A DNA stretch of 64,000 bases, from assembly GCF_029203285.1 (NCBI RefSeq), contig NZ_CP115669.1, positions 4,464,001-4,528,000 of the forward strand. Reading direction: 5' to 3'. Made by a program: the position numbers and the translations under genes. Numbering within the stretch: position 1 is the first letter of the stretch; each line of letters begins with the position of its first letter. Shown here one piece after another: positions 1-64,000 of this stretch. Source of the DNA: Pseudomonas sp. PSE14 (GTDB taxonomy: Bacteria; Pseudomonadota; Gammaproteobacteria; Pseudomonadales; Pseudomonadaceae). The notes beneath the pieces were generated by a model. That model saw nothing but the letters and a program-made list of their open reading frames with translations, made no database searches and was not told the DNA's origin.

Positions 1-1
1 C

Positions 2-343
2 AAGGATGCCGACCAGGCCGCCGTCGCCGCCTGGCTGGAAAAGGCACTTGGCCCCTGCTCCGAATGGCGCGCCCAGGGCGAGACCTTCAAGTGCAGCGCC
101 GGCAGCATTCCGGTGACCTGGCTGCCCAAGGCCGTGGGCAAGTGGAACAGCCTGTTCCTGGACAGCGATGCCACGCCGTGGGACGACGATGTCGCCTGCG
201 CCCGCGACGCCTGTGCAGCACTGGAAGTCGAAGTGCGCTGCGCACCGGGCAGCTGGAGCGAGGATCAGGGCGAGGAAGACGCGGACCGCTGGCTGAAGGT
301 GACCGCCGCGGGCGTCGAAGAGATTACCTGGCGCACGGGCTGA
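2..343 (+). CDS. 3' end of an unidentified protein (5' truncated by window)
   Basis: An open frame runs from the window edge to a TGA at 341-343 and gives 113 residues with no upstream stop, so the gene begins outside the window. The residues are Trp- and Cys-containing and acidic near the end, with strong GC3 codon bias, which supports real coding. I see no membrane segment or motif I recognise. A strong bidirectional hairpin follows 22 bases later and closes the transcript. Function unknown. Confidence 0.6.
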   Translation, partial: KDADQAAVAAWLEKALGPCSEWRAQGETFKCSAGSIPVTWLPKAVGKWNSLFLDSDATPWDDDVACARDACAALEVEVRCAPGSWSEDQGEEDADRWLKVTAAGVEEITWRTG

Positions 344-365
344 TACCGGCACCGGCAAGGCTTTA

Positions 366-402
366 AAAACAAAGGCCCGTCCATTGGACGGGCCTTTGTT
401 TT
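366..402. terminator. bidirectional intrinsic terminator
   Basis: A perfect 17-bp inverted repeat (366-382 and 386-402) with a 3-base loop has an AAAAC/GTTTT end on each side, so it can end transcripts from both directions. It separates the plus-strand gene ending at 343 from the minus-strand cold-shock gene ending at 410. Confidence 0.9.
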
Positions 403-409
403 CGGGGGC

Positions 410-619
410 TCAGACCTTGGCGACGTCTTCCGCCTGGAGGCCTTTCTGACCCTGGATCACCGAGAACTCCACTTTCTGGCCTTCGACCAGGGAGCGGTGA
501 CCATCGCCACGAATGGCACGGTAGTGAACGAAAACGTCCGGACCGCTATCGCGTTGAATGAATCCATAACCTTTGGCGTCATTGAACCACTTGACGGTTC
601 CGACCTCACGATCAGCCAT
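410..619 (-). CDS. cold-shock domain protein (CspA family)
   Basis: This 69-residue protein is a single cold-shock domain that binds single-stranded RNA/DNA and melts RNA structure. Both nucleic-acid motifs are visible: RNP1 (KGYGFI) and RNP2 (VFVHY). The length is that of the family. I chose the ATG at 619 because GGAGAG lies 7 bases upstream; the longer frame from a TTG at 634 would put that ribosome-binding site inside the coding region. The gene is monocistronic, bounded by the terminator at 366-402. A long AT-richer region upstream fits the long leaders typical of cold-shock mRNAs. Which of the several Pseudomonas csp paralogues it is cannot be fixed here. Confidence 0.93.
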
Positions 620-1082
620 TACCACACTCTCCAACTTGCCTATTATTTTTGGGTGGCCCCCGAAATGAGGACTTCAACGGTTCGTCCGACTGAACGTTTT
701 CCTCATCATCCGACCCGGCTCAAGGCGCGTTGGAAGGTAATTCGAATAACGCCCGAAGGCGACCGCGATCCCGAGTATATAAATCAAAAGTTACAGCTGA
801 AAAGCACTTTTTCATCAACTCCGCGAGCCTATGACCAAACAGGCCAAAGTGCCATTTTACGGGGCTTGCAGGGCCATTTTGGTGCTCGTTACCCTGCGTA
901 ACGAAAGTGTTTCGAACTTGGACTTCATCACAACTTTGCACGATGGTTCCGGGCGTTTTCGCAACACCCGGAACCTCTTTTCCGATCAGGGCTTGCACTT
1001 CTGCAACTCAGCCGTACGCCTTGCCAGAATCTCCGCTGCAGCGAAACCCTCATCCAGCTGACCTGCCGGCAGCCGCGAGATT
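620..1082. other. 463-bp non-coding gap upstream of the csp gene
   Basis: No convincing gene lies here: the short open frames lack ribosome-binding sites and Pseudomonas codon bias. It is richer in A+T than its surroundings, with T-runs and TATATAAAT-like sequence around 776-784. It must hold the csp promoter and leader on the minus strand and the 3' end of the glycine-zipper transcript. No clear intrinsic terminator for the latter is visible. Confidence 0.6.
774..802 (-). promoter_or_regulatory. candidate promoter of the cold-shock gene
   Basis: On the minus strand a TATACT (774-779) is preceded at 17 bases by TTTCAG (797-802), a weak -35. Transcription from here would give a leader of about 148 nt before the ATG at 619, which fits the long regulatory leaders of cspA-type mRNAs. 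The match is moderate and unproven. Confidence 0.3.
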
Positions 1083-1532
1083 TCACTGGCTGACCTGGTA
1101 ACCCCGCCCCTGCATGCAACTGCCGTAGGCCGAACTCTGTGTGGCCTGCTGGTTGCGACGATCCTGGCGGCGCTCCTGGCGCTGGCGCGAGGCCCCCACC
1201 ACGGCCCCGGCGGCAGCGACTTCGCCTGCACGGTTCTGCCGGTACTGCTGCTTGGCGTCGTCGCTGGCTCGGTCGTAGATCTCATCGTGCTGTTGACCGC
1301 GCACTTCGGCGCCGACCGCGCCAGCCGCCGCGCCCCTTGCCGCGCCGCGCACCCTCCCGCCGACGTGCGGGGAGCTGGAACCGCTCGCGGCGTTGGCGGC
1401 AACGCCGTTGCAGTAATCCATGTCCTGCTGCATCTGCTGGCTACTCTGGCCATTGAGCGGCACCACCGACTGAGCCCCCGCCGGCGTCACACAGGCCAGC
1501 GCCAACAGGCATCCAAAAGTCACTTTACGCAT
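1083..1532 (-). CDS. secreted glycine-zipper protein (YmgG/YMGG-like)
   Basis: A 149-residue protein with a cleavable signal peptide (about residues 1-20, ending in AGA before QSV). The middle (about 58-78) is a Gly/Ala repeat of the glycine-zipper type (GAARGAAAGAVGA), which packs as small membrane-associated helices. The second half is charged and Gln/Arg-rich, with Cys at positions 41 and 139. The start at 1532 has a perfect GGAGG 6 bases upstream. Such proteins are envelope-located and of unclear function. It is a lone gene on the minus strand, divergent from plsB. Confidence 0.8.
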   Translation of the reverse strand: MRKVTFGCLLALACVTPAGAQSVVPLNGQSSQQMQQDMDYCNGVAANAASGSSSPHVGGRVRGAARGAAAGAVGAEVRGQQHDEIYDRASDDAKQQYRQNRAGEVAAAGAVVGASRQRQERRQDRRNQQATQSSAYGSCMQGRGYQVSQ

Positions 1533-1700
1533 CGCTCCACCTCCATCGAATGGAACCCTGATCAAGCAGGATAGTCCCTGCCAACGCAGCGTTCGCTGCC
1601 GCCAGGCGGGCGACCGCGGCTTTGCCGCCCGCCCCCTGATCCGGCAAACTAACGCCCCTGAGCAATCGCTCGTTTTATTTCTGCCAGCCATAGGGCCTGT

Positions 1701-4211
1701 ATGCCTCGTTACCCGTTCCGCCGCTTCGGTTTTGGTGCCCTGCGCCGCCTGCTCTACCTCTGGGTGCGCTCGGAAACCATCAACCAGTCGGCCTTCAGCC
1801 TGAAGATCGACCGCAGCAAACCGGTCCTCTACGTCCTGCAGCAGCCCTCGGTCAGCGACCTGGCGGTAGTCGACACCGAGTGCCGCAAGGCCGGCCTGCC
1901 GCGCCCGGTGATGCCGGTCGCGGTGGGCGAGTCCATCGAGCCCGCGGCCTTCTTCTACCTGACCCCGGAACCCGACTGGCTCGGCCGCCAGGACAAGCGC
2001 GGCGCACCGCCGGCGCTGGTGCGCATGCTCGGCGCCATTGGCCAGAACGGCATCGACGACGCGCAGATCGTCCCCGTCAGCGTGTTCTGGGGACAATCGC
2101 CGGATAGCGAAAAGAGCGCCTGGAAGTTGCTTTTCGCCGACAACTGGGCGGTGACCGGCCGCCTGCGCAAGCTGGCGCGCATCCTGATCCTCGGCCGCAA
2201 GACCCGTGTGCAGTTCTCCGCGCCCATCCACCTGCGCGAACTGGTAGAGCAGGACAAGGGCCACGCCCGTACACTGCGCATGGTGCAGCGCATCCTGCGG
2301 GTGCACTTCCGCAACCAGAAGACCGCGGTGATCGGCCCTGACCTCTCCCACCGCCGCACCCTGGTCAAGGGCCTGCTGCGTGCGCCGCTGGTGCGCCAGG
2401 CGATCCAGGAAGAGTGCGAGACCCAGAAGATTTCCCAGGAGAAGGCCGAGGCCACCGCGCTGCGCTACGCCAACGAGATCGCCGCCGACGTCTCCTACCC
2501 GGTGATCCGCTTCCTCGAAGTGACCCTGACCTGGTTCTGGAACAAGCTCTACGAGGGTGTGAAGGTCAATCACATCGAGCGCGTGCAGGACGTCGCCCAG
2601 GGCCATGAGATCGTCTACGTGCCCTGCCACCGCAGCCACATCGACTACCTGCTGCTGTCCTACCTGCTGTTCCGCAACGGCCTGACCCCGCCGCACATCG
2701 CCGCCGGCATCAACCTCAACATGCCCATCGTCGGCTCGATCCTGCGCCGTGGCGGCGCCTTCTTCATGCGCCGCAGCTTCAAGGGCAACCAGCTGTACAC
2801 CGCGGTGTTCAACGAATACCTGCATACCCTGTTCAGCCGCGGTTTCTCCACCGAGTACTTCGTCGAAGGCGGCCGCTCGCGCACTGGGCGCATGCTGCAT
2901 CCGCGTACCGGCATGCTGGCGATCACCCTGCGCAGCTTCCTGCGCGACTCGCGCCGGCCGATCGTCTTCGTCCCCGTGTACATCGGCTACGAGCGTGTGC
3001 TCGAAGGCCGCACCTACCTGGGCGAGCTGCGCGGGGCGGCGAAGAAGAAGGAATCCATCTTCGACATCTTCAAGGTCATCGGCGCGCTGAAGCAGCGCTT
3101 CGGCCAGGTCTGGGTGAACTTCGGCGAACCGATCCACCTTGACCGCTTCCTCGACCAGCAGCAGCCGGACTGGCGCAAGCAGGACCTGGGCCCGGAGTTC
3201 CGCCCGGCCTGGCTGTCGGAAACCACCCACCACCTGGCCCGCGACGTCGCCCGCCACCTCAACGACGCCGCCGCGATCAACCCGGTGAACCTGGTCGCCC
3301 TGGCCCTGCTGTCCACCACCCGCCTGGCGCTGGACGAAACCGCCCTGGCGCGGGTGATCGACCTCTATCTCGGACTACTGCGCAAGGTGCCCTACTCGCC
3401 GAGCGCAACCTTGCCCGAGGGCGACGGGCAGCAGCAGATCGAGTACGTGAAGAGCATGAACCTGCTCAGCGAGCAGAAGGACGCCCTGGGCCGCATCTGC
3501 TACCTCGACGAGCAGAACGCGGTACTGATGACCTACTACCGCAACAACGTGCTGCACATCTTCGCCCTGCCCGCACTGATCGCCAGCTTCTTCCAGAACA
3601 GCGGACGGATCAGCCGCGAGCAGTTGCTGCGCTACACCCGCGCGCTCTACCCCTACCTGCAGGCCGAACTGTTCATCCGCTGGAACCTGGACGAACTGGA
3701 CGCCGTGGTCGACCAGTGGCTGCAGGCGCTGGTCGCCAGCGAACTGCTCAAGCAGGAGAACGACACCTTCATCCGCCCGGCGCCCAGCTCGCGCCAGTAC
3801 GTGCTGCTGACCTTACTGGCCCGCGCCATCACCCAGACCCTGCAGCGCTTCTACATGGCCATCTCCCTGGTGCTCAACGCCGGGCAGAAGCAGCTCACCG
3901 CCGAGGAACTGGAAAACCTCTGCACCGTCATGGCCCAGCGCCTGTCGATCCTGCATGGCCTTAACGCGCCGGAATTCTTCGACAAGAGCCTGTTCCGCCA
4001 CTTCATCCAGACCCTGCTGGACGAAGACGTGCTGCGCAAGGACGAGCACGGCAAGCTGAGCTTCCACGAGTTGCTCGGCGAGCTGGCCGAAGGCGCGGCC
4101 AAACGGGTGCTACCGGCTGAAATCCGCCTGTCGATCCGCCAGGTCGCGCTGGAGCGACCCAGCCAGGAAGAGCCCGCCGCGAACGAGCAGCCACCTGCCA
4201 CCCAGGCCTAG
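1701..4211 (+). CDS. plsB: glycerol-3-phosphate 1-O-acyltransferase PlsB
   Basis: This 836-residue membrane-bound enzyme transfers an acyl group from acyl-ACP or acyl-CoA to sn-glycerol 3-phosphate, the first step of phospholipid synthesis. The acyltransferase signature HX4D is seen as HRSHID at residues 310-315 and is followed by the further blocks [18 protein letters not shown] and PVYIGYE. The length is that of proteobacterial PlsB. The start at 1701 lacks a strong Shine-Dalgarno sequence (AGGGCC only). The gene stands alone. No frameshift or missing motif is seen. Confidence 0.97.
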
Positions 4212-4310
4212 CGCGCCCGTCGGCGCACCACGCCGCCAGCTTGACGCCCCCTGCCGCGGTCGATAGTTTTTTTGACACATCACCTATCGATCGCGGCCAG
4301 GGACGCTTCC

Positions 4311-4757
4311 GTGTTCAACAGGATTCTGTTCGTCTGCGTCGGCAACATCTGCCGCAGCCCCACCGCCGAACACCTGCTTCGCGAGTCCCTGCCAGGCAGC
4401 GGCATCGCCGTAGCCTCGGCCGGGCTTTCCGCCTTGATCGGCCACCCCATGGACAGCACGGCGCTGGCGATCCTCAGCGGTCACGGCCATCGTCCGGCTC
4501 CCCACCGCGCTCGCCAACTGAACCGCGAACTGATCCATGAAGCCAACCTGGTGCTGGTGATGGAACACAGCCAGATCCGGGACGTCATCCGCCTGTCGCC
4601 CGAAGCGCGGGGCAAGACATTCCTGCTCGGCAAATGGCTGCACAACCTGGAAATCCCCGACCCCTATCGCCAAGGCCCGGAAGCCTTCGAGCACAGCTAT
4701 GGCCTGATCGAGCGCGCGGTGGAAAGCTGGGCAAATCGGCTGCCAAATCGACAATAA
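4311..4757 (+). CDS. low-molecular-weight protein tyrosine phosphatase (Wzb/Etp type)
   Basis: A 148-residue phosphatase with the P-loop CX5R as CVGNICRS (Cys9 nucleophile, Arg15) and the general-acid Asp in DPYR (Asp117). I start at the GTG at 4311, which has AGGGA 8 bases upstream and puts the P-loop at the family position; a TTG 39 bases upstream only adds an unrelated tail. In polysaccharide loci Wzb-type enzymes dephosphorylate the tyrosine autokinase Wzc. No kinase gene is visible here, but the next two genes, a glycosyltransferase and an epimerase, support a surface-polysaccharide role. Arsenate reductase is a less likely alternative. Confidence 0.88.
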   Translation: MFNRILFVCVGNICRSPTAEHLLRESLPGSGIAVASAGLSALIGHPMDSTALAILSGHGHRPAPHRARQLNRELIHEANLVLVMEHSQIRDVIRLSPEARGKTFLLGKWLHNLEIPDPYRQGPEAFEHSYGLIERAVESWANRLPNRQ

Positions 4758-5116
4758 TTTGACGAATAACAGAACTATCGTCAGATTTTTTACTCGCGCG
4801 TAGAGTAAAAAAGTCTACGCTGACTTCAGCGTGACCCTATTCCCGCAGTCTGGTCCCTCCAGGTAGTCGCTCAACGGCCTCGGAGCCCGCCTCAGCTTAT
4901 GAAGACTCTTCGGATCACCGACGTCCTTCGGCGACGCTGCGGTAGCCATGGACCAGCGGCGGCAGGCGCGCGACGAAGTCGCAGCCCGGCGCGGAGACCC
5001 CACCTGGACACGGATGCCTTTGCGCACCTCGCGGGGCGAGCTCCCTGAGAGCCTGTCGCGCGGTACGTCAAATACAACCTCTTCAACTGTTAATTACCCC
5101 GCATGAGGCCCGCCCA
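4758..5116. other. 359-bp gap with two palindromes before the glycosyltransferase
   Basis: No gene is supported here. Two inverted repeats stand close together: TTTTTTACTC (4786-4795) with GAGTAAAAAA (4803-4812) around a 7-base loop, and ACGCTGA (4817-4823) with TCAGCGT (4826-4832). The first could be a terminator for the phosphatase gene or a regulator-binding site. The rest shows nothing I can name. The A+T content is higher than in the flanking housekeeping genes. Confidence 0.55.
4786..4812. terminator. AT-rich hairpin after the phosphatase gene (terminator or operator)
   Basis: A perfect 10-bp inverted repeat with A-tract and T-tract arms lies 28 bases after the phosphatase stop. The stem is weak (mostly A-T), so an operator is as likely as a terminator. 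Confidence 0.4.
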
Positions 5117-6280
5117 ATGAAGGTAGCCATAATCCACTATTGGTGGATGAGCAATCGCGGCGGCGAGGCTGTCTGCTCCGCAATCGCAGAGCTCTATCCC
5201 GATGCGGATATCTTCATTCACGTTTGCGATGAACAGGTCGTGCGTCAGGCATTACCTGCAAACTTCAAGGGAAACCTATACAGGACGTTCATCTCGAAAC
5301 TGCCGAAGGCGCGCAAGCACTATCAGAAGTACCTGCCCCTCATGCCACTTGCGCTCGAGCAACTTGACCTCACCAACTACGACCTGATCATCAGTAGCGA
5401 GTCAGGCCCCGCCAAGGGCGTCATTACCCGTCCCGATTCCGTTCACATCTGTTATTGCCATTCCCCTATGCGCTACGTCTGGGACATGTACCACGAGTAC
5501 CTGTCCGGCGCGGGACGCTTCGTTCGGACGCTATTCCCGCTCATCGCCCATTGGCTCCGGGTCTGGGACAGGCTCTCGGCGGATCGCGTCGACTACTTCA
5601 TTGCGAACTCGACCTTCGTTGCCTCACGCATCCGGAAGTTCTACCGGCGTGAATCGGAGATCATCTATCCCCCGGTCAACGTCTCGGACTTCAACCCGAA
5701 GCTCGAACGCAGCGATTTCTACCTATGCCTGGGCCAACTGGTGGCCTACAAGCGCGCCGACATGGCCGTCGAAGCCTTCAACAGGCTCGGACTGCCATTG
5801 GTCGTGGTCGGCGAAGGCGAGTTGCTCGAACCGCTGAAAAAGATCGCGGGCCCGAACGTCAAGCTGATGGGTCGCCAGCCTTTCTCCGTCATCCAGGATC
5901 TTCTGCAACGCTGTCGCGGCCTGATTTTCCCAGGGATCGAGGACTTCGGCATCGTCCCGGTCGAGGCCATGGCGGCGGGTGCTCCCGTGGTGGCCTACGG
6001 CAAGGGCGGCGCCCTGGACACCGTCATTCACGGCAAGACCGGCATCCTGTTCCATGAGCAGAGTGTCGAAGCGCTGATCGAGGCGGTCGGCCGGCTTGAA
6101 CGCGGCGAGTTCGACTTCTCACCATCGGAAATGCACTTGCATGCACAGGGTTTCGCCAAGCCCGTGTTCCAGCGAAATATCAAAGCCTTCGTCGACAAAG
6201 CTCTGGCCACCGCCAACACGCTGCCTTCTGAAGAAGAACATGATTTGAATTCTTCTCACGCAGTCAGACAGCGCACTTGA
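5117..6280 (+). CDS. GT4-family glycosyltransferase
   Basis: A 387-residue GT-B fold glycosyltransferase, expected to move a sugar from an NDP-sugar onto a polysaccharide or lipid acceptor at the inner membrane. Seen features are the N-terminal YCHSPMRYVWD block, the C-terminal donor half beginning LGQLVAYKRADMA, and the GT4 EX7E motif as EDFGIVPVE (Glu275 and Glu283). No signal or membrane segment is present. The start has only a weak AGG upstream. Codon use is looser than in neighbouring genes (ATA, CTA and AGG near the start), consistent with transfer. It resembles mannosyl- and rhamnosyltransferases of O-antigen loci, but the sugar cannot be told. Confidence 0.88.
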   Translation: MKVAIIHYWWMSNRGGEAVCSAIAELYPDADIFIHVCDEQVVRQALPANFKGNLYRTFISKLPKARKHYQKYLPLMPLALEQLDLTNYDLIISSESGPAKGVITRPDSVHICYCHSPMRYVWDMYHEYLSGAGRFVRTLFPLIAHWLRVWDRLSADRVDYFIANSTFVASRIRKFYRRESEIIYPPVNVSDFNPKLERSDFYLCLGQLVAYKRADMAVEAFNRLGLPLVVVGEGELLEPLKKIAGPNVKLMGRQPFSVIQDLLQRCRGLIFPGIEDFGIVPVEAMAAGAPVVAYGKGGALDTVIHGKTGILFHEQSVEALIEAVGRLERGEFDFSPSEMHLHAQGFAKPVFQRNIKAFVDKALATANTLPSEEEHDLNSSHAVRQRT

Positions 6281-6366
6281 GGACCGACACATGACTCTTC
6301 CCGTCATCATGACTGCGATCTGTCGGGTGATCGGCCATTTCAACACTCACCTATTGCAGGTCTGAT

Positions 6367-7386
6367 ATGCGCTGCGCCGTCATCTTCGGGGGCTCCGGCT
6401 TCATTGGCGTCTTCTTTGCCAAACATCTGCTTTCAACGGGAGCCTTTGAAAAAGTCTATCTGTTCGACAAGGAACAGGTCTCCGACAAGCCTTTCCCTTA
6501 TCGCGCCCAACTGGTGCGGGAGTCCGCCGAAATCATCGAGATTGCCGGCGATGTCCGCCAGCCGATCGACTGGGTGCCTCCGGAATCGGTTTCGCTCATT
6601 GCGAACTTCGCCGCCGTGCATCGTGAACCCGGACATGACGATTTCGAGTACTACGAAACCAACCTGCAGGGTGCCCAGCACGTATGTGCCTGGGCCGAGC
6701 GCGTGGGCTGCAATGAAATGGTCTTCACCAGTTCGATCTCGCCCTACGGGCCGAGCGAAGAACAAAAGGACGAGCGCTCGCTGCCGGTACCGATGACGGC
6801 CTATGGCGGATCGAAACTGGTGGCCGAGAAGATGCACCAGGCCTGGCTTGCGGCCGACCAGGAGCGGCGGCATCTGGTGATTGTCCGTCCCGGTGTGGTG
6901 TTCGGCCCCGGGGAAGGCGGCAATGTCTCCCGCCTGGTCAAGGCGGTGATACACCATTACTTCTTCTACATGGGCAACCGTGATACGCGAAAGGCCGGCA
7001 CCTACGTGAAGGAGTTGTGCTCCGCCATCTGCTGGATGCTGGAACGGCAGAAGGCCCAGGGCGAGCACTTCTCGCTGTTCAACATGTCGATGAATCCCGG
7101 CCCATCGATCCAGGACTATGTCGACACCGTTTGCCAGGTAGCGGGCGTGAAACGGCGCGTACCGGAGATTCCCTTCCCTCTTCTGCTGGGCGCCGCCCAT
7201 TGCATCGACCTGGTCGCCCGCCCGCTTCGCATTCGCCACCCCTTCAGCCCGGTACGCATCCGCAAGCTCGTACGCTCCAACAATATTCATCCCGCTCGCC
7301 TCGTCGAGCTGGGATATCCCTATCAGTTCGACTTGAAGTCAGCCTTCAGCGACTGGAAGTCCAGCGCACCCGAAGAGTGGCGCTGA
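6367..7386 (+). CDS. NAD(P)-dependent epimerase/dehydratase (extended SDR)
   Basis: A 339-residue extended short-chain dehydrogenase/reductase that acts on nucleotide-sugars in most relatives. The Rossmann glycine motif GGSGFIG is at residues 8-14, the active-site YX3K is Tyr146/Lys150 (YGGSK) and the Thr/Ser motif is TSSISPYG. The start at 6367 has AGG 7 bases upstream. It follows the glycosyltransferase by 86 bases on the same strand, so the two and the phosphatase probably act together. Substrate (UDP- or GDP-sugar) is unknown; a 3-beta-HSD-like dehydrogenase is another possibility. Confidence 0.85.
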   Translation: MRCAVIFGGSGFIGVFFAKHLLSTGAFEKVYLFDKEQVSDKPFPYRAQLVRESAEIIEIAGDVRQPIDWVPPESVSLIANFAAVHREPGHDDFEYYETNLQGAQHVCAWAERVGCNEMVFTSSISPYGPSEEQKDERSLPVPMTAYGGSKLVAEKMHQAWLAADQERRHLVIVRPGVVFGPGEGGNVSRLVKAVIHHYFFYMGNRDTRKAGTYVKELCSAICWMLERQKAQGEHFSLFNMSMNPGPSIQDYVDTVCQVAGVKRRVPEIPFPLLLGAAHCIDLVARPLRIRHPFSPVRIRKLVRSNNIHPARLVELGYPYQFDLKSAFSDWKSSAPEEWR

Positions 7387-7549
7387 CCAGGGAACCCACC
7401 CCTCCCGGCGCGTTCCAATGCGTCGATCCTGTGCGCTGATTCACCACGCCCACGGGTTTTCCCCAACGGCCCGAGTCCGTTAATCTCCCCGCCTCATTCT
7501 CCACCTCGACGGCCACACCGGCCGCCGAGCTCCGTTCAAGGAAGTCTCG

Positions 7550-8227
7550 ATGTTGCGAATTCCCGCTCTGCTGGCCGGCGCCCTGCTCTCGGTCAATGCC
7601 TTCGCCCTGTCCCTCTCCGACCTCAGCCAGAGCGACGCCTCCGCCGGCCTGAAGGATGCACTGACCCAGGGCTCCCAGGTCGCCGTGCGCCAGCTCAGCC
7701 AGCCCGGTGGTTTCAGCAATGACCCGCAGGTACGGATCGAACTACCCGGCAAGCTGGGCAAGGCCGCCAAGACCATGAAGCAGTTCGGCATGGGCGCCCA
7801 GGTCGACCAGCTCGAAGCGAGCATGAACAAGGCCGCCGAGGCTGCCATGCCGCAAGCCCAGGCGCTGCTAGTGGACGCGGTGAAGAAGATGACCGTGACC
7901 GACGCCAAGGGCATTCTCCAGGGCGGCGAGCACTCCGCCACCGATTATCTGAACCGCAGCAGCCGCGAGCAGCTGCGCGCCAAGTTCCTGCCGATCATCA
8001 AGCAAGCCACCGACCAGGTCGGCGTGGCCAAGCAGTACAACGCCTTCGCCAGCCAGGCCGCTGCCTTCGGCGTGGTCGACGCGAAAAACGCCAACATCGA
8101 GAACTACGTGACCGAGGAAGCGCTGGACGGTCTGTTCAAGATCATCGCCGAGCAGGAGAAGACCATCCGCCAGAACCCGACCGCCGCAGCGACCGGGATG
8201 GCGAAGAAGGTGTTCGGGGTGCTCTGA
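7550..8227 (+). CDS. exported DUF4197 protein
   Basis: A 225-residue protein with a signal peptide (about residues 1-20, ending NAFA before LSLSDLSQ) and a helical, Ala-rich body, characteristic of DUF4197. Conserved-looking blocks are SAGLKDAL, NDPQVRIELP and GGEHSATDYL. The domain has no assigned function; the family is periplasmic. It is transcribed alone and ends at the bidirectional hairpin 8272-8298. Confidence 0.82.
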   Translation: MLRIPALLAGALLSVNAFALSLSDLSQSDASAGLKDALTQGSQVAVRQLSQPGGFSNDPQVRIELPGKLGKAAKTMKQFGMGAQVDQLEASMNKAAEAAMPQAQALLVDAVKKMTVTDAKGILQGGEHSATDYLNRSSREQLRAKFLPIIKQATDQVGVAKQYNAFASQAAAFGVVDAKNANIENYVTEEALDGLFKIIAEQEKTIRQNPTAAATGMAKKVFGVL

Positions 8228-8271
8228 GTGACAATGCGCCGCGAGCGAAAGAGCGTTCGCGAGGTAAAAAG

Positions 8272-8298
8272 AAAAGCCCGGCATCTGCCGGGCTTTTT
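8272..8298. terminator. bidirectional terminator between DUF4197 gene and mexK
   Basis: An inverted repeat AAAAGCCCGGCA (8272-8283) and TGCCGGGCTTTTT (8286-8298) has T-runs on both strands, closing the converging transcripts of the DUF4197 gene and the mexJK operon. Confidence 0.92.
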
Positions 8299-8312
8299 CA
8301 TGCCTGGGGATT

Positions 8313-11300
8313 TCAGGCTTCCTTCTTCACCCTGAACCACGCCGCATACAGCGCCGGCAGGAACAACAGGGTCAGCGCCGTGGCGACGATCAGGCCGCCC
8401 ATGATCGCCACCGCCATCGGCCCGAAGAACACGCTGCGCGACAGCGGGATCATCGCCAGCACCGCCGCCAGCGCGGTCAGCACGATGGGGCGGAAGCGCC
8501 GCACCGTAGCCTCGATGATCGCGTGCCAGGTGTCCAGGCCGTGGCTGCGGTCCTGCTCGATCTGGTCCACCAGGATCACCGAGTTGCGCATGATCATCCC
8601 GGCCAACGCGATGGTGCCGAGCATCGCCACGAAGCCGAAGGGCTTCTGGAAGATCAGCAGGAACAGGGTCACGCCGATCAGCCCCAGGGGCGCGGTGAGG
8701 AACACCATGATCATCCGCGAGAAGCTGCGCAGCTGCAGCATCAGCAGGCTGAGCACCACCACGATGAACAGCGGGATGCCGGCGTTCACCGAGTTCTGCC
8801 CCTTGGCGGAATCCTCCACGGTGCCGCCGACGTCCAGCAGGTAGCCGTCGGGCAGCTCGGCGCGGATCGGGTCCAGGGTCGGCGAGATCTGCTTCACCAG
8901 GGTGGCAGGCAGCGAGTCGTCGTAGATGTCGCCACGCACGGTCACGGTGGGCAGGCGGTTGCGCCGCCAGATGATGCCTTCCTCGAAGCCGTACTCCAGG
9001 GTCGCCACCTGCGACAGCGCCACGCTGCGGCCGCTGCTGGTCTGCATCGACAGGCTCGGCAACTGCGACAGGTCATGCCGCTCGCGCTCGTCGCCGCGCA
9101 GGAGGATTTCGATCAGCTCGTTATCCTCGCGGTAGTAGCTGACGGTAGCGCCGGTCAGCGAGCTCTGCAGGAACTGCGAGATGTCCGCCGTGCTCACCCC
9201 GAGGGCGCGGGCGCGCTCCTGGTCGATGTCGAGGAACACCGCCTTGCTCGGCTCCTCCCAGTCCAGGTGCACGTTCACCACGTGAGGGTTCTCGCGCATC
9301 TTCTCGGCGACCTTGCGCGCCAGCGCGCGGACTTCCGGGATGTGCTCGCCGGAGACGCGGAACTGCACCGGGTAGCCCACCGGCGGGCCGTTCTCCAGGC
9401 GGCTGATGCGCGTACGCAGCGTCGGGAAGTCCTCGTTCATGTGCTTGATCAGCCACTGGCGGATTTCCTCGCGGGCCTCCAGGTTCTTCGCCAGCACCAC
9501 GAACTGGGCGAAACTCGCCGCCGGCAATTGCTGGTCCAGCGGCAAGTAGAAGCGCGGCGAGCCGGTACCGACGTAGGCCACATAGTTGTCGATGCCCGGA
9601 TGCTCGGCGAGCATTTTCTCCAGGCGGTTGACCTGCTCGGTGGTGGCGGCCAGCGAGTCGCCCTCGGCCAGCTTCAGGTCCACCAGCAGCTCCAGGCGCG
9701 CCGATGGCGGGAAGAACTGCTGCGGCACCAGGCGGAACAGCATGATCGAGCCGACGAAGGCCAACACGGTGAGCAGGATCACCGTCTTGCGATAACGCAC
9801 GCACCACTCCACCACGCGGCGGAAGCGCTGGTAGAAGGCCGTCGAATACGGGTCATGGCCCTTGTCGGTGCCGCCGTGCTTTTCCGCATAGCGCTTGGCC
9901 AGGTCCGGCAGCAGCTTCTCGCCCAGGTAGGGCACGAAGACCACGGCGGCGATCCACGACACCAGCAGCGCGATGGTCACCACCTGGAACAGCGAACGGG
10001 TGTACTCGCCAGTGCCCGACTGCGCGGTAGCAATCGGCAGGAAGCCGGCGGCAGTCACCAGGGTGCCGGTGAGCATCGGGAAGGCGGTGCTGGTCCAGGC
10101 GAAGCTGGCAGCCTTCAGGCGGTCGTAGCCCTGCTCCATCTTCACCGCCATCATCTCCACGGCGATGATCGCGTCGTCCACCAGCAGCCCCAGCGCCAGC
10201 ACCAGCGCGCCGAGGGAAATCTTGTGCAGGCCGATACCGAAGTAATACATGCAGGCGAAGGTCATCGCCAGCACCAGCGGAATCGACAGCGCCACTACCA
10301 GGCCAGTGCGCAGGCCGAGGGAGAAGAAGCTCACCAGCAGCACGATGATCAGCGCCTCGGCCAGCACGCGGACGAACTCGCCCACGCCCTCGCGTACCGC
10401 CGCCGGCTGGTCGGAAACCTTGCGCAGCTCCATGCCCGCCGGCAGCGTCTGCTGCAGGCGCTCGAACTCGGCGTCGAGCTTCTTGCCCAGCACCAGGATG
10501 TCGCCGCCGTCCTTCATGGCCACGGCGATGCCGATGGCGTCCTCGCCCATGAAGCGCATGCGCGGCGCGGGCGGATCGTTGAAGCCGCGATGCACTTCGG
10601 CCACGTCGCCAATGCGGAAGGTGCGGTCGCCGACGCGGATCGGGAAGGCGCGGATGTCCTCCACCGAATCGAAGCGGCCGGAAACGCGCAGCTGCACGCG
10701 ATCACTCGCGGTCTCGAAGAAGCCCGTGGCGCTCACCGCGTTCTGTTCTTCCAGTGCCTTCTGTACCGCCGCCAGTGGCAGGCCCAGGGTGGCGAGCTTG
10801 GTGTTGGACAGGTCGATCCAGATTTTCTCGTCCTGCAGGCCGATCAGCTCGACCTTGCCCACGTCCTTGATCCGCTGCAGGCGCAATTGCAGGCGGTCGG
10901 CGTAGTCCTTGAGTACCGCGTAGTCGAAGCCCTTGCCCGACAGCGCGTAGATGTTGCCGAAGGTAGTGCCGAACTCATCGTTGAAGAACGGCCCCTGGAT
11001 GCCCTGCGGCAGGGTGTAGCGGATGTCGCTGACCTTCTTGCGGATCTGGTACCAGAGCTCGGGGATGTCGCGGGAACGGAAATCCTCGCGGGCGATGAAG
11101 GTCACCTGGGATTCGCCGGGGCGGGAGAAGGAGACGATGCGGTCGTAGTCGCCGGTTTCCATCAGCTTCTTCTCGATGCGCTCGGTCACCTGGCGCGAGA
11201 CTTCCTCGGCGGTCGCCCCCGGCCAGTTGGTCTTCACCACCATGGCCTTGAAGGTGAACGGCGGGTCCTCGCTCTGCCCCAGCTTGGTGTACGACAGCGC

Positions 11301-11381
11301 GCCGACGATGCCCAGCAGCAACATGAGGAACAGGACGATCTGACGGTTCTGCAGCGCCCAGGCGGAAAGGTTGAATTGCAT
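8313..11381 (-). CDS. mexK: RND multidrug efflux inner-membrane transporter, MexK type
   Basis: A 1022-residue HAE1-type resistance-nodulation-division pump: a proton-driven inner-membrane trimer exporting drugs or biocides through an adaptor and an outer-membrane channel. The N-terminal helix (about 13-30), two large periplasmic loops, and two clusters of membrane helices (for example around FVRVLAEALIIVLLVSFFSL and near the C-terminus) match the family in order and length. It starts 6 bases after the adaptor gene stop, so they form one operon. No outer-membrane factor gene follows, as in P. aeruginosa mexJK, which borrows OprM. The mexK name rests on this arrangement with a divergent TetR gene and on synteny from memory. 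Confidence 0.88.
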   Translation of the reverse strand: MQFNLSAWALQNRQIVLFLMLLLGIVGALSYTKLGQSEDPPFTFKAMVVKTNWPGATAEEVSRQVTERIEKKLMETGDYDRIVSFSRPGESQVTFIAREDFRSRDIPELWYQIRKKVSDIRYTLPQGIQGPFFNDEFGTTFGNIYALSGKGFDYAVLKDYADRLQLRLQRIKDVGKVELIGLQDEKIWIDLSNTKLATLGLPLAAVQKALEEQNAVSATGFFETASDRVQLRVSGRFDSVEDIRAFPIRVGDRTFRIGDVAEVHRGFNDPPAPRMRFMGEDAIGIAVAMKDGGDILVLGKKLDAEFERLQQTLPAGMELRKVSDQPAAVREGVGEFVRVLAEALIIVLLVSFFSLGLRTGLVVALSIPLVLAMTFACMYYFGIGLHKISLGALVLALGLLVDDAIIAVEMMAVKMEQGYDRLKAASFAWTSTAFPMLTGTLVTAAGFLPIATAQSGTGEYTRSLFQVVTIALLVSWIAAVVFVPYLGEKLLPDLAKRYAEKHGGTDKGHDPYSTAFYQRFRRVVEWCVRYRKTVILLTVLAFVGSIMLFRLVPQQFFPPSARLELLVDLKLAEGDSLAATTEQVNRLEKMLAEHPGIDNYVAYVGTGSPRFYLPLDQQLPAASFAQFVVLAKNLEAREEIRQWLIKHMNEDFPTLRTRISRLENGPPVGYPVQFRVSGEHIPEVRALARKVAEKMRENPHVVNVHLDWEEPSKAVFLDIDQERARALGVSTADISQFLQSSLTGATVSYYREDNELIEILLRGDERERHDLSQLPSLSMQTSSGRSVALSQVATLEYGFEEGIIWRRNRLPTVTVRGDIYDDSLPATLVKQISPTLDPIRAELPDGYLLDVGGTVEDSAKGQNSVNAGIPLFIVVVLSLLMLQLRSFSRMIMVFLTAPLGLIGVTLFLLIFQKPFGFVAMLGTIALAGMIMRNSVILVDQIEQDRSHGLDTWHAIIEATVRRFRPIVLTALAAVLAMIPLSRSVFFGPMAVAIMGGLIVATALTLLFLPALYAAWFRVKKEA

Positions 11382-11387
11382 CGGGCG

Positions 11388-12491
11388 TTACTCCTTTGCC
11401 ACCAGCTTGACCGAGCGGTTTTCCCGATCGACCGGCCGTACCTCCTGCCCTTCACGCAATACCTGCACGCCTGCAGCCACCACCCAGTCGTCGCTGTTCA
11501 GCCCTTCGAGCACCGGCACGCGGTCCTCGGCGAAGGGGCCGATGCGCACCGGGCGGCGGTGCAGGGTGGAACTCTTCGGATCGACCACCCAGACGAACGG
11601 CTGGCCGCCCTCGGCGGTCACAGCCGCCAGCGGTACCGCCAGCGGCACCGTGCCTTCGGCCTGGATGTAGACCCGCGCGCTCTGGCCCAGCTCGGCGGGC
11701 ACCTTGGCGTCATCGAAGGCGACCCGCGCGGCAAATGTGCGCGACTGCGGATCGGCAGCCGGCGACAGTTCGCGGATCTTGCCGCTGAAGCGTTTGTCGC
11801 GCTGCGACCAGAGCTCGACGCTCACCGACTCGCCGATGCGGAAGCGATCGATGGCATGTTCGGGGAAGCTGATCAGCACTTCGCGATCACCATCGGCGGC
11901 GAGGGTGAAAACGGTCTGCCCGGCAGCCACCACCTGCCCCACTTCCAGCCGACGGGTGGCGATCACGCCGTCCTGGGGCGCGCGCAGCACCGCGTAGTCC
12001 GCCTGGTTGCGGGCCACGTCGTACTCGGCGCGAATCTGTTTCACCCGAGCCTCGCCGGCGCGGTAGGTGTTCTCGATGTTGTCGAACTGCGACTGGCTGA
12101 CCAGCTGGCGTTCGAGCAGCGTCTTGTAGCGGGTGTATTCGGAACGGACGGTCTGCAGGTTGGCCTCGGCGGCCGCCACCTGGGCGCGGGTCGCCTCCAG
12201 TTGCAGGCGCACGTCCTCGGGGTCCAGCTCCGCCAGGGTCTGGTCCTTCTTCACGCGCTCGCCCACCTCAACCAGTCGTCGGCTGACCTTGCCGCCGATA
12301 CGGAACGCCAGCTCCGGCTCATGTCGGGCATGTACCTCGCCGGGATAGGCTTCGGTAACATCCCGGGCCGGCAACGGCTGCACCACCATCGCCGGGCGCA
12401 CCGCCGGTTTGGGCGGCTCGCCGGTACCGCAGGCGGTCAGGGACAGGGAAAGGACGGCAGGAAGCGCGACAGACAGAGCATGGCGGAACAT
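11388..12491 (-). CDS. mexJ: RND efflux periplasmic adaptor lipoprotein, MexJ type
   Basis: A 367-residue membrane-fusion protein linking the RND pump to the outer-membrane channel. A lipoprotein signal ends in the lipobox LTAC with Cys21 as lipidation site. It is followed by the lipoyl/barrel-sandwich half (VGERVKKDQTLAELDPED), an alpha-hairpin (about 105-165), the returning lipoyl half (VLRAPQDGVIATRRLEVG) and a beta-barrel region. It is the first gene of the operon, and the 96-bp gap to the divergent repressor holds the likely operator. Confidence 0.9.
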   Translation of the reverse strand: MFRHALSVALPAVLSLSLTACGTGEPPKPAVRPAMVVQPLPARDVTEAYPGEVHARHEPELAFRIGGKVSRRLVEVGERVKKDQTLAELDPEDVRLQLEATRAQVAAAEANLQTVRSEYTRYKTLLERQLVSQSQFDNIENTYRAGEARVKQIRAEYDVARNQADYAVLRAPQDGVIATRRLEVGQVVAAGQTVFTLAADGDREVLISFPEHAIDRFRIGESVSVELWSQRDKRFSGKIRELSPAADPQSRTFAARVAFDDAKVPAELGQSARVYIQAEGTVPLAVPLAAVTAEGGQPFVWVVDPKSSTLHRRPVRIGPFAEDRVPVLEGLNSDDWVVAAGVQVLREGQEVRPVDRENRSVKLVAKE

Positions 12492-12526
12492 GATGTGTGA
12501 CCTTTCGCAAAGCGCGGTTGAATTCT

Positions 12527-12542
12527 TATACTCCCCGGTATA
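12527..12542. promoter_or_regulatory. candidate MexL operator in the mexJ-mexL promoter region
   Basis: A TATAC-N6-GTATA inverted repeat (12527-12531 and 12538-12542) lies in the 96-bp gap between divergent mexJ and mexL, overlapping possible -10 elements on both strands (TATAAG on minus, TATAGT on plus). A second AATAC/GTATT pair follows at about 12549-12572. TetR repressors bind such sites and autoregulate; from memory, MexL is autoregulatory at this gap. Confidence 0.5.
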
Positions 12543-12587
12543 GTAAAAATACAGAACCCACCAGTCCAGTATTAGAAATGTAAAATC

Positions 12588-13220
12588 ATGTCACTCACGA
12601 CTCCCTCCAATGGGCCGGGTCGTCCCAAGGACCCCGCCAAGCGCAAGGCCATCCTCGAAGCCGCGAAGGAACTGTTCATTCGCTACGGCTACGACGGCAG
12701 CAGCATGGAAGCCATCGCAGCCGAGGCCGGCGTGTCGAAACTGACCGTCTACAGCCACTTCACCGACAAAGAGACGCTGTTCGTCGAGGCGGTACAGGCC
12801 AAGTGCGCCGAGCGCATGCCCGAGCTGTTCGCCGAGCCACCGGCCGACGCGCCCTTCGAAAGCCTGCTGCTGGCCCTGGCGCGCGGTTTCAACCAGTTGA
12901 TCAACAGCCCGGAGGCCATCTCCCTGAGCCGGCTGATGGTGGCCCAGGGCGCGGGGAATCCGCACCTGTCGCAACTCTTCTTCGAGGCCGGCCCGCAGCG
13001 CGTGCTGGACCAGATGGAGCGCCTGCTGGAGCAGGCCCGCCAACAGGGCAAATTGCAGATGGACAGCCCGCGCCGGGCCGCCGAGCACTTCCTGATGCTG
13101 GTGCAGGGATGCGTGCACTTCCGCCTGCTGATCGGTTGCGAAACACCGCCCACGGAAGAAGAAGCCGAGGCGCATGTGCAGGAAGTGGTGGCGCTGTTCC
13201 TCAAGGCGTTCCGGCCCTGA
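12588..13220 (+). CDS. mexL: TetR-family repressor, MexL type
   Basis: A 210-residue TetR regulator. The N-terminal helix-turn-helix lies at about residues 20-70 (AAKELFIRYGYDGSSMEAIA, then AGVSKLTVYSHF), followed by a helical ligand-binding domain. It is divergent from mexJ with a 96-bp shared promoter region, so it most likely represses both the pump and itself. The start at 12588 has no strong Shine-Dalgarno sequence. Confidence 0.87.
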   Translation: MSLTTPSNGPGRPKDPAKRKAILEAAKELFIRYGYDGSSMEAIAAEAGVSKLTVYSHFTDKETLFVEAVQAKCAERMPELFAEPPADAPFESLLLALARGFNQLINSPEAISLSRLMVAQGAGNPHLSQLFFEAGPQRVLDQMERLLEQARQQGKLQMDSPRRAAEHFLMLVQGCVHFRLLIGCETPPTEEEAEAHVQEVVALFLKAFRP

Positions 13221-13241
13221 AAGCGAACGGTGCACTATCCC

Positions 13242-13322
13242 TGTAGGAGCGAGCTTGCTCGCGAACGGGTTTCCCCGACCACTCCGATGCTGGGCGGGTT
13301 CGCGAGCAAGCTCGCTCCTACA
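13242..13322. repeat. REP pair, GTAGGAGCG family (BIME-like)
   Basis: Two oppositely oriented copies of the GTAGGAGCGAGC...TTGCTCGCG motif face each other across about 30 bases, giving an 81-bp imperfect palindrome. The same motif recurs at 21383, 30234, 45538 and 49159. This is the common extragenic REP of Pseudomonas, located after mexL. Confidence 0.9.
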
Positions 13323-13341
13323 AGTACGACTCGCGGGCAGG

Positions 13342-13471
13342 CGTAGGGCGTATAACGTTCGACGTTATACGCCGTTTGACCTTGGTCTCAGCGCACTCCG
13401 AGATCAGCCCTGGCACCCACGACGTGCCAAGGTGAATCGGCGTACAACCGCGAACGGTTGTACGCCCTACG
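13342..13471. repeat. paired-hairpin repeat, CGTAGGGCG family
   Basis: A 130-bp element with inverted ends (CGTAGGGCGTA ... TACGCCCTACG). Each end folds as its own hairpin: a GTATAACG/CGTTATAC arm on the left and a GTACAACCG/CGGTTGTAC arm on the right. The same family occurs at 21436, 24444, 24631, 48313, 52687, 60971 and 62308. The right end stops 3 bases before the rsmJ stop codon. Confidence 0.9.
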
Positions 13472-13474
13472 ACA

Positions 13475-14260
13475 TCAACTCTTGAGGCTCTTCAGCGGAT
13501 AGATGTCGTAGCGGCTGGACTTGCCCTCGAGGCTGTAGCTCGGCTTCTGCCCTTCGATGATTGGCGCCTTGCGCGGGCGCTTGACCACCACGCGGTGGCT
13601 GGCCAGCTTCAGGGCCGCTTCCAGCAGCGCCGGGGCGTCGAGGTCATCGCCCACCAGCGGGCGGAACAGGCGCATTTCCTTCTTCACCAGCGCGCTCTTG
13701 TCGCGGTGCGGGAACATGGGGTCGAGGTAGATCACCTGCGGCGCCTCCCCTTCCCAGGCGGCCATGCGCTCGATGGCGTTGCCCTGCAACAGGCGCATGC
13801 GGGCGACGATGGCGCCCACCTCGAAATCTCCCGCCGCACGGGCCAGGCCGTCTTCCAGCAGCGCGGCGATGATCGGCTGGCGCTCGGTCAGGTGCATTTC
13901 GCAGCCCAGGGTCGCCAGCACGAAGGCGTCGCGCCCCAGCCCGGCGGTGGCGTCCAGCACATGGGGGCGCACGCCCGGCTGGATGCCGACGGCCTTGGCG
14001 ATCATCTGCCCAGCGCCGCCGCCGAACTGGCGGCGGTGAGCGGTAGCGCCTTCGAGGAAATCCACGCGCACCGGACCGGGCGAGTCCGGCCCCAGTTGCA
14101 GCAGATGCAAGCCCTGCTCGCCCAGTTGCAGGGCGAAGTCCGCATCATCACCCTCGCCTAGCGGCAGCCCGAGGCGTTGCGCCCACTGCTCGGCGGCAGT
14201 CCGCCAGGCAGGCTCCAGCGCCTGGACGACGATGCGCGGCGGAGTGAGGGTCTCGGTCAT
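13475..14260 (-). CDS. rsmJ: 16S rRNA (guanine(1516)-N(2))-methyltransferase RsmJ
   Basis: A 261-residue class I SAM-dependent methyltransferase that methylates G1516 of 16S rRNA. The SAM-binding motif is [11 protein letters not shown] and the catalytic-type motif is YLDPMFP, both characteristic of the RsmJ/YhiQ family. The family block [11 protein letters not shown] precedes them. It ends a run of minus-strand genes and its stop lies beside a palindromic repeat. Confidence 0.93.
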
Positions 14261-14327
14261 GGCGGGGCGATCCTGGAAAAAACCGCGATTCTAGCGCAGC
14301 GCGCCTTGCAACGGGCTCAACAGCGGC

Positions 14328-15155
14328 TCAACCGCGAAACAGCTGGTTGATGCGATCGAACGGCATCGCCCCGTTCATCGGTTTCAGATCCCCCTTGGCC
14401 AACGCCTCGGCCGCGCTGAAGAAGGCGCCGAAGGCCACGCGTGCCAAGTTGGAACCGACGCTGACGCGCTTCACGCCCAGTTCGGCCAGCTCCTCCAGGT
14501 TCACCTGCAGCGCCGGCGACCCCACCAGTACGTTGACCGGCCGCGGCTTCACGGCGCTGACCACTGCAGCGATTTCCTCCCTGGTCTTCAGGCCCGGCGC
14601 GTAGAGCACATCGGCGCCCGCTTCGGCGAAGGCCACCAGGCGACGGATGGTGTCGTCCAGGTCGTTGCGGCCATGCAGCAGGTTCTCCGCCCGCGCCGCC
14701 AGGGTAAAGGGGAACGGCAGCGCACGAGCGGCCTGCACCGCGGCGCTGACCCGCTCTACGGCCAGCTCCAGCGGGTAGATCGGCGCATCCGGACGGCCGG
14801 TGGCATCCTCGATGGAGCCGCCGACCAACCCGTAGGCGGCGGCGAGACGGATGGTTTCGGCACAGTCTTCCGGTTCGTCGCCGTACCCGTTTTCCAGGTC
14901 GGCGGCCACCGGCAGCGGCGTTGCCTCGATGATCGCCCGAGCATTGGCCAATGCCTCCTCACGACTGACCGCACCCTCGGCATCGGGCCGGCCAAGGGAG
15001 AACGCCAACCCTGCGCTGGTGCTGGCAAGCGCTTCGAAGCCCAGGTGGGCGAGCATTTTCGCCGAGCCCGCGTCCCAGGGATTGGGCAGAACGAACAGAC
15101 CATCGCGCTGGTGCAGCGCCCGGAACGCTTCGCCGCGCTGTTGTTGAGTGGTCAT
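14328..15155 (-). CDS. isocitrate lyase/PEP mutase superfamily protein
   Basis: A 275-residue protein of the isocitrate lyase/phosphoenolpyruvate mutase superfamily, a TIM-barrel group that cleaves or forms C-C or C-P bonds of 2-oxo or 2-hydroxy acids using Mg2+. Seen blocks are the N-terminal LPNPWDAGSA, the metal-site region VAADLENGYGD and SIEDATG. Relatives include oxaloacetate decarboxylases and carboxyphosphonoenolpyruvate mutases; the substrate cannot be told. GGAGG stands 5 bases before the ATG at 15155. It lies between DUF72 and rsmJ on the same strand. Confidence 0.85.
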   Translation of the reverse strand: MTTQQQRGEAFRALHQRDGLFVLPNPWDAGSAKMLAHLGFEALASTSAGLAFSLGRPDAEGAVSREEALANARAIIEATPLPVAADLENGYGDEPEDCAETIRLAAAYGLVGGSIEDATGRPDAPIYPLELAVERVSAAVQAARALPFPFTLAARAENLLHGRNDLDDTIRRLVAFAEAGADVLYAPGLKTREEIAAVVSAVKPRPVNVLVGSPALQVNLEELAELGVKRVSVGSNLARVAFGAFFSAAEALAKGDLKPMNGAMPFDRINQLFRG

Positions 15156-15230
15156 GGCGACCTCCTTGCCGAATAGGGGAAGGAGCAGGTTAGTCCTGTC
15201 GCCGGCGGCGTGCCATGCACAGTTGGCCGC

Positions 15231-16088
15231 TCAGAGCAGGCCGAGCTGTTCCACTTCAGGCTTCGGCTCGGTAAGCGCCGGCAAGCCCGGCAGGCGCTCG
15301 CGCAGCAGCGCGTGGAAGCGCTGCGCCTGTTCGGCGGCGCGGTGGTTGTCCGGGGTGTGCAGGAAAACGTGGGGCGTCAGGCCCTGCTCGATCCACTCCG
15401 CTACCTTGGCGATCCACGGCGTGAGGAAGGCGGTGTTGGCCTCCAGATCCGGCCCGCCGATGAAGCGCACCTGCGGGCTGTCGCTGAAGGCCGCCGGGCG
15501 CACCGGCACCTTCGGCTTCTTCGATTGCGCATGCAGCACTGCTGGATCGTCGGAGCGGCAGGCGAACAGCGCACGGGAATCCAGGCAGATGCGCTCGACG
15601 CCGCGATCCAGCAGCAGCCGGTTCAGCGCCCGCTCCTCCTCGCTCTTGGCGAAGAACGCCGGGTGCCGCACTTCCACCGCCAGCCGGCGTTCGGCGAAGG
15701 CATCCAGCCAGGCTGCCAGTTCGCCGAGACGATCCGGGCCGAAGCTCGCGGAGACCTGCAGCCACAACGGTGCGACCCGCTCGCCCAGCGGCGCCAGCAG
15801 GTCGAGGAAGTCCTGGGTGTTTTCCAGTTGGCCGCGCAGGTCGCCTTCGTGGCTGATATCGCGGGGCAGCTTGGCGCAGAAGCGGAAGTTCGCCGGCATG
15901 GTCTGCGCCCAGCGCTTCAGGGTCTCGGCATTGGGCCGGGCATAGAAGGTGGTGTTGCCTTCCACCGCGTTGAAGACCTGGGAATAGAAGCCCAGCGTCT
16001 CGGCGGCGCGCAGGTCGGCGGGGTAGAAGGTGCCGCGCCAGGCCGGCTCGTTCCACGAGGGACAGCCCAGGTAGTACGGCAGACTCAT
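15231..16088 (-). CDS. DUF72 (YecE-like) protein
   Basis: A 285-residue DUF72 protein with a predicted TIM-barrel fold. Family blocks are YYLGCPSWNEPAWRGTFYP at the start, FNAVEGNTTFY, FRFCAKLP, LAVEVRHPAFF, and VRFIGG with VFLHTPDNHRA near the end. No catalytic activity has been established for the family that I can state safely. It starts 4 bases after the preceding small gene, which points to one transcript. Confidence 0.88.
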   Translation of the reverse strand: MSLPYYLGCPSWNEPAWRGTFYPADLRAAETLGFYSQVFNAVEGNTTFYARPNAETLKRWAQTMPANFRFCAKLPRDISHEGDLRGQLENTQDFLDLLAPLGERVAPLWLQVSASFGPDRLGELAAWLDAFAERRLAVEVRHPAFFAKSEEERALNRLLLDRGVERICLDSRALFACRSDDPAVLHAQSKKPKVPVRPAAFSDSPQVRFIGGPDLEANTAFLTPWIAKVAEWIEQGLTPHVFLHTPDNHRAAEQAQRFHALLRERLPGLPALTEPKPEVEQLGLL

Positions 16089-16092
16089 GAAA

Positions 16093-16440
16093 TCAGGCGT
16101 AGAGGTCGAGACCCAGGACTTCCTGGCCCTCGTACTGGCCGCCCATGCTGGCGGTGCTGGTGTAGCTGGCGAGCGCCTGGGCCGCGCGGGAGCTCAACGG
16201 ACGCTGGTAATCGAGGTTGTCGCGCAGGGTGGCCGGCACGCTGTAGCTGCTGGCGTTGCCGGCTTCGACGCGGCGGACCTGTGGCTGCTGCTCGAAGCCC
16301 TGGCTGGCCGATGTCGGCGCGGGCTGCTCGCGGCGAGACTCGACATCACGCTGCACGTCCCGATAGGGCGTGACTGCAGTGCCCGTGCGGGCAGTGCGCT
16401 CAGGCGCCTGGGAAGTGGAAACGAGACCGTCGATACGCAT
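16093..16440 (-). CDS. small conserved-type hypothetical protein
   Basis: A 115-residue protein without signal peptide or membrane segment, rich in Arg, Gln and Ser. The middle looks disordered, and the C-terminal third (LRDNLDYQRPLSSRAAQALASY) is more structured. It sits between tsaB and DUF72, 4 bases before the latter, with normal codon bias, so it is probably a real operon member. From memory the same position in PAO1 holds a hypothetical gene (PA3684 area). Function unknown. Confidence 0.7.
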   Translation of the reverse strand: MRIDGLVSTSQAPERTARTGTAVTPYRDVQRDVESRREQPAPTSASQGFEQQPQVRRVEAGNASSYSVPATLRDNLDYQRPLSSRAAQALASYTSTASMGGQYEGQEVLGLDLYA

Positions 16441-16507
16441 GGCGAAAAACTCGGTGGGAATACATTCACTCTAGCGAGCGGGTGCAATCCGGGTCAATTG
16501 GCTTGGA

Positions 16508-17182
16508 TCAGGCCTTCTTGGGTGTCGCCACGTTGTCGCGCAGATAAACCGGCTGGGCCTGCTCCGCGTCAACCGCCTCGCCGCGCGCCCAGGCGAACTC
16601 GGCCAGGGTCAGCAGGTCCTCGGCGTGGGGCAGCAGGCTGGCGTCGTGGGCCGCGACTTTCACCGCCAGGCGCGCTTCGAAACCCCAGCCGGTGCCGGAG
16701 CCGAACCATTCACCCTGGGCATCACGCGGCAGCGCCACGCCTTCGGGCGGCAGTACCGCCTCGGCGCCGGCCGGGCGCATCTCGCCCTGCTCCAGGCGAT
16801 AGCAACCCCAGTACACCTCGTCCATGCGCGCGTCGATGGCCGAGGCCACCTGGGTCGCGCCGTGCTCACGGTAGGCGCGCTGGGCCAGCACGGCCAGGTC
16901 GGAGATCGGCAGCACCGGCTTCTGCAATGCGAAGGCCAGGCCCTGGACCACGCCGATGGCGATGCGCACGCCGGTGAAGGCGCCGGGGCCACGGCCGAAG
17001 GCGATGGCCTCCACGGCGGACAGTTCGATACCGGCCTCGCCGAGGATGTCCTGCACCATCGGCAGCAGCCGCTGGGCGTGCAGGCGCGGGATCACCTCGT
17101 GGCGAACATACCGGCGGCCGTCATGCAGCAGCGCGACGGAACAGGCTTCGGTCGAGGTATCCAGGGCCAGCAGCGTGGGCAT
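16508..17182 (-). CDS. tsaB: tRNA threonylcarbamoyladenosine biosynthesis protein TsaB
   Basis: A 224-residue ASKHA-fold protein, partner of TsaD and TsaE in making t6A37 in tRNAs that read ANN codons. The N-terminus MPTLLALDTSTEACSVAL and the GRGPGAFTGVRIAIGVVQGLA block are diagnostic. I start at the ATG at 17182, giving the family N-terminus; the frame could run 47 codons further upstream, but that part has no homology-like sequence and crosses the terminator. Confidence 0.94.
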   Translation of the reverse strand: MPTLLALDTSTEACSVALLHDGRRYVRHEVIPRLHAQRLLPMVQDILGEAGIELSAVEAIAFGRGPGAFTGVRIAIGVVQGLAFALQKPVLPISDLAVLAQRAYREHGATQVASAIDARMDEVYWGCYRLEQGEMRPAGAEAVLPPEGVALPRDAQGEWFGSGTGWGFEARLAVKVAAHDASLLPHAEDLLTLAEFAWARGEAVDAEQAQPVYLRDNVATPKKA

Positions 17183-17225
17183 GGTTTTATCCAACAGGCG
17201 ATGAAAAAGGGCGGGCATTATAAAC

Positions 17226-17256
17226 GCCAAAGGCCCGCATTGTGCGGGCCTTTGGC
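17226..17256 (-). terminator. hairpin after adk
   Basis: A perfect 14-bp inverted repeat (17226-17239 and 17243-17256, 3-base loop) lies 14 bases after the adk stop. The stem is strong but only a short AT-rich tail follows, so read-through into tsaB is possible. Confidence 0.75.
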
Positions 17257-17270
17257 ATTGCGCGGGGCAA

Positions 17271-17939
<669 letters not shown>

Positions 17940-18166
17940 TTAAGCGAAATCACGGATCCGCCTCATGGGGCCAATCTCATCATGCTTTAAATGGCGCAAA
18001 GGCGCGCCGAAAGGTTGCTCACGATACACAGCGGCCCCCCACCACACAAGCCGCCCCTGGCGACCCTGAAAGCCAGTCGAGGGCCGGCGAATCACCCTCG
18101 ATCAGCCATCAAATTACCGCCATTTCGCCCTTGCGCAATCCACCATTGGTGGGGGGTCGCACAGCC

Positions 18167-20803
18167 TCAGCCGGTGTTGCGCAGACCGGCGGCGATGCCT
18201 GCCACCGTGACCAGCAGCGCCTGCTCCAGACCGCCGCAGGCGTCGCCCGCGCAACGTCGGGAACGGGCAAGGAGCTCAGCCTGGAGCAGGTGCAAAGGGT
18301 CCAGGTAGGTGTTACGCACGCCGATCGACTCGCGGGTCTCGGCGGCGTTGCCGAGCAACTGGGATTGCCCAGTCAGCCCCAGTACCACGCGCACCGACTG
18401 CGACAATAGGTCGCGTAAATGTGCACCTAATGGTCGCAGTTCCGATTGCACCAGACGCTCGTCGTAGAGTTGGGCGATTTCCCGGTCGGCCTTGGCCAGC
18501 ACCATCTCCAGCATGTCGATGCGGGTGGTGAAGAACGGCCACTCCTTGCGCATGCGCCCCAGCAGCGCGCCTTCGCCCCGTTCGATGGCGTTCAGCAGCG
18601 CCTCCTCCCAGCCGAGCCAGGCCGGCAGCATCAGGCGCGTCTGGGTCCAGGCGAAGATCCACGGAATCGCCCGCAGGCTTTCCACCCCGCCCTCGCGGCG
18701 CTTGGCCGGACGGCTGCCCAGTGGCAGGCGGCCCAGCTCCTGCTCCGGCGTGGCCTCGCGGAAGTAGTCGACGAACTGCGGGTTCTCCCGCACCACCGCA
18801 CGGTAGGCGGCGAGGCCATCGGCGGCCAGCCGGTCCATCTCCTCGCGCCAGGCGGGCTCCGGCACCGGCGGCGGCTGCAGCGTGGCTTCCAGCACCGCGG
18901 CGAGATAGAGGTTGAGATTCTGCTCGGCGATACCCGGCAGGCCGAACTTGAAGCGGATCATCTCGCCCTGCTCGGTGGTGCGGAAACGCCCGGCCACCGA
19001 GCCCGGCGGCTGCGAGAGGATCGCCGCGTGGGCCGGGCCGCCGCCACGGCCGACGGTGCCGCCGCGGCCATGGAACAGCAGCAGCTCGACGCCGTGGCTG
19101 CGGCAGATATCCACCAGCGCCTCCTGCGCCCGGTACTGCGCCCAGGCCGCGGCCAGGGTGCCGGCGTCCTTGGCCGAATCGGAGTAGCCGATCATCACTT
19201 CCTGCGGGCCGGCGAGGCCCGTGCGGTAGCTGTCCAGGCTAAGCAGGCGATCGATGCAGGGGCCGGCGTTGTCCAGGTCATCCAGGGTCTCGAACAGCGG
19301 TACCACGCGCATCGGCCGCTGCAGCCCGCACTCCTTGAGCAGCAACTGCACGGCGAGCACGTCGGAGGGCTGCCCGGCCATCGAGATCACGTAGGAACCC
19401 AGCGACGCCGCCGGCGCCTCGGCCACCACCCGGCAGGTCGCCAGGACTTCGGCGGTTTCCGGCGATGCCGCGTAGTTCGCCGGCAGCAGGGGGCGACGAC
19501 TGGCGAGTTCTTCCAGGAGGAATTCCTGGCGCACGGCTTCGTCCCACTCGGCGTAGTTGCCCAGGCCGAGGTATTCGGTGATTTCGCTCATTGCCCTGGC
19601 GTGGCGCGTGGAGTCCTGGCGCACGTCCAGGCGCACCAGGAACAGGCCGAAGGTGGCCGCGCGGCGCAGGGAGTCGAGCAGCGCGCCGTCGGCGATCACG
19701 CCCATGCCGCAGTCCTGCAGCGAGCGGTAGCAGAGCTGCAGCGGTTCGAGCAGCTCGCGGTTGTCCTGCAGCACCTCCGCGCCCGGCGCCTCGCCACTGT
19801 GAATGGCCCGCTCGGCCCAGGCGCGGGTAGCGCGCAGGCGTTCGCGCAGTTGCTTGAGCAGCGCGCGATAGGGTTCGGCAACCTCCCCCACCTCAGCGCG
19901 CAGTTCGTCGCTGGCCTGCTGCATGGACAGGTCCGAGGCCAGGCTATCGACATCGCGCAGGTACAGGTCGGCGGCCATCCAGCGCGCCAGCAGCAGGACT
20001 TCGCGGGTGATGGCGGCGGTGACATTGGGGTTGCCGTCGCGGTCCCCGCCCATCCAGGAGGCGAAGCGGATCGGCGCGGCGGAGAGTGGCAAACGCTCGC
20101 CCAGCGTCTGTTGCAGGGTGGCGTCGACATGCCGGAGGAAGGCCGGCAGCGCCTGCCACAGGGAATGTTCGATGACCGCGAAGCCCCATTTGGCCTCATC
20201 CACCGGGGTCGGCCGGGTGCGGCGGATTTCCTCGGTGTGCCAGGCCTCGGCGACCAGCCGTTGCAGGCGCCCGCGCACCGCTTCGCGCTCCTCCGGCAGC
20301 AGGTCGGTGTGATCGTCGGCCGCCAGTTGCGCGGACATCGCGTCGTATTTCTGGATCAGGGTGCGCCGTGCCACTTCCGTGGGGTGCGCGGTCAGCACCA
20401 GCTCGATCTCCAGCGCCGCCACCTGCCGCGCCAAGCCTTCGGCACCCAGGCCGGACTTGCGCAGGCGGCCGAGCAGCTCGCCCAGCACGCGGTTCTCGAA
20501 GGGCTCCGGCTCCTTGGGCGTGCGCCGCCGGATGCGGTGGTATTGCTCGGCGATGTTGGCCAGGTTGAGGAACTGGTTGAAGGCCCGCGCCACCGGCAGC
20601 AGCTCGTCCTCTCCCAGCGCGTCGAGGGTCGCCGTCAGTTGCCGGGCGCCTTCCGCCGAGCCGCGCCGCGCGGCCTTGGCGCCGGTGCGGATGAGTTCGA
20701 TCTTGTCGAGGAAGCCTTGTCCGTACTGGGCGCGGATGGTCTGCCCCAGCAACTCGCCCAACAGGTGAACGTCCTCGCGCAGGCGCGCATCGATATCCGG
20801 CAT
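18167..20803 (-). CDS. ppc: phosphoenolpyruvate carboxylase
   Basis: An 878-residue enzyme that carboxylates phosphoenolpyruvate to oxaloacetate, refilling the TCA cycle. The two catalytic signatures are visible: VLTAHPTEV with the essential His, and the [12 protein letters not shown] plus [14 protein letters not shown] region. The protein ends in the typical NTG. I start at the ATG at 20803, preceded by AAGGAG at 7 bases, which gives the usual length; the open frame continues upstream only by chance. It is divergent from the small gene at 20996. Confidence 0.97.
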
Positions 20804-20995
20804 GACGGGTCTCCTTGTGCTGAGAGTTTTACAGTGCCGCTGGCGACACCGGCTGACAAGCGTGCGACGAACGCCAGCCATCCAGCTCGGACAGCGACTA
20901 GGCTCAAAGTGATCCCGAGGCCATCGGGAAAACCTGCCGGCGGACCCACGAGGCCCGTCCCACACGCCCGCCACGAACGGGCTACAGAGGTGAAC

Positions 20996-21340
20996 ATGAA
21001 AATCCGCGATCTGGTACGCCATTGGGAACAGAACGCCAGGGGGCGCATGACCAAGCATCACTACAGCATCCCGCTGGACGTGGAAACCGCCGCGCGGCTG
21101 GCCGCCCTGCATGACATGTATCCCAAGCGCAGCGTTGAGGAGATCCTGGGGGAGCTGGTCGGCTCGGCGCTGGAAGAGCTGGAAGCGAGCTTCCCCTACG
21201 TGAAGGGGCAGAAGGTGGTGGCGCAGGACGAACAGGGTGACCCGATCTACGAGGACATCGGCCCGACGCCGCGCTTCCTGCAGCTGTCGCGCAAGTACCT
21301 GCATGAATTGACGGAGGCCAAGGAGTCGAACCACTCCTGA
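20996..21340 (+). CDS. small conserved acidic protein (sometimes annotated pilin assembly chaperone)
   Basis: A 114-residue cytoplasmic protein with mixed charge. The first part ([20 protein letters not shown]) is basic, followed by a helical region ([20 protein letters not shown]) and an acidic stretch. The ATG at 20996 has AGAGG 5 bases upstream. From memory, homologues next to ppc in Pseudomonas carry the label pilin assembly chaperone, for which nothing in the sequence gives support. It is divergent from ppc and closed by the terminator at 21348. Confidence 0.78.
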
Positions 21341-21347
21341 AAGAAAG

Positions 21348-21374
21348 CGCCCCGGCAATCGCCGGGGCGTTTTG
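21348..21374 (+). terminator. intrinsic terminator after the small gene
   Basis: A 9-bp GC-rich stem (CGCCCCGGC 21348-21356 and GCCGGGGCG 21361-21369, loop AATC) is followed by TTTTGCTTT, 7 bases after the stop codon. Confidence 0.92.
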
Positions 21375-21382
21375 CTTTACCC

Positions 21383-21412
21383 GTAGGAGCGAGCTTGCTC
21401 GCGAACCCGCCC
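21383..21412. repeat. single REP, GTAGGAGCG family
   Basis: One unpaired copy of the GTAGGAGCGAGC...GCTCGCGAAC repeat stands between the terminator and the paired-hairpin repeat at 21436. Confidence 0.85.
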
Positions 21413-21435
21413 AGCCCAGGAGCTACCTGGAAGTG

Positions 21436-21553
21436 CGTAGGGCGTACAACCGTTCACGGTTGTACGCCGATACACCTCGACCAGCCCTGGCTCCGCAGTT
21501 GTACTCGAAGTCCCGTGAAACGGCGTATAACGCGAAGCGTTATACGCCCTACG
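21436..21553. repeat. paired-hairpin repeat, CGTAGGGCG family
   Basis: A 118-bp element with inverted CGTAGGGCGTA/TACGCCCTACG ends. Here the left arm is the GTACAACCG type and the right arm the GTATAACG type, the reverse order of the copy at 13342. It ends 1 base before the cadR stop codon. Confidence 0.9.
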
Positions 21554-21554
21554 T

Positions 21555-22022
21555 TCAATGCCGGCCGTGGACGCCCGGCACGTGCAGATGCCCCGCCTCC
21601 GAGCAAGCCTCCGGAATCACCGACGGCTCCGCCGGCTGCTCCAGCTCGCGCAGGATGCCGCAGTCCTCGCTGCTGCCATCGCCGCTGCAACGGGCGCGCA
21701 GGTCGCGCAATTGCTGGCTGAGCGATTGCAGTTCGGCAATCCGAACCTCGACATGGTGCAGGTGCTCGTCGATCAGCCGGTTGGCGGTGCCGCAGTCGGA
21801 TTCGGGGCGGTCGCGCAGGCCGAGCAGGATGCGGATTTCGTCCTGGGTCATGTCCAGCGAACGGCAATGGCGGATGAACGACAGCCGCTCCACATGGATC
21901 GCATCGTACTGCCGGTAGTTGCCCTCGCTACGCGACGGCTCCGGCAGCAGGCCTTCGCGCTCGTAGTAGCGGATGGTCTCCACCGGGCAACCGGTCAGTT
22001 TCGCCAGTTCACCGATCTTCAT
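21555..22022 (-). CDS. cadR: MerR-family heavy-metal regulator, CadR/PbrR type
   Basis: A 155-residue MerR regulator. The winged HTH is at residues 1-70 (MKIGELAKLTGCPVETIRYY), followed by the dimer helix. The metal-site cysteines are Cys77, Cys112 and Cys121, and the tail is His-rich (His146, 148, 152, 155). CadR and PbrR proteins use three such Cys to sense Cd(II), Pb(II) or Zn(II). The start at 22022 has a perfect GGAGG 6 bases upstream. It is divergent from cadA, and the palindrome between them is the expected operator. Confidence 0.92.
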   Translation of the reverse strand: MKIGELAKLTGCPVETIRYYEREGLLPEPSRSEGNYRQYDAIHVERLSFIRHCRSLDMTQDEIRILLGLRDRPESDCGTANRLIDEHLHHVEVRIAELQSLSQQLRDLRARCSGDGSSEDCGILRELEQPAEPSVIPEACSEAGHLHVPGVHGRH

Positions 22023-22048
22023 CTTCGACCTCCTGGTTAAAGACAGTC

Positions 22049-22079
22049 TTGACTCTGTAGTTACTACAGGGTGTGCAAT
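22049..22079 (+). promoter_or_regulatory. MerR-type cadA promoter and CadR operator
   Basis: TTGACT (22049-22054) and TGCAAT (22074-22079) are separated by 19 bases, the over-long spacer typical of MerR-controlled promoters. Inside it lies the perfect palindrome CTGTAGT-T-ACTACAG (22055-22069). The regulator would twist this DNA on metal binding and activate cadA. It also overlaps the region upstream of cadR, so autoregulation is likely. Confidence 0.92.
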
Positions 22080-22111
22080 CAGTGGCAACTCGTCAAACAG
22101 GAACGGACGAC

Positions 22112-24433
22112 ATGACTGCCAATCGCCAGGGGCCGATCATCCACGGCCCCGTCCAGGATCAGCAACACAGCGACGCCGCGAGTTGCTGCGGCTGCGACAA
22201 GGGCGCGCTGCTGCGCGCGCCGGCAGTTGCACCTGCCCATCATGCGCATGACCACGACCACGACCACGGCGAGGATCACAGCGCGCTGGCCCGTGACGCT
22301 GCAACCGCGGTGAGCGGCGCCGCCAGCGGCGAGCTGCGCTGGACCAGCCTGCGCATCGAAGCCATGGACTGCCCCACCGAGGAACGCCTGCTGCGTGACG
22401 CCCTCGGACGCGTGTCGGCGGTGGAAAACCTCGACTTCAACCTGATGCAGCGCCTGCTGCGCGTGCAGCACCGTTTCGACAGCATCGAACCGCTGCAGAA
22501 ACTGGTGGCTTCGCTGGGCATGCAGGCCGAGCCGCTGGACGACGACGCCCCAGTCGCAGCCCCCGCCGCCAAGCAGAAACCCTGGTGGCCACTGGCGCTG
22601 GCCGGCGTGGCCGCGGCGGCATCGGAGTTCTTCGAATGGTTCGCCATCGGCCCGCAGTGGCTGGTGGCGGCGCTGGCGGTGGCGGCCATCCTCGGCGCCG
22701 GCCTGCCGACCTACCGCAAGGGCTGGATCGCGCTGAAGAACCGCAACCTGAACATCAACGCGCTGATGAGCATCGCCGTGACCGGCGCCATGCTGATCGG
22801 CCAGTGGCCGGAAGCGGCGATGGTCGCCGTGCTGTTCGCCATCGCCGAACTGATCGAAGCCAAGTCCCTGGAGCGTGCGCGCAACGCCATTCGTGGCCTG
22901 CTGCAACTGGCGCCGGAACAGGCCACGGTGCAGGTGGACGGTGAATGGAAGGAACTGCCCGCCAAGTCCGTCACCCTCGGTGCGCGGGTACGCGTGCGCC
23001 CCGGCGAACGCATCGCGCTGGATGGCGAGGTGCTCGACGGCCGCTCCAGCGTCAACCAGGCGCCCATCACCGGCGAGAGCCTGCCGGTGGAGAAACAGGC
23101 GGGCGATACGCTGTTCGCCGGCACCATCAACGGTGAGAGCGCACTGGAATACCGCGTCACTCGCGTCGCCGACGACAGCACCCTGGCGCGTATCATCCAC
23201 GCCGTGGAAGAGGCCCAGGGCTCGCGGGCGCCGACCCAGCGCTTCGTCGACCAGTTCTCGCGCATCTACACGCCGGTGGTGTTCCTCATCGCCATCGCCA
23301 CCGCCCTGCTGCCGCCGCTGTTCTTCGGCGGAGCCTGGCTGGACTGGGTGTACCGCGCCCTGGTACTGCTGGTGATCGCCTGCCCCTGCGCCCTGGTGAT
23401 CTCCACCCCGGTGACCATCGTCAGCGGCCTTTCGGCGGCTGCGCGTCTGGGCATCCTGATCAAGGGCGGGGTATTCCTCGAACTGGGCCGCTCGCTGGAC
23501 TGGATCGCCCTGGACAAGACCGGCACCCTGACCGAAGGCCGCCCGCGCCAGACCGACTACACGACGCTGCGTGAACTGGCCGGAGCCGATGTGCGCGTCC
23601 TCGCCGCCAGCCTGGCTGCGCGCTCCGATCACCCGGTCTCACAGGCCGTGGCCCGCGCCGCCGAAGCGGACAATCTCGCGCTCTACGGCGTCGGCGAGCT
23701 GACCGCCCTGCCCGGCCGTGGCGTGAAGGGCGAGATCGATGGCCGTCTCTATCACCTGGGCAACCACCGTCTGGTGGAGGAACTCGGTCTCTGCTCGAAA
23801 GCGCTGGAAGCCCGCCTCGACGCCCTCGAACAGCAGGGCAAGACGGTGATTGTGCTGCTCGATGCCGAAGGTCCGCTGGCCCTGTTCGCGGTGGCCGATG
23901 CGGTGAAGGAAACCAGCCGCGAGGCGGTTGCACAGTTGCATGAGCTGGGCGTGAAAACCCTGATGCTCACCGGCGACAACCCGCACACCGCCGCTGCCAT
24001 CGGCGCCCAGGTGGGCATCGATGCGGCGCAGGGCAACCTGCTGCCGGAGGACAAGCTCAATGAAGTGAAACAGCATCAGGAAGGCGGCCGCCGCGTCGGC
24101 ATGGTCGGCGACGGCATCAACGACGCTCCCGCCCTGGCCCGCGCCGACATCGGCTTCGCCATGGGCGCAGCGGGTACCGACACCGCCATCGAAACCGCCG
24201 GCGTGGCGCTGATGGACGACGACCTGCGCAAGCTGCCGTCCTTCATCCGCCTGTCGCGCCAGACCCATCGCGTGCTGATCCAGAACATCAGCCTGGCGCT
24301 GGGTATCAAGGCGGTGTTCCTGGCCCTGACCCTGGCCGGCGAGGGCACCCTGTGGATGGCGGTGTTCGCCGACATGGGCGCCAGCCTGCTGGTGGTGTTC
24401 AACGGGTTGCGGTTGTTGCGTTATCAGGGCTGA
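22112..24433 (+). CDS. cadA: P1B-type Cd2+/Zn2+/Pb2+-exporting ATPase
   Basis: A 773-residue P-type ATPase that pumps divalent soft metals out of the cytoplasm. In order: a Cys/His-rich N-terminus (CCGC at 25-28, His tract 43-56), a degenerate heavy-metal domain with MDCPTEE, membrane helices, TGES, the CPC ion motif (Cys424, Cys426), the phosphorylation motif DKTGT (Asp468), SDHPV and GDGINDAP. I start at the ATG at 22112: the GTG start at 22073 lies inside the -10 element, upstream of any transcript. CPC with this N-terminus fits group P1B-2 (ZntA/CadA), not copper. Confidence 0.95.
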   Translation: MTANRQGPIIHGPVQDQQHSDAASCCGCDKGALLRAPAVAPAHHAHDHDHDHGEDHSALARDAATAVSGAASGELRWTSLRIEAMDCPTEERLLRDALGRVSAVENLDFNLMQRLLRVQHRFDSIEPLQKLVASLGMQAEPLDDDAPVAAPAAKQKPWWPLALAGVAAAASEFFEWFAIGPQWLVAALAVAAILGAGLPTYRKGWIALKNRNLNINALMSIAVTGAMLIGQWPEAAMVAVLFAIAELIEAKSLERARNAIRGLLQLAPEQATVQVDGEWKELPAKSVTLGARVRVRPGERIALDGEVLDGRSSVNQAPITGESLPVEKQAGDTLFAGTINGESALEYRVTRVADDSTLARIIHAVEEAQGSRAPTQRFVDQFSRIYTPVVFLIAIATALLPPLFFGGAWLDWVYRALVLLVIACPCALVISTPVTIVSGLSAAARLGILIKGGVFLELGRSLDWIALDKTGTLTEGRPRQTDYTTLRELAGADVRVLAASLAARSDHPVSQAVARAAEADNLALYGVGELTALPGRGVKGEIDGRLYHLGNHRLVEELGLCSKALEARLDALEQQGKTVIVLLDAEGPLALFAVADAVKETSREAVAQLHELGVKTLMLTGDNPHTAAAIGAQVGIDAAQGNLLPEDKLNEVKQHQEGGRRVGMVGDGINDAPALARADIGFAMGAAGTDTAIETAGVALMDDDLRKLPSFIRLSRQTHRVLIQNISLALGIKAVFLALTLAGEGTLWMAVFADMGASLLVVFNGLRLLRYQG

Positions 24434-24443
24434 GGAAAACCGC

Positions 24444-24606
24444 TGTAGGGCGTACAACCGTTCGCGGTTGTACGCCGATACACCGCGATCATCAGCGGGT
24501 GCCTGGGTCGAACTCGGAGCGCCCTATGGCTGGGGCTCGGGTTGGAATCGGTACGCCCGGAAGCCAAGGCAAACGACGTATAACGTCGAACGCTATACGC
24601 CCTACG
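24444..24606. repeat. paired-hairpin repeat, CGTAGGGCG family (long spacer)
   Basis: Inverted ends (TGTAGGGCGTA at 24444, TACGCCCTACG to 24606). The left arm is the GTACAACCG type and the right arm a partly decayed GTATAACG type, with about 100 bases between. It begins 10 bases after the cadA stop. Confidence 0.85.
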
Positions 24607-24630
24607 CTCCCGGCGCTGCTCATGAAGGCC

Positions 24631-24695
24631 TGTAGGGCGAATAACGCGCAGCGTTATCCGCCTTGATGGGTTTCGCTTCGCTCTACGCCATCCTA
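24631..24695. repeat. second repeat of the TGTAGGGCG family (GGATAAC variant)
   Basis: A hairpin TGTAGGGCGAATAACGC/GCGTTATCCGCC is followed by TTGATGGGTTTCGC, CGCTCTACGCCATC and CTACG, a sequence I recall as a recurrent tail of such repeats in P. aeruginosa. Confidence 0.7.
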
Positions 24696-24760
24696 CGAAG
24701 AACACCCACAGTCACCGGCGCGCGCAGAGTCCCGTCAGAAATGAGCCTGTGGAAAAGTCC

Positions 24761-25270
24761 TCAGCCCAGCAGTCGCCGGTACAACTCCGCCATCTCGGCC
24801 GAGAACGCCACCAGCACCAGCTCCTTCAGCGAGCTTCCCGCCGGACGCGCACGGCGCAGCTCATCGACGGCGATCTGCGCCGCCGCTTCGGCGGGATAGC
24901 CATAGATGCCGGTGCTGATGGCCGGAAAGGCGATACTGGCCAGGTCTTTGTCCTCGGCCAGCTGCAGGCTGTTGCGATAGCACTGGGCGAGCAGTTCCGG
25001 CTCGCCGTGGCCGCCGCCGCGCCAGACCGGCCCGACGGTGTGGATGACGAAACGCGCCGGCAGGCGGAAGCCGGGGGTGATCTTCGCCTCGCCGGTCCGG
25101 CAGCCACCCAGCGGGCGGCAGGCGGCGACCAGTTCGGGGCCGGCGGCGCGGTGGATGGCGCCATCGACACCACCGCCACCCAGCAGCGAGCTGTTGGCGG
25201 CATTGACGATGGCGTCGAGGTCGAGACGGGTGATGTCGCCCTGCCAGACGCGGATTTCAGGGTGGCTCAT
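24761..25270 (-). CDS. macro-domain protein (YmdB-like ADP-ribose hydrolase)
   Basis: A 169-residue stand-alone macro domain, which binds ADP-ribose and in relatives hydrolyses O-acetyl-ADP-ribose or ADP-ribosylated proteins. The diagnostic blocks are [34 protein letters not shown] and [13 protein letters not shown], with both Asn of NAAN and the GVDGAI loop intact. It is the last gene of a six-gene minus-strand cluster, 39 bases after the preceding one. Confidence 0.93.
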
Positions 25271-25309
25271 GCTGCTTCCTCCCTTGTCAGCGGCGCCAGG
25301 GTTCTCCCA

Positions 25310-25633
25310 TCACTTCACTTGCTGGGGAGTCTCCTGACCCATGCAGCGTACGGCACGCTTGCGGCCGTCGACCAGCACGCCGGTCAGGCCCTTCTGGGTC
25401 ATGTCGAACATCACCAGCACGCCGTCGATGCACTGCGCCTGCTGGTCGGCCGGGTCCAGCGCCAGCTTGGTGTCCTGGCCGGGAATGCTCTTCAGCATGG
25501 TGAACTGGCTCAGCTCCAGCGCATCCTCGGGTTTGGCGAAGTGCAGGTAACCGTAGTACCAGAGCGTGCCAACCGACACGAAGATGGTGGCGATGACGGT
25601 GAGAATGTACGAGATCGGATTGCGGTCGTTCAT
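25310..25633 (-). CDS. single-pass membrane protein of unknown function
   Basis: A 107-residue protein with one N-terminal membrane helix (about residues 8-28) and a periplasmic-type soluble domain with two cysteines (QCIDG, RCMGQ) that could pair. Its start overlaps the stop of the hydrolase gene by 4 bases (ATGA), so translation is probably coupled. No family recognised. Confidence 0.8.
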   Translation of the reverse strand: MNDRNPISYILTVIATIFVSVGTLWYYGYLHFAKPEDALELSQFTMLKSIPGQDTKLALDPADQQAQCIDGVLVMFDMTQKGLTGVLVDGRKRAVRCMGQETPQQVK

Positions 25634-26553
25634 GGCTTGCCTTGTTCTGTGGAACCCGCTGGGGCGGGTTCCGGCGTTGACGAGTTCGGGACTTCGGCCA
25701 GCCGGCGCAATCCGGTGAAGTGCTGCGGATCGTCGAGGAAGCGCAACATCACTTCGCGCCAGACCGGTTCGCCGAAGGTTTCCACGTGGTTGCCGCGGGT
25801 CAGCTGGAGGACTTTCGGCGGCGGCGCGGCCTTGTAGAGGCTCAGGCCGTTGTCCAGGGGCACGATGGTATCGTCGATGCTGTGAAAGAACAGCACGGGT
25901 GCGCCAGAAAGTCGCGGGATCGAACGAATCGCACTGTCGCCATCCGGCACCACCCAGGACAGCGGCACCTGCAGCGGCCAGGTCAGCCAGGCATTACCCA
26001 GGGTGTAGCGCGCCACCTGCCGGTAGCTGGCCGGAACGCCGTCGAGCACCACGGCGTGCAACTGCTTCTGCCGCTGTGGGTGCATGCCCAAATAGTGCAC
26101 CGCCATGGCACCGCCCAGGCTCTGGCCGAGCAGGACCAACGGCTTGCCCTGTACTTCCGGTGCCTTGTCCAGCCAGGCGAAGGCGGCGTCGATGTCCTGG
26201 TAGATCGCCGGCAGGCTCGGCTCGCCTTCGGAATGGCCGTAGCCGCGGTAGTCGACCATCAGCACCTGGTAGCCCTGCTCAGGCAGCCAGTACGTGCCGC
26301 CCAGGTGCCAGGCCATGTTGCCGCCGTTGCCGTGCAACTGCAGCACGGTGCCCTTCACCGGCACACCGGTCTTGGCCGGCAGCCACCAGGCGGAGAGTTT
26401 CACGCCATCGGCGGTGGTCAGCGTGACGTCGCGATACTCCAGCTTGGCGCGCGTGGGGGTGATGGCGACATCGGGGCTGGGATAGAACAGCAGCGAGCTG
26501 CAGCCGGCCAGCAGGGCCAGGCAGGTGACGAGAGCGAGACGCAGGGCGGTCAT
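25630..26553 (-). CDS. alpha/beta-hydrolase lipoprotein
   Basis: A 307-residue serine hydrolase with a lipoprotein signal (lipobox LAGC, Cys18), so it is anchored in the envelope. The fold is read from HGNGG (oxyanion region, about 74-78), the nucleophile elbow GQSLGG (Ser145), an acid near HSIDD (Asp227) and the catalytic His in RGNHVETF (His256). It resembles the BEM46/YfhR-type peptidase- or thioesterase-like hydrolases; substrate unknown. It overlaps both neighbours by 4 bases. Confidence 0.88.
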
Positions 26554-27296
26554 TCGGAGTTGGTCCTTACCTCTTCACGGGCACGGTAGGTGGCGTCGTA
26601 GATGCGCTCGGCCAGGCGCGAGAACGGCAGGCTCTGCAGCCAGACGGTACCGGTGCCCTTGAGGGTGGTCAGCAACAGGCCCTCGCCGCCGAACAGCATG
26701 CTGCGCAGGCCGCCGGCCAGCTGCACGTCGTAGTCGATGTCATCGGTGAAGGCCACCAGGCAGCCGGTGTCCACCCTCAGCGTCTCGTCCTTCAGCTCAC
26801 GGCGGATCACCGTGCCGCCCGCATGGACGAAGACCAGGCCGTCACCCTCCAGCTTCTGCAGGATGAAGCCTTCGCCACCGAAGAAGCCCGCGCCCAGGCG
26901 CTTGGCGAAGGCGATGCCGACTTTGGTGCCATAGGCCGCGCAGAGGAACGAGTCCTTCTGGCAGATCAGCTTGCCGCCGACTTCGCCCAAGCGCACCGGC
27001 ACCACGCTGCCGGGATAGGGTGCGGCGAAGGCAACATGCTGCTTGTCCTGGCTCTCGTTGGTGAAGTGGGTCATGAAGACCGATTCGCCGCTGAACTTGC
27101 GCTTGCCGGCGCTCCACAACTTGCCCAGCAGGCTGGAGTCCGAGCCGTCGCCCATGCGTGCGGCGAAGTGGATGCCGCCGGTCATGTAGTTCATGGCGCC
27201 GGCTTCGGCGATCACCGTCTCTCCGGGGTCCAGTTCAATCTCCACGGTCTGCATGGATTCGCCAAGGATGCGGTAGTCGAGGTCATGGCTGGGCAT
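26550..27296 (-). CDS. AIM24-family (TIGR00266) protein
   Basis: A 248-residue beta-rich protein of the AIM24/TIGR00266 family, with blocks [30 protein letters not shown] and [16 protein letters not shown], which look like internal repeats of the beta-sandwich. In mitochondria AIM24 supports inner-membrane structure; the bacterial role is not established. I start at the ATG at 27296, with GGAG 9 bases upstream; a GTG at 27305 overlaps that site. It overlaps the hydrolase start by 4 bases. Confidence 0.9.
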
Positions 27297-27342
27297 AGCG
27301 GGCACTCCTGGCCGCCCGTGCGAATCCGTGCGGGCGCGCCGT

Positions 27343-28647
27343 TCAGAGGATGTTGGCGTAATCCGCCTCGATGCGGTCGAGGCTGAGGTGGTTAAGGAAG
27401 TTGGAGAAGCACATCCAGGCCGACAGCGCGTTGAGGTCGCGGAACTGCGGCGGCAGGTACTTGGGCGGCACCACCAGGCCTTCGTCCACCAGCTGGCGCA
27501 GGGTGCGCATGTCCTCCAGGGTGGCCTTGCCGCAGAACAACAGCGGGATCTGCTCCAGCTTGCCCTTGCGGACGGCGAGCTGGATGTAGTTGTAGATCAG
27601 GATGAAGCCCTTGAGATACGACAGGTCCTTGGTGAACGGCAGGCCGTCCGGCGTCGAGCCCCGGAACACCCGGCTGGAGTTCTGGTAGCTGCTCTCCATG
27701 CTGTAGCCCTGCTCGCGGTAGAAGTGGAACACCTCGAGGAAGTCCGCCCCCTCCTCCGCCATGTGGATGGCGCGGGTACGGTTGGTGAGCTTGCGCAGAC
27801 GCGTCGGATAGGAGGCGAAGGCGATCACTTCCATCAGGATCGCCAGGCCCTCCTGGGTCACGGTGGAGGACGGCGGGCCCTTGGCGAGGAAGGTGCAGAT
27901 CGGCTGGTTGAGCCCGTTCAGGGTGGTGCCCACGTGCACCAGGCCCTCGTGGACCTCCAGCGCGCGCACGTCGCGCTCGTTGAACAGCGCGTCGGCGCGC
28001 ACCTTGATGTAGTCGGCGCCGGCCGCGGCGTCCGCGACGATGCCGTCGGACTCGAAGACGCGAATGGTGTCTTCCTTGTCGTCGAACACCTTGTTCAGGC
28101 GCTCTTGCAGCATCCCCACCACCTGCGTGGCGGTGAGTGTCTTGGGCTCGTCCTTGAGGTCGCCACGGTCGGCGATGTTGTTCAGGTAGTCCGAGAGCAT
28201 CAGGCCGAGGTCGGCCAGGGTCGGGTCGCCGGCGTGGAAGGCGTCGGAGGCCGAGCCATAGAGCTCCTGGGAGATCAGCCCGAAGTCCTGGGTGCCGCGC
28301 GCTTCGAGCATGCGGATCACCATGCGGTATTCCTTGCACATGCGCCGCATGATCTGCCCGACCGGGTTGAACTGCCCCAGGTGGCGGGTGATGTCACGCT
28401 CGATGTTCTGGAATTCCTGCTTCTTGGCACTGGCGTCGAAGGCCAGCGGGCGCCCGTCGTAGTAGCTGCGGTCGACCTTGGGCGCGTGCTTGCCGCGGCC
28501 CTTGAGGAAGTCGTCACGGATGCCGTCGTCCCACTTGATGGCGTCGAGCACACGGATCGGCGTCTGCGCCTCGACGATGCGGTCGGACAGGCCGCGGATG
28601 ATCTGCTGGTATTCGGTGGGCGAGGTCTGCTTGCGGCGCGGCGTCAT
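27343..28647 (-). CDS. DUF1704 / MATCAP-type zinc metallopeptidase (QEGLA-motif protein)
   Basis: A 434-residue protein of the family often annotated as flavohemoglobin expression-modulating QEGLA motif protein. Residues 233-238 are HEGLVH, an HEXXXH zinc site, and QEGLA at 265-269 supplies Glu266 about 28 residues on. This layout matches the DUF1704 relatives shown in animals to be tubulin-tyrosine carboxypeptidases (MATCAP). A proteolytic role on some C-terminal tail is therefore inferred; the bacterial substrate is unknown. No signal peptide is present, so it is cytoplasmic. It overlaps the upstream lipoprotein gene by 4 bases. Confidence 0.88.
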
Positions 28648-29207
28648 TGCCGTTCTCCCGGAGTCACGCGCGAATAGCGCAGGGCTTCGACGAACACGTC
28701 CGAGTTGGCCGGGTCGTTCAGGTAGGCGATCACCTGGGCCAGCGGGCTGGTCACCAGGGCGCCCTCGCCCTGCTCGGTGTCCACCTTCTGCCCTTTCAGG
28801 GCGCCTTCGCCCATGTCCTGCAGGATGTGCTCGACATCCAGGTTATAGATCACCAGTTCGTCCTTGTCGGTGATCTCGAAGCCGGCCAGGGCGAAGTTGC
28901 CGCCCATGCTCTTGGGCAATCCGGCCGAGAGATACCAGCGCTTGCCGTGGTGGGCGACGGTGAAGCCGAAGTCCTCGACGCTGTCGGTGTTGTCCTTGCT
29001 GTCGAGGTAACTGATCGCGCGATAGACGTTGGAGCCGGAACGGGTGACCTCGAGGAACTGCTCCTCGCCGTACTCGTTCACCCGCGACCACTGGCCCAGC
29101 AGATGGGCCGGCGCAGCCTCGTTGGCCGGAATCGGGTCCTTGAACGTCACCAGGCAGCCACTGAGCAGGCAAATGCTCAACAGCAGCAGTGCACGCCAGA
29201 CTTTCAT
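28644..29207 (-). CDS. envelope lipoprotein of unknown function
   Basis: A 187-residue lipoprotein: signal helix, lipobox LSGC with Cys18. The mature part has AHLLGQWSRVNEYGEEQFLEV, suggestive of a small beta-barrel, lipocalin-like fold, but I do not recognise a family. The ATG at 29207 has a perfect GGAGG 5 bases upstream; a GTG directly before it is less likely. It heads the six-gene cluster. Confidence 0.82.
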   Translation of the reverse strand: MKVWRALLLLSICLLSGCLVTFKDPIPANEAAPAHLLGQWSRVNEYGEEQFLEVTRSGSNVYRAISYLDSKDNTDSVEDFGFTVAHHGKRWYLSAGLPKSMGGNFALAGFEITDKDELVIYNLDVEHILQDMGEGALKGQKVDTEQGEGALVTSPLAQVIAYLNDPANSDVFVEALRYSRVTPGERQ

Positions 29208-29275
29208 CACGCCCTCCTTAGGTCCCGTCGCCCCTCATATGGGAGGGAAAATGGCGTCGGGAGTTCCGACACGAA

Positions 29276-29297
29276 AACCCCGCCGGATGGCGGGGTT
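29276..29297. terminator. hairpin between the TetR gene and the lipoprotein cluster
   Basis: A 9-bp stem AACCCCGCC (29276-29284) and GGCGGGGTT (29289-29297) with loop GGAT is flanked by AA/TT. On the minus strand it follows the TetR stop by 15 bases and ends in TTTTCG, so it terminates the TetR transcript. Confidence 0.8.
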
Positions 29298-29312
29298 GCA
29301 ATGCTGCGATGC

Positions 29313-30035
29313 TTACAGGCCCATCACCAGGTCGAGGTAGCGGCTAAGGATGGCACGCATTTCGTCGACCTGCAGGTGCTCGGCCCCGTCCAGCAGGCCC
29401 TGATACTCCATCTGCAGGATGATGGCCGTCAACACCTTGGCGTCCTGTTCCGGCTGCTTCGAGCCAAGCACTTCGAAGAAATGCACGACGCCCAGGGAAA
29501 GGATGCGCCGGTGCCGCTGCGCCAGCTCCACCAGGCTCGGGTTGAGCAGCGCCTCCTGGCGGAACGCCTGTTCGGCCAGCAGGTGCTCGCGGCGCGAGGT
29601 GAGTTGCGCCTGCACGTACTTGATCGCCAGCTCGACGATATTGTCGGTCAGCGCGCGGCGTGCGCGGGGGTCGTCCTGGCTGAGGCTTGCGGCCATCGCC
29701 TGCAGGTCGTCCTCGACGCTGGCCCAGAAGGCCGAGAGCGCCTCGGCGCTGCGTTCGACGAAGAGCGCGAAGGTGTCGGTGATGAGGTCCTGGATGTCCT
29801 TGAAGTAGTAGGTGGTGGCCGACAGCGGCACACCGGCCTCGGCGGCGACGGCACGATGGCGCACGGCGCGCACGCCGTCGCGGACGATGATCCGCAGCGC
29901 GGCGTCGAGGATCGCCTGGCGGCGCTGCTCGCTGCCCTGGCGGCTGGCCTTGCGGCCCTGGTATTTGACACTTTCGGCGATGGCGCTGGCGACTTGCGCG
30001 GCGCTGTCTCGCGGGGACACTGGGGTCACTGGCAT
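29313..30035 (-). CDS. TetR-family transcriptional regulator
   Basis: A 240-residue TetR protein. After a flexible N-terminus the HTH is at about residues 45-85 (QAILDAALRIIVRDGVRAV, VPLSATTYYF), followed by a helical effector domain. Start choice is uncertain: GGAGG is only 2 bases from the ATG at 30035, 8 bases from a GTG at 30029, and an in-frame ATG at 30065 has no ribosome-binding site. It lies just upstream of the lipoprotein cluster on the same strand but is separated by a terminator; targets unknown. Confidence 0.85.
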   Translation of the reverse strand: MPVTPVSPRDSAAQVASAIAESVKYQGRKASRQGSEQRRQAILDAALRIIVRDGVRAVRHRAVAAEAGVPLSATTYYFKDIQDLITDTFALFVERSAEALSAFWASVEDDLQAMAASLSQDDPRARRALTDNIVELAIKYVQAQLTSRREHLLAEQAFRQEALLNPSLVELAQRHRRILSLGVVHFFEVLGSKQPEQDAKVLTAIILQMEYQGLLDGAEHLQVDEMRAILSRYLDLVMGL

Positions 30036-30233
30036 TACCTCCGGCGGCGCGGCCTGATGGCGCATTGTTCGGGCTTTTCGATGGGGAATCAATCGCCGCC
30101 TTGCGCTTGTTTCATTGCAACAGCACGGGGCTGGCATGGCAGTGCGGGCGGCGTGAAGTCCAGCCTGGGGTGTATGACGTGCTACATGACGTCCGAGCCA
30201 CTTGTGCGAGTGCACGGTTCGTCGGGAGCCCTT

Positions 30234-30312
30234 GTAGGAGCGAGCTTGCTCGCGAACGGATTTCCCGGTGGCATCGGAGCTGGGCGGGTTCGCGAGCAAG
30301 TTCGCTCCTACG
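30234..30312. repeat. REP pair, GTAGGAGCG family
   Basis: Two inverted copies (GTAGGAGCGAGC at 30234 and GCAAGTTCGCTCCTAC to about 30311) with about 30 bases between, nearly the same as the element at 13242. Confidence 0.88.
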
Positions 30313-30362
30313 AAAAGCGTTGTCCCGCCGCGTGCAGGGCTGGCCCCAGGCGCAAACGAAAA

Positions 30363-30382
30363 AGGCCGCCCGAAGGCGGCCT
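30363..30382 (-). terminator. lysS intrinsic terminator
   Basis: An AGGCCGCC/GGCGGCCT 8-bp stem with loop CGAA is followed on the minus strand by TTTTTCG, 18 bases after the lysS stop. Confidence 0.9.
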
Positions 30383-30400
30383 CTTTCCTGATTCCAGCGC

Positions 30401-31906
30401 TTACGCCTGCGGGCGCATGTGCGGGAACAGGATCACATCGCGGATCGACGGCGAGTTGGTCAGCAGCATCACCAGGCGGTCGATGCCGATGCCTTCGCCG
30501 GCGGTGGGCGGCATGCCGTATTCCAGTGCGTTGACGAAGTCGGCGTCGTAGTGCATCGCCTCGTCGTCACCGGCGTCCTTCTCCTTGACCTGCAGCATGA
30601 AGCGCTCGGCCTGGTCTTCGGCGTCGTTGAGCTCGGAGTAGGCGTTGGCGATCTCGCGGCCACCGATGAACAGCTCGAAGCGGTCGGTGACGCTCGGGTC
30701 GTTGTCGTTGCGGCGGGCCAGCGGGGACACTTCGAACGGGTACTGGGTGATGAAGTGCGGCTGCTCCAGCTTGTGCTCGACCAGTTCCTCGAAAATCATC
30801 ACCTGCAGCTTGCCCAGGCCTTCGTGGCCGAGGACCTTGGCGCCGGCCTTCTTGGCGATGGCGCGGGCCTTCTCGACGTCGTTCAGGTCAGCCGCGGTGA
30901 GCTCCGGGTTGTACTTGAGGATGGCGTCGAACACGGACAGGCGGGCGAACGGCTCGCCGAAGTGGAAGACCTTGTCACCGTAGGGCACGTCGGTGCTGCC
31001 GAGCACGGCCTGGGCCAGCTCGCGGAACAGTTCCTCGGTCAGGTCCATGTTGTCTTCGTAGTCGGCGTAGGCCTGGTAGAACTCGAGCATGGTGAACTCG
31101 GGGTTGTGCCGGGTCGAAACGCCTTCGTTACGGAAGTTGCGGTTGATCTCGAAGACCTTCTCGAAGCCACCGACCACCAGGCGCTTGAGGTACAGCTCCG
31201 GGGCGATACGCAGGAACATGGCCATGTCCAGCGCGTTGTGGTGGGTCTGGAAGGGCTTGGCCGCCGCGCCGCCGGGGATGGTCTGCAGCATCGGGGTTTC
31301 CACTTCGAGGAAGCCGCGATCGGACAGGAAGCGACGGATGTGGGCGATGACCTGGGAACGCACGCGGAAGGTGTGACGAGTTTCCTCGTTGACCATCAGG
31401 TCGACGTAGCGCTGGCGGTAGCGCTGCTCGGTGTCGGTCAGGCCGTGGTGCTTGTCCGGCAGCGGGCGCAGGGACTTGGTCAGCAGGCGCACGCTGGTCA
31501 TCTCGACGTACAGGTCGCCCTTGCCGGAACGGGCCAGGGTGCCTTCGGCGCCGATGATGTCGCCCAAGTCCCAGGTCTTGATCTCGGCCAGGGTTTCTTC
31601 CGGCAGGGTCTTGCGGTTGACGTACGCCTGCAGGCGGCCGCTGCTGTCCTGCAGGACGAGGAAGGAACCGCGGTTGAGCATGATGCGACCGGCGACCTTG
31701 ACCGGGATGGCTGCGGCTTCCAGCTCTTCCTTGGTCGCGGTTTCGTACTGTTTCTGCAGGTCCGCGAAGTAGTCGGCGCGGCGGAAGTCGTTGGGGAAGG
31801 CGATGGCCTTGGCTTCACGCACGGCGGCAAGCTTTTCCTTGCGCTGGGCGATCAGCTTGTTTTCTTCCTGTTGCAGTTCGGTAGCGTCGAGTTGTTGGTC
31901 GCTCAT
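30401..31906 (-). CDS. lysS: lysyl-tRNA synthetase, class II
   Basis: A 501-residue class II enzyme charging tRNA-Lys. It has an N-terminal OB-fold anticodon domain (about 60-180) and the class II catalytic core with motif 1 ([10 protein letters not shown]), motif 2 ([18 protein letters not shown]) and motif 3 ([11 protein letters not shown]) near the end. It follows prfB by 82 bases on the same strand, the conserved prfB-lysS pair. Confidence 0.97.
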
Positions 31907-31988
31907 GGTCGTTCTATCTGCCTGGCGTCTTAATCAAATGAGGTTACTGGCAGAAGCGGGCCGCCCGGCCCGCCCCTGCGGGTGCGGA

Positions 31989-33084
31989 TCAGAGGCCCTG
32001 TTTCAGGCTGGCTTCCAGGTATTCATCCAGGTCGCCGTCCAGCACCTTGTCGCAATCGCTGCGTTCCACGCCGGTACGCAGGTCCTTGATGCGCGACTGG
32101 TCGAGCACGTAGGAACGGATCTGGTGGCCCCAGCCAATATCGGACTTGGAGTCTTCCAGCGCCTGCGAGGCGGCGTTGCGCTTCTGCATCTCCTGCTCGT
32201 ACAACCGGGCCCGCAGCATCTTCATGGCGGTGTCCTTGTTGGCGTGCTGGGAGCGTTCGTTCTGGCACGCCACCACGGTGTTGGTCGGTACGTGGGTGAT
32301 ACGCACCGCCGAGTCGGTGGTGTTCACGTGCTGACCGCCCGCGCCGGAGGAGCGGTAGGTGTCGATGCGCAGGTCGGCCGGATTGATCTCGATCTCGATG
32401 TTGTCATCGATTTCCGGCGAGACGAACACCGCGGTGAACGAGGTGTGGCGACGGTTGCCGGAGTCGAACGGGCTCTTGCGCACCAGGCGGTGCACGCCGA
32501 TCTCGGTGCGCAGCCAGCCGAAGGCGTATTCGCCCTTGATGTGCACGGTGGCGCCCTTGATGCCGGCGACTTCGCCTTCGGACAGCTCGACGATCTCGGC
32601 GCTGAAGCCGTGCTTGTCGGCCCAGCGCAGGTACATGCGCAGCAACATGTTGGCCCAGTCCTGGGCCTCGGTGCCGCCGGAGCCCGCCTGGATGTCCAGG
32701 TAGGCGTTGTTCGGGTCCATCTCGCCGCTGAACATGCGGCGGAACTCCAGCTTCTCGAGGATCTCGCGCAGGCGCTGGACTTCGGTCTCGACGTCGCCGA
32801 CGGCGCCTTCGTCGTTCTCCTCGACCGCCATGTCCAGCAGGTCGCGGGAGTCGGCCAGACCGCCGGTGAGCTCGTCGAGGGTTTCGACGATCTGCGCCAG
32901 CATGGCGCGCTCGCGGCCCAGGTTCTGGGCGTATTCGGGCTTGTTCCAGACCGCTGGGTCTTCCAGCTCGCGGTTTACTTCGATCAGACGATCATGTTTC
33001 AGATCGTAGTCAAAGATACCCCCGAATGGACTGGGTACGGTCGGAGAGGTCCTTGATGCTGTTGAGGATCGGTTGAATTTCCAT
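31989..33084 (-). CDS. prfB: peptide chain release factor 2, with programmed +1 frameshift
   Basis: RF2 releases peptides at UGA and UAA. The gene is in two frames: 24 codons from the ATG at 33084 to an in-frame TGA (33012-33010), then a +1 shift into 340 codons, giving 364 residues, the family length. The shift site is classical: an internal Shine-Dalgarno GGGGG, then TAT CTT TGA C. Thus low RF2 stalls the ribosome at its own stop and promotes the shift. The tripeptide SPF (RKSPFDS) and the GGQ motif ([10 protein letters not shown]) are present. It should not be read as a pseudogene. Confidence 0.97.
33010..33026 (-). promoter_or_regulatory. prfB: prfB programmed frameshift site
   Basis: On the minus strand GGGGG sits 3 bases before CTT TGA C. 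The tRNA on CTT slips to TTT when RF2 is scarce, an autoregulatory device conserved in most bacterial prfB genes. Confidence 0.95.
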
Positions 33085-33145
33085 GACGGGCATCTCTCAC
33101 GGGTAAAGGGCGTAGAAAAGCCGGCAAGTATACGTGATTTTTCGC

Positions 33146-33160
33146 AAGCCTTTCAGGCTT
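33146..33160 (-). terminator. weak hairpin after wspR
   Basis: A 6-bp stem AAGCCT/AGGCTT with loop TTC (plus-strand reading) is followed on the minus strand by GCGAAAAATC. It lacks a T-run, so termination between wspR and prfB is uncertain. Confidence 0.35.
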
Positions 33161-33204
33161 TACGACAAAGCACCGCCGTCGTTTTCACCGCCCTCCTCCG
33201 TCGC

Positions 33205-34215
33205 TCAGCCCGCGATTCCCACCTGGTTGCGGCCGCCGTGCTTGGCGTTGTAGAGCGCCTCGTCGGCCATCTCGATCAACTGGCGGTAAGGCTGGCCGGC
33301 CTGCGGCGTCATGGTGGCCACGCCGATGCTGATGGTCAGCGGCGCGCCGGGATGCGGCAGTTCGTGGGCGATCCCCAGGTCCTCCACCGAGCGCCGCAGC
33401 TTTTCCGCCAGCAGGCGCGCGCCGCCTGGCGAGGTGCCCGGCAGCACCAGGACGAACTCCTCGCCGCCGTAGCGTGCCGGCAGGTCCGACGGGCGGCTGC
33501 AGCTGGCGCGGATCGCTGCCGCCACCTGGCGCAGCGCCTCGTCGCCCTGCACGTGGCCGAAGGTATCGTTGTAGGGCTTGAAGTGGTCCACGTCGATCAA
33601 CAGGATCGACAGCTGGCTCTGCTCGCGCTGGGCGCGGCGCCACTCCATTTCCAGGTACTCGTCGAAATGGCGGCGGTTGGACAGCCCGGTGAGGCCGTCG
33701 GAATTCATCAGCCGCTGCAGCACCAGGTTGGTTTCCAGCAACTGCTGCTGGCTTTCGCGCAACGCACGGTAGGCCTCGTCGCGCTGCAGCAGCGCCAGGT
33801 AGGAGCGCGAGTGGTAGCGGATGCGCGCCACCAGCTCGATGGCGTCCGGCAGCTTGACCAGGTAGTCATTGGCCCCGGCGGAGAAGGCCGCGCTCTTCAC
33901 CGACGGCTCCTCCTTGGTCGACAGGACGATGATCGGGATGTCGCGGGTCGCCACGTTGGCCCGGTAGTCGCGCACCAGCGCCAGGCCGTCGGCACCGGGC
34001 ATCACCAGGTCCTGGAGAATCACCGTCGGCTTGATCTGGATCGCCAGGGCAATCGCCTGCTGCGGATCGGCGCAGAAGTGGAAATCGATGCTGGGATCGT
34101 CCGCCAGGGCGCGGCGCACGGCCTCACCGATCATCGGCTGGTCGTCGACCAGCAACACCATCACGGCGGAATCGCCTGGAGTGGTCACGGGGTAGTTACT
34201 CTGTGTCGGGTTCAT
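33205..34215 (-). CDS. wspR: WspR, response-regulator diguanylate cyclase
   Basis: A 336-residue output protein of the Wsp system: a receiver domain (1-135) with phospho-acceptor Asp69 (ILQDLVMP), a linking helix, then a GGDEF domain with active site GGEEF (250-254) making c-di-GMP from GTP. The inhibitory I-site RXXD is RPSD at 241-244, five residues before the active site, so product inhibition should work. The start at 34215 has GGAG 5 bases upstream, 8 bases after the wspF stop. Last gene of the wsp operon. Confidence 0.96.
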
Positions 34216-34223
34216 GAAAGCTC

Positions 34224-35231
34224 CTAGCCGCAGACGTCGGCGAGACGGCGAGCGATATCGCCCAGCGCACGTATCTCCACGGCGGCGCCGATCGCCGCTG
34301 CGGCCTTTGGCATGCCGTAGACGGCACTGCTGCCCTGATCCTGGGCCAGGGTGAAGAAGCCACGCTCGCGCATGTGCTTGAGTCCTTCGGCACCGTCGCG
34401 GCCCATGCCGGTGAGCAGCACGCCAACGGCGTCGCCACCCCAGTTCTCCACCACGCTGTCGAAGAACACGTCGATGGACGGACGGTAGATATGGCTGCTC
34501 GGTTCGGCGGTGTAGGCCAGCTCGCCGTTGCCCAGCAGACGGATATGGTGATTGGTGCCGGCCAGCAGCACGCAGCCGGGCTGCGGCGGCTCGCCCTGGC
34601 GGGCCAGGCGCACCGGGATGCGTGACTGGGTCGAAAGCCACTCGGCCATGCCGGCGGCGAACACTTCATCGACGTGCTGCACCACGACCACGGCGGCGGG
34701 AAAGCTCGCCGGCAACTGGCTGAACAGTTCGGCCAGCGCCGCCGGCCCGCCGGCAGAGGAGCCGATGGCTACCAGCTTGCGCGCGCCGCCACCCTTGCGC
34801 AGCGGCTCGATGGCGGTGGTCGGACGGGTATCGCGCGGCGCATTCAGCCAGACAAGGTTCTGCAGCTTGCGCAGCAGCGGACGGGCCGCCTCCTGGGCAT
34901 CGCCGGTGCCGATGGCCGGGGTGTTCACCGCGTCCACCGCGCCATGGCCCATGGCGTCGAACACCCGGGTCATGTTCTGTTCCAGGTCGACGGTGACCAC
35001 GATGATCGCGCAGGGGCTCTGGGCCATGATCCGGCGGGTGGCCTCGACGCCGTCCATCACCGGCATCAGCAGGTCCATCAGCACCACATCGGGCTTCTGC
35101 GCGGCGCACATCTCGATGGCTTCCGCGCCATTGGAGGCGACCCAGATCACCCGGTGCGCCGGCTCGAACGCCAGCGCGCGGCGCATCGCCTCCACCGCCA
35201 GGGGCATATCGTTGACGATCCCTATCCGCAC
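34224..35231 (-). CDS. wspF: WspF, CheB-type methylesterase
   Basis: A 335-residue receptor methylesterase that resets WspA; its loss locks the Wsp pathway on in Pseudomonas. A receiver domain with Asp53 (LMDLLMP) is followed by the CheB domain with catalytic residues Ser (IGSSAGGP, about 158-159), His186 (QHVDE) and Asp279 (GMGRDGA). The start is a GTG that shares one base with the wspE TAG stop, with GGAGG 6 bases upstream inside wspE, so translation is coupled. Confidence 0.95.
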
Positions 35232-37507
35232 TATGCACCTCCGATCAGGTCGACCACCGCATCCAGCAGGGCCTCGTCGTGGAAGCTGGCCTTGGCCAGA
35301 TAATAGTCGGCGCCGGCGTCGAGCCCGCGCCGCCGGTCTTCTTCGCGGTCCTTGTAGGAGACCACCATCACCGGCAGCGACTGCAGGCGATTGTCGCGGC
35401 GAATCAGGGTCACCAGCTCGATACCGTCCATGCGCGGCATGTCGATGTCGGTGATGACCAGGTCGAAATGCTCCGAACGCAGCGCGTTCCAGCCGTCCAT
35501 GCCATCCACCGCCACCGCTACATCGTAGCCGCGACCGAGCAGCAGCTTGCGCTCCAGCTCACGCACGGTGAGCGAGTCGTCCACCACCAGCACACGCTTG
35601 CGCGCCGCGCCGCTCAGGCGGCTGCTGGAATCGATGCGTTCCAGGCGACCGGTGGCCAGCAGCTTCTCCACCGAACGCAGCATGTCCTCGACATCGAGGA
35701 TCAGCACCGGCGTGCCGTCGTCCAGCAGGGCGCCGGCGGAAACATCCTGCACCTTGCCCAGGCGCGGGTCGAGCGGCACCACCACCAGGGTCCGCTCGCC
35801 GATGAAACGCTCCACCGCCACGCCGTAGGCCATGTCGCGCTCGCGAATCACCACCACGGCGATCTCGTCGTCGCTGGCGGTCCCCTCGGGACGCTGGAGC
35901 AACTGACTGGCCGCGACCAGGCCCAGGTGCCGGCCCTCGTGCCAGAACTGCTGGCGGCCTTCGAGCTGGACGATCTCGTCCGGCGCCAAGCGGCGCATGC
36001 GCTCGATGTGCGCCAGCGGGAAGGCATAGGCCTCGCCGCCGATGGTCACCACCAGGCTGCGCACCACGGACAGCGTCAGCGGCACTTCCAGGTGGAAGCG
36101 CGCGCCCTGCCCGCTCACCTGCTCCATGCGGATGCCGCCGCGCAGCTGGCGCACCATGTGCTGAACGGCGTCCAGGCCGACGCCACGGCCGGAGACCTCG
36201 GTGACCTGCTCGCGCATGCTGAAGCCGGGCAGGAACAGGAAGGTCAGCAGCTCGTCCTCGGTCAGCCGCGCCACGGTCTCCTCGGTGGACAGCTGGCGGC
36301 GGATGATGGCCGTGCGCAGGCGATCGAGATCCACGCCCGCGCCGTCGTCGTGCAGCTCCAGGACCAGCATTCCGGCGTGGTGCCGGGCCAGCAGCTGGAT
36401 GGTCCCCTCCTCCGGCTTGCCGGCCTGGCGGCGCGCCTCGGGGGATTCGATGCCGTGATCGACGGCATTGCGCAGCAGGTGAGTAAGCGGCGCTTCGAGC
36501 TTCTCCAGCACCTCGCGGTCGACCTGGGTGGAAACGCCCTGCACCTCCAGGCGCACGCTCTTGCCCAGCGAGCGGCCGAGGTCGCGGACCATCCGGGTCT
36601 GCCCGCTGAGCACATCGGAGAAGGGCCGCATGCGGCAGGCCAGCGCGGTGTCGTAGAGCGACTGGGCGCGCTGGCCTGCCTTGAAGCTGAATTCGTCGAG
36701 CTCGGCGATCTGTTCGCTGAGCAGTTGCTGGCACTCGCCGACCAACCTCCGCGCGTCGGCCAGGTAAGCCTGGGCCTCGGGATCGAGATTGGCGCCGCCG
36801 ACGGCATCGCGGGCGCCGTCGAGCACGCGACTGGCGCTGGCCTGCACGCGCTTCAGGCGCTGCAGCGAGTCGAGCAGCGGCTTCAGCCGCTGGGATTCCA
36901 CCAGCGCCTTGCTGGAATAGTCGAGCAGTTGGTTGAGACGTTCAGCGGTGACCCGCAGGACGCGGTCGCCGACCTCATCACTGTCACTGGAGCGGCGACG
37001 CGGCGCCGGCTCGACAGCAACTTCGGGCTCGGCCGGCGGCACCGACGCCGCCGCTTCCACGGGCGCAGGCTCTGGAGGCGGAACGGGAGCTGTGGCGCGT
37101 ACCGGGACCTCCCCGCTCACCAGCGCCTGCAGGCGCTCCACCATGGCTGGGACCTGCTGCTGAGCCCGCTCGGCGCGGTCGGCCTGGGCGTCGGCGATGT
37201 GCAGCAGGATATCGGTGCCGGCCAGCAGCGCATCGATGTGTTCCGGCGCCAGCAACAGGCGACCCTCCTGGGCGCCGACCAGGCAGTCTTCCATCACATG
37301 GGCGACCTGCACGCCGGCATCCAGCCCGACGATCCGCGCCGCGCCCTTGAGCGAATGGGCGGCGCGCATGCAGGCTTCCAGCTGGTCGGCCTGGGTCGGG
37401 TTACGCTCCAGCGCCAGCAGGCCCTGATTGAGCACCTGCGTCTGGGCCTCCGCCTCCAGGCGGAACAGCTCCAGCATCGAGGCATCCTTCATCTGGTCCG
37501 GCGTCAT
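35231..37507 (-). CDS. wspE: WspE, hybrid CheA-type histidine kinase with receiver
   Basis: A 758-residue kinase that phosphorylates WspR and WspF. In order: an HPt domain with His51 (AAHSLKGAARI), a Pro/Ala-rich linker (about 135-180), dimerisation and HATPase regions (LRNAVDHGIESP, DDGAGVDLDRL, GRGVGLDAV), a CheW-like domain, and a C-terminal receiver (VVDDSLTVRELERKLL, ITDIDMPRMDG). I start at the ATG at 37507, with GGAG 6 bases upstream and a 4-base overlap with wspD. Confidence 0.95.
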   Translation of the reverse strand: MTPDQMKDASMLELFRLEAEAQTQVLNQGLLALERNPTQADQLEACMRAAHSLKGAARIVGLDAGVQVAHVMEDCLVGAQEGRLLLAPEHIDALLAGTDILLHIADAQADRAERAQQQVPAMVERLQALVSGEVPVRATAPVPPPEPAPVEAAASVPPAEPEVAVEPAPRRRSSDSDEVGDRVLRVTAERLNQLLDYSSKALVESQRLKPLLDSLQRLKRVQASASRVLDGARDAVGGANLDPEAQAYLADARRLVGECQQLLSEQIAELDEFSFKAGQRAQSLYDTALACRMRPFSDVLSGQTRMVRDLGRSLGKSVRLEVQGVSTQVDREVLEKLEAPLTHLLRNAVDHGIESPEARRQAGKPEEGTIQLLARHHAGMLVLELHDDGAGVDLDRLRTAIIRRQLSTEETVARLTEDELLTFLFLPGFSMREQVTEVSGRGVGLDAVQHMVRQLRGGIRMEQVSGQGARFHLEVPLTLSVVRSLVVTIGGEAYAFPLAHIERMRRLAPDEIVQLEGRQQFWHEGRHLGLVAASQLLQRPEGTASDDEIAVVVIRERDMAYGVAVERFIGERTLVVVPLDPRLGKVQDVSAGALLDDGTPVLILDVEDMLRSVEKLLATGRLERIDSSSRLSGAARKRVLVVDDSLTVRELERKLLLGRGYDVAVAVDGMDGWNALRSEHFDLVITDIDMPRMDGIELVTLIRRDNRLQSLPVMVVSYKDREEDRRRGLDAGADYYLAKASFHDEALLDAVVDLIGGA

Positions 37508-38190
37508 GCGAGGCTCCGGGTGGCGGCTTCGAGCAACGCCTCGGGGTCGAGCAGGCGGACACTGCGTCCACTCCACTGCAACACACCGTGGGTGAAGCGA
37601 TCATTGGCGGCCAGCGACTGCCCGGAAGCGGCGACTACGGCGTCGCTGTCCAGGGTGTGAATGCCGTCCACCTCGTCCACCGGCGACAGCACCGGGCCGC
37701 TGGAGGCCGCCAGGATCAGCATGCGTGGCACCGCTCGCCGGCCCTCTGTAGCGGCTGTGCGGCGGTCGAGGCCGAGCAGTTCGCCCAGGGAGATGCAGGC
37801 CACCAGGGTGCCGCGCACGTTCGCCACGCCCAGCAGTGCCGGGGAGCGCTGATGCGGCAGGGAGTGCACCGCCGATTCGGAGGCGACCTCCGCCAGGGCG
37901 CGGATCGGCAGCCCCAGCCATTCATCGCCGAGACGGAAGATCAGGTAGGCACGCCCCTCCACCGGCGCCGCTTCATCGGCCTGCGGCGCCCGCGCGGCGG
38001 ACTCGTCGCCCAGCGAATAGCGGTCCAGCAGGCGAATGGCGGCTGCCGCGTAGACCGGGCAGTTGCGGCAGTGGATGTGCTCGGGCAGGCGCGCGCAGGA
38101 CTTGTCGCCGCGCACGCCAATACGGTTCCAGCAGTCGTCCACCGGTTCGGCGCGGGCATCCAGTTGTAATTCGTAGTCGTGCTCAGGCAT
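37504..38190 (-). CDS. wspD: WspD, CheW-type coupling protein
   Basis: A 228-residue scaffold between receptor and kinase. A CheW domain occupies about residues 75-220 (YLIFRLGDEWLGLPIRALAEV, LLGVANVRGTLVACISLG). The N-terminal extension has a cysteine cluster (CWNRIG, SCARLPEHIHCRNCPVY) that could bind a metal. It overlaps wspC by 8 bases and wspE by 4. Confidence 0.93.
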   Translation of the reverse strand: MPEHDYELQLDARAEPVDDCWNRIGVRGDKSCARLPEHIHCRNCPVYAAAAIRLLDRYSLGDESAARAPQADEAAPVEGRAYLIFRLGDEWLGLPIRALAEVASESAVHSLPHQRSPALLGVANVRGTLVACISLGELLGLDRRTAATEGRRAVPRMLILAASSGPVLSPVDEVDGIHTLDSDAVVAASGQSLAANDRFTHGVLQWSGRSVRLLDPEALLEAATRSLA

Positions 38191-39436
38191 CGCGCTTCAC
38201 TCCTCGCGCGGCGCGCTCCTGCAGGCGCCGGGCTCCCTCCGCGTCGCCCTGGGCGGCGAGCAGCGCGGCCAGATGCAGGAGGCTTTCCTGATGATCGGGT
38301 TGCAGGTACAGCGCCTTGCGGTAGTAGCCCTGCGCTTGCGCACCCTGTCCCTGAGCGTCGCTGAGCAGCCCCAGCCAGTAGAAGGCTTCGGCGCTGGGCC
38401 CCTGCTCCGCGAGCAACGCCTCGCAACGCTGGCAGGCCTCGGCGGTCTGCCCGGAATTGGCCAGCCGGGCGATGTCCGCCAGACCGCTGCTGGCCGGCAC
38501 GGTGCGCTGGGGCGAGGTGGCAGCGGGTGGCGAGGCGTTTGGCCTGGGGTGGCGCGGGCGAGTCGACACGGCGCTGGGTCTGGGTGGCGCCGGGATGTGT
38601 TTGGGCGAGGGCGGCACGAAGGCCGGGCGCGCCGACGGCGCCGGGTTGTCCAGCGGAAAGGCGAAGGACTGCGCCACGCCCAGCGGTCGCAGCCCCTGGC
38701 GAGACAACAGGCTGGCCTCGGCGGGGCCAATGAACAGCACCCCGTCCTCGCGGGCCAGGCGGCGCAGCACGTCCACCACCCGCTCCTGGGTGACGCGGTC
38801 GAAATAGATCAGCAGGTTGCGGCAGAACACATAGTCATAGGGCGCCTCGTCGGCCAAAAGCGCAGGCGCCAGCAGGTTGCCCACGCGGAACTGCACTTTC
38901 GACCGCACCGCCTCGCTGATCTGGAAGTCGCCGTTCTCGCCGGTGAAGTAGCGGTCACGGAAGCTCAGGTTGTCGCCACGGAAGGAATTGCGGCCGTAGC
39001 GGCCCTCCTCGGCGCGCTCGAGCACCGAGCGGCTGACATCCAACGCGTCGACCTGGAAGGCCGAAGGCGCCAGCCCCGCATCGAGCAGCGCCATGACCAT
39101 CGAATAGGGCTCCTCGCCCGACGAACACGGCAGACTAAGCAGGCGCAAGGGGCGCGCCCCGGCCAGCTCGCAGACGCGGCGACCGGCCAGTTTGGCCAGC
39201 GCGGCGAACGACTCCGGGTAGCGGAAGAACCAGGTCTCCGGAACGATCACCGCTTCGATCAGCGCCTGCACCTCTTCGGCGGACGCCTGCAGGCGTTCCC
39301 AGTAAAGCCCGACATCGCCCCCGGCAACCTTGGTGCTGCGCTGGCGTATGGCGCGGCCGATCACCGCCTCGCCGACGGACTCCGCATCCAGGCCGATGCG
39401 CTCCTTGAGCAGCTGGGCGATGCGCGGGTCGTTCAT
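38183..39436 (-). CDS. wspC: WspC, CheR-type methyltransferase with TPR domain
   Basis: A 417-residue receptor methyltransferase. The CheR domain (about 1-265) shows PETWFFRYPESF, the SAM site SLPCSSGEEPYSMVMAL and VFCRNLLIYF. A Pro-rich linker (about 270-315) leads to TPR helices (about 320-410: AFYWLGLLSDAQGQGAQAQG), likely binding partners. It methylates WspA and is opposed by WspF. It overlaps wspB by 4 bases. Confidence 0.95.
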   Translation of the reverse strand: MNDPRIAQLLKERIGLDAESVGEAVIGRAIRQRSTKVAGGDVGLYWERLQASAEEVQALIEAVIVPETWFFRYPESFAALAKLAGRRVCELAGARPLRLLSLPCSSGEEPYSMVMALLDAGLAPSAFQVDALDVSRSVLERAEEGRYGRNSFRGDNLSFRDRYFTGENGDFQISEAVRSKVQFRVGNLLAPALLADEAPYDYVFCRNLLIYFDRVTQERVVDVLRRLAREDGVLFIGPAEASLLSRQGLRPLGVAQSFAFPLDNPAPSARPAFVPPSPKHIPAPPRPSAVSTRPRHPRPNASPPAATSPQRTVPASSGLADIARLANSGQTAEACQRCEALLAEQGPSAEAFYWLGLLSDAQGQGAQAQGYYRKALYLQPDHQESLLHLAALLAAQGDAEGARRLQERAARGVKRDA

Positions 39437-39942
39437 GCCGCACTCCCGGCGTCACGCAACAGACGCTCGCGCGCCTCATCGGTCAGCAACTGGTCGACTC
39501 GTACGCACTGCAACAGCCCCTGTTCGTCCTCCAGCACCGGACCGAGGTAACGGGCGCTGCCGTTTTCCAGTTGATAGTCGCGAAACGCCGCCGGATCGCG
39601 ACGCAGGGTGTGAGTAGCCTGCTCCAGGATCAGCCCCAGGTGCTGCACGATGGCCTGCGCCTCCACGCGATAGCGCACCAGCACCAGACGCGTGCTGGTG
39701 CGCCGGGGCGCGCTGTGGCCGAAGGCGAGCTGGCTGAGGTCGAGCACCGGCAGGAGTTCGCCGCGATGGGCGTACAGCCCGGCGACCCAGGCCGGCGCCT
39801 CGGGCAGGCGCTTGAGTGCCGGCAAGGGCAGCACTTCGAGGACGTCGTGCACGTCCAGCGCATAACGGTCCGCGCCGAGGCGGAACTGCAGGTAGAGCCT
39901 GCCCGCCACCGACGCGTCAGACTTTGAAGCGGGAGACGCCAT
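39433..39942 (-). CDS. wspB: WspB, CheW-type coupling protein
   Basis: A 169-residue single CheW domain ([40 protein letters not shown]), the second adaptor of the Wsp array. Its start lies 26 bases inside the 3' end of wspA, an unusually long overlap that implies translational coupling. Confidence 0.93.
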
Positions 39943-41536
39943 TGCGCAGTCCGTTGGCTACCAGGTTCAACTCATCAATGGCGAAGCTGGCCTGACGCAG
40001 CGATTCCACGGTCTGTCCGGTGGCCTCGCCCAATTGCACCAGCGCCTGGTTGATCTGCTCGGCACCAGTGGCCTGGGCCTGCATGCCTTCGTTGACCATC
40101 TGCACGCGCGGCGCCAGCGCCTGCACCTGCTGGATGATCTGCGACAGTTGCTCGCCGACCTGGCCGACTTCGGCGATGCCGCGGCGCACTTCCTCGGAGA
40201 ACTTGTCCATGCCCATCACGCCGGCGGACACGGCGGACTGGATTTCACGCACCATCTGCTCGATGTCGTAGGTGGCTACGGCGGTCTGGTCGGCCAGGCG
40301 GCGCACTTCGGTGGCCACCACGGCGAAACCACGGCCGTACTCGCCGGCCTTCTCCGCCTCGATGGCGGCGTTGAGCGAGAGCAGGTTGGTCTGGTCGGCC
40401 ACCTTGACGATGGTGGTGACCACCTGGTTGATGTTGCCGGCGCGCTCGTTGAGGATCGCAAGCTTGGCGTTGACCAGCTCGGCGGCGCCCATCACGTGGT
40501 GCATGGTCTCTTCCATGCGCGCCAGGCCCAACTGGCCGGAGCCGGCCAGGGTGGAAGTCTGTTCGGCAGCCGAGGACACCTCGGTCATGGTGCGCACCAG
40601 GTCGCGCGAGGTGGCGGCGATTTCCCGCGAGGTGGCGCCGATCTCGGTGGTGGTGGCGGCCGTCTCGGTAGCGGTGGCCTGTTGCTGCTTGGAGGTGGCG
40701 GCGATCTCGGTCACCGAGGTGGTGACCTGGATGGCCGAGCGCTGGGCCTGCGCCACCAGCGACTTGAGTTCCTCGGCCATGCCGTTGAAGCCGGTTTCGA
40801 TCACGCCGAACTCGTCGTTGCGCTCCAGCGCCAGGCGAGTGGTCAGGTCACCGCCCCCCATCGAACCCAGCCCGCGTACGACCTGACGCACCGGTTCGGT
40901 GATGGCGCGCATCAGCAGGAGGCCGCAGATACCAGCCACGACGATGGCCAGCAGCAACGACACCAGCATGATGAGCTTGGCCCGCTGCACTTCGACGACG
41001 ATTTTATCAGCCGCCGCATCGGCGATCCGCTTGTTCAGGTCGATCAGTTCGTTGAGCGTCTTGCGTCCCGCATCCCAGGCCGGGTCCAGCTTCTCCAGAA
41101 TCATCTTGCGTGCCGCGGCGCGGTCATCGCCGTACGTATTCAGCACCTCGGTCAGAAGCGTTTCATAGCTCTGTGCCTCCTGCTTGAAGCGTCCCAGCAT
41201 CTGGCGGTCGTCATCCTCATGGATGGTCACTTCGTACCTGGCGATGCGCTCGAACAGCACATCATGGTTGGAGGAGAACGCCTGGCGGTCCGTTGCGTCG
41301 AGCGGCTTGTCATCGTTCAGGCCGACCAGCATGTGCACCATCAGGATGCTGTCGGTCCAGGCCGAACGCACGGTGGTAAGGGCGTAGGTGCCCGGCATGG
41401 CGTCCTCGCTGACCCGCTTCGTACTGTCTTCGACGTCCAGCAGGCGGATATAGGAGATCACCACCATCAGCAGCATGATCGCGATGACGACAGCAAAGCT
41501 GGCCAGGATGCGTTGGCGTAGAGTCCAGTTCTTCAC
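39917..41536 (-). CDS. wspA: WspA, membrane chemoreceptor for surface contact
   Basis: A 539-residue methyl-accepting protein that senses surface-associated envelope stress. One membrane helix (about 11-32), a helical periplasmic sensor (about 33-180), a second helix (about 185-205), HAMP, and the cytoplasmic signalling hairpin with tip [21 protein letters not shown] start at the GTG at 41536, preceded by GGGGA at 5 bases and giving KNWTLRQRI as N-terminus; an ATG 27 bases upstream has no ribosome-binding site. First gene of the operon; the promoter should lie within 41537-41726. Confidence 0.94.
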
Positions 41537-41726
41537 AGCGTTCCCCAGAAATGGTCGAGACATGCCGATGGAAGTGCACTCGAAAGAGCTTAGGCCCGCA
41601 AATGCAAATTCCTACTAATTCCTCAGCAAGATAAGACATATAGTATCTGGAGACGCATAAAGCTCACCTCCTTATTCCAAATTTTCAGCACATTTTTCCG
41701 CCCTGCAAGGTCGCCCCACTTCCCCC

Positions 41727-42164
41727 ATGCTGTCCCTCGCCCTGGCCGCCCATGCCGGCCTGTTCCTCTCGGCCTTCGGCGCCGCCACCCTGCTGCCCCT
41801 GCAATCGGAAGCCGTGCTGGTGGGCCTGCTGCTTGGCGGGCAGTACCCGCTCTGGTCGCTGCTGCTGGCCGCAAGCCTCGGCAACGTACTCGGCTCGCTG
41901 GTCAACTGGTTGCTGGGGCGCGGCATCGAGCGCTGGCACGACAAGCGCTGGTTCCCGGTCAGCCGGCAGGCGCTGGAAAAGGCCCAGGTGCGCTACCAGC
42001 GCTTTGGTTGCTGGTCGTTGCTGCTGAGCTGGGCGCCGCTGATCGGTGATCCGCTGACCCTGATCGCCGGGGTGATGCGCGAACCGCTCTGGCGTTTCCT
42101 GCTGCTGGTGACCCTGGCCAAGGTGGGCCGCTACGCCGTGCTGGCGTGGCTGACGCTGGGCTGA
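41727..42164 (+). CDS. YqaA-family (DedA-like) inner-membrane protein
   Basis: A 145-residue membrane protein with about four hydrophobic segments. It has the SNARE-associated/DedA-like pattern of a reentrant loop with Gly/Pro and Arg (GNVLGSLVNWLLGRGIERW, WAPLIGDPLTLIAGVMREP). DedA relatives handle polyprenyl-phosphate or lipid flipping; the role of YqaA is not known to me. The start has no strong Shine-Dalgarno sequence. Divergent from wspA. Confidence 0.85.
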   Translation: MLSLALAAHAGLFLSAFGAATLLPLQSEAVLVGLLLGGQYPLWSLLLAASLGNVLGSLVNWLLGRGIERWHDKRWFPVSRQALEKAQVRYQRFGCWSLLLSWAPLIGDPLTLIAGVMREPLWRFLLLVTLAKVGRYAVLAWLTLG

Positions 42165-42256
42165 ACGACGGGGTGGCGCGATTTGTCGTCTAACCAGGGA
42201 ATTTTTCCTACGCTGACGTATCCAATGGCCATCATGGAACGCCACGGGGTGGATAG

Positions 42257-42649
42257 ATGAAGGTATTGAAATTGTCGGCCGTACTGGCTGCCGCTGCGCT
42301 GTTGAGCGCCTGCGGTGGCAGTAACCAGGCCAAGGTCTGCGGTTCGGACGATGTGAAGAACCAGTTGGTGAAGATCTTCCTCAGTGGTTCGCTGTCCAGT
42401 CAGGCCGACGCCCTGACCAAGGCCGAGCTGAAGGACGTGGCGATCATCGAGAAGGACCCGGACAGCGGCGTGCTGGAATGCGTCGGCACGCTGTCGGTGC
42501 CGGTGGTTGGGCAGGTAGCGTCCGGCACCCTGAAATACCGCATCGCCCCGGCGGCCAAGTCGGATCACGACTACCTGCTGCTGTTGGCCGATGGCGATCT
42601 GGCCAATGCCTTCGCCAAGCGTATCGAGGGCATGATCCCGCGGCAGTGA
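42257..42649 (+). CDS. small lipoprotein of unknown function
   Basis: A 130-residue lipoprotein with lipobox LSAC (Cys19) and a mature part with two more cysteines (KVCGSDD, LECVG), resembling a small periplasmic alpha-beta domain. No family recognised. The start at 42257 has GGTGGA about 5 bases upstream. A strong terminator follows 20 bases after the stop. Confidence 0.8.
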   Translation: MKVLKLSAVLAAAALLSACGGSNQAKVCGSDDVKNQLVKIFLSGSLSSQADALTKAELKDVAIIEKDPDSGVLECVGTLSVPVVGQVASGTLKYRIAPAAKSDHDYLLLLADGDLANAFAKRIEGMIPRQ

Positions 42650-42668
42650 GGGTTATCCACAGATAGTG

Positions 42669-42695
42669 AAAAACCGGCCCATGTGGCCGGTTTTT
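42669..42695 (+). terminator. intrinsic terminator after the lipoprotein gene
   Basis: An 11-bp stem AAAAACCGGCC/GGCCGGTTTTT with loop CATGT is followed by TT; the A/T ends make it work in both directions. Confidence 0.93.
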
Positions 42696-42785
42696 TTATT
42701 GGGCGCGTTTTGTCGATGCGTCGAGGACAGAGCCCGCAATTGCGCGAGCGCACGACGCCGGTGTTCGCCAGGGGATACCGAGTCA

Positions 42786-42823
42786 TCCGCGATGGATTTC
42801 GCGGACAAGGTCCGCTCCTACGA
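42786..42823. repeat. REP-like hairpin (GCGGACAAGGTCCGC type)
   Basis: CCGCGATGGATTTCGCGG forms a stem with loop TGGATT and is followed by GGACAAGGTCC and GCTCCTACGA. A second copy of the 3' part is at 43311, and the final CTCCTACGA is shared with the GTAGGAGCG REPs. Confidence 0.7.
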
Positions 42824-42833
42824 ATAGCACTCC

Positions 42834-42943
<110 letters not shown>

Positions 42944-42998
42944 CTATTGAGGATTTCCAGCGAAGTATCCGCGCACTCCGGAGCGCCCCTTCAGGAGG

Positions 42999-43116
42999 CC
43001 GAGTGGAATCGGAGTTTCAGGGGTTGAGCGGCATGGATGCCGCGAGAGCGTCGTTGGGCCATGGATGGCCCGTCGACGCGGGCCCCTGAAACTTCGATGG
43101 AGCGAGGGAAACGAAG
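42999..43116 (+). ncRNA. candidate structured RNA with GGA hairpin loops (RsmA-binding type)
   Basis: Plus-strand folding by eye: hairpin CCGA/TCGG with loop GTGGAA (42999-43012); a 10-bp closing stem GTTTCAGGGG/CCCCTGAAAC (43014-43023, 43083-43092) enclosing two hairpins, one GCGGC/GCCGC with hexaloop ATGGAT (43028-43043), the other GCGTCG..GGGCC/GGCCC..CGACGC also with hexaloop ATGGAT (43048-43079); then CTTCG/CGAAG (43092-43116) with two GGA in its loop. Both hexaloops with their closing C-G pair read CATGGATG, an exact match to the RsmA consensus CANGGAYG. No promoter is evident and it may be a multicopy repeat, so RNA status is inferred. Confidence 0.45.
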
Positions 43117-43129
43117 CGCAGCGAAGTAA

Positions 43130-43254
43130 CAGCCGAAGGCTGGCCCGAAGGGTGAGCGAAGCGAATCAGTCCCGCGAAGCGGGACCCGGATGATGGGGCA
43201 GAGACTTTTGCCCACTTTGGGTCGTTTGCCAAAGTGGGTCGCCCGAGGGGGCGA
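43130..43254. repeat. run of stable hairpins, likely part of a larger multicopy element
   Basis: Four perfect hairpins in a row: CAGCC/GGCTG (43130-43142), GTCCCGC/GCGGGAC (43169-43185, loop GAA), CCCACTTTGG/CCAAAGTGGG (43211-43238, 8-base loop), TCGCCC/GGGCGA (43239-43254). Such density is not coding. I believe similar sequence is found between genes elsewhere in Pseudomonas, but cannot check. Confidence 0.6.
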
Positions 43255-43310
43255 AACAAAATCTCTCAGCCCACGCCGAAGCGGCGCAGAAACACCCAAC
43301 TCAGAAGAGC

Positions 43311-43337
43311 ATCGCGGACAGAGTCCGCTCCTACGGG
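43311..43337. repeat. second REP-like hairpin (GCGGACAGAGTCCGC type)
   Basis: GCGGAC/GTCCGC with CTCCTACGG after it repeats the 3' part of the element at 42786 in direct orientation. The two copies bracket the tandem repeat and hairpin block. Confidence 0.7.
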
Positions 43338-43386
43338 AGCCGTGCCGGGCCTGACCGGTATGCCCCCCAAGGCCCCCGTTGAGGAC

Positions 43387-43671
43387 TCAGAACCCTTCCA
43401 GATCGATCAACTCTCCCTCGAACGTCAGCCAACCGCCCTGTTCGTTCGCCGCGCCATCGCGGATTTCGCCGTAGTAGGACAACCCGTTGTCCAGCGTCAC
43501 GCAGACATGGGTGGGCTCCTCCGGCGCATCCAGCTGGCCGTCGAAGCTCAGCTTGATGATGCCCGGCTCCGGCGCGCTCAGGCTGGCCGGCACACGCGCG
43601 TTGTCCACCGCCTCGGTTTCACGCCCCCAGTGCTCGGCGCTGACGGTAACGGTGAGTAATGCCTGGCTCAT
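43387..43671 (-). CDS. small hypothetical protein, acidic beta-rich
   Basis: A 94-residue acidic protein with no signal or membrane helix. Alternating hydrophobic strands (ALLTVTVSAEHWG, GIIKLSFDGQLD, HVCVTLDNGLSYYGEI) suggest a small beta domain. The ATG at 43671 has GGAG 11 bases upstream. It has normal codon bias and lies alone between the repeat block and the MHS transporter gene. No family recognised. Confidence 0.65.
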   Translation of the reverse strand: MSQALLTVTVSAEHWGRETEAVDNARVPASLSAPEPGIIKLSFDGQLDAPEEPTHVCVTLDNGLSYYGEIRDGAANEQGGWLTFEGELIDLEGF

Positions 43672-43776
43672 GTTCGCTGGATCTCCGCAAAGGTCCCCGG
43701 CGCAACGCGCACCGGGCAATGCGGCAAGGGTATTCCAGCGGCGCCGCCCAGGCGAGCCCGGATCGCGCCGAATGAA

Positions 43777-43806
43777 CACGAAGGGCGCCCGCAGGCGCCC
43801 TTCGTG
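43777..43806. terminator. hairpin after the MHS transporter gene
   Basis: A perfect 13-bp inverted repeat CACGAAGGGCGCC/GGCGCCCTTCGTG with loop CGCA, 13 bases after the transporter stop. On the minus strand TTCATT follows, a poor T-tract. Confidence 0.75.
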
Positions 43807-43819
43807 AAAAGCTCACCGA

Positions 43820-45442
43820 TCAATCGGCATGGATGTCGTTGTGGCGCGTCTCGCGCAGGAACAGCAGTGCGCAGACCAGGCTCACGGCAGCAATCAGCAC
43901 CGGGTACCACAGGCCGTAGAAGATATCCCCGGTGTACACCACCAGCGCGAACGACAGGGTCGGCAGCAGGCCGCCGAACCAGCCATTGCCGATGTGGTAA
44001 GGCAGCGACAGCGAGGTGTAGCGGATGCGGGTCGGGAACAGCTCCACCATCAGCGCCGCCAGCGGGCCGTAGCAGAGGCAGGAGATCAGCACCAGCGCCA
44101 CCAGGATGGTGATCACCATGCCCTTGTTGACCATCGACGAATCCGCCTTGGCCGGGTAGCCAGCCTCCTTCACCGCAGCACTCAGGGCGGCGGCGTCGAA
44201 GCCTTCGATGCGTTTCTCGCCCACCGTCACCACCACGCCGCTACCGGCCGGCGCGGCCTCGCTGCTGTAGGGCACACCGCTCTTCACCAGCAGCGTCTTC
44301 ACCTGGTCGCAGGGGCTGTCGAATTTGGCCTTGCCCACCGGGTCGAACTGGAAGGTACAGGTCGACGGGTCTGCCATCACGGTGATCGGCGCCGTGCGCG
44401 AGGCCTGGTCGATCTGCGGGTTGGCGTAATGGGTCAGCGCCTGGAACAGCGGGAAGTAGCCCACCGCCGCCAGCGCCAGGCCCGCCAGCAGCACCGGCTT
44501 GCGGCCGATCTTGTCGGACAGCCAGCCGGCCACCACGAAGAACGGCGCGCCGATCACCAGGGCGACGATCAGCAGTTCGTTGGCCAGGGCGCCGTCCACC
44601 TTCAGCACCTGGGTTAGGAAGAACAGCACATAGAACTGCGCGGTGTAGAAGGTCACCGCCTGCCCGGCGTTGATGCTGAACAGCGCGGTAAGGACGATGC
44701 GCAGATTCTTCCAGTTGGTGAAGGACTCCTTGAGCGGCGATTTGCTGGTCTTGCCCTCGGCCTTCATCTTCAGGAACGCCGGAGACTCCTGCATCGACAG
44801 GCGAATCCAGGTGGAAATGCCCAGCAGCACGATCGACAGCAGGAACGGCAGGCGCCAGCCCCAGGTTTCGAACTCATCGCCGGTCAGTTGGCGGCAGGTG
44901 AGGATCACCAGCAGCGACAACAGCAGGCCGCCGGTGGCGGTGGACTGGATCCAGCTGGTGTAGCTGCCGCGCTTGTTGGCCGGGGCGTGCTCGGCCACGT
45001 AGATCGCCGCGCCGCCGTATTCGCCGCCCAGCGCCAGGCCCTGGAGCATGCGCAGCGCGATGAGGATGATCGGCGCGGCCACGCCGATGGTGGCGTAGGA
45101 CGGCAGAAGGCCGACGGCGAAGGTCGACAGGCCCATCAGCAGGATGGTGGCGAGGAAGGTGTACTTGCGCCCGATCATGTCGCCCAGGCGACCGAACACC
45201 AGCGCCCCGAAGGGCCGGACCAGGAAGCCGGCGGCGAAGGCCAGCAGGGCGAAGATGAAGGCGGTGGTGTCGTTCACCCCGGCGAAGAACTGCTTGCTGA
45301 TGACCGCCGCCAGCGCGCCGTAGAGGAAGAAGTCGTACCACTCGAACACCGTGCCGAGCGACGAGGCGAAGATCACCTTGCGCTCTTCGCGGCGGGACGA
45401 CACATGCCGCTCGTAGGAACTGGATTGCGCTACATCGGTCAT
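43820..45442 (-). CDS. MHS-family MFS transporter with large periplasmic insertion
   Basis: A 540-residue major facilitator of the metabolite:H+ symporter group (ProP/ShiA-like), importing a small organic solute. The MFS motif RXGRR-like GRLGDMIGRKYTF is in loop 2-3 and is repeated as SDKIGRKPV. About 100 residues (340-440) are inserted between helices in the second half, with Cys362 and Cys378 that may form a disulfide. I start at the ATG at 45442, with GGAG 8 bases upstream. It is next to a GMC dehydrogenase gene, so it may import that enzyme's substrate (choline or an alcohol); inference only. Confidence 0.9.
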   Translation of the reverse strand: MTDVAQSSSYERHVSSRREERKVIFASSLGTVFEWYDFFLYGALAAVISKQFFAGVNDTTAFIFALLAFAAGFLVRPFGALVFGRLGDMIGRKYTFLATILLMGLSTFAVGLLPSYATIGVAAPIILIALRMLQGLALGGEYGGAAIYVAEHAPANKRGSYTSWIQSTATGGLLLSLLVILTCRQLTGDEFETWGWRLPFLLSIVLLGISTWIRLSMQESPAFLKMKAEGKTSKSPLKESFTNWKNLRIVLTALFSINAGQAVTFYTAQFYVLFFLTQVLKVDGALANELLIVALVIGAPFFVVAGWLSDKIGRKPVLLAGLALAAVGYFPLFQALTHYANPQIDQASRTAPITVMADPSTCTFQFDPVGKAKFDSPCDQVKTLLVKSGVPYSSEAAPAGSGVVVTVGEKRIEGFDAAALSAAVKEAGYPAKADSSMVNKGMVITILVALVLISCLCYGPLAALMVELFPTRIRYTSLSLPYHIGNGWFGGLLPTLSFALVVYTGDIFYGLWYPVLIAAVSLVCALLFLRETRHNDIHAD

Positions 45443-45537
45443 TGCGGGCTCTCCTGCCCCTTCAGGGGCTCTTATTGTTGTTTCGGCCACGACTGCCGCG
45501 GTTTTCACACCGCGCGATAGCGTTTCGGTGTTGCTCC

Positions 45538-45562
45538 TTGTAGGAGCGCTTGCTCGCGAACC
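45538..45562. repeat. partial REP, GTAGGAGCG family
   Basis: TTGTAGGAGCGCTTGCTCGCG has lost four bases of the usual GAGCGAGCTTGCTC core, leaving a shortened hairpin between the transporter and oxidoreductase genes. Confidence 0.75.
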
Positions 45563-45625
45563 GCCTGACACCTCAGCGGCAGGGAGCGGAGTTTCACGTC
45601 ACAGCAGTGGGCGACGGGATCGCCG

Positions 45626-47290
45626 TCACGCCACGGGAGCTTGTTGCTGCGCTTGCGCACTAGAGGGGATGACCTCCGGGTTGCGCGCGGGTTCGCTCAA
45701 AATCATCTGCGCCGCCTTCTCGGCGATCACCAGCACCGGCGAACAGCTGTTGCCGGAGGTCAGGCTGGGCATGACCGAGGCGTCGGCGATGCGCAGGCCG
45801 GGAATGCCGTGCACCCGCAGCTGGCTGTCCACCACCGCCCCCGCACCCTGTCCCATGCGGCAGGTGCCGGCGGGGTGGAAGATGGTGGTGCCGATCTCGG
45901 CGGCGGCGCGATGCAGGTCTTCCTCGCTCTGGTAATCCGGGCCGGGCTTGAACTCCACCGGGTTGAAGCGCGCCAGCGCGGGCGCCGCGGCGATGCGCCG
46001 GGTCAGGCGGATGGCGTCGGCGGCCACCCGCAGGTCTTCCGGGTGGCTCAGGTAATTGGGCTGGATGATCGGCTTGTCGCGCGGGTCGAGCGAGCGCAGC
46101 GTCACCGAGCCCCGGCTCAGCGGCCGCAGGTCGCAGACCGACGCGGTGAACGCTGGGAAGCTGTGCAGCGGCTCGCCGAAGCGTTCCAGGGAGAGCGGCT
46201 GCACGTGGTATTCGAGGTTGGCCGAGCGCTGGCCCGGGTCGGACTTGGCGAAGGCGCCGAGCTGGCTGGGTGCCATGGACAGCGGGCCGCTGCGCTTGAA
46301 CAGGTACTCCAGGCCCATGCCCATCTTGCCCCACAGCGTCGAGGCGATCTGGTTCAGCGAAGGCGCGCCGCTCATGCGGTAGATCAGGCGCAGTTGCAGG
46401 TGGTCCTGCAAGTTGCCGCCGACGCCGGACAGCTCATGGCGCACGCCGATGCCGTGCTTCTCCAGCAGATCGCGCGGGCCGATGCCGGAGCGTTGCAGCA
46501 GTACCGGCGAGTTGATCGCACCAGCGCAGAGGATCACTTCGCGCCTGGCCCGCAGCTCGCGGCGCGCCCCCTGCCAGTTCACCTCCAGCCCGGTGGCGCG
46601 GCCGTTCTCCAGCAGCACGCGGAGGGCCTCGACGTGGGTCAGCACGGTGAGATTCGGACGGTTGGCGATAGGTCGCAGGAACGCTTTCGACGCATTCCAG
46701 CGTACGCCGCTGCGCTGGTTCACCTGGAAGTAGCCGCAGCCTTCGTTGTCGCCGCCGTTGAAGTCCTCCACCGACGGAATACCCGACTGCGCCGCCGCCT
46801 CGCGGAAGGCATCGAGGATCGCCCAGGACAGCCGCTGCTTCTCCACCCGCCATTCGCCGCCAGAGCCATGCAGTTCGCTGGTACCTGCGAAGTGGTCCTC
46901 CATCTTCATGAACAGCGGCAGCAGGTCGTTCCAGCCCCAGCCGGGATTGCCCTCGGCGGCCCAGCCGTCGTAATCCAGCGCCTGGCCGCGCATGTAGATC
47001 ATGCCGTTGATCGAGGAGCAGCCGCCGAGCGTGCGCCCACGGGGGTACTTGATGGCGCGGCCGTTCAGGCCCGGCACCTGCTCGGTGTCGAAACACCAGT
47101 CGGTGCGAGGGTTGCCGATGCAGTAGAGGTAACCGACGGGTATATGAATCCAGGGATAGTTGTCCGGGCCGCCGGCTTCGAGCAGCAGCACGCGGTTGGC
47201 AGGGTCGGCGGACAGACGATTGGCCAGCAGGCAACCGGAGGGGCCCGCACCGACGATCAGGTAGTCATACGCATCCAGTGCCTGAGGCAT
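45626..47290 (-). CDS. GMC-family FAD oxidoreductase (choline/alcohol dehydrogenase-like)
   Basis: A 554-residue flavoprotein oxidising primary alcohols such as choline, polyethylene glycol or fatty alcohols. The N-terminal FAD motif is VGAGPSGCLLANRLS, the GMC signature 1 is GRTLGGCSSINGMIYMRG, and the C-terminal catalytic block is HPAGTCRMG, with the active-site His. The start at 47290 has GAGGG upstream. It is divergent from a LysR gene across 121 bp, so LysR control is likely. BetA is possible, but no betB or betI is nearby. Confidence 0.92.
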   Translation of the reverse strand: MPQALDAYDYLIVGAGPSGCLLANRLSADPANRVLLLEAGGPDNYPWIHIPVGYLYCIGNPRTDWCFDTEQVPGLNGRAIKYPRGRTLGGCSSINGMIYMRGQALDYDGWAAEGNPGWGWNDLLPLFMKMEDHFAGTSELHGSGGEWRVEKQRLSWAILDAFREAAAQSGIPSVEDFNGGDNEGCGYFQVNQRSGVRWNASKAFLRPIANRPNLTVLTHVEALRVLLENGRATGLEVNWQGARRELRARREVILCAGAINSPVLLQRSGIGPRDLLEKHGIGVRHELSGVGGNLQDHLQLRLIYRMSGAPSLNQIASTLWGKMGMGLEYLFKRSGPLSMAPSQLGAFAKSDPGQRSANLEYHVQPLSLERFGEPLHSFPAFTASVCDLRPLSRGSVTLRSLDPRDKPIIQPNYLSHPEDLRVAADAIRLTRRIAAAPALARFNPVEFKPGPDYQSEEDLHRAAAEIGTTIFHPAGTCRMGQGAGAVVDSQLRVHGIPGLRIADASVMPSLTSGNSCSPVLVIAEKAAQMILSEPARNPEVIPSSAQAQQQAPVA

Positions 47291-47359
47291 GGAAAGTCCC
47301 TCGTCGTGCTTGTTCTTTTTGTATGAGGACCGAGCCTAGTCGTTCGTTCCTGATAAAAG

Positions 47360-47386
47360 AACAATCGTTTTGAGTCAGCTATTGTT
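47360..47386. promoter_or_regulatory. candidate LysR-type operator between the GMC and LysR genes
   Basis: AACAAT (47360-47365) and ATTGTT (47381-47386), an inverted pair with a 15-base spacer, lie 26 bases before the LysR start. The dyad is larger than the T-N11-A core but could cover a LysR dimer site controlling both divergent genes. Confidence 0.4.
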
Positions 47387-47411
47387 TGTTTTCTAACAAC
47401 GAGAGCCACCC

Positions 47412-48317
47412 ATGTTCGACTGGAATGACCTGCGCTACTTCCTGGAGCTGCACCGCAGCGGTCGCCTGCTGACCACCGCCAAGCGCTTGGGCACCACCCA
47501 CGCCACCGTGGCGCGGCATATCGAGAACATCGAGCGCGACCTCGGCACCCAGCTCTTCGCCCAGCACACCGGCGGCTACCAGCTCACCCCCGCCGGGCAG
47601 GCGCTGCTCAAGCACGCCGAGGCCATGGAGAACACCGCCCTGCTCGCCCAGGAGGAGATGAGCCAGGCCATCTCGCCGCTGGGGCAGATCCGCATCGGCG
47701 TCACCGAAGGCCTGGGCACCATGTTCCTGGCCCCGCGCATGGGCGAACTGATGCGCCGCTACCCGGGGCTGGAAGTGGAACTGGTCTCGGTGCCGCGCTT
47801 CGTCAGCATCACCAACCGCGAGGCGGACATCGCCATCACCCTGGAGCGCCCCAGCGCCGACCTGGTCATCAGCCGCCGTCTCACCCGCTACCGCCTGAGC
47901 CTGTTCGCCAGCCCCGCCTACCTCGCCTCCGCCCCACCCCTGCGCGACCGCGAGGACCTGAGCCGGCATCCCTGGATCGGCTACGTCGACGACCTGCTGT
48001 TCAGCCAGGAACTGCTGTTCCACCACAGCTTCTGCCGCCACCCGCAGGTGGTGTTCCGCAGCACCAGCGTTGTCGCCCAGCAACAGGCCGCCCAGGCCGG
48101 CATCGGTATCGCCATCCTTCCCCAGTACATGGGCCTGCACGACCCGCTGCTGGTGCCGGTGCTGCCGGAGGAATTCATCGAACGGGAATACTGGATGTGC
48201 ACGCGGCGGGAGCTGCACCGGTCGGTGCGGCTGAGATTGGTGTGGGATTTTCTGCTCGAACTGTGCGAACGCGAACAACAGGTACTGGTCGGCGGCCAAA
48301 GCGCATCGCCAACGTAG
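47412..48317 (+). CDS. LysR-family transcriptional regulator (divergent from GMC gene)
   Basis: A 301-residue LTTR. The HTH is at residues 1-65 (DWNDLRYFLELHRSGRLL, LGTTHATVARHIENIERDLG), then the two-lobed effector domain (from about 90). It probably regulates the GMC oxidoreductase, perhaps with the transporter. Oddity: the TAG stop (48315-48317) is the TAG of a CGTAGGGCG intergenic repeat, so the present C-terminus is set by the repeat insertion. Confidence 0.9.
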   Translation: MFDWNDLRYFLELHRSGRLLTTAKRLGTTHATVARHIENIERDLGTQLFAQHTGGYQLTPAGQALLKHAEAMENTALLAQEEMSQAISPLGQIRIGVTEGLGTMFLAPRMGELMRRYPGLEVELVSVPRFVSITNREADIAITLERPSADLVISRRLTRYRLSLFASPAYLASAPPLRDREDLSRHPWIGYVDDLLFSQELLFHHSFCRHPQVVFRSTSVVAQQQAAQAGIGIAILPQYMGLHDPLLVPVLPEEFIEREYWMCTRRELHRSVRLRLVWDFLLELCEREQQVLVGGQSASPT

Positions 48318-48435
48318 GGCGTACAACCGTTCGCGGTTGTACGCCGATACACCGCTGCTGAACGACAGCTTCAAGATCGAGTCCGGAGCGCTCTGCAACC
48401 AAGGTCAATCGGCGGATAACGTCAGCTGGGCGAGG
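48313..48435. repeat. CGTAGGGCG-family repeat, right half decayed
   Basis: The left hairpin (CGTAGGGCGTACAACCG/CGGTTGTACGCCG, 48313-48346) is intact. The right part (GGCGGATAACGTCAGC, about 48414-48430) is degenerate. It overlaps the 3' end of the LysR gene and provides its stop. Confidence 0.8.
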
Positions 48436-48516
48436 TGCTCTTGATCTCGTAGGTGCATCCCGTGCGGAGATTGCTGTCGCGGTTTGCGGGCCCGCCCTGA
48501 CAAAGAGCAAACGACG

Positions 48517-49062
48517 TCAGACCCGCAACACACCACGGAACCCACGCGCGGCGTAATAGGACTGCGCGCCGTTGTGGTAGACGAACACGGTGTCGTAGCG
48601 GCGGTCGCAGAACAGCGAGCCACCGAGCTTGCGAATGGCCGGCGGGGTCTGCACCCAGCTGGAGGTCTTGAGGTCGAACTCGCCGAGCTTCTGCAGTTCG
48701 CGATACTGCGCTTCGCTGAGCAGCGAGATGCCCATGGCCTCGGCCTGTTCCACAGCGCTACCGGTGGGCTTGTTCTCTTTCCTGGCGTCCAGCGCCTCGC
48801 GATCGAAGCAGAGGCTGCGGCGGCCGGCGGGGCTCTCCGGGGAGCAGTCGAAGAAGAGGTATTCGCCGGTGGACTCGTCCTGGCCGACCACGTCCGGTTC
48901 GCCGCCGGTGTTCTCCATTTCCTGCAGCGAACGCAGTTTCTCCGGGCTGGACTCCAGGCGGGTCTGCACCTGGGCCCAGTCGATGCCTGGGTGGCGGTTT
49001 GCGTGTTTTTCGAAGCGTGCTTGCAGCAGGCTCACCAGGTCGGTGCGTTGTTTGGCGTTCAT
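48517..49062 (-). CDS. DUF4256 protein
   Basis: A 181-residue soluble protein of the DUF4256 family. Typical parts are GEPDVVGQDESTGEYLFFDC, ESPAGRRSLCFDREAL and the C-terminal CDRRYDTVFVYHNGAQSYY. Function unknown. I start at the ATG at 49062, with GGAG 6 bases upstream; an ATG 12 bases earlier is less well placed. It is transcribed alone on the minus strand. Confidence 0.88.
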   Translation of the reverse strand: MNAKQRTDLVSLLQARFEKHANRHPGIDWAQVQTRLESSPEKLRSLQEMENTGGEPDVVGQDESTGEYLFFDCSPESPAGRRSLCFDREALDARKENKPTGSAVEQAEAMGISLLSEAQYRELQKLGEFDLKTSSWVQTPPAIRKLGGSLFCDRRYDTVFVYHNGAQSYYAARGFRGVLRV

Positions 49063-49158
49063 CGGGGTCTCCATTCGAGCAGCCAGTCCTTCGAGGGGTC
49101 GGCTCAGCGTAGCGGCAATGCTCGTTCGGCGCCTTCTCAGGAGACGGGGCGGCGCCGG

Positions 49159-49229
49159 GTGCTTGCTCGCGAACGTGTCAGGCTTTGGGGCCGACGAGGC
49201 GTTTGTTCGCGAGCAAGCTCGCTCCTACA
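49159..49229. repeat. REP pair, GTAGGAGCG family (left copy truncated)
   Basis: The right copy (TTCGCGAGCAAGCTCGCTCCTAC, split here as 49206-49228) is complete. The left one (GCTTGCTCGCGAACG, about 49161-49175) lacks its GTAGGAGCGA start. It lies between ecotin and the DUF4256 gene. Confidence 0.75.
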
Positions 49230-49238
49230 GGAGACGGG

Positions 49239-49721
49239 TTACTCGGCGCGGGCGTGCTGGACCTTCTCGGACGCCGACCAGATGCGATAGCGCACTTCCA
49301 CATCCTTCGGCGCATAGACCACGATCGGCAGCTTGCTGTTGTAGCGCAGCACGAAGCCGTCGCCGACCACCGGCACGAAGTCCTTGCGGGTCTTGCCGTC
49401 CGGGCAGGCCATCATCGTGCTGGCGGGGCCGCTGACCTTGTCCAGGCGGTAGTAGGAGTAGCCCCAGCCTTCCAGGGTCTTCTCTTCCAGGGTGCCGCCC
49501 AGGCGCTGGCGGTTGCAGTCGACAGTCAGCGTCTTGCCGGCCAGGATCTCGACCTTGAAGTCTTCTTCGTGGGTCTGCTTGGGCAGGTGGATGACCTGGC
49601 GGACGAAACCGTCCTCGGCCTTGGGATAGGGCGCGACGTCGTCGAGCTTGGCCGCATGAGCCAGGGTGGCGGTGGCGCTGAGCAGCAGCGCAGTGGGGAG
49701 GGTGAATCGAATGAACGGCAT
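49239..49721 (-). CDS. eco: ecotin, periplasmic serine protease inhibitor
   Basis: A 160-residue inhibitor of trypsin-fold proteases such as elastase, with a signal peptide (about residues 1-23, ending AHA before AKLDD). The mature part starts with the family pattern [18 protein letters not shown]. The reactive loop is [12 protein letters not shown], with Met at P1 and the conserved Cys50-Cys87-type pair (VDCNRQR, MACPDG). The ATG at 49721 has GGAGG 4 bases upstream. It protects the cell against host or environmental proteases. Confidence 0.95.
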
Positions 49722-49745
49722 GAAGCCTCCTTGCAGAATTGAAGA

Positions 49746-49772
49746 ACGAACGCACCGCACGGGTGCGTTCGT
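49746..49772 (-). terminator. hairpin between DUF533-like gene and ecotin
   Basis: An 11-bp perfect inverted repeat ACGAACGCACC/GGTGCGTTCGT with a 5-base loop. On the minus strand it is followed by TCTTCAATTC, so it may end the upstream DUF533 transcript. Confidence 0.55.
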
Positions 49773-49830
49773 CGAAGCGCTCTGACCCTCAAACTGTACG
49801 AATGCTCCTACAGCTTTGCCCTGAGTTGTA

Positions 49831-50604
49831 TCAAGCTACTTCGCCACCAGCCTTCGCCTGCTGCTCCAGATGCGCCTGCAGCTCGGGATCGAGGTTGAGG
49901 TTGTAGGCGAGTTCGTCGAGGTAGGTACGTTCGGCGTCCTGCTGGTCGTCCACCAACATCACGCTGACCAGGTACATCTCCGCGGCCACGGCGGGATCAC
50001 CCTGGGCGGCCTGGGCGACTTCGGCGGCATCCAGCGGCTTGCGCATCTCGGCGTCGATCCACGCCTGCAGTTGCGGCTCGCCGGCATGGCGCTGCAACTC
50101 GGCCTGGATGGCGGCCTGTTCGCGTTCGTCGATGCGGCCGTCCGCCTTGGCCGCCGCCAGCATGGCCTGCAGGATGGCGTGGCTGTGGGCTTCGGCCTCC
50201 GGACCTTCGAGCTGGTCGACGGTGGTCAGCGACGACTGCTGCGCGGCGTTGGCGCTCTGCTGGCGTTGCCAGTTCTGGTAGGCCTGGAAGGCCATCATGC
50301 CCAGCGAGGCGAGCATGGCGTAGTTGACGCCACCAGCGCTGGAGCGGCCTTGCGGCATACCACCGCCACCGCTGCCGCCGCCGAGCATGCTGCCCAGTAC
50401 GCTACCCAGGCCGCCAAGACCACCCGCGCCACCGCTGCTACCGCTGCCGAGGATCGAACCCAGGCCACCGCTGGCGCCGCCACCCAGCAGCCCGCCGAGC
50501 AGACCGCCCAGACCACCCAGCGGGTCCGCGCCGCCCTGTTGCTGTTGCGCCGCCGAGCCCTGTCCGGCCCGCAGCAGTTGTTCCAGTAGATCGGTTGTGT
50601 TCAT
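49831..50604 (-). CDS. DUF533/TerB-like protein with Gly-rich linker (paralogue 1)
   Basis: A 257-residue protein. N-terminal helix ([16 protein letters not shown]), then a long Gly/Leu/Ser linker (about 25-85), one hydrophobic segment (about 92-110), and a TerB-like helical domain (about 135-255: [38 protein letters not shown]). This matches DUF533 (YebE) proteins of the inner membrane. The acidic helices resemble those of TerB. Its neighbour upstream is a diverged copy. Function unknown. Confidence 0.87.
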
Positions 50605-50801
50605 GACAAGTCCCTCGCCTTCGCGCGGTGTGCGTTGGGCAACGATAGTCCTGCCACACCGATGCGCCAGCGCTCTCCGCCGGCCGGCCCGCTGTGGTCG
50701 GGACGCCCGGCGACGGAGCCTATCGGGCCGACGCGCTCAATACCGGAGCCAGGCGTCCCGGCGCGAGCCATTGCGGGCGATTGCGAGGGGGATCACGCCT
50801 T

Positions 50802-51518
50802 TCATGCCGGCACGGCTTGCAGGGCTTTGCTCGCCTGGGCTTCCAGCTCGACCTTGAGGCCGGCGTCGAGGCTCAGTTGGCGGGCCAGTTCGTCGAGGTA
50901 GGCACGCTCCATGAAATTGGTCTCGTCGACCATCAGCAGGCTCGCGAGATACATCTCGGCGGCCATTTCCTCGCTGGTAGCGGCGCGAGCGACCTCGGCC
51001 GGGTCGAGCGGCTTGGCCAGTTCGCGGTCGAGCCAGCCCTGCAGCTCAACGTCGCCGGTGAGCTTGGCGATTTCGCCATCGATCAGCTGGCGTTCGCGAT
51101 CATCGATATGTCCGTCGGCCTTGGCGGCGGCAACGATGGCCCGCAGGATCGCGTGGCTGTGCTGTTCGGCCTGGGCCGGCGGCAGGCGATCGACGGTCTG
51201 CGGTTCGCCGCGCGGGGCGCTGGCCTGCTTCTGCTGCCAGTCACCGTAGGCCTTATAGGCGAGCACGCCGAGCGCCGCGAGACCGCCGTAGGTGACGACC
51301 TTGCCGCCGATCTTGCGCGCCTTCTTGCTGCCCATCAGCAGGCCCAACGCGCCCGCCGCCAGAGCGCCACCACCGGCGCCGGAGAGCAGACTGCCGAGGT
51401 CCAGGCCGCCCTTGCCGGATGAAGAGGGCTGGCCACTGTCCTGCCGGGCAACGCCCTTGTTCTGCAGGAGGTCCTGGCCGGATTTGAGCAACTGGTCGAG
51501 CAGGCCGCGTGTGTTCAT
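50802..51518 (-). CDS. DUF533/TerB-like protein (paralogue 2)
   Basis: A 238-residue relative of the previous protein with the same order: N-terminal helix (MNTRGLLDQLLKSGQDLL), a shorter linker, a hydrophobic segment (about 50-75), and a TerB-like domain (HSHAILRAIVAAAKADGHID, LDELARQLSLDAGLKVELE). I start at the ATG at 51518, with GGAG 6 bases upstream. It precedes paralogue 1 by 197 bases on the same strand, so the pair comes from tandem duplication. In E. coli yebE is an envelope-stress gene. Confidence 0.87.
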   Translation of the reverse strand: MNTRGLLDQLLKSGQDLLQNKGVARQDSGQPSSSGKGGLDLGSLLSGAGGGALAAGALGLLMGSKKARKIGGKVVTYGGLAALGVLAYKAYGDWQQKQASAPRGEPQTVDRLPPAQAEQHSHAILRAIVAAAKADGHIDDRERQLIDGEIAKLTGDVELQGWLDRELAKPLDPAEVARAATSEEMAAEMYLASLLMVDETNFMERAYLDELARQLSLDAGLKVELEAQASKALQAVPA

Positions 51519-51773
51519 GGCGATCTCCACTGTCTCTTGGAATCGGAAAATGTGGATTCCGACTCTAGCCCGACGGGCGATTCAGACGGAGTGACAGTGT
51601 GCTTCCGGATATTGCGGGCCTTTTCCCTGCGGACCCGCAGTGCGATAAGCGGCTTTCCTTCGATAAAAAAGAATGCTCCTATAGATTTTCGATAATCAAC
51701 AATGAAAAGCGCTGGAGTGCCGTCCTAGAGGCCCGCACTCTGCCATCACCGACTCGCAAGCGGCCCACCGCCC

Positions 51774-52685
51774 ATGATGACGCTCCGCCAGATCCGCCAT
51801 TTCATCGCCGTCGCCGAGACTGGCTCGATCTCCGCCGCCGCCCAGGCGGTGTTCATTTCCCAGTCGACTCTGACCCTGGCCATCCAGCAACTGGAAGAAG
51901 AGATCGGCGTACGCCTGTTCGATCGCCACGCCAAGGGCATGACCCTGACCCACCAGGGCCACCAGTTCCTGCGCCAGGCGCACCTGATCCTGGCCACGGT
52001 GGAGAACGCCAAGCGCAGCCTGCAGCAGAGCACCGATCAGGTGGCCGGCAGCCTGACCATCGGGGTGACCAGCCTGGTGGCGGGCTATTACCTGGCGGAC
52101 CTGATCAACCGCTTCCAGCGCGCCTACCCCAACGTGCAGACCCGCGTGGTGGAGGACGAGCGCCCGTACATCGAGCACCTGCTGGTAAGCGGCGAGATCG
52201 ACGTCGGCGTGCTGATCCTCTCCAACCTGGAAGACCGCCACGCCCTGCAAACCGAGGTGCTGACCCACTCGCCGCACCGCCTGTGGCTGCCGGCGCAGCA
52301 CCCGCTGCTGGAGCGCGACAGCATCGCCCTGGCCGATGTGGCCGGCGAGCCATTGATCCAGCTGAACGCCGACGAGATGGGCCTGCACACCCAGCGCATC
52401 TGGTCGCGTGCCGGGCTCGTGCCGCAGGTAACGCTGCGCACCGCCTCGGTGGAAGCGGTACGAAGCCTGGTGGCGGCAGGCCTGGGCCTGTCGATCCAGC
52501 CGGACATGACCTACCGCCCCTGGTCGCTGGAGGGCGACATCATCGAGGCGCGGCCGCTGGTGGACCTGTCCGAACCACTGGACGTGGGCCTGGCCTGGCG
52601 GCGCGGCACAGCGCGGCCACCGCTGGTGGACCCGTTCCTCACCGTCGCCCGCGAGCAGCCCAACGCGAAGAAGCTGTCCATTTAG
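51774..52685 (+). CDS. LysR-family transcriptional regulator
   Basis: A 303-residue LTTR with HTH at residues 3-60 (LRQIRHFIAVAETGSISAAA, STLTLAIQQLEEEIGVRLF) and an effector domain from about 90. Two ATGs (51774, 51777) are possible; neither has a strong Shine-Dalgarno sequence. It is divergent from the DUF533 pair and lies just upstream of the aldehyde dehydrogenase/ydc-like operon on the same strand, which is its most likely target. Its stop is 1 base before a palindromic repeat. Confidence 0.9.
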   Translation: MMTLRQIRHFIAVAETGSISAAAQAVFISQSTLTLAIQQLEEEIGVRLFDRHAKGMTLTHQGHQFLRQAHLILATVENAKRSLQQSTDQVAGSLTIGVTSLVAGYYLADLINRFQRAYPNVQTRVVEDERPYIEHLLVSGEIDVGVLILSNLEDRHALQTEVLTHSPHRLWLPAQHPLLERDSIALADVAGEPLIQLNADEMGLHTQRIWSRAGLVPQVTLRTASVEAVRSLVAAGLGLSIQPDMTYRPWSLEGDIIEARPLVDLSEPLDVGLAWRRGTARPPLVDPFLTVAREQPNAKKLSI

Positions 52686-52686
52686 A

Positions 52687-52777
52687 TGTAGGGCGCATAA
52701 CCGCTTGCGGTTATCCGCCAAGAAGGTTCGGATCTGCGCTGACGGCGGATAACGCTTGTGGCGTTATGCGCCCTACG
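52687..52777. repeat. CGTAGGGCG-family repeat, short GCATAAC variant
   Basis: A 91-bp element with ends TGTAGGGCGCATAACCGC...GCGGTTATCCGCC and GGCGGATAACGC...GCGTTATGCGCCCTACG. It is a compact copy with about 30 bases between hairpins, placed directly after the LysR stop. Confidence 0.88.
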
Positions 52778-52799
52778 GGTTCGGCGCAGCAGAGCCAGC

Positions 52800-52818
52800 C
52801 ATTCGATTTAATCGAATG
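52800..52818. promoter_or_regulatory. perfect 19-bp palindrome upstream of the aldehyde dehydrogenase gene
   Basis: CATTCGATT-T-AATCGAATG is a perfect 9+1+9 dyad in an A+T-rich stretch 143 bases before the dehydrogenase start. It lacks a T-run and stable loop, so an operator for a dimeric regulator is more likely than a terminator. The adjacent LysR protein is the first candidate. Confidence 0.6.
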
Positions 52819-52961
52819 CCACTTTCAGTAATTAGAATTTGTAGACCCCACGCCCGGACTCTAGTCTCTGCCTCCATGCAAAGGGCCAGTTCCGGGCACC
52901 GCCCCGCCGGAGCACGCACATGGCCCCCGAAAACAAGACAGATAAAAGACGAGTTTCCAAG

Positions 52962-54416
52962 ATGACCGGCGCAACCCTGCATACCGCCTTGCTGATCGAC
53001 GGCCAACTGGTCGCCGGCGAAGGCATGGCCGAGCCGATCATCAACCCAACCACGGGCGAAACCATCGCCAGCATCGCCGACGGCTCCATCGATCAGGTCG
53101 AGCAGGCCATCGCTGCTGCGCATCGCGCCTTCCCCGCCTGGGCCCGTACCACGCCCGCGCAGCGCGCCACCGCCCTGCTCGCCATCGCCGATGCCATCGA
53201 CAAGCGCGCCAATGATCTCGCCCAGCTGGAATCGCTGAACTGCGGCAAGCCGCTGCACCTCGCGCGCCAGGACGACATCCCGGCCACCGCCGACGTGTTC
53301 CGCTTCTTCGCCGGCGCCGTGCGCTGCCAGCAGGGCCAGTTGGCCGGCGAATACGTACCCGGCCATACCAGCATGGTGCGTCGCGACCCGGTGGGCGTGG
53401 TCGCCTCCATCGCGCCGTGGAACTACCCGCTGATGATGGCCGCGTGGAAAATCGCCCCCGCGCTGGCCGCCGGCAACACGCTGGTGTTCAAGCCGTCCGA
53501 GCACACTCCGCTGAGTATCCTGGCGCTGGCCCCGGCCCTGGCGGAAATCCTCCCCGCCGGTGTGATCAACATCGTCTGCGGCGGCGGCGAAGGCGTCGGC
53601 AGCCATCTGGTCAGCCACCCGAAGGTGCGCATGGTGTCGCTCACCGGCGACATCGTCACCGGGCAGAAGATTCTCCAGGCCGCCTCGCGCACACTCAAAC
53701 GCACCCACCTGGAACTGGGCGGCAAGGCACCGGTGATCGTCTGCAACGACGCCGACCTCGAAGCCGTGGTCCAGGGCGTGCGTACCCATGGTTACTACAA
53801 CGCCGGGCAGGACTGCACCGCCGCCTGCCGCATCTATGCCCAGGCCGGCATCCATGACCGCCTCGTCGCCGAGCTGGGCGACGCCGTGGCAAGCATCCGC
53901 TTCGCCCGCAAGCGCGACGCCGACAACGAGATCAGCCCGCTGATCAGCGCCCGCCAGCGCGACCGCGTGGCCAGCTTCGTCGAACGCGCCCTCGGCCAGC
54001 CGCACATCGAGCGCGTCACCGGTGCCGCCGTGCATTCGGGCCCCGGCTTCTACTACCAGCCGACCCTGCTGGCCGGCTGCAAGCAGCAGGACGAAATCGT
54101 CCAGCGCGAAGTATTCGGCCCGGTCGTCACCGTGACCCGCTTCGACCAACTGGAGCAGGCGGTGGACTGGGCGAACGACTCCGAATACGGCCTGGCCTCC
54201 TCGGTGTGGACGCAGAACCTGGACAAGGCCTTCCAGATCGCCAACCGCCTGCAGTACGGCTGCACCTGGATCAACACCCATTTCATGCTCGCCAGCGAAA
54301 TGCCCCACGGCGGGCTCAAGCGCTCGGGCTACGGCAAGGACCTGTCCAGTGACTCGCTGCAGGACTACAGCGTGGTGCGCCACATCATGGCGCGCCACGG
54401 CCAGCAACTGGATTGA
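52962..54416 (+). CDS. aldehyde dehydrogenase (aminobutyraldehyde-type), copy 1
   Basis: A 484-residue NAD-dependent aldehyde dehydrogenase, close to the copy at 58951 and to E. coli YdcW/PatD. Family blocks are [22 protein letters not shown] (Glu) and the catalytic Cys in [12 protein letters not shown] start at the ATG at 52962, which aligns with copy 2. An ATG at 52920 has GGAG 7 bases upstream, but the 14 codons between (ACA, GAT, AAA, AGA, CGA, GTT) are unlike the rest of the gene. It probably oxidises gamma-aminobutyraldehyde or a related amino-aldehyde from polyamine breakdown. Confidence 0.88.
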
Positions 54417-54421
54417 ACCAT

Positions 54422-54440
54422 CCGGCGGGACACCCGCCGG
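54422..54440 (+). terminator. hairpin between aldehyde dehydrogenase 1 and ydcS-like gene
   Basis: CCGGCGGG/CCCGCCGG (8 bp, loop ACA) lies 5 bases after the stop. There is no T-run, so it may only attenuate or protect the mRNA. Confidence 0.5.
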
Positions 54441-54534
54441 CACATAAGAAACGCCCCGGCGGTACGCCGCGCGAGGGCTGTTGCTCGATTGAACTGCCCC
54501 ACCAATAGAGACAACAACGAGAGGGAGACACCCG

Positions 54535-55680
54535 ATGCGCAAGACCGCACTGCTCAGTGCCATCACCACCGCCCTGCTGGCCAGCGCCGGCGTCCAGGCC
54601 GCCGAGGCCCTGAAGGAAGTCGGCAAAGGCGAAGGCCGCCTGGACATCATCGCCTGGCCCGGCTACATCGAGCGCGGCCAGTCCGACAAGAACTACGACT
54701 GGGTGACCCAGTTCGAGAAGGACACCGGCTGCCAGGTCAACGTGAAGACCGCCGCCACTTCCGACGAGATGGTCAGCCTGATGGCCAAGGGCGGCTACGA
54801 CCTGGTCACCGCCTCCGGCGACGCCTCCCTGCGCCTGATCTACGGCAAGCGTGTGCAGCCGATCGATCCCTCGCTGATTCCTAACTGGAAGAACATCGAC
54901 CCGCGCCTGAAGGACGCCGCCTGGTACGTGGTGAACGGCAAAACCTACGGCGCGCCGTACCAGTGGGGCCCAAACCTGCTGATGTACAACACCAAGGTCT
55001 TCCCCACCGCGCCGGACAGCTGGAAGGTCGTCTTCGAAGCCCAGAACCTGCCCGACGGCAAGTCGAACAAGGGCCGCGTGCAGGCCTACGACGGCCCGAT
55101 CTACGTCGCCGACGCCGCGCTGTACCTGAAGGCGACTCAGCCGGAGCTGGGCATCACCGATCCGTACCAGCTCGACGAGAAGCAATACGCGGCCGTGGTC
55201 GAACTGCTGCGCAAGCAGCATGACCTGATCCACCGCTACTGGCACGACACCACCGTGCAGATGAGCGACTTCAAGAACGAAGGCGTCGCCGCTTCCGGCG
55301 CCTGGCCGTACCAGGCCAACGCCCTGAAGGCCGAAGGTCAACCGATCGGCACCGTGTTCCCGAAGGAAGGCGTCACCGGCTGGGCCGACACCACCATGCT
55401 GCATGCCGAAGCCCAGCACCCGAGCTGCGCCTACAAGTGGCTGAACTGGTCGCTGGAACCCAAGGTGCAGGGCGACGTGGCGGCCTGGTTCGGCTCCGTG
55501 CCGGCGGTGCCGGAAGGCTGCAAGGCCAGCACCCTGCTGGGCGGCGAAGGCTGTGCCACCAACGGCTACAACCAGTTCGACAAGATCGCGTTCTGGAAGA
55601 CCCCGGTGGCCGAGGGCGGCAAGTTCGTTCCCTACAGCCGCTGGACCCAGGACTACATCGGGATCATGGGCGGCCGTTGA
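54535..55680 (+). CDS. ydcS: polyamine-type ABC transporter substrate-binding protein, YdcS-like
   Basis: A 381-residue periplasmic binding protein with signal peptide (about 1-22, ending VQA before AEALK). The PotD/YdcS pattern is seen as DIIAWPGYIERG, FEKDTGCQVNVK and YDLVTASGDASLRLI, with aromatic ligand-site residues (YQWGPNLLMYN, GWADTTMLHAEA). Length equals, from memory, E. coli YdcS (381). It binds putrescine, spermidine or a related cation for import. GAGGGAGA lies 7 bases before the ATG. Confidence 0.9.
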   Translation: MRKTALLSAITTALLASAGVQAAEALKEVGKGEGRLDIIAWPGYIERGQSDKNYDWVTQFEKDTGCQVNVKTAATSDEMVSLMAKGGYDLVTASGDASLRLIYGKRVQPIDPSLIPNWKNIDPRLKDAAWYVVNGKTYGAPYQWGPNLLMYNTKVFPTAPDSWKVVFEAQNLPDGKSNKGRVQAYDGPIYVADAALYLKATQPELGITDPYQLDEKQYAAVVELLRKQHDLIHRYWHDTTVQMSDFKNEGVAASGAWPYQANALKAEGQPIGTVFPKEGVTGWADTTMLHAEAQHPSCAYKWLNWSLEPKVQGDVAAWFGSVPAVPEGCKASTLLGGEGCATNGYNQFDKIAFWKTPVAEGGKFVPYSRWTQDYIGIMGGR

Positions 55681-55710
55681 GGCAGGGATTTTTCCCAAGC
55701 GCCTGACAGC

Positions 55711-55808
55711 TCCCTCTCCCTTCAGGGAGAGGGTTGGGGAGAGGGAATCCAGGCCCCGTGCCTGAGGCCAGCCCTCTCCCCCTGCCCCTCTCCCTGAAGG
55801 GAGAGGGG
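55711..55808. repeat. CCCTCTCCC-family palindromic element
   Basis: Two opposed hairpins, CCCTCTCCC/GGGAGAGGG with loop TTCA (55712-55733) and CCCCTCTCCC/GGGAGAGGGG with loop TGAA (55785-55808). They lie within the 242-bp gap between the binding-protein gene and the ATPase gene of one operon. A second element of the same family is at 58714. Confidence 0.9.
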
Positions 55809-55922
55809 AGCCAGTCCCGCGCAACGCCCACCCACGAACCACATCCGTACCGATTCACCCGTATCTCAGATTCACGGGCAGGGCCCGGCCGCGCCGGATT
55901 CCTGCCCCTTGGAGCGTGCACC

Positions 55923-56951
55923 ATGACCACTCCCGCTGTTCAATTCACCCAGGTCTCCCGCCAGTTCGGCGAGGTGAAAGCCGTTGACCGGGTGTCCATC
56001 GACATCAAGGACGGCGAGTTCTTCTCCATGCTCGGCCCGTCGGGTTCGGGCAAGACCACCTGCCTGCGCCTGATCGCCGGCTTCGAGCAACCCACCGCAG
56101 GCTCCATCCGCATCCATGGCGAGGAGGCCGCCGGCCTGCCGCCCTACCAGCGCGACGTCAACACCGTGTTCCAGGACTACGCACTGTTCCCGCACATGAG
56201 CGTGCTGGAGAACGTCGCCTACGGCCTGAAAGTGAAAGGCATCGGCAAGGCCGAGCGCCTCAAGCGCGCTGAAGAAGCCCTGGCCATGGTTGCCCTGGGC
56301 GGCTACGGCGTACGCAAGCCAGTGCAGCTCTCCGGTGGCCAGCGCCAGCGCGTCGCCCTGGCCCGCGCCCTGGTGAACCGCCCTCGCGTGCTGCTGCTGG
56401 ACGAACCCCTCGGCGCGCTGGACCTCAAGCTGCGCGAGCAGATGCAGAGCGAGCTGAAGAAGCTGCAGCGCCAGCTGGGCATCACCTTCATCTTCGTCAC
56501 CCACGACCAGAGCGAAGCGCTGTCCATGTCCGACCGCGTCGCGGTGTTCAACAAGGGCCGCATCGAGCAGGTCGACACCCCGCGCAATCTCTACATGAAG
56601 CCGGCCACCCCGTTTGTGGCCGAGTTCGTTGGCACCTCCAACGTACTGCGCGGCGACATCGCCCAGAACCTCACCGGCAACGCCCAGCCCTTCTCCATCC
56701 GCCCCGAGCACATCCGCTTCGCCAACGGCGAACGCAGCGCTTCGGACATCGAGATCAGCGGCCTGCTGCACGACATCCAGTACCAGGGCGCGGCGACCCG
56801 CTACGAGATCCGTCTCGACAACGGCCAGAACCTCTGCCTCAGCCAGGCCAACAGCCAGTGGGCCGACATCGACCTCGCCCACCAGCCGGGCCAGCGCGTG
56901 ACCGCTCGCTGGGCGCGCGAGGCGATGGTGGTGCTGAACGAGGGCGCGTGA
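55923..56951 (+). CDS. ydcT: ABC transporter ATPase, YdcT/PotA-like
   Basis: A 342-residue ATPase of the polyamine/thiamine/iron subfamily. Walker A GPSGSGKTT, Q-loop FQDYALFPHM, signature LSGGQRQRVALARAL, Walker B LLLDEPLGALD, switch His in THDQSEAL, and a C-terminal TOBE domain (about 270-340). I start at the ATG at 55923, with GGAG 7 bases upstream; the frame upstream is the palindromic repeat. Confidence 0.95.
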   Translation: MTTPAVQFTQVSRQFGEVKAVDRVSIDIKDGEFFSMLGPSGSGKTTCLRLIAGFEQPTAGSIRIHGEEAAGLPPYQRDVNTVFQDYALFPHMSVLENVAYGLKVKGIGKAERLKRAEEALAMVALGGYGVRKPVQLSGGQRQRVALARALVNRPRVLLLDEPLGALDLKLREQMQSELKKLQRQLGITFIFVTHDQSEALSMSDRVAVFNKGRIEQVDTPRNLYMKPATPFVAEFVGTSNVLRGDIAQNLTGNAQPFSIRPEHIRFANGERSASDIEISGLLHDIQYQGAATRYEIRLDNGQNLCLSQANSQWADIDLAHQPGQRVTARWAREAMVVLNEGA

Positions 56952-56952
56952 G

Positions 56953-57903
56953 ATGGAACTGACGATGAATGCAGCGCTGCCGGCGGCCAGCAATGGTCCG
57001 CTGCGCCGCCTGTCCAACCTGCTCTACCGCAAGCCGACGCTGTACCTCTCGCTGCTGCTGATCCCGCCGCTGCTGTGGTTCGGCGCGATCTACCTGGGCT
57101 CGCTGCTGACGCTGCTGTGGCAGGGTTTCTACACCTTCGACGACTTCACCATGACGGTGACGCCGGACCTGACCTGGGCCAACTTCGGCTCGCTGTTCAG
57201 CGGTTCCAACTTCGACATCATCCAGCGCACGGTGCTGATGGCGGTCGCGGTGTCCATCGCCAGCGGCGCGGTGGCCTTCCCCATCGCCTACTACATGGCG
57301 CGCTACACCACCGGCAAGACCAAGGCGTTCTTCTACATCGCCGTGATGATGCCGATGTGGGCCAGCTACATCGTCAAGGCCTACGCCTGGACCCTGCTGC
57401 TGGCCAAGGGCGGCGTGGCGATGTGGTTCGTCCAGCACCTGGGCCTGGAGCCTGTACTAAACCTGCTGCTGGGCATTCCGGGGATCGGTGGCAACACCCT
57501 GTCCACCTCCAGCTTCGGCCGCTTCCTGGTGTTCGTGTACATCTGGCTGCCGTTCATGATCCTGCCGATCCAGGCCTCCCTGGAGCGCCTGCCGCCGTCC
57601 CTGCTGCAAGCCTCGGCGGATCTCGGCGCGCACCCGCGGCAGACCTTCTTCCAGGTCATCCTGCCGCTGTCGATCCCCGGTATCGCCGCCGGCTCGATCT
57701 TCACCTTCAGCCTGACCCTGGGCGACTTCATCGTGCCGCAACTGGTGGGCCCGCCGGGCTACTTCATCGGCAGCATGGTCTACGCCCAGCAGGGCGCGAT
57801 CGGCAACATGCCGATGGCCGCCGCCTTCACCCTGGTGCCGATCGTGCTGATCGCCGTGTACCTGTCCATCGTCAAACGTCTGGGGGCCTTCGATGCACTC
57901 TGA
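56953..57903 (+). CDS. ydcU: ABC transporter permease, YdcU/PotB-like
   Basis: A 316-residue inner-membrane permease with about six helices and the cytoplasmic EAA loop ([19 protein letters not shown]) that docks the ATPase. It starts 1 base after the ATPase stop. A second in-frame ATG at 56965 is an alternative start. It pairs with the next permease as a heterodimer. Confidence 0.93.
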
Positions 57904-58699
57904 GAAAGCATCCTGGGGGCTCAAAGCGGCCGCCTGGGGCGGGCTGGTGTTCCTGCACTTCCCGATCCTGATCATCTTCATGTATGCCTTCAACACCGAG
58001 GACGCGGCCTTCAGCTTCCCGCCCAAGGGCTTCACCCTGCACTGGTTCAGCGTCGCCTTCGCGCGCCAGGACGTGCTCGAAGCCATCGAGCTGTCGGTGA
58101 AGATCGCCAGCGTCGCCACGCTGATCGCCATGCTCCTGGGCACGCTCGCGGCCGCCGCGCTGTATCGCCGCGACTTCTTCGGCAAGGAAGGCATCTCGCT
58201 GATGCTGATCCTGCCGATCGCCCTGCCCGGCATCATCACCGGCATCGCGCTGCTGTCGGCGTTCAAGACCCTCGGCATCGAGCCGGGCTTCCTGACCATC
58301 GTCATCGGCCACGCCACCTTCTGCGTGGTGATCGTCTACAACAACGTCATCGCACGCTTCCGCCGCACCTCCCACAGCCTCATCGAAGCCTCGATGGACC
58401 TGGGCGCCGACGGCTGGCAGACGTTCCGCTACGTGATCCTGCCCAACCTCGGCTCGGCGCTGCTGGCGGGCGGCATGCTGGCGTTCGCGCTGTCCTTCGA
58501 CGAGATCATCGTCACCACCTTCACCGCCGGCCATGAGCGCACCCTGCCGATCTGGCTGCTCAACCAGCTGGGCCGCCCGCGTGACGTGCCGGTGACCAAC
58601 GTGGTGGCGATGCTGGTGATGATCGTGACCATGCTGCCGATCCTCGGCGCCTACTACCTGACCAAGGGTGGCGAAGGCGTGGCGGGGAGCGGGAAATGA
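57893..58699 (+). CDS. ydcV: ABC transporter permease, YdcV/PotC-like
   Basis: A 268-residue permease with about six helices and the EAA loop ([19 protein letters not shown]). It overlaps the previous gene by 11 bases, so expression is coupled. It completes the importer with ydcS, ydcT and ydcU. Confidence 0.93.
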
Positions 58700-58713
58700 C
58701 ATGGGTGCCATGC

Positions 58714-58831
58714 GCCCTCTCCCCCGCCCTCTCCCTGAAGGGAGAGGGAGTTATCCGTGCCGGCTGACACCCTGGTTTCATCCTGCACCGAACGGTCCCC
58801 TCTCCCTTCAGGGAGAGGGTTAGGGAGAGGG
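58714..58831. repeat. CCCTCTCCC-family palindromic element, second copy
   Basis: Opposed hairpins CCCTCTCCC/GGGAGAGGG with loop TGAA (58727-58748) and CCCCTCTCCC/GGGAGAGGG with loop TTCA (58797-58819), flanked by further CTCTCCCC and GGGAGAGGG remnants. It lies in the 251-bp gap between ydcV and the second aldehyde dehydrogenase gene. Confidence 0.9.
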
Positions 58832-58950
58832 AAAGCCCCCGCTCCCAACTAACAGAACCCCTCAGGCCCGCCGCCCCAAAACCGGCAGGCCCCTAAAAAG
58901 AAACACCCCAACCGAATTTGCACCACGCTCCTGAACAAGAGGACTCAACC

Positions 58951-60375
58951 ATGCAAACCAACCTGCTGATCAACGGCCAACTGGTCGCTGGCGAAGGCGA
59001 GAAGCTCGCCGTCCTGAACCCGTCCCTGGGCACCACCCTGGTGGAGATCGCCGAGGCCACCCCAGCCCAGGTCGACGCCGCCGTGCTGGCCGCCGATGCC
59101 GCCTTCGACAGCTGGTCGCAGACCGCGCCGAAGGACCGCTCCCTGCTCCTGCTGGCACTGGCCGACGCCATCGACGCCAACGCCGAGGAACTGGCCCGCC
59201 TGGAGTCCAACAACTGCGGCAAGCCCTACTCCGCCGCGCTGAACGACGAACTGCCGGCCGTGGCCGACGTGTTCCGCTTCTTCGCCGGAGCCTGCCGCGT
59301 GATGCAAGGCTCCGCCGCCGGTGAATACCTGCCGGGCCACACCTCGATGATCCGCCGTGACCCGGTGGGCGTGGTCGCCTCCATCGCACCATGGAACTAC
59401 CCGCTGATGATGGTCGCGTGGAAACTCGGCCCGGCCCTGGCCGCCGGCAATACCGTGGTGCTCAAGCCGTCCGAGCAGACCCCGCTGACCGCCCTGCGCC
59501 TGGCCGAACTGATGGCCAGCATCTTCCCCGCCGGCGTGGTCAACCTGGTCTTCGGCCGTGGCCCGAGCGTCGGCGAGCCGCTGACCACCCACCCGAAAGT
59601 GCGCATGGTGTCCCTGACCGGCTCGGTCGCCACCGGCAGCCGCATCATCGCCGGCACCGCCGACACCGTGAAGCGCATGCACATGGAGCTGGGCGGTAAG
59701 GCCCCGGTGATCATCTTCGACGACGCCGACATCGACGCTGCGGTGGAAGGCATCCGCACCTTCGGCTTCTACAACGCAGGGCAAGACTGCACCGCCGCCT
59801 GCCGCATCTACGCGCAGAAGGGCATCTACGCCAAGTTCGTGCAGAAGCTCGGCGAAGCCGTGTCCAGCATCCAGTACGGCGAGCAGGACGACCCGAACAC
59901 CGAGCTGGGCCCGGTCATCACCGAACAGCACCTGGAGCGCGTGATCGGCTTCGTCGAGCGCGCCAGGCAAGTGCCGCACATCGAAGTGGTCACCGGCGGC
60001 AAGCGTGCCGACCGTGCGGGCTTCTTCTTCGAGCCGACCGTACTGGCCGGCGCCCGCCAGGACGACGAAGTGGTCCGCCGCGAAATCTTCGGCCCGGTGG
60101 TCTCGGTCACCGAGTTCGAGGACGAAGCACAGGCACTGGCCTGGGCCAACGACTCCGACTACGGCCTGGCCTCCTCGGTGTGGACCAGTGACATCGGTCG
60201 CGCCCATCGCCTGTCCGCGCGCCTGCAGTACGGCTGCACCTGGGTCAACACGCACTTCATGCTGACCACCGAGATGCCCCACGGCGGCATGAAGCTGTCG
60301 GGCTACGGCAAGGACATGTCGATGTACGGTCTGGAGGACTACACCGCGATCCGTCACGTGATGATCAAGCACTGA
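58951..60375 (+). CDS. patD: gamma-aminobutyraldehyde dehydrogenase, YdcW/PatD-like (copy 2)
   Basis: A 474-residue NAD-dependent dehydrogenase converting 4-aminobutanal to GABA in putrescine breakdown. Blocks are [23 protein letters not shown] (Glu) and [12 protein letters not shown] with the catalytic Cys. The length equals, from memory, E. coli YdcW (474), and as in E. coli it follows ydcSTUV. The ATG at 58951 has AGAGGA 8 bases upstream. The upstream copy (52962) is closely related. Confidence 0.9.
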
Positions 60376-60399
60376 TCCTGACTACCATCAGTAGAACCC

Positions 60400-60422
60400 G
60401 GCGCCACGCCATGCGTGGCGCC
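60400..60422 (+). terminator. hairpin after the second aldehyde dehydrogenase gene
   Basis: A perfect 10-bp inverted repeat GGCGCCACGC/GCGTGGCGCC with loop CAT, 24 bases after the stop. No T-run; it may end or trim the operon mRNA. Confidence 0.55.
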
Positions 60423-60478
60423 GCACTCATCGGCCGCCCGGCCGACAACCCGCGGGCACGCCCGCAACGGAGGCAAGC

Positions 60479-60955
60479 ATGCGTCACCTCGTCAGAGCGT
60501 TTTACCTGCTGTCGCTGTTCACCTTTGCCGGTCTTGTACAGGCAGCAGAGTCACCCAAGCAGATCGTCGACGCCTACATGGCCGCGTGGAACGCCCACGA
60601 TGCCGAGAAGGCCGCCGGCTACCTGGCCAAGGACGCGGAGTACTTCGACGTCACCGTCGGCACCCCGCAGAAGGGCCGCGAAGCCGCGCGCGACAATGTG
60701 ATCAAGGTGTTCGTGGGGGCCGTGCCGGACCTGAAATGGAAGATGAATGGCAAGCCGATCGTCGACAAGGACGGCATCGCCTTCCAGTGGACCTTCAGCG
60801 GCACCAACACCGGTGCCTGGGATGCCCAGACCCCGGCCACCAACAAGCCGCTGTCGTTCGACGGCGTGAGCTACGTGAAAGTGAAGAACGGCAAGATCGT
60901 CTACCAGGGCGACTACTACGACGCCCTGGGCCTGCACAAGCAGCTCGGCTGGTAA
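60479..60955 (+). CDS. secreted SnoaL-like (NTF2-fold) protein
   Basis: A 158-residue protein with a signal peptide (about 1-22, ending VQA before AESPKQ), followed by an NTF2-like fold of the SnoaL type (IVDAYMAAWNAHDAEKAAGY, WTFSGTNTG, IVYQGDYYDALGLHKQLGW). Members are small ligand-binding or cyclase-like proteins. The ATG at 60479 has AGG 5 bases upstream. It follows the ydc-like operon by 103 bases; a link to polyamine metabolism is not shown. Confidence 0.85.
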   Translation: MRHLVRAFYLLSLFTFAGLVQAAESPKQIVDAYMAAWNAHDAEKAAGYLAKDAEYFDVTVGTPQKGREAARDNVIKVFVGAVPDLKWKMNGKPIVDKDGIAFQWTFSGTNTGAWDAQTPATNKPLSFDGVSYVKVKNGKIVYQGDYYDALGLHKQLGW

Positions 60956-60970
60956 GGCCGCCACAGAAAA

Positions 60971-61005
60971 GCAGGGCGGATAACGCTGCGCGCTGTTCGC
61001 CCTGC
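60971..61005. repeat. single hairpin of the CGTAGGGCG family (degenerate)
   Basis: GCAGGGCGGATAACGC with GCGCTGTTCGCCCTGC forms an imperfect hairpin 15 bases after the SnoaL-like gene, matching the GGATAAC variant seen at 24631. Confidence 0.65.
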
Positions 61006-61115
61006 GTAGCGACCACCAGCCCCTCGCACAGCCGCGCCTCCGGGCGCGGCCGACATTAGAAGAAAGCAGCCCCCACCTTCCCATCTGCCCTCACCCGTCA
61101 CAGCAGTCGCAAGCC

Positions 61116-62273
61116 ATGCCAACCACACTCGAAAAACGGCCCGCCAAGGCCGAGGACAACTCCAGCACCCGCTCCACCATCGAACAGGTCAAGCAACTGA
61201 TCGCTGACCTCAACGTACGTTGGACCGAGATCAGCAAGGTCTCCGAAGTCATCAAGCAGATCGCCAAGAACACCAACCTGGTGGCGCTCAACGCCGCCAT
61301 CGAAGCCGCCCGCGCCGGGGAAAGCGGGCGCGGCTTCGCGGTGGTCGCCGACGAGGTGCGCCGCCTGGCCACCCAGTCGGCCAACGCCACCGCCGACATC
61401 GGCAACGTCGTCGCCTCGATCAAGAGCGAAAGCGCCAAGGCCCTGGCCGACGTCGAACAGGCTGAACATTCAAGCCTGCTGGACACTGCCCGCGTGGTGC
61501 TGGCCAGCGAGACCCAGCGCCTGGAAGCGCGCTTTGCCGTGATGGCCACCGCGCTCTACGGCCTGAAGAACTTCCTGATCGGCATGAAGACCCGCAACCT
61601 CGGCCCGCAACGCGAGCAGATCGACGCGGTGATGCACGAATACCTGACCCGCAACCCCGACCTGCTGGCCTTCGCCTGCGGCTGCGAACCCAACGCCTTC
61701 GACGGCCGCGACGCCGAGTTCGCCAACGCACCGGGGCACGACCCCAGCGGTCGCCTCATGGCCTACTGGCACCGCGGCAGCGGCGTGGCCCAGCGCGAAT
61801 GCCTGGTCGGCTACGACAAGGCCGATGGCAGCGGCGACTGGTACCAGATCCCCCGCGACAAGGGCCGCGACGTATTCATGGAGCCCTACGAATACAGCGT
61901 CGGCGGCAGCACCGTGCTGATGACCTCGTTCATGTCGCCCATGTTCGCCAACGGCCGCTTCCTCGGCATCCTCGGCGCCGACTACACCCTGCACCAGTTG
62001 CAGGAAAGCCTCGGCAAGCTCACGCCCATGGGCAACGGCCACTACACGCTGATCTCGAATGCTGGCGTCTACGTCGCCCATCCCGACGCCCGCCGCCTGG
62101 GCGACAAGGCCGGCGAACTGCCCGCCGAAGCGCGCACCGCCATCGCCCAGGGCAAGCCCTGGGAACAGGTGAAGGGCCGCTGCGTGGAGCTGCTGCAACC
62201 CATCCGCGTGGGCGACAGCGATGCGCCCTGGGCCCTGATGATGAGATTCGAGCTGGCCCAGGCGGGGGAGTGA
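61116..62273 (+). CDS. soluble chemoreceptor: N-terminal MCP tip, C-terminal Cache domain
   Basis: A 385-residue protein with inverted architecture. Residues about 20-115 carry the MCP signalling tip ([32 protein letters not shown]). Residues about 125-385 form a dCache-like sensor ([32 protein letters not shown]). No membrane helix is found, so the sensor, normally extracellular, should face the cytoplasm. The helical stalk is very short and obvious methylation sites are lacking. The start has no strong Shine-Dalgarno sequence; it might be a shortened relic of a longer receptor, but the frame is clean. Ligand unknown. Confidence 0.85.
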
Positions 62274-62307
62274 CCGTCGGCAGGGGCGTCCTTCGGGCGC
62301 CGGGACA

Positions 62308-62436
62308 CGTAGGGCGTATAACGTTCGACGTTATACGCCGACTGACAGCGGTCCCCGGGCACTCCGAACCTGGCTCCGGAGCCGCCGATACGTTCGGTGT
62401 ACCGGCGTACAACCGCGAACGGTTGTACGCCCTACG
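62308..62436. repeat. paired-hairpin repeat, CGTAGGGCG family
   Basis: A 129-bp copy nearly identical in plan to that at 13342: left arm GTATAACG, right arm GTACAACCG, inverted CGTAGGGCGTA/TACGCCCTACG ends. Its right end contains the stop codon of the next minus-strand gene. Confidence 0.92.
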
Positions 62437-62761
62437 CCCTGTCCGGCAACTCGGTGATGTGGATTTCCGTCACCAGTGTCGGCTTCACCAGCGGCGTACG
62501 CGCCAGCAGTGGGCAATAGCGCGCCAGGGCACCGATCAGCTCCCACTGGGTATCCAGCGATTTCGACAACACGTCCACATCCGCCAGCACCCGCTGCCCC
62601 ACGCGCTGCAGGTGCGGGTCCGGACTGTGGCCGAGCTCCACCGACAGCTGGGTGATCAGGGTGCTGAGGTTGGTCATGTTGCGGGTGGCGAGCGCAAGGA
62701 TGTTCGCCAACAAGGCGATCTCGGATTGCGGGATGGCGACGGGCTTGGCAGGTGCGTCCAT
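62432..62761 (-). CDS. small helical hypothetical protein under a CRP/Vfr site
   Basis: A 109-residue protein predicted all-helical (IPQSEIALLANILALATRNM, LQRVGQRVLADVDVLSKSL), cytoplasmic, no known family recognised. The ATG at 62761 has GGAG 6 bases upstream. The TAG stop (62434-62432) is supplied by a CGTAGGGCG repeat, so the C-terminus may have been altered. A perfect TGTGA-N6-TCACA site lies 69 bases upstream. Confidence 0.75.
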   Translation of the reverse strand: MDAPAKPVAIPQSEIALLANILALATRNMTNLSTLITQLSVELGHSPDPHLQRVGQRVLADVDVLSKSLDTQWELIGALARYCPLLARTPLVKPTLVTEIHITELPDRA

Positions 62762-62829
62762 GCGTGCTCCGGTGGGTGATTGCGCGGTCCTTGCGCGAGC
62801 AGTGCAAGCCTAGCACCGGAATAACAAGT

Positions 62830-62845
62830 TGTGACATACATCACA
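62830..62845. promoter_or_regulatory. perfect CRP/Vfr-type site
   Basis: TGTGA-CATACA-TCACA is a perfect match to the core CRP consensus, which Vfr of Pseudomonas shares. It lies 69 bases before the start of the 62761 gene on the minus strand, a normal activator distance. Confidence 0.75.
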
Positions 62846-62867
62846 TTTCATTTTTTTGCATGACCAG

Positions 62868-62893
62868 GTCACGCGGGGCCGCCCCCGCGTGAC
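62868..62893 (-). terminator. hairpin after the old-yellow-enzyme gene
   Basis: An 11-bp perfect stem GTCACGCGGGG/CCCCGCGTGAC with loop CCGC, 11 bases after the stop. The T-run is missing, but strength and position favour termination. Confidence 0.65.
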
Positions 62894-62904
62894 CCGGTGA
62901 GGCA

Positions 62905-64000
62905 TCAGACCTGCCCGAACGCCTTGCGCTGCGGCGTACCCCGCTGGGCGGCACGTAGATACTGCGGCGGCCACGGGACCGGCTGGCCGCCCAGCTCGTC
63001 GGCGGCGTGCAAGGGCCAGTAAGGATCGCGCAGCAGCTCGCGGGCCAGCAGGATCAGGTCGGCCTGGCCGGTACGCAGGATGTGTTCGGCCTGGACCGGC
63101 TCAGTGATCATGCCAACGGTGCCGCTGGCGACCCCGGCCTCCTTGCGCACGCGCTCGGAGAACTGCGTCTGGTAGCCCGGCCCTACCGGAATCTCGGCGT
63201 TCACCGCCGTGCCGCCGGAGGACACGTCGATCAGGTCCACGCCCAGGTCCTTCAGGCGGCGCGCCAGCTCCACCGTCTCGTCGGGGTTCCAGCCGTCCTC
63301 CACCCAGTCGGTGGCCGACAGGCGGACGAACAGCGGCAATTCCTGCGGCCATACCGCGCGCACGGCCTCGGTGACCTCCAGGAGGAAACGGATACGGTTC
63401 TCGAAACAGGTGCCGTACTGGTCGCGGCGCTGGTTGGAGAGCGGCGAGAGGAACTGATGCAACAGGTAGCCGTGGGCGGCGTGCACCTCGACGATCTTGA
63501 AGCCGGCGGCCAGGGCGCGCTCGGCGCCGCGCACGAACTGCTGCTTGATGGTTTCCATCTGCTCTTCGCTCAGGGCGATGGGCGCGGTGTGCTGCGGGTC
63601 GAAGGCGATGGCGGACGGCGCCACCGGAGTCCAGCCGCCCTCGCTGATCGGCACCGAGCCGTGCTTGCCCAGCCACGGCGCCCAGGTGCTGGCCTTGCGC
63701 CCGGCGTGGGCCAGTTGCACGCCGGCCACCGCGCCCTGGGATTCCAGGAAGCGGGTAATGCGGCGCAACGGCTCGATCTGCTCGTCGTTCCAAATGCCCA
63801 GGTCTTCAGCGCTGATCCGCCCTTCCGGGGCGACGGCCGTGGCTTCGACGATTACCAGCCCGGCGCCCCCCACGGCGCGGCTCCCCAGGTGGACCAGGTG
63901 CCAATCGTTGGCCAGTCCGTCCTGGGCGGAGTACTGGCACATGGGGGAAACGGCGATGCGGTTGGACAGGGTCAGCTGGCGTAGGGTCAAGGGCTCGAAC
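62905..64000 (-). CDS. NADH:flavin oxidoreductase, old yellow enzyme family (5' truncated)
   Basis: At least 365 residues of an FMN-dependent ene-reductase of the YqjM/XenA type, which reduces activated C=C bonds or nitro compounds with NAD(P)H. Blocks are SPMCQYSAQDGLANDWH (with the Cys of this subclass), VQLAHAGRK, VEVHAAHGYLLHQFLSP (His pair) and LARELLRDPYWP near the end. The frame continues past the window edge (FEP before LTLRQL), so the TTG at 63990 is not the start. Confidence 0.9.
   Translation of the reverse strand, partial: FEPLTLRQLTLSNRIAVSPMCQYSAQDGLANDWHLVHLGSRAVGGAGLVIVEATAVAPEGRISAEDLGIWNDEQIEPLRRITRFLESQGAVAGVQLAHAGRKASTWAPWLGKHGSVPISEGGWTPVAPSAIAFDPQHTAPIALSEEQMETIKQQFVRGAERALAAGFKIVEVHAAHGYLLHQFLSPLSNQRRDQYGTCFENRIRFLLEVTEAVRAVWPQELPLFVRLSATDWVEDGWNPDETVELARRLKDLGVDLIDVSSGGTAVNAEIPVGPGYQTQFSERVRKEAGVASGTVGMITEPVQAEHILRTGQADLILLARELLRDPYWPLHAADELGGQPVPWPPQYLRAAQRGTPQRKAFGQV

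Follow-up and report, generated by a model that had tools for sequence, protein, structure and literature searches.

What is the structured intergenic segment at positions 42999–43116 of the window (the whole 64-kb stretch of Pseudomonas sp. PSE14 DNA analysed here), and does it act as an RNA that binds RsmA? The initial annotation offered two answers, an unrecognised RsmA/RsmN sponge or a dispersed repeat whose transcripts bind RsmA. The main part of the structure was described correctly. On the plus strand a perfect 10-bp stem (43014–43023/43083–43092) encloses two hairpins, at 43028–43043 (loop 43033–43038) and 43048–43079 (loop 43061–43066), and in both of them C-AUGGAU-G is present and matches CANGGAYG. 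The stem lengthens to 43008–43023/43083–43098 (P1), with covariation supporting both strands. The minimum-energy fold pairs the first A of each AUGGAU loop with its last U, leaving UGGA; the sequence match is unaffected.

The segment is, however, not unrecognised. Its core matches Rfam family RF01731, TwoAYGGAY, at 43001–43105 of the plus strand with a covariance-model score of 45.8 bits (gathering cut-off 43); nothing else in the 64-kb window scores above an Rfam cut-off. The defining features of that motif, two AYGGAY-loop hairpins within a common outer stem, are present. RF01731 shares Rfam clan CL00106 with RsmY, and binding of CsrA by TwoAYGGAY has been proposed from a motif scan (PMC4333381). 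A 2025 preprint calls the motif "relatively unexplored" (PMC11661157), and among the matches listed, seen in part, the literature naming the motif contained no experiments on it.

We noted that CANGGAYG closed by at least five stacked pairs has two occurrences in the window, each of them inside the element, while 200 dinucleotide shuffles averaged 0.69 such motifs per window over both strands, with no close pair in any; the two RsmA-type hairpins are real and beyond chance. The region 42980–43290 folded more stably than all 100 shuffles on either strand (z −6.75 on plus, −8.11 on minus), so that fold stability alone cannot identify the strand. Across 20 diverse rows, 95.3% of the cells of 33 named pairs were paired, against 81.4% after shuffling, and 24 of the 33 pairs changed on both sides, against 12.9; none of 500 shuffles reached either value. 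Sliding the partner by one base lowered pairing to 38–39%, and RNAalifold, unaided, gave nearly identical structure. The corresponding model, R1, uses 20 of 46 non-redundant rows, the other 26 being omitted for insertions, gaps, truncation or the Pantoea form. The 46 rows were drawn from 236 matches in which hairpin 1 was obligatory, which is why hairpin 1 is almost invariant in this set.

The polarity of the pairs distinguishes the strands. In the outer stem, 249 distinct rows give 280 G-U cells against 14 A-C; the figures for hairpin 1 are 4 and 1. The contrast in hairpin 2 is weak (78 against 61), perhaps partly because of one-base-shifted variants. When each row was folded on both strands, the plus fold was the more stable one for 244 rows of 249, and G-U pairs numbered 677 against 93. 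The structure under selection is that of the plus strand. RNA is the likelier but not the sole reading of this result, because a folded single DNA strand would give the same polarity.

The loops are conserved as well. We counted them in 249 distinct rows of at least 100 letters, from 303 matches of a loop-masked scan, and split the counts by source since the scanned loci had partly been fetched by loop-bearing queries. Of the 249 rows, 243 have GGA in the first loop and 242 in the second: 55 and 53 of 56 in the own genome, 23 and 25 of 26 in relatives found by DNA similarity, and 138 of 141 second loops in named contigs (fetched by the hairpin 1 pattern). Both loops read CANGGAYG in 229 of 249 rows (own genome, 49/56; DNA-similar relatives, 21/26; named contigs, 133/141; RF01731 relatives, 22/22; other, 4/4). 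In loop 2 the N position is G in 134, T in 89, A in 17 and C in 1, and Y is T in 216, C in 25 and G in 1. The second loop thus varies exactly at the positions that are free in the RsmA consensus, with GGA fixed. No other protein is known to follow a CANGGAYG rule. In the P. aeruginosa literature CANGGAYG is the RsmA consensus, and AUGGAUG is that of E. coli CsrA from CLIP-seq (PMC7705225). Junction positions 53–56 read GAGA in 231 of 249 rows, and GA flanks both sides of the hairpin 1 stem, an arrangement compatible with tandem G-A pairs; two tandem GAs in one stem have been named for TwoAYGGAY (PMC4333381). The host genome has one CsrA-family match and one clear rsmY.

Five GGA sites had been proposed in all; two are kept as loops and the other three are not. 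The additional hairpins (loop GUGGAA, and CUUCG/CGAAG) are excluded from the conserved fold because both draw on residues that the covarying outer and lower stems use: the former pairs alignment columns 8–11 with 18–21, and CUUCG occupies columns 101–105. In a lineage that reads GUUGAA, with T at column 14 in about 50 of 243 rows, the GUGGAA hairpin no longer has its GGA. The CGAAG of the other hairpin, at 43112–43116, falls in an extra segment (43110–43168) found in long-form copies, 11 of the 60 cores of the own genome.

The core appears to be the 5′ domain of an RNA of about 280 nt. The whole element, a long-form copy, spans 42985–43262 on the plus strand, from stem P0 to a 3′ GAAACAAAA tail; its blocks are conserved across copies, and its own minimum-energy fold (z −7.04) recovers P0, the three-way junction, the S2 hairpin and P6. 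P0 pairs GCCCC (42985–42989) with GGGGC (43195–43199), enclosing the core and hairpin P4 (GUCCCGC-GAA-GCGGGAC, 43169–43185), which other copies replace by other self-complementary cassettes. In the family, P0 reaches at least 5 bp in 143 of 176 distinct pairs (mean 5.38; with swapped partners, mean 4.85 and maximum 5.08). The 3′ block runs GGGG, a short segment, a pyrimidine tract and a long hairpin whose 3′ arm is rich in purines, and often ends in a small CG-closed hairpin followed by GAAA. In the window copy the last hairpin is P6 (CGCCC/GGGCG, 43240–43253), followed by GAAACAAAA; the P6 stem has at least four pairs in 37 of 49 parsed copies, with a mean of 4.49 against 3.14 for swapped strands (maximum 3.83).

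Between P0 and P6 the letters suggest that a hairpin loop pairs back to the segment preceding it. By inspection, the short segment CAGAGAC (S1, 43199–43205) would pair with 43221–43223 and 43225–43228 in the loop (43221–43228) of the S2 hairpin CCCACUUUGG/CCAAAGUGGG (43211–43238), giving a candidate pseudoknot of seven pairs with one bulged G and one G-U, in which C43199 is also claimed by P0; the pyrimidine linker L1 is short here (UUUUG, 43206–43210). We examined 365 flanks and parsed 189 distinct ones for this domain. Of 19 distinct distant copies, 18 pair the S2 loop with the short segment over at least four bases (with swapped loops, mean 21% and maximum 58%), as do 98 of 170 Pseudomonas copies (swapped, 31%, maximum 37%). 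For Pseudomonas copies of the CAAGAC type the evidence is weak, barely above chance, with the S1 triplet complementary in 34 of 62 and 26.1 expected.

The linker also follows the hairpin. In 20 distinct purine windows the pyrimidine tract matched the purine arm, in parallel U-A/C-G sense, at 6.70 of 8 positions against 5.65 when permuted, and in antiparallel sense at 6.60 against 5.91, neither value being reached in 1,000 permutations. As both orientations exceed permutation, strand exchange by L1 is possible. Among 55 copies matching at 7 or more positions in either orientation, parallel was better in 26 and antiparallel in 11, with 18 tied. Over all 189 parsed copies the mean match was higher for antiparallel (5.52 against 4.99 of 8), matches of at least 7 numbered 45 in each orientation, and perfect matches were parallel in 29 and antiparallel in 8. 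The tract starts 0–1 base after the S1 strand in 38 of 47 qualifying copies, the register to be expected of a tract that occupies the stem's major groove, as it does in telomerase RNA. Judging from these comparisons of copies, the 3′ domain is probably a pseudoknot and possibly contains a triple helix. No Rfam family covered it at window positions 42600–43700 (to E 1) or in 20 further loci (to E 0.1), some of which lack the domain. A broad literature search found no repeat RNA combining a pseudoknot with a triple helix; prior publication is still possible. A pseudoknot in the 3′ domain whose linker changes along with the purine strand would add a new case from bacteria to the triple-helix RNA folds.

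How far does the element reach? Among Pseudomonadaceae, 101 genomes of 148, spread over 15 of 19 genera, matched model R1 at E ≤ 0.001, some of them weakly. R1 also matched 49 of 369 genomes of the class in 42 of 272 genera, including the own genome and one family member; many of the named hits, among the matches listed, were Pseudomonas, Stutzerimonas and Pantoea. In an alignment fitted to the model, 38 distant R1 matches had 95.0% of cells paired against 55.2% shuffled, with both-side changes in 33 of 33 pairs. We did not accept class-wide homology from R1 alone, because the loop-masked model R2, under strict filters, found just 2 of the 369 class genomes, both in the family; the class-level R1 matches lean on the loops. 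When R2 was rescored on 28 fetched distant loci, 15 matched at E ≤ 1e-4, and RF01731 scored above cut-off at four distant gammaproteobacterial loci (L297, L298, L304 and L305 in our numbering). About half of the distant loci share the Pseudomonas 3′ block, though it is absent from both models: the module was parsed in 14 of 28, and 12 of the 28 showed the S1 and L1 features together, compared with 8 of 575 control windows taken from these loci, some of which may hold other copies. The other distant loci may be unrelated two-hairpin structures.

The suggestion of a dispersed repeat was borne out by the own genome. A 311-bp query gave at least 61 match pieces in its 5.98 Mb (40 of 82 candidates scored) and RF01731 at least 55 matches, at least 28 of them above cut-off (150 of 302 candidates scored). 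In 48 fetched stretches, a profile that masks the two loops recovered 60 nearly full cores; in one of these stretches, L051, hairpin 1 is destroyed. Copies are built of blocks: core, middle hairpin, 3′ hairpin block and then often (42 of 60) a REP-like palindrome. Four self-complementary versions of the middle hairpin account for 18, 18, 11 and 2 of the 60, the other 11 copies being long-form and unclassed. In the window the palindrome CATCGCGGACAGAGTCCGCTCCTACG lies downstream of the element at 43310–43335 and another REP-like palindrome lies upstream at 42788–42822. Fourteen relatives were matched, and in all five that aligned on both flanks the orthologous site lacked the element; one of them, G001, shows in place of the window's REP-element-REP a single REP-like palindrome, a counterpart of the upstream one. 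No phage or plasmid record matched the element (blastn, E 1e-5).

Several further features of the copies were seen. A perfect (GCTCTG)18.5 hexamer satellite directly adjoins the element upstream (42835–42945); similar arrays precede other copies (L065, L067, L077), with GGCTCTT in L047. Nine of 46 clusters of RF01731 matches contain two copies, in divergent order every time. In the divergent pairs of the own genome (L040, L041, L052, L060, L063, L065, L075, L078, L083) one partner is a distinct B type with compensating changes in the outer stem. Divergent order recurs at the distant loci L297, L298, L301, L304 and L313, and the pairs overall lie about 80–490 bp apart; L294 is convergent. A segment of about 13–17 nt, GGGGGACGCCTAGTTC or its reverse complement, occurs within element stems and REP-like palindromes: on the 3′ side of hairpin 2 in L044, L072 and L073, in the B-type copies L061, L070, L076, L058 and L051, and in many REP-like flanks, with related versions in P. 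argentinensis (L115), L106, L140 and L158. From its placement it looks like a tiny insertion targeting palindromes. On the minus strand, 43017–43259 is an 80-codon open frame; such frames may perhaps be annotated as repeated hypothetical proteins, and two minus-strand ORFs across the element had no Pfam match.

The siting of the copies is biased. Using gene calls from a home-made, heuristic ORF picker, we found 24 of 37 single-hit clusters of the own genome between convergent genes and none between divergent ones, with co-directional settings split into 6 sense and 7 antisense; at least four of the 37 (L058, L061, L070, L076) hold a second copy visible only to the loop-masked scan. In named contigs, the 33 loci that passed filters among 120 (L089–L208) gave 16 convergent, 9 sense against 8 antisense, and again no divergent setting. 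The parity of sense and antisense does not suggest selection for plus-strand read-through, and the near-even splits led us to drop a sense 3′-UTR element as a general rule.

Much of this would also be expected of a repeat that spreads at the DNA level, a MITE- or REP-like element moved as a folded single strand, whose transposase reads the hairpins and whose likeness to RsmA sites is coincidental. Such an element accounts for the high copy number, the polymorphic sites, the REP-like palindromes nearby and tail-to-tail siting with no sense bias, and its folded DNA strand would likewise retain G-T pairs on one strand. A transposase, however, need not yield CANGGAYG in both loops of 229 of 249 copies while leaving the N and Y of loop 2 free, and the flanking G-A, the covarying pseudoknot and the purine-tracking linker look more RNA-like. 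A Y1 transposase, searched for as PF01797, gave no match in the own genome, and mobilisation of the REP-flanked copies by such a RAYT was rejected on that ground. We regard the DNA-level explanation as unlikely.

The convergent siting and very stable folds could instead point to a transcription insulator, or a protector of mRNA 3′ ends at convergent genes, stabilised by RsmA or the pseudoknot. Against such a role, a hairpin resembling an intrinsic terminator (about 42670–42698, by eye) already precedes the window copy, placement is as often antisense as sense, and tail-to-tail bias is described as general in Pseudomonas intergenic repeats (PMC2718517, in the excerpt available); we judge it improbable. 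A terminator scan reported a minus-strand site only, and the same scan misses this evident terminator.

Signals for transcription of the window copy were sparse. The absence of a promoter noted in the initial annotation held: a scan for the sigma-70 consensus type found no site in 42600–43450. No GacA box lies near 42999–43116, and the six matches in the window at up to three mismatches compare with 5.23 expected, whereas the rsmY of the own genome has a perfect box; both were scored with the GacA upstream-box consensus. That search also drew attention to palindromic repeats of the TGTAGGAGCGAGCTTGCT type at window positions 13242–13322, 30233–30250 and 49212–49229. A classical GacA-controlled sponge gene of the RsmY/RsmZ type, despite the shared Rfam clan and the two RsmA-consensus loops, is already largely refuted at this locus by the missing promoter-like site and GacA box, the lack of conservation at the locus and the presence of just two conserved GGA loops, and we give it hardly any credence.

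The other answer, a dispersed repeat that would bind RsmA when transcribed, fits what could be computed. We favour the reading that the segment is one copy of an amplifying structured-RNA family that binds RsmA when its plus strand is transcribed, with a probability of roughly 55%. Its 5′ domain, the TwoAYGGAY three-way junction, would display the two CANGGAYG loops; these are spaced 28 nt apart, so that one RsmA/CsrA dimer could clamp both. In the 3′ domain the loop that pairs back, as an H-type pseudoknot, may fold or protect the RNA. A plus-strand transcript would bind RsmA and draw part of it off its mRNA targets, and many copies jointly could impose a background load. The RsmA-binding step is likely; titration large enough to matter physiologically is doubtful. 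Transcription is the weakest link, given no sigma-70-like promoter, no GacA box and no sense bias. Some copies might have promoters that escape a sigma-70 scan, or the plus strand might act at another stage, for example during copying. An extension of the favoured reading, in which class-wide mobile RNA genes combine a CsrA/RsmA clamp with a triple-helix pseudoknot, are copied through RNA in a SINE-like manner and form a distributed RsmA/CsrA sink, strikes us as a long shot.

The TwoAYGGAY motif and the CsrA-binding hypothesis were already known. New are the apparent place of the core at the front of a larger RNA and the high-copy, dispersed nature of the element, whose loops obey the RsmA rule. 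Should they be transcribed, the roughly 60 copies of one genome would provide about 100 intact sites of the RsmA consensus in addition to those of the Gac-controlled sponges, and every Rsm titration model would be affected. A catalogued, little-explored motif thereby gains a fuller anatomy and a sharp test.

Among known systems, the R-family repeats of P. fluorescens (PMC2718517) are likewise intergenic, structured and biased to tail-to-tail sites, and R178 (101 bp) and R200 (320 bp), compared by description, are near the element in size; the available excerpt of that paper, unlike our alignment, makes no mention of RsmA-type loops. With TwoAYGGAY itself the element shares the junction, the two AYGGAY hairpins and a score above the curated cut-off, whereas the Rfam model spans the 5′ domain only, leaving P0, P4, the pseudoknot and P6 outside, and the high-copy, dispersed nature lies beyond it; Rfam types the motif as Cis-reg, while the 2010 listing of PMC2864571, in the excerpt available, has it as probably RNA and probably not cis-regulatory. 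The sponge RNAs RsmY, RsmZ and CsrB resemble it in clan membership (RsmY) and RsmA-consensus loops; they carry many sites where the element keeps two, and the element has dozens of copies rather than one locus, with neither a promoter-like site nor a GacA box. H-type pseudoknots with major-groove triples are known from telomerase RNA, SAM-II and preQ1-II. The triples proposed here, inferred from covariation only, unsettled in orientation and offered with no claim of descent, would place the 3′ domain beside these RNAs, with which it shares the order S1-L1-S2-S1′-S2′ and a pyrimidine L1 that begins 0–1 nt after S1 (38/47).
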